Part shown: positions 1 to 20,876 of the stretch, piece after piece
Layout: each line of letters opens with the position of its first letter
Position numbering within the stretch: position 1 is the first letter of the stretch
IMG/VR virus record: IMGVR_UViG_3300020478_000085
Span: 1-20,876 of that record
Length of the DNA stretch: 20,876 nt
Origin: a virus
Strand: one strand, 5' to 3'
Translations under genes and position numbers: made by a program
The notes under the pieces: generated by a model
Databases searched by the model: none
What the model was told of the DNA's origin: nothing
The model's input: the letters and a program-made list of their open reading frames with translations, nothing else

Positions 1-802
1 CCAACGTCAACGCCGTGATAGTAGAACCACCATCGTTTCCTTTTAAAATTATATCCTTATCAGATACGTTTGATGCAATCACAAAATCACTTGAACTATT
101 TGTGAAAGTTCCGATAGCTGTTCCAGCATCTTTAAAAATAACATCAGCACCGTCAGCATCAAGAATAATATCTCCAGCAACATCAAGTGTAAGATCACCA
201 GACGATAGGTCAATCTCAGTGCCATTAATAGTGATATCATCTACTACAACACCAGCGTTTGCCGTAATGACACCATTAAATGATGCCGCTCCAGCATCAC
301 TGCCGTCAATCGTTAGAAACGTAGTATCTGCACCACCATCTGTTCCCTTGAGAATAATATCGCTGTCATTAGCAGCAGCGTCAATCGTAATATTACCGCT
401 GGTTGTGGTAAGAGTAACAGAAGCGTCACCAGCAGCGATATTATCAGCAGCGGGATTGCCAACACCGAGATTAACAGGAGTTATTTTTTTAAGAGTTCCC
501 CCATCATCAATCAAAATATGGTCAGCGTCACTGTCACTAGTGGTTGTAGTAGGAGTATCTGAATTACCTGTAGTTATAACTGTGCCTGTAGCATTAGGTA
601 AGGTTATAGTACGATCAGTAGTCGGGTCTGTAACTGTTAATGTTGTTTCTGCAGTATCATCAGTCGATCCTTCAAATATAATACTAGAAGCAAACGAATT
701 TCCCGCATCTAAAACACTAACATCATTTACAAGTCTATTAAATTGAACCCGAAATTCTTCTAGAGTATTACTAGTTGTTATTGTACTTGCTGAAGTTGCC
801 AT
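1..802 (-). CDS. Tail fibre-like repetitive structural protein (partial, C-terminus missing)
   Basis: This frame opens with ATG at 802 and stays open for 267 codons to the window edge, so the C-terminus is missing. The protein is rich in Thr, Ser, Asp, Gly and Ala and has almost no Cys. It begins MATSASTITTSNTLEEFRVQ, an N-terminus typical of marine phage fibre-like proteins. From about residue 134 it shows beta-strand repeats such as SGNITIDA, DIILKGTDGG, FLTIDGSDAG and LDVAGDIILDADGAD. The DIILKG-(T/N)-DGG unit recurs about 102 residues apart, at roughly positions 320-366 and 16-60. Such proteins are usually annotated as tail fibre or virion structural proteins in marine myoviruses; the exact role and receptor cannot be read here. 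The start overlaps the stop of the preceding 70-residue gene by one base (TAATG), indicating translational coupling. Base composition is higher in G+C than in the neighbouring genes. A long open frame on the opposite strand is a shadow of it. Confidence 0.85.
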   Translation of the reverse strand, partial: MATSASTITTSNTLEEFRVQFNRLVNDVSVLDAGNSFASSIIFEGSTDDTAETTLTVTDPTTDRTITLPNATGTVITTGNSDTPTTTTSDSDADHILIDDGGTLKKITPVNLGVGNPAADNIAAGDASVTLTTTSGNITIDAAANDSDIILKGTDGGADTTFLTIDGSDAGAASFNGVITANAGVVVDDITINGTEIDLSSGDLTLDVAGDIILDADGADVIFKDAGTAIGTFTNSSSDFVIASNVSDKDIILKGNDGGSTITALTL

Positions 803-1014
803 TACTTGTTACCCACTAGTTGTTTTAAAAGGTCTTTTATTTCATGCATTTCACATTTTAAAGTATTTATTTCTCTCGCTGTATCTCTAATTTGGTCACG
901 TTGTTTTTGTGCCTCACTTGCTCTTCTTTTAGCTATTTCATATGCATTTAAATTCGTATTAATAATACCGGGAGAATTTGAATCTCTTTCTAAATCTACT
1001 AATTCTTTTTCCAT
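802..1014 (-). CDS. Small coiled-coil protein of the tail operon, function unknown
   Basis: A 70-residue, highly charged protein. Residues 24 to 70 form a probable long amphipathic helix, rich in Lys, Arg, Glu and Gln with spaced Ile, Leu, Ala and Met, ending in DLLKQLVGNK, which looks like a short coiled coil. There is no signal peptide or membrane segment. The start lies one base after the stop of the giant DUF4815 gene and the stop overlaps the fibre gene start by one base, so translation is probably coupled on both sides. That position suggests a structural adaptor, trimerisation helper or assembly factor for the peripheral baseplate or fibre, but this is inference only. I do not recognise a named family. 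Confidence 0.75.
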   Translation of the reverse strand: MEKELVDLERDSNSPGIINTNLNAYEIAKRRASEAQKQRDQIRDTAREINTLKCEMHEIKDLLKQLVGNK

Positions 1015-1015
1015 T

Positions 1016-4000
1016 TTATGTCGCCAATGCTAAAACTCTAAAATCTTTAAGTCTTGGAACTTGTGTACATTTTGTTCCTTGCATAAGAATTTTAATTTGA
1101 AATTCAGTAAACTCATCAAGTGGTGTTCCTAACCCATCATCTGTAGTTCCTGCTGAATATTCAACATCTAAAAATTCATCTCGTCTATCAGAAGAAACAA
1201 TAGGATCATCTGGAGAACCATCATCATTAAAAAATATAAAATCTTTATCGCCCAGATTAGCATCCTCATCAAGTCTCAATGTTCTAAACATAAGTTTAAG
1301 ATCGCTTGTTCCCGGTTTAACTGCAGCAAACAATACTCTTAAATTTTGAGCAGGATTCTTTAATCGAACTGGTTTAGTGATATAAATCGCTGCATTGGGA
1401 TCACCCTCTGGAACAGTAGAAGGTTGATACATTGATGCTAATGATGTAGCATCATCTTTATCTGGCCAAACATTACTAGCGGCTGTTATTTTGTCAAGTC
1501 TATTTGCTATTGCAAAAACAGATGCTCTTCCCATATCTATTACAGGAGAAACGGTATTAGATTCTGTTGTTAAAGTAATTGGCATCGTAAATGATTTATT
1601 ACTTGACATTTCATTTGCTTCATTGATAGCAGAGGCAACCATTTGTGGTTCGTCAAAGAAAAAATCTTCATTTAAAGGTACATTAAAAGCATTTGCTTCA
1701 CTAGTTTTACTAAATGATGTTTCAGTCCCAGATGGACTTGTTGAAGTTGTAGGTCTTGCTTTTAAACTAATACCTGTTGATGGTGGCTGTATAGTACTAA
1801 TCATTGTAGACATACCACACATTTGAGCGTTTTCTGTTGCTGTTACAGATTTTCCACCCAACTCAACAAACGCATCAGCCACACCATCAATAACAGGAGT
1901 TGTAGAAAGTGTTAGTGTATAATAATCTAATCCAAAATCATCAATGTCTGTGTGTGTTTTGTTTATTTCTGTAAATGGAACTTTATATGCTTGATAAAGT
2001 TCAACAGTTGATCCTGTAGCATGTGCTGCAGCAGTAGTTCCATCCACTCCTCTTGTAATTGTTCCACCAGTAATACTATTGGTGCTGATTGAAGTGTAAG
2101 TGATAATTTCATCATTAATTTTAATATGCCACACTCCAGCAGCAGTTTGAGCATACTTTCCAGTAGTGTCATCAAAATTTGAACCACTAGCCAAAGTGAT
2201 TGTACCAGTTTCGGTTGCAGAGATGGCACCATTTAATGTGGTGCTGGCTCCAGATATGACACCATCAATTGTAACATTATTACTCGTAGAATACATATGA
2301 TGATTTCTATGGTTAACTTTAATTTTTAATGCTGTAGCAGAATCATCATTCATAATAATAGGATTAGCTCCCAAGGTTCTCGTTTCTACTGCTTTATTTT
2401 CCAATGTCACTGTCGCTGGTTCTGTGCTAAACTTCGCTCTTCGCAGAGTAAACTTTAAATCTTCTAAAGGTGAAATCGCAAATGCTGAATTATTATGAGA
2501 TTTAAATAAAACACCAATATGAGGTTGCTCAGAAATTTGTCTATCAGATGTAACATCCTCTTCATGCATTCTTGAAATCCAAACTTTATAATCAATGGTA
2601 TTAGTCAAAGCAACAATACAATATTCCATATTTGGCATCAAATATACAGGAGATTTAAAAGTAAATGTTGTTGCAACTGATGCATCACTTGAAACATTTA
2701 CATCTGCTGGAAATTTAGTCACATTAGAAAATGGAACAACTTTTGGGCCGGGATATCCATTTACCACATTTCTTATTTCAATCTTTATAGGCAGTGTATC
2801 ATCTTTTTCTGAAAAATATAAATCTAATGATGTTATAAATCTACCAGTAGAACCAATCTCCATTGCTTTTCGATCATCTGAACTACCATCTCCAGCAAGT
2901 TCAATACCTTCAACCATAAAAGTTTGAGCAATTGGATCACCGGGGTTTTCTTCCTCTTCTGTCCAGAATGATTCAGTTGTCGTCCTTGATTCAGTTTCTA
3001 CCTCACGAACAATTCTTCCATTTCTTGTGGCATGAATTGTTTCTTGCATTGTTTCAAGTATTCCATTGGCTTCATATATAGCTTCAGCCGAAGTAAATAA
3101 AGTAGTAGGAGTTGCATCACCTGTATCTGTTTCAGCAGTCGCAACTCTACCTCTTGCATCTGTAGAACTAGAAGTAAGTCTAAACAAAACCTGTCCTGAT
3201 TTAATTTGTGGGTTTCCAGCAATTTTTGGGTCTGGTATATCAAACGTTCCGTTACATGAACCATTTGCACTTGTTAATAGCTGACTACCCTTTACAATAG
3301 TTGCGTCACTAGAAAATCCAGAATCTGGCGTGATATAGGCATTTACATTTTGTTTATCAAAAAAAGCATGTAAAAAAGTATTCGGTCTAAAACCAGTTCC
3401 AGTAAATTTTACTGTATTGGGTCTTATGTATGGAGTAATACCTCTAGAAATTACCCTAAATCCTTGTGATTCTCTATCAATTTGTTCGACTACAGAAGTA
3501 GTTGTTCGTGTGCGTGTATGTCCTACTTGTGTGTTTGTCATAAAACCCTGCGCCCAGACTTCGGCCCATTCACCTTGGCCACCAACAGTAATCTCACGAC
3601 CAGTATTCCATCTTCGACGGTCAGATGTGGTCGGTTGTCCTCTCCAAGCTACATTCCATGCTGACCATACAGTCCCTATATTATCAACAGAGTCAAGAAC
3701 TGCTTGAAAATTTCCTTCTAGTTCAATCACTAATTCTGGAGCAATTTCTGTTTCAAACCATTCATCTCCAAATGGGTCTAATGTTATTTCTCCTACCCAT
3801 GAAGAAGTTAAAAGTGGCATAACCCTTTCTACTCTGGATGCAAATGGATTTTCTGATAAAAGCACTTCTGAATAATTTAATGTTATTAAATCTCCTGTCT
3901 TTTTATATCCTTTTGATGTTCTGACCGAATCAAGAGTAGTGTCTTCAGCTAATCTTACAGCCTTTGTACTATGAATAGGTCTTGCCTCATATTCTTCCAT

Positions 4001-7000
4001 ATCTATTGCAATTTTATAATCTGGATGTTTTGTATCACCCACCTTATGACCAGTAAAATTATCAACCAAAAAACCTGATTTAAATCTATTTAAACCATTG
4101 CTGTCTAGTATTTCAAAACTTGCTGTCGATCTCTCTAAAGAATTTAATGTCGTTACAAATTCTAAATTAGCAATTCTTTCTTCTAAATCACCAATATCTT
4201 TCATAGTATATCTTTGATGTTTATGTCTACGAACTTGAACATCTTGAGGTCGATATGTAAAAGCTGGAACAAGCAATGTAGCAAGTGGTAAATCTCCTGA
4301 TGGAATTGTAGGATTACGAGGTGACCTATCTGGAACTCCATCAGTTACATTAATTCTACCATTTTCTGACATTGAGAGTGTAGAAATTCTCGGTAAGTAA
4401 AATTCAAAATCACTTTGGATATTACTACTCGGTTGGACAGGACTAGAGACAGATGCACCAGTTCCATCGTACTGTCTTGATTTAAAATCAAAAGAAAACC
4501 CTGTAATTTCATCAACAGTATCAATATTAGAAGATGCTCCTGTTATATCTTCTACTCTTGGTCTAAAATCATAAAAGTCATTAAGACGTTTATAACTATC
4601 ATAGCCAACGTTGGCTCTTTTATCTGCCCTTTCATCCGCTCTTATTTTTTCATCAATAGTTGCAGTTGGAATATCAACAAACTCCATTTGTTTTCCAACA
4701 TCAGAATAAGAATCAACGGTAAAACAATCTCCAGCACCATGTTCAAAATAATTATAAACAATAAGAAGTTGACCACTAGGTTTTGGTGAACCAGCTTTTA
4801 AAATCAATCTTGAAATATCATAAAAATTAGCTCTACGGCCACTATCAAATAAATATCTGCTTGTAATTAACTCACTTCCAGTTGTTAATCCATCACTAGT
4901 TATTGTTGCAGTGGCAGCAGAAGCATCACCTGTTATTGTTTCTCCTGCCACAAATTCAATTGAGGTGGAAAGAACATAACTCATTGGACTTGATATATCA
5001 ATAATTCTTGCTGTTGCCCCAGAAGAACCACCTGTTATCTTTTCCCCTTTAATAAACGTTCCTGATATAGTGGTTAAATTAAGTTCTGGAGCCGTAGCAG
5101 CAGTTAATGTAGCACCAGAATCGAAAATACCGACAATATCAAACACATCAGCCCGTCCCAAAGAAATAATATCATCGTCTGGACGAGTTCCAAACGCATC
5201 TGTAGTTCCAGTAGTTACTTTCAACTGTTTCATTAGTTTAGTAGTTTTAGATTTTACTGGAACTGAAGTTCTTAGCACAGATGCTGTTAGCTTAACTTTC
5301 GCATTGTTTCCAAGAAGAGTATTATCAGTAATGGTTAAACTATTTGTTCCTGACCCACTTGTTTTATCTGTAAGAAGTATAACATCTCCAGCAACCGCAC
5401 TACCACCACCAGCACTCATTACAGTAAGTGTGTAATGTTTTTCAGCAAAAGATACAAATGTTTCATTACCACCTGTTGTAAATGTAATCACGCCAGATGA
5501 ATTTGTATTGCCTACGAACTGTTTCTTCACAGTAAATTGTAAATCACTGACACCAGAATTAGACGTAGTTAAATGAGTTTTAATTATGCTTTCTGGCAAA
5601 TTATAAAAAGCTAGGTTTTTGTCTATATCTCTTAAAGTAGCAAATGTTGTTCTTTCATATGTTACTGGTTCATTTACATCTGATGAACTTGTATCTGTTC
5701 CATTAAGTGCAAGAACACCAGCAGAAGCTTTGTCACTATCTTCTAAAACAACTTTTGATAATTGAGTAAAAGAATCAACTTGAATGTCAGCACTAAAAGC
5801 AGGACTTCCACTCATATGTACTGATCTTACATCAGCAAAAGAATGTGTAAACACACTCTTAATTGTTAAATCATTTGTGCCGTCTGTTACATTTCCGGTT
5901 CTATCAGATGCTGTGATTTTGTTTCCAGCATTAAATGACCCTGTAACACCAGTGAGAAAAATTTTATCTCCACTAGTGCCATCTGAATAAACAACTCCAC
6001 TAGCCCCTGTAGTAGCATCTTTAATTCTCAATCCACCACTACTTGCATTTGCAGTTAATGTGGCACTAGCAATACCAGATAAAACAATTTCTGTAAATGC
6101 TTGAACATCAAAAAGAAATAGTTTATAAGTTGCTGTTGTAGTTCCTGCTACACCTGTAGAATATTCCAACCCTCTTGATCTTGCTACACCAATTTGTCTT
6201 CCACCAGAGCTACCTCTAGAATCTTGTGCAGCGTTGTATAAACCAATTTCTTTAAATGGTGTAGTTTCTGTTCCAACCGCACCAATGTCTGGACTATTGT
6301 ATACATTCGTTACATTTACATAACTTCCCATATGAGCCATAGTTATACTAGCATTCACTGTATCAAAAGTTCTTGCTTTATTCACATCTTTAAATGTTGG
6401 TCCACGCCGTTCTACCTCAAATCCTCTTACATATGCGGTGCCGGGAGAGACTCTAACAGACAATAAGTCGGTGCTTGCTGTATTACGATCATCCGTCGTA
6501 TCTCCAGCAGTGTATAGACCAACATTATCATTTACAGTTACTGATTCATCAACAGCAAAAACAAATGGAACAGTAGTATAGTTTCCAGACTCATTAAATG
6601 TTCTTCTTGCCATTGTTTCTTCTAATATAGAGTATTCAGTATTTCTAACCTTTCTAAGTTCCACACCAGCTTTAATATCCATCAATTGAATAAAATTACT
6701 ATCGGCAGTGGAAGTTCTTTCTAATTTAGCTAATGTTAGGTTAATTTGTAATCTATCTGCACCTCTTGCAGAAAAATTATTAGAACCAGTAGAATTGTCT
6801 AGAAGAGTAGTATCGTCGCCGGAAGAAACAAGTTTTTCTTCTACTGTAAAACCCACTCTAAAGCTAGGTGCTGGAGAGTATGGGTCTAAAACAATAGTTT
6901 GTGTATTACATTGAACAAAATGACCACGAACATAATACACACCGCTTTGAACTTCTACGGCTGATCCTGTTCTAGCCGCTGGACCTGTGGCACTTGCCAA

Positions 7001-7558
7001 TTGTGATGCAGATGAACCTGTAGCCGCCTTAAATGTGGATGTAAATGCTGTAAGAGATGCCGCATTTGCAGAATAACTTGTTGTGTGTGTGGTACTAATA
7101 TTTGCAGAAAGATTTTCACCATCAGCAAAAACAGAGGTTTGTCCATCTGTTCCTGCATTAATATAATTAATAAACAATAATGGTTGTTCTGTGGTTGTTT
7201 TTTCTTGGATACCAATAACTTTTGCAGTAACTCCTGTAGTTGCTCCTGTAATAACAACTGGATTTGTCGTATCCAGATACTGAGAAAGTTTAATTGTTTC
7301 TCCACCAAAAGTATCAACTAATTTTAATGAATAGTAACTTGAGTTAAAAGAAATTTGGCCGGGAATAACCATGGCCCCTTCTTCAAATATATGGTCACTA
7401 TGTTTAGCAATTTGATTCTGAAGACTTGATTGTAATTGTGTCAGTTCTCTTGCTTGAATCGCAGAACCGGGCCGAAAAAGAGTACGAACAAAGTTTTTAG
7501 ATTCATCAAAATCATCAAAATAAGGACTTATATTTAAATTTGTTTTTTGAGTAACCAC
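1016..7558 (-). CDS. DUF4815-type giant virion structural protein (baseplate periphery or fibre attachment)
   Basis: A 2180-residue protein. The N-terminus (NLNISPYFDDFDESKNFVRT, then FRPGSAIQARELTQLQ at about residues 28-43) is the signature of DUF4815 virion proteins of marine T4-like phages. ITGATTGVTAKVIG-type beta modules occur near residue 105 and near 840-880. A conserved central part includes DPFGDEWFETE near 1259. The segment starting DPIAQTFMVEG near 1541 continues to LMPNMEYCIVALTN near 1645 and resembles a beta-sandwich typical of the family. A small module with INDEIITYTSI and TRGVDGTTAAAHATG lies near 1816. The C-terminal 100 residues (FTEFQIKILMQGT, VPRLKDFRVLALAT) match the usual family ending. 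The start is GTG, preceded by GGAG seven bases upstream inside the end of gp8; the gp8 stop is one base away. It occupies the place of T4 gp9/gp10 after gp8, so a role at the baseplate rim or fibre joint is plausible. The family assignment is firm; the role is inferred. Confidence 0.88.
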   Translation of the reverse strand: MVTQKTNLNISPYFDDFDESKNFVRTLFRPGSAIQARELTQLQSSLQNQIAKHSDHIFEEGAMVIPGQISFNSSYYSLKLVDTFGGETIKLSQYLDTTNPVVITGATTGVTAKVIGIQEKTTTEQPLLFINYINAGTDGQTSVFADGENLSANISTTHTTSYSANAASLTAFTSTFKAATGSSASQLASATGPAARTGSAVEVQSGVYYVRGHFVQCNTQTIVLDPYSPAPSFRVGFTVEEKLVSSGDDTTLLDNSTGSNNFSARGADRLQINLTLAKLERTSTADSNFIQLMDIKAGVELRKVRNTEYSILEETMARRTFNESGNYTTVPFVFAVDESVTVNDNVGLYTAGDTTDDRNTASTDLLSVRVSPGTAYVRGFEVERRGPTFKDVNKARTFDTVNASITMAHMGSYVNVTNVYNSPDIGAVGTETTPFKEIGLYNAAQDSRGSSGGRQIGVARSRGLEYSTGVAGTTTATYKLFLFDVQAFTEIVLSGIASATLTANASSGGLRIKDATTGASGVVYSDGTSGDKIFLTGVTGSFNAGNKITASDRTGNVTDGTNDLTIKSVFTHSFADVRSVHMSGSPAFSADIQVDSFTQLSKVVLEDSDKASAGVLALNGTDTSSSDVNEPVTYERTTFATLRDIDKNLAFYNLPESIIKTHLTTSNSGVSDLQFTVKKQFVGNTNSSGVITFTTGGNETFVSFAEKHYTLTVMSAGGGSAVAGDVILLTDKTSGSGTNSLTITDNTLLGNNAKVKLTASVLRTSVPVKSKTTKLMKQLKVTTGTTDAFGTRPDDDIISLGRADVFDIVGIFDSGATLTAATAPELNLTTISGTFIKGEKITGGSSGATARIIDISSPMSYVLSTSIEFVAGETITGDASAATATITSDGLTTGSELITSRYLFDSGRRANFYDISRLILKAGSPKPSGQLLIVYNYFEHGAGDCFTVDSYSDVGKQMEFVDIPTATIDEKIRADERADKRANVGYDSYKRLNDFYDFRPRVEDITGASSNIDTVDEITGFSFDFKSRQYDGTGASVSSPVQPSSNIQSDFEFYLPRISTLSMSENGRINVTDGVPDRSPRNPTIPSGDLPLATLLVPAFTYRPQDVQVRRHKHQRYTMKDIGDLEERIANLEFVTTLNSLERSTASFEILDSNGLNRFKSGFLVDNFTGHKVGDTKHPDYKIAIDMEEYEARPIHSTKAVRLAEDTTLDSVRTSKGYKKTGDLITLNYSEVLLSENPFASRVERVMPLLTSSWVGEITLDPFGDEWFETEIAPELVIELEGNFQAVLDSVDNIGTVWSAWNVAWRGQPTTSDRRRWNTGREITVGGQGEWAEVWAQGFMTNTQVGHTRTRTTTSVVEQIDRESQGFRVISRGITPYIRPNTVKFTGTGFRPNTFLHAFFDKQNVNAYITPDSGFSSDATIVKGSQLLTSANGSCNGTFDIPDPKIAGNPQIKSGQVLFRLTSSSTDARGRVATAETDTGDATPTTLFTSAEAIYEANGILETMQETIHATRNGRIVREVETESRTTTESFWTEEEENPGDPIAQTFMVEGIELAGDGSSDDRKAMEIGSTGRFITSLDLYFSEKDDTLPIKIEIRNVVNGYPGPKVVPFSNVTKFPADVNVSSDASVATTFTFKSPVYLMPNMEYCIVALTNTIDYKVWISRMHEEDVTSDRQISEQPHIGVLFKSHNNSAFAISPLEDLKFTLRRAKFSTEPATVTLENKAVETRTLGANPIIMNDDSATALKIKVNHRNHHMYSTSNNVTIDGVISGASTTLNGAISATETGTITLASGSNFDDTTGKYAQTAAGVWHIKINDEIITYTSISTNSITGGTITRGVDGTTAAAHATGSTVELYQAYKVPFTEINKTHTDIDDFGLDYYTLTLSTTPVIDGVADAFVELGGKSVTATENAQMCGMSTMISTIQPPSTGISLKARPTTSTSPSGTETSFSKTSEANAFNVPLNEDFFFDEPQMVASAINEANEMSSNKSFTMPITLTTESNTVSPVIDMGRASVFAIANRLDKITAASNVWPDKDDATSLASMYQPSTVPEGDPNAAIYITKPVRLKNPAQNLRVLFAAVKPGTSDLKLMFRTLRLDEDANLGDKDFIFFNDDGSPDDPIVSSDRRDEFLDVEYSAGTTDDGLGTPLDEFTEFQIKILMQGTKCTQVPRLKDFRVLALAT

Positions 7559-7559
7559 T

Positions 7560-9089
7560 TTAGAACTCCACTACAAGTTTTATATCTTCTGTTTGTGACG
7601 TTGATCTGAAGATAGGTCTTCTATTTTCTACATATACGATATCACCACTATCTGGTTCTAATTCTGGATTGGCATATCCATCAGCAAATGTAATAGAACC
7701 ACCATTTGCTAGAGTTACAGCAGTGTCTGCAGCAGCATCAGGCGTTCCAGAAGCACCACTCCCACCTGTATTGGTTATAGCATTAGCGCCCGAAAATCTA
7801 TTACCACTACCTTGACCAACTCCTGTACTAACTGTAGGTGAAGTCACAGAGGATGTTCCATGACCATTATATCTTTCTTGAATGACATATAAAATTCTAT
7901 TAGTTGAATCATATTCTACTACTTTTCCAACCGCACCAGTTGAAGCTTGAATTACAGTTTCATCTGGAAGAAAAGTTCCTGCCCCAGATTCTAATTTAAT
8001 AGCATATGACAATCTGGCAGTGCTAGATGAAGCAATTGTTGAAGTTCCAAATGTGGTTGGATCAACACACAATGCTAAACTTCTAAAATCATTTCCAGCA
8101 GAAATATCATCATTTTCAGCACCCGTCATAGTAACTCTTGCCATAACAAAATGACCACCTAACTCTTCAATCGCATTAAATCCATGACCCCCTTTTGGTG
8201 AAATAATAACCTTTACAGAACCACCACTACCACCCATAGCAGAGGCTGAAGTCAAAGCAGCATCGGAAAAGGTATATCCAGAATCAAGGTTTATAGTTGC
8301 AAAGGTATATTCTGTTCCTGCAGTTTCCACCGTGCTATCTGTTCCATCTGTTAGACCAAATGCTTGTATAACACCACCTGATACAATAAGTTTTAAAATA
8401 GCCCCTGTAGATTTTCCAGCATTCGTACCATCCCCATAAACTGGTGTAAAATACGTTCCATCTGTATAACCACTTCCACCTGTAACAATGAATGATTCAA
8501 TGGCACCATCAGTAGCATTTGCACTTACGGTGCTATCAGTTGCTACTGGTATAAAATCTGAAGTGAAAAATTTTGCTTCATCTGATGAAGAGACAGTAAA
8601 CATATATTTTAATACATACCCACCCAGTTCAAATGGAGAGTTGGAAGTTGAAGTAGGTTCTGTTCCAGAATAAGCGGCACCACCACCATTATCAAGAACC
8701 TTATAAACTCTATTATCAGCAGTCATAAAATAAAAAGTAGCATCATATAAATTTGAAGCTCCAGATGTACTAGTATTGGTAGAACTAATATCATGTTCAT
8801 ACATGTCATATACTGTGCTGTTAGCCCAGTTTCTTCTCGAAACAACATTGCTTACATCAGTAGAAACTATTTTTTTTGCACCAATAGCACTATCCCAAAT
8901 ATAAAATTCACTACCAACATCATCATTTGGGGTTGGTGGACTTGTATCCGAACCACCAGAAGTATCGCTATCATATGCTGTAGGTTTACCTATTAACATA
9001 TAATAAGTGCTTGCAGATGCTTCACTAAACGACTCTTTAAATTGAGACGCATTGTGAATTCTAAATTTTTCTGTGACTATTGCTACCAT
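7560..9089 (-). CDS. 8: Baseplate wedge protein gp8-like
   Basis: A 509-residue protein. The N-terminal region (VTEKFRIHNASQFKESFSEA, ASTYYMLIGKPTAY, SPPTPNDDV, RRNWANSTVYDMYEHD, residues 5 to 100) and the C-terminus (GDIVYVENRRPIFR, QTEDIKLVVEF) match gp8-type wedge proteins of marine T4-like phages. T4 gp8 is 334 residues and forms a dimer in the wedge, bridging gp7 and gp10. The extra length here lies mainly in the middle and in a Gly/Ser/Thr-rich stretch before the C-terminus. A segment PDETVIQASTGAVGKVVEYD near residue 375 resembles the GETITGATS modules of the neighbouring proteins. It is the first gene after the only sizeable gap between large genes, with its own late promoters and an AGGAT ribosome site. 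The downstream DUF4815 gene begins one base after its stop. Confidence 0.88.
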   Translation of the reverse strand: MVAIVTEKFRIHNASQFKESFSEASASTYYMLIGKPTAYDSDTSGGSDTSPPTPNDDVGSEFYIWDSAIGAKKIVSTDVSNVVSRRNWANSTVYDMYEHDISSTNTSTSGASNLYDATFYFMTADNRVYKVLDNGGGAAYSGTEPTSTSNSPFELGGYVLKYMFTVSSSDEAKFFTSDFIPVATDSTVSANATDGAIESFIVTGGSGYTDGTYFTPVYGDGTNAGKSTGAILKLIVSGGVIQAFGLTDGTDSTVETAGTEYTFATINLDSGYTFSDAALTSASAMGGSGGSVKVIISPKGGHGFNAIEELGGHFVMARVTMTGAENDDISAGNDFRSLALCVDPTTFGTSTIASSSTARLSYAIKLESGAGTFLPDETVIQASTGAVGKVVEYDSTNRILYVIQERYNGHGTSSVTSPTVSTGVGQGSGNRFSGANAITNTGGSGASGTPDAAADTAVTLANGGSITFADGYANPELEPDSGDIVYVENRRPIFRSTSQTEDIKLVVEF

Positions 9090-9108
9090 AGTTTTTATCC
9101 TATTTTTA

Positions 9109-9116
9109 TATTTATA
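9109..9116 (-). promoter_or_regulatory. T4-type late promoter (downstream box) for gp8
   Basis: Exact TATAAATA on the minus strand. In T4, late promoters consist of this sequence at about -13 to -6, recognised by gp55 with gp33 and the sliding clamp. That spacing puts the start near 9103 and gives a 14-nt leader, ATAGGATAAAAACT, which carries the ribosome site directly before ATG. This is nearly the same geometry as at gp5 and gp25, so it is the more likely of the two boxes to drive gp8. Confidence 0.75.
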
Positions 9117-9120
9117 TACT

Positions 9121-9128
9121 TATTTATA
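9121..9128 (-). promoter_or_regulatory. T4-type late promoter (upstream box) for gp8
   Basis: A second exact TATAAATA on the minus strand, 12 bases upstream of the first, predicting a start near 9115 and a 26-nt leader. It lies partly in the loop of a 6-bp inverted repeat (TACTTA/TAAGTA). It could be an additional start or a chance match in very AT-rich DNA. Confidence 0.55.
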
Positions 9129-9171
9129 CATTAAGTAAAAACGATTCTTGTGTACCTTCTTCAATTAAAAA

Positions 9172-12100
9172 TCAACTTTCTTTTACATGTATCATTGTTG
9201 ACCGAGCAAATCTGACACCATCAGTTGATCTACTTTGCAGAGGAACTGTTCCTTTTTGGTTTTCTTCTTCTAACTCAAATCTCACAGTTTCCAATATAAA
9301 TTTACTATTAACATTATGAGGTGGAGTGGTGCCTTCAACAAGAATAAAATCCCCAAAAGATGTGGCATTAGTAGTCCCATCTTCAAGTCTAAATGTTCCT
9401 GTTTCTTGACTATCCTCTAATAATACTCCAATAATATTATCATCTGTGCTTTTTTCATTTGCGTGTTCATTTAAAATCAAAAGGTCTGACCTTTGTATGT
9501 CTCCTAAAGCAAAACCAAAATTAATCTTATCTTCGCTGACTAGACGATTTTCAACAGAAGTGTTTCCAGAACCTATTGTAGCATCTTCTAATAACATGTT
9601 TTCACCAGCATTAGCACTACTGCCATTAGAACCATCTAAAACAAGAAAATCTGTACTAAAATTAATGAAATCACTAATTGTGGGACTTGTTCCTTTTCCT
9701 TGAAGAAAGGATTCTTCTTCTAATAACATTTTTATATTTGACCCACCAAAATTAGCTCCGTATGACTCTGAACCTGTCTGTGAAGAATACAATATCATAT
9801 CAAGATTTCTATACATTGGTGCTTTATAATGATATCCATCAACAAGAATTACGCCTGTGTCATCTTCCAATAAGAAACCTCGATCTTCAAATAAAGATTG
9901 TGATATTGTTTCTATACCGCTAGTTGTCATTCCATTCACTACAGGAAGATCAATTTTTGTTGAAGCAAAAGAAGTTACTCTTCTCACTGTAGTTTCATCA
10001 ACACCACCAGTGCCAGAAGTTTCTAGTTGCATTTTTCCAGCACCTTCTTCTAGCAACAATGATTGTTGTTCTGCTGGAACTGTTTCAAATTTAAATGCTC
10101 TTACCTCTTGTAAAATATCTTGTAACTCAAAAGAGTCTCCAGCATTACTTCCAGATGCATCACTTCTATCAATTAATAAATCTCCACCAGCATTACTACT
10201 GTCTGAATCACTTCCATTCAAAACCAAATTGAACGATACATCTACTGCAGTCTCAATTAAAAGTCTATCTCCTTCTCCAGTTGAATTTGAATCTTTACCA
10301 TTTAAAACTAATACACCACCACGACCATCAACCGTGGCATCTTCTAGTTGCATGTTCTGAACACTTCTGGGGGAATAAAGAATTGTTTCTCCTAGAAGTG
10401 ATCCACCAGCATTACTGCTATCTGAATCAGTGCCATCTAAAAGTATACCATCATCTTCCAAATAATTATTTGGTGCTTCTTCTAATGTTATATTATCTGT
10501 CAAACTACCTGATGCAAATTCAATTGTTTGAAAATTCATTTTCTGAACAGAATCAAAAACATCAACAATTGAAGTTATTGTTCCCGGTGCTGCTGGATGG
10601 GCAAAACCACCACCCAAACTAGCACCAATATTGCCAGTTTTTGCATCCAATTGAGTAGACATTTGAACCTTACCAAAAGCGGCAAATCCGGCAGGATGAA
10701 CAGCCTTTCTAAGAGCATTAAGCCAATCTGCTGTTCCATAAGCAGTAACAATCTCATATGAAAATTGTTGATAGAAAAATGAATCTTGAAGTCTAATCAA
10801 ATCATGACTCAACTGACTAAGATATGTATCATAACCGGGAGTTGTTTCACTAACAGGACCAATAGTAGCGTTTGTCTTTGCAATATTAACATTGACAATA
10901 GTAGCACTTCCAGAAGCAGTTGAAATTGTAGTGGTTCCTGCTGAAAAATCAATTCCATCAAGCTCATGAATTAAGTTATCACCAGCATGTGTAGAAGATG
11001 TATTAATGCCATTCAATGCTACCGCACCAGTTTGAGGAGATATTTCTTGTAAAAGTCTACCTTGTATAGTGCCAGCAATATCTTCCAATAAAATATCAAT
11101 ACTTCCAGAATCTGTTTCATTAACTATCAATCCACCAGCATTACTACTGTCTGAATCAGTGCCGTCTAAAACTAACCTCAATGAATTTCCACTTTCATCA
11201 AGTGTATCTGATGAAGCATCCGTTACAAGGCGTTGACCTACACCATGAACTGCACCATCAGAGTTTTCTAAAAGAAAATATTCTCCATCACCATCTACAT
11301 CTGGAACAATAGTTGAAAAGTTTTCAGCAATAAATTTATTACCAAATACATTAGAACCACCAGTTCTTTCTGATACTAAATTTTCTCCAGCATTTGTTCC
11401 ATCGGAGTCTGTTCCATCAGCAACTAAAAACTGTGGTGTAGTGTCATGCTCTGCTATAAGAAATACATCGTCACTTCCTTCAAAGAGAATTTTTCCGTTA
11501 ACATCTCCACCGCTTGTATCAGTAGCATCAAGAATGATATTAGAAATAACTTCGACTCTGGTTCCTTCTTGTCTTAAAATATCAAAAAATGAATCTCCAG
11601 TTGTTCCATCTTCCATTCTCAAATTAAAATCTGTAACAAACTCGGCATCTGTAACGATATAATCACCATCTTCAGTTATCAAAGCTTCTTCTGTAGGTAA
11701 ATGACCATCAGCAACTAAAATACTTTTTTGTGTCTTATCAATTCCAGAAATAGCATCTCCATTGCTATCAACATCCTCAAGCTCCATAGGAATAGCATCA
11801 GTAGTTTCCAATGTTGTTCTAATTACATCTTCAAAACTGACTTCTAAAATTTGTCTAGTGCCATCATAATTTCTTACAGTTCCTGTGTGAGAAGTAAGTG
11901 CTTCTCCAACCTTGAATTCACCAGTAACACCCTTTACTTGGAAGTTAGCTCTGGCTGTAGTATCTGGAACTATCGCATAATCGAAACCGGGATTTTTTAA
12001 ATCAACAACTCTGATATTTCCAATATCATCTGTTGTTCCAAATAATGTTGCATCAGAACCAAACTCTGAAGAAACAGCAGCAGTAGGTAATTTTTTATAT

Positions 12101-13932
12101 CCCCCACCACTCTTCAATATTACGGCTCTTGAGATAGCCTCATTTTGTGTATCAGTGCCAAACTCAATTGCAATTCTATCACCATCTGTCTTGAATTCAT
12201 CTGGTTCAACATAATCATCCATCAACATTACTGATCTATCATCCAGACCACCAGTAGCACTATCTCCTGTTCCACTTGCACCTGTTGTATTTGTTCTATT
12301 AAAAACTAAATTTGATCCATAAAGAGTTATTGTTTCACTTACATCTAAAATTGTTAAAGATGATACGTTAGTAGACTTGGCATGATTTGAAAAATTAGAG
12401 GGCATCCAAAATTCTTGATTTTTATATTCCTCAAATATATGTTTATGGGCAACTCCTGCAGGGCTTCCATCATTTGCCCTTTCGGCATCTTGGAAAGATA
12501 GATAGAGAGGATAATAATAACCTTTTGTATCACTATAAAGAGTGTCAGTTCCAAACACTGAAAACGGTTCCACTCCTACTGTCTCATCTTCAAGTTGAAC
12601 TCCAAATGATTCTAAATGTGTGCTGGTTCCATCTTCAATAACTATAAAATCTCCAGCATCTGTGCTATCAGTATCTGTTCCATCCAACTGCATAGCACCA
12701 TCTAATATCGAAACTACACCGAGAGCATTTGAGGTTGATACTTCATCATCACCAGTTGTAAATATAATTCTGTCGCCAACTTTATAATCTGTGCCACCAG
12801 CATCAACATAAATGCCTTTTATACTACCCGTGCCAATGTCAGATACTTCAGAAACTGCTAAATTATTGCCTCGATTTTCAAAATCAATCTGACTACCAAC
12901 AGAATATAAACTTCCTCTTTTATCATCTGTAACTGAAATAGAATCAACAATATTTTTTACAGTGAATGTCAATATAAAATCAGTGGTATTCGAGGTAGCC
13001 GTGATGGTTTCATCATCTTGGAAGGTTCCAACCACACTATCAAGGTCTAATTCAATTTGTGTTATTTCTATTTTTTTCTCTTCTAAAAGTTCAATAGATG
13101 CCACAACACCTGTTGCACCGGAAGTTGCTCCAGTTACCTTTTGACCAACAATTTCACTTCCTAATGAATTTGGTCCTGCAACCGTTCTTAATAATTTTCT
13201 ACTATTCCAACGACCATCAGATGCTCGTATCATTAATTCATTAGGATAATTAACAGTCACATCATCATTTAAAAGCATTTTCATGAAAAGTTTATGACCT
13301 TCACGAGTTCCCTTTATGGCATATAAGTCTCTTATATTTTTGATGATATTTCTTTTATCTAAACCATCTGTTAAATCATCTGGTATGGATACCATAAAGG
13401 CATCTCGCATCTTATCTAAAAAGTCATAAATGGTATTATCAACATTAGCATACTCTAAAAGTTGCTGAATATTTTGTATAGGATTACCACGATATTTTAC
13501 AACTACACCAGTAGCAGCAGATGTTGCTCCAGTTACAGTCTCTCCGGTTATGAATTGTTGATTTGATGTTATGAAAATTCTTGGTGTAGAATTTCCCAAG
13601 TCATCTACTAAAATTTTTGCTGTGGCTTTTGATGTTGCACCTGTTATTGTTTCCCCAACTTCAAACTTACCTGTGGTTCCATTTTCTTTTTGTAATACAA
13701 TCTTGTTTCCTTCTTCATCCAACAAAGAAGAATCTGATGAGGTTTCTAATAAAATATTATTAATCGTGACCGTTAATTCTAATTCTGCAGATTCTAAAAA
13801 TTCATAATAAGTTTTTAGAAAATCCGTAAATATGGGATGATCTGAAACAACAAACTCTGGCATATGGTCAGTAAAAACTGGACTAATTTTTGTTGTAAGT
13901 TTTGCTGTACTTGGATTATCAAAAGGAGCCAT
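9172..13932 (-). CDS. Large repeat-rich baseplate wedge protein in the gp7 position
   Basis: A 1586-residue acidic protein rich in Asp, Glu, Ser, Thr and Gly. The N-terminus (AKLTTKISPVFTDHMPEFV, DHPIFTDFLKTYYEFLESAE, residues 10 to 50) and the block near 195-245 (IRDLYAIKGTREGHKLFMKM, NELMIRASDGRWNSRKLLR) resemble marine T4-like virion proteins found between gp6 and gp8. GETITGATS-type modules lie at residues 91-107, 128-145 and 260-278. A conserved block DSFFYQQFSYEIV ... VHPAGFAAFGKVQMS lies near 1050-1090. From about residue 410 onward, and densely near 1150-1260, units of the type LDGTDSDSSNAGG followed by LLxE are repeated. In T4 this slot holds gp7 (1032 residues), the wedge initiator. 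Homology to gp7 is inferred from synteny, not from a motif I can prove. The start is one base after the gp6 stop with only a weak ribosome site, so it probably depends on coupling. Confidence 0.78.
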   Translation of the reverse strand: MAPFDNPSTAKLTTKISPVFTDHMPEFVVSDHPIFTDFLKTYYEFLESAELELTVTINNILLETSSDSSLLDEEGNKIVLQKENGTTGKFEVGETITGATSKATAKILVDDLGNSTPRIFITSNQQFITGETVTGATSAATGVVVKYRGNPIQNIQQLLEYANVDNTIYDFLDKMRDAFMVSIPDDLTDGLDKRNIIKNIRDLYAIKGTREGHKLFMKMLLNDDVTVNYPNELMIRASDGRWNSRKLLRTVAGPNSLGSEIVGQKVTGATSGATGVVASIELLEEKKIEITQIELDLDSVVGTFQDDETITATSNTTDFILTFTVKNIVDSISVTDDKRGSLYSVGSQIDFENRGNNLAVSEVSDIGTGSIKGIYVDAGGTDYKVGDRIIFTTGDDEVSTSNALGVVSILDGAMQLDGTDTDSTDAGDFIVIEDGTSTHLESFGVQLEDETVGVEPFSVFGTDTLYSDTKGYYYPLYLSFQDAERANDGSPAGVAHKHIFEEYKNQEFWMPSNFSNHAKSTNVSSLTILDVSETITLYGSNLVFNRTNTTGASGTGDSATGGLDDRSVMLMDDYVEPDEFKTDGDRIAIEFGTDTQNEAISRAVILKSGGGYKKLPTAAVSSEFGSDATLFGTTDDIGNIRVVDLKNPGFDYAIVPDTTARANFQVKGVTGEFKVGEALTSHTGTVRNYDGTRQILEVSFEDVIRTTLETTDAIPMELEDVDSNGDAISGIDKTQKSILVADGHLPTEEALITEDGDYIVTDAEFVTDFNLRMEDGTTGDSFFDILRQEGTRVEVISNIILDATDTSGGDVNGKILFEGSDDVFLIAEHDTTPQFLVADGTDSDGTNAGENLVSERTGGSNVFGNKFIAENFSTIVPDVDGDGEYFLLENSDGAVHGVGQRLVTDASSDTLDESGNSLRLVLDGTDSDSSNAGGLIVNETDSGSIDILLEDIAGTIQGRLLQEISPQTGAVALNGINTSSTHAGDNLIHELDGIDFSAGTTTISTASGSATIVNVNIAKTNATIGPVSETTPGYDTYLSQLSHDLIRLQDSFFYQQFSYEIVTAYGTADWLNALRKAVHPAGFAAFGKVQMSTQLDAKTGNIGASLGGGFAHPAAPGTITSIVDVFDSVQKMNFQTIEFASGSLTDNITLEEAPNNYLEDDGILLDGTDSDSSNAGGSLLGETILYSPRSVQNMQLEDATVDGRGGVLVLNGKDSNSTGEGDRLLIETAVDVSFNLVLNGSDSDSSNAGGDLLIDRSDASGSNAGDSFELQDILQEVRAFKFETVPAEQQSLLLEEGAGKMQLETSGTGGVDETTVRRVTSFASTKIDLPVVNGMTTSGIETISQSLFEDRGFLLEDDTGVILVDGYHYKAPMYRNLDMILYSSQTGSESYGANFGGSNIKMLLEEESFLQGKGTSPTISDFINFSTDFLVLDGSNGSSANAGENMLLEDATIGSGNTSVENRLVSEDKINFGFALGDIQRSDLLILNEHANEKSTDDNIIGVLLEDSQETGTFRLEDGTTNATSFGDFILVEGTTPPHNVNSKFILETVRFELEEENQKGTVPLQSRSTDGVRFARSTMIHVKES
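9603..12690 (-). repeat. Degenerate LDGTDSDSSNAGG-type protein repeat array
   Basis: About eight copies of a 13- to 20-residue unit, consensus L-(L/V)-L-(D/N)-G-T-D-S-D-S-S-N-A-G-(G/D/E)-x-(L/I)-(L/I)-x-E, are scattered in the gp7-position protein. Encoding segments lie near 12651-12690, 11389-11430, 11132-11172, 10981-11025, 10403-10442, 10263-10310, 10184-10226 and 9603-9645. A half copy, SDASGSNAG, is at about 10137-10168. At DNA level the copies at 10403, 10184 and 11132 are close to identical over some 25 to 35 bases, suggesting spread by duplication or gene conversion. The D-x-D-x-S pattern recalls calcium-binding loops, but this is only a resemblance. Confidence 0.7.
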
Positions 13933-13933
13933 T

Positions 13934-15865
13934 TTAGTACGCCGAGGTTATAGAGTGAGATGATGCTTGTGCTGTTGTATTATCAGTTGTTCCAGATGCT
14001 ATACCATCCACACTTCCATTGACTGTGCTATTAACAGTATCAATACTTAACAAAAGATTTCTCGTTGGTTGAATGTTAGCAGCATTAGGAATTGCAGTTA
14101 AACGCATAACACTAGAGGTTATTTCATCAACTAACCCAATAGATGTAATTTGTAATGCATTTATTTTTACAATACCCTTTTTATAATCAACAGTTCCTGC
14201 AGTAGCATCAACAATCACCCGTGTTCCTGCTGGATTTGTGGTAGTTGCCGTAGATTCTGGTTGAATATAATATCTTCTAATATTACCATTTCCATCTTCA
14301 TCAAAAAATTGTTCATTTACAGTGTCATTAATTTCAAAAAAACCTGTGCTTGCAATACTACCCCCAGCATCCGAATTATAACCAGAATAAGGATTGTAGA
14401 TAGCATTACCGTAATTAATTGTATATCCAGTAGCCGTATTTAACGTAGGTGTAAAGTTTTTACCCATGTTTATGGTAACTGTGGCACTAGTAATCGAAGT
14501 ATTTGCATCGTCAATAGCTGCAGCAAATTCAGAGTGTCTAAAGGGTGCATCAAATGCATTTAATTTATTTGTATTAAATGAAACCATTTCGTTATTGACA
14601 ATTGTTTCTAAATCTGATATAGTCTTTGAAGTCTTACTTGTATCATATGTAAAACTTACCTTAATTATTAAATTTAGAGTTTCTGGATCGACAATCACAG
14701 GGGTGATTGATGCTACTGTGAATTTTTTTAAACTTGACACAAGAGAAGTTTTTTCACTATCTGTCAAATTATTACCAGATGTTGTCTTAATTGAAATAAA
14801 AACTTTACCATATTCTGGTGTATCAGTTACACCAACGCTTGTGTCAAAAGAACCAACATCTCCACTAAAAACTTGCACCGCTCTTGTGTTAGCATACAAC
14901 TCTTTAACTTTTAATTTATAATCATCTGTAGTTACCGCTCGACCTTGTGAAGCATAATTTAAAGGAGCGTTATATTTTACAGATGCAATACTTTCTCGTC
15001 TTTTACCACCACTGGATGCATTTATTGTAGACACAGATACATTTGTTACTGTAGCAATAGCTGCCGTTGCTTCAAATATTGATGCTCCATTTCCTAAATT
15101 TAAGTTTGACACTACATGATTTAAACGAACAATATTTCCATCTGATAATGCTTTACCAAGAACTCCATCTCCAAAGTATACTTCAAATTGTCCATTCTCT
15201 ACCTCTTGTAAAAAATATACTTCAGATGTAGAAGACACTTGTGATATATCTGTTGTTTTTGTAAATGTGGTGGTTGTGGTATCAGATGCTGATGTTTGAA
15301 CAGTTACAGTTAATGTGCTTGTATCTGCTAATGGACTTGGTATTACAAATCGTTGTTCAGCATCAGATGTATCAACAGTATATCTTGATGTTATATATGT
15401 TCCTTCATATATTTCAACACTTGGAAATACAATCGTTGTTCCACTTCTTTGTTTAGTAACATCAGCAATAGTCACAAACTGATATGTAACATCATCAATT
15501 GAAGTTGAAAATGCTGTCCCTGCTGGCATGGTAGCAGAACTTCTTGTTGTATTATTAAGAGTTACATCAACTGTGGCTTTTGCTGCAGTCGATGAAATTG
15601 GTGTATATCCTAATGTCTTTGCATGAGAAACTACACTTGACCTTAAAGACGCACTATCTAAAAACATTTCATTTGCTAACATGTTAGCATTATAACCTAG
15701 ATAATGTGTGTTATAAGCAAGAACATCCAAAAGTATATTCATACCAGAACCTTCAAAATCATAGTCTTTAAAGGTATCTTGTGCTTTCAAAAAGATTTTA
15801 AAATTTTCTTTTACTGCATCAAAATCAAATTCTGTAACTGTTAATCTTGAATCATTAATTGCCAT
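13934..15865 (-). CDS. 6: Baseplate wedge protein gp6-like
   Basis: A 643-residue protein, close to the 660 residues of T4 gp6. The N-terminal block DYDFEGSGMNILLDVLAYNT, then YNANMLANEMFLDSASLRSS and HAKTLGYTP (residues 35 to 90), is the strongly conserved signature of gp6/baseplate-J-like wedge proteins. EVYFGDGVLGKALSDG lies near residue 227 and YASQGRAVTTDDYKLKVKEL near 305, both typical of this fold. In T4, gp6 dimers form the continuous inner ring of the baseplate together with gp25 and gp53 and drive the hexagon-to-star transition. The ATG overlaps the gp25 stop by one base (TAATG), so translation is coupled to gp25, its structural partner. No promoter is seen between them. Confidence 0.93.
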   Translation of the reverse strand: MAINDSRLTVTEFDFDAVKENFKIFLKAQDTFKDYDFEGSGMNILLDVLAYNTHYLGYNANMLANEMFLDSASLRSSVVSHAKTLGYTPISSTAAKATVDVTLNNTTRSSATMPAGTAFSTSIDDVTYQFVTIADVTKQRSGTTIVFPSVEIYEGTYITSRYTVDTSDAEQRFVIPSPLADTSTLTVTVQTSASDTTTTTFTKTTDISQVSSTSEVYFLQEVENGQFEVYFGDGVLGKALSDGNIVRLNHVVSNLNLGNGASIFEATAAIATVTNVSVSTINASSGGKRRESIASVKYNAPLNYASQGRAVTTDDYKLKVKELYANTRAVQVFSGDVGSFDTSVGVTDTPEYGKVFISIKTTSGNNLTDSEKTSLVSSLKKFTVASITPVIVDPETLNLIIKVSFTYDTSKTSKTISDLETIVNNEMVSFNTNKLNAFDAPFRHSEFAAAIDDANTSITSATVTINMGKNFTPTLNTATGYTINYGNAIYNPYSGYNSDAGGSIASTGFFEINDTVNEQFFDEDGNGNIRRYYIQPESTATTTNPAGTRVIVDATAGTVDYKKGIVKINALQITSIGLVDEITSSVMRLTAIPNAANIQPTRNLLLSIDTVNSTVNGSVDGIASGTTDNTTAQASSHSITSAY

Positions 15866-16377
15866 TATCGTAATCTCTCTAAAAACAATGTTAAATCTAC
15901 TAACTCTGTTGGAACATTCACAACAAAAAAACTTAGGCTAACATTATAAGCATTACGATCTAGTGTTGGTAAAGCAGTGATTGAAATAACTCTTGCTCTT
16001 GGTTCATAATTTTCTATAACTTCTTCAATGTTCTTTGTCAATATAAATGCTGTTAATTGAGTAACAGGTTCAAATAAAGTGGCACGAATGTCAGACCCAA
16101 TATCAGGATTAAAAGGTTTTTCATAGAAATTTAAAAATACAAGATTTCTAATTGACCTTTTAACTGCTGTAATATTATTTAAAATATTAACATCTTTAGT
16201 TTCTGGTTTTCTTGTAAAAAGTAAATCTAAGTCAGCATAAGTTCTTACAGAACCACCATCTGGAAAATTATTACCTTCGGCATCAAATCGACCTTCTTTA
16301 TTTACATCAAATATTTTATCCTCATTACCAGACTCTGCAGATTGCCGAAAAAATTCAGTGTGATTCTGTGTATCCAT
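15865..16377 (-). CDS. 25: Baseplate wedge protein gp25-like
   Basis: A 170-residue protein of the gp25/GPW family. The core runs from about residue 47 (YADLDLLFTRKPETKDVNIL) through FYEKPFNPDIGSDIRATLFE (84-103) to the family's EPR motif in ENYEPRARVISI (122-133). In T4 and in R-type pyocins and T6SS, this protein sits in the inner baseplate ring, binds gp6 and nucleates the sheath. T4 gp25 is 132 residues; the extra length is a charged N-terminal segment of about 45 residues (DTQNHTEFFRQSAESGNEDK). No internal Met offers a shorter start, and a GGGAG ribosome site and a late promoter are correctly spaced before this ATG, so the extension appears real. It is the first gene of the gp25-gp6-gp7-position unit. 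Confidence 0.93.
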   Translation of the reverse strand: MDTQNHTEFFRQSAESGNEDKIFDVNKEGRFDAEGNNFPDGGSVRTYADLDLLFTRKPETKDVNILNNITAVKRSIRNLVFLNFYEKPFNPDIGSDIRATLFEPVTQLTAFILTKNIEEVIENYEPRARVISITALPTLDRNAYNVSLSFFVVNVPTELVDLTLFLERLR

Positions 16378-16383
16378 TATGGA

Positions 16384-16410
16384 CTCCCGTTCTTTTATTT
16401 ATAACGGAAA
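16384..16410 (-). promoter_or_regulatory. Shine-Dalgarno-sequestering hairpin around the gp25 late promoter
   Basis: On the minus strand TTTCCGTT (16410-16403) can pair with AACGGGAG (16391-16384), giving eight pairs of which two are G-U, with an 11-base loop. The 3' arm contains the gp25 ribosome site GGGAG. The late promoter box occupies the last base of the 5' arm and part of the loop. An RNA starting at the predicted +1 (16390) would lack the 5' arm and could not form the hairpin. The silencing role is inferred from the known T4 e and soc arrangement. Confidence 0.6.
16396..16403 (-). promoter_or_regulatory. T4-type late promoter for gp25
   Basis: Exact TATAAATA, 19 bases from the box end to the gp25 ATG, the same distance as at gp5. 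The predicted start at 16390 gives a 13-nt leader, ACGGGAGTCCATA, carrying the ribosome site. It lies in the 51-base gap after the 383-residue gene. Confidence 0.8.
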
Positions 16411-16428
16411 GTTAGACAAGTTTAGTCA

Positions 16429-17580
16429 TTACTCCACTCCCCCGCCGTATCCCGGCGGTTCCTCTGGTGTTATAGCCGCTTTAGCGTAAGGCTTCGCCTT
16501 CCCAGATTTTCCTGATGACCCAACAAGAGACAGTTGTAATGCCAAAGAAACATTAGAAGAAGCTAAATTGGCAAGAGCCAACCCGCCAGCGATTGCCCCA
16601 CCAATTCCTGCACTCCCACCACCAGAACCACCAGCACCACCTCCTGCCGCTTGTGTAGCTTGTCGAGTAAGTTTCTCTGCTGCAGCGGTCGCTGCGTCAG
16701 TAGTTATTGTTTCTGGTATTCTAACATCTGGAATAGGAATTTGATTGCCTTTTGAATCTGTAATTCTAAAATTACTGTGTACTTCAAATGGAACATCAGG
16801 ATTTTCTTTCTGCTTTTTTATTGCTTCTTTTACAGCAAGATCAATTATTGTAGCACCAGATGATTTAAATTCTACACCATCATCATCAATAATTCTGTCA
16901 TCATCCTCTGACACTGGAAAATCACGCAATTCATTCAATCCGATTGGGAGAACTTGTAATACAGTATCTCCAAATTCATTTTGAACTTCTGTAACGCTAC
17001 TGCTATCAATAAATCTAAGAACCAAGTCTTCAGCTTCAGAATTTGGAATTTCCCTTAATATAAAATCACCACCAGCCCCAGAAGAAATTTTTTCAATAAG
17101 TTTATTATTTTGTATAAGTAACTCTCTACCAGTATGTAAGACGATTGGAAGATTAGCCGCTGCTGGAACATTTTGAATTATTGTTGCTAACGCACCATTT
17201 GCGATTGTTCCAACCACACCAATTGCTGTTGCTGTTGCTGCAGCGTCGAGAACTGCCCTAAAATTTCCTTGTTTTAGAGTAGCAATAGCAGCAACAGCAG
17301 CCAAAGGATTATTCATGGCGGCGGCGGCAATTTTTGCTAACTCATTATGAAAACTAGCTGTTCCAAGAAGTCTTCCAAGAGCATTTCTAGCTTGATTGCC
17401 AGCTATGGCTCCAAAACTAGCACCCATAGCACCACCCATAATAAGTCCAGCTATACTAGCAGCCAACTTTTTGGCGGGTTCTGATGCCTTTTTAATTTTA
17501 TCCTCTGTTGGACCGCCGGGAGTTACATCAAAAAGCCGGTCATGGTTCGTTTCCATAAGGTCGAAGCTATCATCAGCCAC
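16429..17580 (-). CDS. Ala/Gly-rich protein with glycine-zipper-like hydrophobic segments, function unknown
   Basis: A 383-residue protein starting with GTG, preceded by AAAGGAG about eight bases upstream, a strong ribosome site that fixes the start. After an acidic head (ending near residue 28) comes a long hydrophobic Ala/Gly-rich region, residues 34-150, with small-residue spacing (IAGLIMGGAMGASFGAIAG at 43-61; AIGVVGTIANGALATII at 119-135) typical of membrane-inserting or helix-packing glycine zippers. The middle (172-290) is soluble, with an acidic cluster SEDDDRIIDDDG. Near 312-355 there is a Gly-rich linker and a second hydrophobic stretch (GIGGAIAGGLALANLASS). It ends PPGYGGGVE. It sits between the PAAR tip and gp25, so a spike-associated, injected or membrane-perturbing role is possible but unproven. 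It might instead be a hub chaperone or tail component. I recognise no named family. It has no exact late promoter of its own and probably shares the PAAR transcript. Confidence 0.8.
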   Translation of the reverse strand: MADDSFDLMETNHDRLFDVTPGGPTEDKIKKASEPAKKLAASIAGLIMGGAMGASFGAIAGNQARNALGRLLGTASFHNELAKIAAAAMNNPLAAVAAIATLKQGNFRAVLDAAATATAIGVVGTIANGALATIIQNVPAAANLPIVLHTGRELLIQNNKLIEKISSGAGGDFILREIPNSEAEDLVLRFIDSSSVTEVQNEFGDTVLQVLPIGLNELRDFPVSEDDDRIIDDDGVEFKSSGATIIDLAVKEAIKKQKENPDVPFEVHSNFRITDSKGNQIPIPDVRIPETITTDAATAAAEKLTRQATQAAGGGAGGSGGGSAGIGGAIAGGLALANLASSNVSLALQLSLVGSSGKSGKAKPYAKAAITPEEPPGYGGGVE

Positions 17581-17606
17581 TATTAATCTCCTTTATATTA
17601 CAATTC

Positions 17607-17624
17607 CACTAGATCAGTCTAGTG
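17607..17624 (-). other. Small intergenic hairpin between PAAR and the 383-residue gene
   Basis: Perfect 7-bp inverted repeat CACTAGA / TCTAGTG with a 4-base loop, in the 62-base gap. No run of T follows on the minus strand, so it is not a classical intrinsic terminator. It could be an RNA processing or stability element, or simply define the end of the PAAR reading unit. Confidence 0.5.
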
Positions 17625-17642
17625 CTGCCCCCACCGGATTCA

Positions 17643-17987
17643 TCATATGGCAGCAATTGCTTCAGAGAGGTCAGTCTCGGCTGGACCTTGTATACCACCC
17701 GCAAAGACATCTGAACTACCTTCTGCTACCCATGTGCAATTCGGTCCAACATCATCGCCAACTCGACCACAACCTCTATTATTAACTCTTACAGTTGAAC
17801 TGCCATATGTAATAACATTTTGATGTAAAGGACATGTATGTGTATGTGGTATTTTATGATTATGGTTTCTATCTAATTGTCTACTCACAAAAATATCATT
17901 AACTTTTACATCTGGTGAATGTTCTTCTCGGATTGGAATTTCACAATGTATTGCATCTTCCGCTCCTACATAAGTTACTCCCGGCAT
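17643..17987 (-). CDS. PAAR-type spike tip protein (gp5.4-like)
   Basis: A 114-residue protein. Residues 60 to 97 (ITYGSSTVRVNNRGCGRVGD, then CTWVAEGSSDVFAGG) have the typical PAAR layout: a GS.TV..N motif, a PAAR-like turn followed by RVGD, a Cys, and GS..VF..G. PAAR proteins form a small metal-stabilised cone on the end of the gp5 or VgrG beta-helix needle and pierce the outer membrane. Metal ligands are likely among His42, His44, His48, His50, His55 and Cys52, Cys73, Cys84, an unusually dense cluster. AAGGAG lies six bases before the ATG. The hub location, just after the needle gene and a short acidic gene, fits T4 gp5.4. The C-terminal tail of about 15 residues is acidic and lies outside the motif. 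Confidence 0.9.
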   Translation of the reverse strand: MPGVTYVGAEDAIHCEIPIREEHSPDVKVNDIFVSRQLDRNHNHKIPHTHTCPLHQNVITYGSSTVRVNNRGCGRVGDDVGPNCTWVAEGSSDVFAGGIQGPAETDLSEAIAAI

Positions 17988-17993
17988 TTTTAT

Positions 17994-18027
17994 CTCCTTT
18001 ATTATAATATTTATTTCTATGAAGGAA
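17994..18027 (-). promoter_or_regulatory. Possible SD-covering hairpin before the PAAR gene
   Basis: TTCCTT (18027-18022), at the end of the upstream CDS, can pair with AAGGAG (17999-17994), the PAAR ribosome site: six pairs including one G-U, with a 22-base loop. A promoter-like box lies in the loop. It is weaker than the hairpins at gp5 and gp25 and could be coincidental. Confidence 0.35.
18008..18015 (-). promoter_or_regulatory. Probable variant late promoter for the PAAR gene
   Basis: AATAAATA on the minus strand, one mismatch from TATAAATA. The box end is 21 bases from the ATG. The predicted start near 18002 gives a 15-nt leader, ATAAAGGAGATAAAA, with an excellent ribosome site. The spacing agrees with the exact boxes at gp5, gp25 and gp8, which raises confidence. 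Confidence 0.5.
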
Positions 18028-18745
18028 TATTATATCTATATTCTTCTGCTGTTGTGTCAACAGATTCCAAAGTTTTCCAAGCATCATTGTTTGCTCTGGC
18101 ATGTTCTACTAATTTAAGACCTCTATATCCCCACAGAGCGAGTTCTCGATGCTCTTCCTCTGTATGATTTTTAAGGTCTTTCTCTTCAACTGTACCCGCT
18201 GGTTCTGCTTGCCGCAATCCTCTTGCAGTTGGGGCATCTTCAAGAACTAAAATATCAGTTGGATAATTTTCTAATGCCAATCTATGTCTTCCATGTATTT
18301 CTGAATCTTCACCAACTATTTTTCCACCCGCATTACTACCAGATGCATCACTTCCATTTAAAAGTATATGAACAGGGAAAACCCGTCCAAGCTCTTCGGA
18401 GGCATTGCCATCAACAACGACCTGTTGGTCCATAGAAATTAGTATATTATCTCCATTAACTTCTTGAACTAAAAAATCTCCTGTCTCTGCTATTAAATTG
18501 CCGAGTACTGGAACACCTTCAGTTATTAAATGTGGAATGGCATCTTCATCTGAATCAAAAGTGTCATGTTCTAATCGAAGTTGAAAACTTTCTGTTACTG
18601 GACCAAGCTGTTCACCATCATCTCCAAAATCTACATCAGGCTTATATTTAATAACCTCTAAAATTTTATCTTTAGGTATATCATCATATTCAGTATATGT
18701 ATGATACTTACCATAAATATCTAATATTATAAATTGATGTGCCAT
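18017..18745 (-). CDS. Hub-module structural protein with one LNGSDASGSNAGG repeat, function unknown
   Basis: A 242-residue protein from ATG at 18745, which overlaps the needle gene stop by one base (TAATG) and has GGA eight bases upstream. An ATG at 18781 in the same frame would add 12 residues (MASHARWRSGTI) but lies within the needle gene and is less likely. The protein is acidic; an N-terminal part (HQFIILDIYGKYHTYTEYDD) is followed by repeat-like segments LITEGVPVLGNLIAETGDFL, ILLNGSDASGSNAGGKIVGE (127-146) and ILVLED. These resemble the repeats of the gp7-position wedge protein. The C-terminal 55 residues look helical and charged (KDLKNHTEEEHRELALWGYR). The position between needle and PAAR suggests a hub or spike component. 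The family is not recognised. Confidence 0.8.
   Translation of the reverse strand: MAHQFIILDIYGKYHTYTEYDDIPKDKILEVIKYKPDVDFGDDGEQLGPVTESFQLRLEHDTFDSDEDAIPHLITEGVPVLGNLIAETGDFLVQEVNGDNILISMDQQVVVDGNASEELGRVFPVHILLNGSDASGSNAGGKIVGEDSEIHGRHRLALENYPTDILVLEDAPTARGLRQAEPAGTVEEKDLKNHTEEEHRELALWGYRGLKLVEHARANNDAWKTLESVDTTAEEYRYNIPS
18323..18363 (-). repeat. LNGSDASGSNAGG repeat copy shared with the gp7-position gene
   Basis: This single copy encodes LLNGSDASGSNAGG in the 242-residue hub protein. Bases 18331-18354 match 10143-10166 in the wedge gene at 23 of 24 positions, counted by eye, although the genes are 8 kb apart. That points to recent copying or gene conversion between them. Confidence 0.65.
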
Positions 18746-19890
18746 TATGGTTCCAGATCGCCACCGGGCGTGGCTGGCCAAGACTTAGATATTATGGAAG
18801 GTGGATTAGGTTGGTTCAAGTGAACCAATTTGCCATCAACATATACAGTTTGTAAAGCATGAAGGTGAGTTGTTTTTCCAGTATATATTGATTTTGTGTC
18901 TGCATTACCCGCTTCAACGTTTATTGTTAACCCATCCAATGTCGGACCTGTTGTACCTAAATTAACATCTCTTCCATCTATAGAAACCGAGTCCAATGCA
19001 CCTATTACTATAGCACTTTTACTAGACAAAATGTCTAATTGTCCATCAGTGATAACTTCAAGTGAACCAACTGACTCCAGCACCATCCTCTTCCTTGTGG
19101 AATGTAATTGATTTCGGTCTGATTGTAATACTATATTTCTTGCAGAATGTAGTTGGATATCTTCTCCAACGATATGGAGTTCATGATTTGAAACAGTATT
19201 AGCATAATGTTGTTCAATTTTATGAACTGAAGCACCTTTTATTTCTTCTAAATTATCTCCCAGTATTTTCACTTCTTTATTTCCATGTATTTTTTGAGTG
19301 AAATCACCAGTAACTTCTAGAATATAATCTCCCATCACCAGATGACGCATATTTCCAACAACAGTTAAAGTCACTCCCTCTTTTGCTGCACCACTAGAAT
19401 TAATAAAAATATTCTTTTTACCAGCAACAATTTCGTAACTATCTCCTTCGACTTTAACTACTTTTTCATTCTTTCCAGAACTTGTGCTAATAATTTCTTC
19501 AAAGCTATCATTAGCATGTTGAGTTAATATTCGAGAGGTTCTAGCATCATCATCAAATTCTACTATATGACCACTCTCCGACTCAAATACATGATTAAAA
19601 GGATACTTTGCTGATGGATATGGATTAGCATTAGGAGGATGACCTTTTGGGTGCGGTTGATCCCATTTAAGACCTGATGATGCCTTTTCTTTTTCCTCAT
19701 CCCATTGAATTTCAGTTTTCTCAGGCGAGTTTGCCTCATCAATATTTTTTTCTGTAGTTGCCATTCCTTGTATATCTGATAGCTCTGTAGAAGCGGTTTG
19801 GGCGGCAACATTTTCTGATACAGTAGCGACAGCCCCTTCAACCGCTCTAGTAACCTCTGGACTAGTAATATCTTCAGGATTAGTAGCCAT
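18745..19890 (-). CDS. gp5 C-terminal needle (beta-helix) protein, separate gene
   Basis: A 381-residue protein. Residues 1-90 are a charged, Ala- and Glu-rich low-complexity segment. Residues 96-131 (YPFNHVFESESGHIVEFDDD, then RILTQHANDSFEEI) are the conserved block that precedes the beta-helix in gp5/VgrG proteins. From about 148 to 310 come short strand repeats (GDSYEIVAGKKNIFI, GNMRHLVMGDYILEVTGDFT, GNKEVKILGDNLEEIKG), typical of the triple-stranded needle. It ends WPATPGGDLEP. In T4 the needle is the C-terminal part of gp5, released from the lysozyme part by cleavage after residue 351; here it is a gene of its own. No lysozyme domain is present. The start is fixed by GGGGGAG eight bases upstream; the gp5 N-terminal gene stops 21 bases before. 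It should trimerise on the hub and carry the PAAR tip. Confidence 0.9.
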   Translation of the reverse strand: MATNPEDITSPEVTRAVEGAVATVSENVAAQTASTELSDIQGMATTEKNIDEANSPEKTEIQWDEEKEKASSGLKWDQPHPKGHPPNANPYPSAKYPFNHVFESESGHIVEFDDDARTSRILTQHANDSFEEIISTSSGKNEKVVKVEGDSYEIVAGKKNIFINSSGAAKEGVTLTVVGNMRHLVMGDYILEVTGDFTQKIHGNKEVKILGDNLEEIKGASVHKIEQHYANTVSNHELHIVGEDIQLHSARNIVLQSDRNQLHSTRKRMVLESVGSLEVITDGQLDILSSKSAIVIGALDSVSIDGRDVNLGTTGPTLDGLTINVEAGNADTKSIYTGKTTHLHALQTVYVDGKLVHLNQPNPPSIISKSWPATPGGDLEP

Positions 19891-19911
19891 TAATTATTCT
19901 CCCCCACTTCA

Positions 19912-20541
19912 TCAAATCGGATCGTCAACAGAAGCGGCAGCTTCTGCTGCATCTGCAGCATCGGCAGCAGCAGCGGCGGCATCTGATATTTCATCAGGAC
20001 CAGCCCCTTTTGTCGATAACATTTTAGGTTTTGTTGCAACAGGTATACCTTTTACTCTCTTTTTTCTTCTGTTTTTAAGTGCCGTATGATATTCTGAAAT
20101 CACTCCTCTTGCAAGTCTGGATGTGTCAGGTTCACCGATTTTGTGACCAGAACTTGCAAGACCTTTTGATGAAGGATAATATCCGAATGGATCAGCAAAG
20201 CCCACTCCCGACTTAGGCTTTGTAGGAACACCGGGAAGCGTACCAATAATAATGGGTAATTGTTTCTCTTCTGAATCCCGAAAGAAACCTACAACCCAAG
20301 TACCCTCTACCATGAACGTAGGGGTATGTCCTAGCCCATTCATAGAAGGGCTAGTTACAGGGTGCATAACATGCGCCCATGGTAGATCAATTGTCGGAAG
20401 GTCAGATAAATTTTCAGTGTGAAAGCCAAGACAACGAACCCGTACTCGTCCTAATAATAAAGGGTCTTTCCTGTCTTCCACAACCCCAACGAACCATACG
20501 AATCCGTCAAGGCCAAAAAACTCACTTGAGGGTTGTGTCAT
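19912..20541 (-). CDS. 5: gp5 N-terminal OB-fold baseplate hub protein
   Basis: A 209-residue protein. Residues 8-105 (FFGLDGFVWFVGVVEDRKDP, GRVRVRCLGFHTEN, DLPWAHVMHPVTSPSMNGLG, WVVGFFRD, LPIIIGTLPG) are the gp5/VgrG OB-fold. The downstream motif GFADPFGYYP ... GEPDTSRLARG (114-146) is typical of marine T4-like gp5. A basic patch KNRRKKRVKG (156-165) and an Ala/Asp-rich helical tail (186-204) follow, where T4 gp5 would continue into lysozyme. In T4 the OB domain joins the gp27 ring to the needle. The ATG has AAGGAT upstream within a 13-nt leader from a late promoter. The Ala-rich tail may pair with the Ala-rich N-terminus of the next protein, but that is inference. Confidence 0.9.
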   Translation of the reverse strand: MTQPSSEFFGLDGFVWFVGVVEDRKDPLLLGRVRVRCLGFHTENLSDLPTIDLPWAHVMHPVTSPSMNGLGHTPTFMVEGTWVVGFFRDSEEKQLPIIIGTLPGVPTKPKSGVGFADPFGYYPSSKGLASSGHKIGEPDTSRLARGVISEYHTALKNRRKKRVKGIPVATKPKMLSTKGAGPDEISDAAAAAADAADAAEAAASVDDPI

Positions 20542-20545
20542 ATAT

Positions 20546-20576
20546 TTAATCCTTTACTTTATTTATAAAGGATTAA
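20546..20576 (-). promoter_or_regulatory. 11-bp hairpin enclosing the gp5 late promoter and ribosome site
   Basis: Perfect inverted repeat on the minus strand: TTAATCCTTTA (20576-20566), 9-base loop, TAAAGGATTAA (20556-20546), ending five bases before the gp5 ATG. The 3' arm contains the ribosome site AAAGGAT. The 5' arm overlaps the stop codon of the upstream 54-residue gene and the first two bases of the late promoter box; the rest of the box is the loop. RNA started at the local promoter (+1 near 20554) lacks the 5' arm. No T-run follows, so a terminator is unlikely. Confidence 0.75.
20560..20567 (-). promoter_or_regulatory. T4-type late promoter for gp5
   Basis: Exact TATAAATA, 19 bases from the box end to the ATG, identical to gp25. 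The predicted start at 20554 gives the 13-nt leader AAGGATTAAATAT. It would start the transcript for the hub and spike genes. Confidence 0.8.
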
Positions 20577-20737
20577 TGCAAGTCTGGATCACGCCCCATC
20601 AATTTTGACTGAACAGTATACTTCTCTATCTCGACTTCTTGTCCAGTATCTTTTAATATTTCCATTGCCACAATAGCATCATTATAAGATAAACCTTCTT
20701 CCAAGATTTGTTTCGTTATGATACGATACCTAATCAT
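20573..20737 (-). CDS. Small protein upstream of gp5, function unknown
   Basis: A 54-residue open frame starting MIRYRIITKQILEEGLSYND and ending SKLMGRDPDLH. It is a plausible small soluble helical protein with mixed charge, no membrane segment and few hydrophobic runs. It begins seven bases after the stop of the preceding partial gene and its ribosome site is weak (AAGAAACC), so it may depend on coupling. Its stop codon lies in the 5' arm of the gp5 hairpin. I recognise no family; its tight packing and normal composition support a real gene. Confidence 0.6.
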   Translation of the reverse strand: MIRYRIITKQILEEGLSYNDAIVAMEILKDTGQEVEIEKYTVQSKLMGRDPDLH

Positions 20738-20743
20738 GGTTTC

Positions 20744-20876
20744 TTATTTAGCAAACAAAACATCTTTCAGAAGAATATATTCCGTTTTACCTCTTGAAGT
20801 CTCCATCTCAAGGTATACAGATTCTATATCCTTATTCTTTACCATACGATAATCTTTACCTTTCTTCGACCAATAG
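20744..20876 (-). CDS. Partial small protein cut by the window edge, function unknown
   Basis: An open frame of 43 codons enters from the right edge (YWSKKGKDYR, then MVKNKDIESVYLEMETSRGK) and ends LLKDVLFAK with TAA at 20746-20744. The 5' end is either outside the window or at the internal ATG 20845-20843, which would give a 33-residue protein with GGTAAAG upstream. It is charged and Lys/Glu-rich. Nothing identifies its function. Confidence 0.5.
   Translation of the reverse strand, partial: YWSKKGKDYRMVKNKDIESVYLEMETSRGKTEYILLKDVLFAK

Follow-up and report, generated by a model that had tools for sequence, protein, structure and literature searches.

The gp5 start region and its hairpin

The window, that is, the whole stretch of DNA analysed (20,876 nt), is a virus fragment carrying T4-like baseplate genes. 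Its gp5 is distant from that of cultured phages, the closest isolate protein being from Pelagibacter phage Mosig (49% identity). The nearest isolates are marine Pelagibacter and Vibrio phages and, on this basis rather than from sample records, the relatives of the window phage are probably marine uncultivated T4-like phages. gp5 is found here as two adjoining ORFs on the minus strand (18745-19890 and 19912-20541; 381 and 209 aa), and in most relatives as a single ORF of ~450-530 aa; the two-ORF form is either a real split or a product of assembly or frameshift. A small ORF lies upstream of gp5 and gave no PHROG match (20573-20737); a small ORF with the same GRDPDLH ending is conserved in relatives, its stop usually placed 4 nt before the gp5 box, and in three loci (L183, L194 and L201) it has its own TATAAATA, placed for a 2-nt leader.

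Direct reading of the minus strand, 5' to 3', gives TTAATCCTTTA-TAAATAAAG-TAAAGGATTAA-ATAT-ATG at the start of gp5, with the following features:

20573..20737, minus strand: upstream small ORF, 54 aa, ending GRDPDLH; its stop codon (20575-20573) lies inside the 5' arm
20566..20576, minus strand: TTAATCCTTTA, hairpin 5' arm; includes the anti-SD TCCTTT and the stop of the upstream ORF (direct reading, fold)
20560..20567, minus strand: TATAAATA, late promoter box of the T4 type at -13 to -6 (exact match, coding strand)
20557..20565, minus strand: loop of 9 nt, six bases of which are shared with the promoter box (direct reading, fold)
20546..20556, minus strand: 3' arm, TAAAGGATTAA, with the gp5 Shine-Dalgarno (SD) sequence AAAGGA (direct reading, fold)
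20554, minus strand: predicted late transcription start (+1), from T4 spacing
19912..20541, minus strand: N-terminal part of gp5 (baseplate hub, OB-fold region), 209 aa (PHROG 430, 1.9e-47; tblastn hits to gp5 of Mosig and other T4-like phages)
16396..16403, minus strand: late promoter of gp25, used for comparison; its stem, TTCCGTT/AACGGGA, is weaker and has 7 bp (opening 9.1 vs 4.5 kcal/mol)

As originally predicted, the arms (20576-20566 and 20556-20546) form a perfect 11-bp stem around a 9-nt loop (20565-20557), and the 3' arm (20546-20556) holds the gp5 ribosome site, with AAAGGA eight bases before the ATG; the span first assigned to the hairpin, 20539-20576, takes in the gp5 ATG (20541-20539) as well. 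The box had been described as the loop plus two stem bases; the two stem bases are correct, but only the first six loop bases, and not the whole loop, belong to it. The hairpin has a predicted fold energy of -11.3 kcal/mol (z -4.1), reached by none of 200 shuffles. Its 11-bp perfect inverted repeat is the longest in the window, and repeats of at least 11 bp appeared in 2 of 60 dinucleotide-shuffled whole windows (mean 0.05 per window). Searches of the hairpin region returned no Rfam family match and no sigma-70-like site, and an intrinsic transcription terminator was rejected, as 20400-20876 has no GC-rich stem with a T run after it.

Exact copies of TATAAATA are present at 4 sites in the window, each on the coding strand; two boxes 12 nt apart (9109-9128, minus strand) precede a gp8-like ORF, and masking there is slight. 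Late boxes of T4 lie at -13 to -6 (PMC1524935), and applying this spacing to the gp5 box places the predicted +1 at 20554, which is base 3 of the 3' arm and gives a late leader of 13 nt; by T4 spacing, then, RNA started at this promoter would begin inside the 3' arm, as had been proposed. Since the 5' arm lies upstream of +1, it would be absent from late RNA, and the predicted cost of opening the SD-AUG region of gp5 is 12.2 kcal/mol in read-through RNA vs 0.4 in late RNA. Two features expected of a T4-type gated ribosome-binding-site hairpin are thus present: a stable hairpin whose 3' arm holds the SD or AUG (here the SD) and, given the predicted +1, a T4-type late promoter sited to leave the 5' arm out of late RNA.

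SD pairing among relatives

The comparison set of 477 loci (3.0 Mb) came from six scans that used gp5 proteins of the clade as seeds (the window, L066, L051, L018, L049 and L002), a further scan with Mosig gp5, and the isolate loci. It contains 99 distinct gp5 start regions that carry TATAAATA; in the 98 distinct relatives other than the window the box starts 13-45 nt before the gp5 ATG. Leader lengths were 10-32 nt in 78/99 regions, which bear an SD, and 0-2 nt in 21/99, with none between. Pairing of the SD with bases 5' of +1 reached P≥0.5 in 74 of the 78 SD-bearing regions (95%), while two of the 78 (L341 and L256) scored ~0. Among 102 late promoters of gp25 in these loci the share was 38%; the median P was 0.83 for gp5 (n = 78) and 0.34 for gp25 (n = 102). 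Read-through RNA needed more energy than late RNA to open SD-AUG, by a median of 7.5 kcal/mol for gp5, 1.4 for gp25 and 3.5 for other late genes (gp5 vs gp25, Mann-Whitney p 2e-22, a nominal value as the rows are related). Plain SD accessibility gave a softer contrast, the median unpaired value rising from 0.15 in read-through to 0.51 in late RNA at gp5, and from 0.43 to 0.56 at gp25. Part of the gp5 pairing is generic, because TATA is self-complementary and the box pairs weakly with leaders, and flank-shuffled gp5 regions still average a pairing P of 0.48.

When the upstream parts were swapped among gp5 loci, a region paired better with its own upstream part (0.813) than with foreign ones (0.670), a value as high being obtained in 0/5000 draws; at gp25 and other late genes the swap gave no own-vs-foreign pairing effect. 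The dinucleotide CC, the anti-SD core, stands directly before the box in 55/78 SD-bearing gp5 regions, 14/102 gp25 and 4/72 other late genes, and in 0/21 leaderless gp5 regions, and therefore is not part of the promoter. The anti-SD arm sits upstream of the box in most loci (CTCCTTATAAATA...TAAGGAG) and within the box or spacer in 21, as in AATACTCC...GGAGTATT (L335), GTTCCTATAAGGAAC (L062) and AACTCTGAAGGAGTT (L395). On a quick gp5 tree with many weakly supported branches, the arm has shifted between these two placements at least 7 times, each time remaining upstream of +1.

Compensatory stem changes, which the original prediction proposed to look for in relatives, were weak: column covariation in two aligned subgroups was not above shuffles and stem changes were mostly G-U on one side, although paired cells amounted to 95% and 89% vs 24-67% and 44-53% when the alignments were slid (MAFFT misaligned the window row in subgroup A1). 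We count the covariation result as neutral, since the box and the SD fix most stem positions. Based on the swap test, the gp25 and leaderless controls and the relocation of the arm, the comparison supports selection at the RNA level for SD pairing across the clade.

The 21 leaderless gp5 regions form one group nested among hairpin lineages (support 85); their box ends 5-7 nt before the ATG, there is no SD leader, and T4 spacing would place the gp5 ATG at +1 to +3. This clade has lost both SD and arm and is predicted to make a leaderless gp5 mRNA, and its read-through RNA would carry an internal AUG without an SD; the leaderless form may thus be a functional replacement of the hairpin. In Mosig (L082) and HTVC008M (L083) TATAAATA ends exactly 5 nt before the ATG at many late genes, and pelagimyophage late mRNAs with the ATG at +1 are predicted to be leaderless; late promoters had been reported as not predictable in pelagimyophages (PMC7029224).

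Among the isolates RB32, KVP40, phi-ST2, D479, Aeromonas 65, phiM12, Mosig and HTVC008M, no TATAAATA was found directly before gp5, which closely follows other genes in RB32, KVP40, Mosig and HTVC008M. Cyanophage gp5 often keeps NATAAATA, mostly without pairing. A promoter kept without the pairing had been named in advance as an observation that would speak against the hairpin; it occurs outside the clade, in most cyanophage gp5, and inside the clade the pairing is kept.

Upstream genes and alternative readings

The window reaches 335 nt upstream of gp5, and the genes beyond were read in relatives, using 45 hairpin loci that extend 0.8 kb or more upstream of gp5. In these, the gp5 strand holds 97% of the coding capacity upstream, and 37/45 have no further TATAAATA upstream of gp5; the box occurs 8 times in 133 kb upstream of gp5 vs 103 times in 383 kb downstream. 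Genes examined upstream of gp5 encode a UvsX-like recombinase, a gp41-type helicase and 2OG-oxygenases. In T4, uvsX and 41 are early/middle genes, and in RB32 both sit in a minus-strand replication block. With an early-type block on the same strand upstream, gp5 would therefore be the first late gene after the block. gp25, deeper in the late module, is mostly without such a hairpin.

Taken together, these observations make it probable that gp5 carries a start-site-gated translational lock at the early-to-late junction. Read-through RNA from the upstream early-type genes would carry both arms, and its hairpin would bury the gp5 SD, leading to poor gp5 translation; late machinery of the gp55 type would start RNA at TATAAATA, and this late RNA, having no 5' arm, would leave the SD free so that gp5 is made. 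The context suggests that the hairpin keeps gp5 silent in early/middle read-through. Of the original proposal that the read-through hairpin blocks gp5, the SD-masking hairpin with its 5' arm upstream of the predicted +1 is supported by comparison, being kept across the clade, and silencing would be its consequence. For the reason then offered, a protein needed in only three copies per virion, we found no evidence, and the context fits a gate at the early/late junction instead. The reading is built on sequence, predicted folds and selection across relatives, from which we infer the start site, the read-through RNA and the blocked translation.

Translational coupling, in which a ribosome ending the upstream small ORF opens the hairpin and gp5 output follows translation of that ORF, fares best among the alternatives, but appears unlikely. 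An upstream ORF ends inside the promoter region or close to it in 54/78 SD-bearing gp5 regions and also in the window; in 37 SD-bearing regions its stop is exactly 4 nt before the box. A ribosome stopping at this ORF's end could melt the window hairpin, which would count against the lock. However, the hairpin is also kept in the 24 regions that lack such a stop (24/24 with P≥0.5), their opening difference is larger than that of regions with the stop (9.2 vs 7.1 kcal/mol), and coupling alone leaves the position of the arm 5' of +1 unexplained.

A palindrome acting at the DNA level, either as an operator over the late promoter similar to that of I-TevI or as a by-product of the SD of a divergent late gene, is very improbable. 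T4 does have operators over late promoters (PMC2988022), and the RB32 divergent pairs 53/4 and 51/26 yield SD/anti-SD palindromes automatically; at the window site, however, there is no divergent gene (the plus-strand ATG at 20576 opens 10 codons only), the predominantly same-strand upstream genes of relatives argue against one, and arm sequence and position vary among relatives while SD pairing persists, unlike a protein site. The divergent-promoter palindrome was rejected for the gp5 hairpin, though it explains RB32 53/4 and 51/26. Chance pairing of an AT-rich promoter flank with the SD, for which the weak pairing of any such TATA box with leaders could be invoked, is the least credible reading, as gp25 has the same box and a similar SD and no pairing excess, the inverted repeat of the window is rare among shuffled windows, and the anti-SD CC is missing precisely from the regions that have no SD.

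Overlapping divergent late promoters with SD/anti-SD palindromes were located at ~25467-25515 in L559 (RB32 4/53) and ~12650-12701 in L560 (RB32 26/51), and also in L402, L432 and others; in such palindromes each read-through RNA would be masked automatically.

If the lock at gp5 is real, a control known from few T4 genes guards the early/late boundary in widespread uncultivated ocean phages, and the guarded gene is an essential tail gene. Moreover, the repeated re-siting of the arm upstream of +1 would let the start position be read from evolution alone, and the same gene would offer a comparison of the hairpin with the leaderless solution. A broader rule with two designs can be put forward only tentatively, and we consider it somewhat doubtful: that in this marine T4-like clade the first late gene after the early module is always unreadable in read-through RNA, the lock being re-sited repeatedly and once replaced by a leaderless mRNA, so that the 5' end alone decides translation.

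Comparison with T4 systems

Inhibitory structures masking the SD or the AUG are known for T4 e, soc, 49 and I-TevI, and for e and I-TevI, RNA initiated upstream is masked and late RNA is not (PMC3014915; PMC2988022). T4 gene e (lysozyme), like gp5, has its late promoter between the arms and its SD in the 3' arm; its late RNA lacks the 5' arm, and transcripts made earlier also run through this late gene (PMC3014915). For gene e the control has been proved by experiment, with an effect of ~100-fold, whereas gp5 is another gene, in another phage lineage, where the effect is predicted. RB32 gene e, the counterpart of this proven case, scored P=1.00 with our pairing metric. For T4 soc and gene 49 the inhibitory structure is at the translation start (PMC3014915), as predicted for gp5; RB32 soc scored 0, thus the metric has false negatives, and gene 49 gave no box/ATG pair in the scan.

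The SD is likewise sequestered in upstream-initiated RNA of T4 I-TevI, I-TevII, I-TevIII and segB and of Aeh1 mobE; in I-TevI it is freed by a late promoter, over which there is also a protein operator (PMC2988022). Members of this group are homing endonucleases, whereas gp5 is a structural tail protein whose gene stands at a boundary between gene modules. We found no report of such control on gp5 in the freely readable literature; the mechanism is known from T4, and gp5 and the marine clade appear to be new members.
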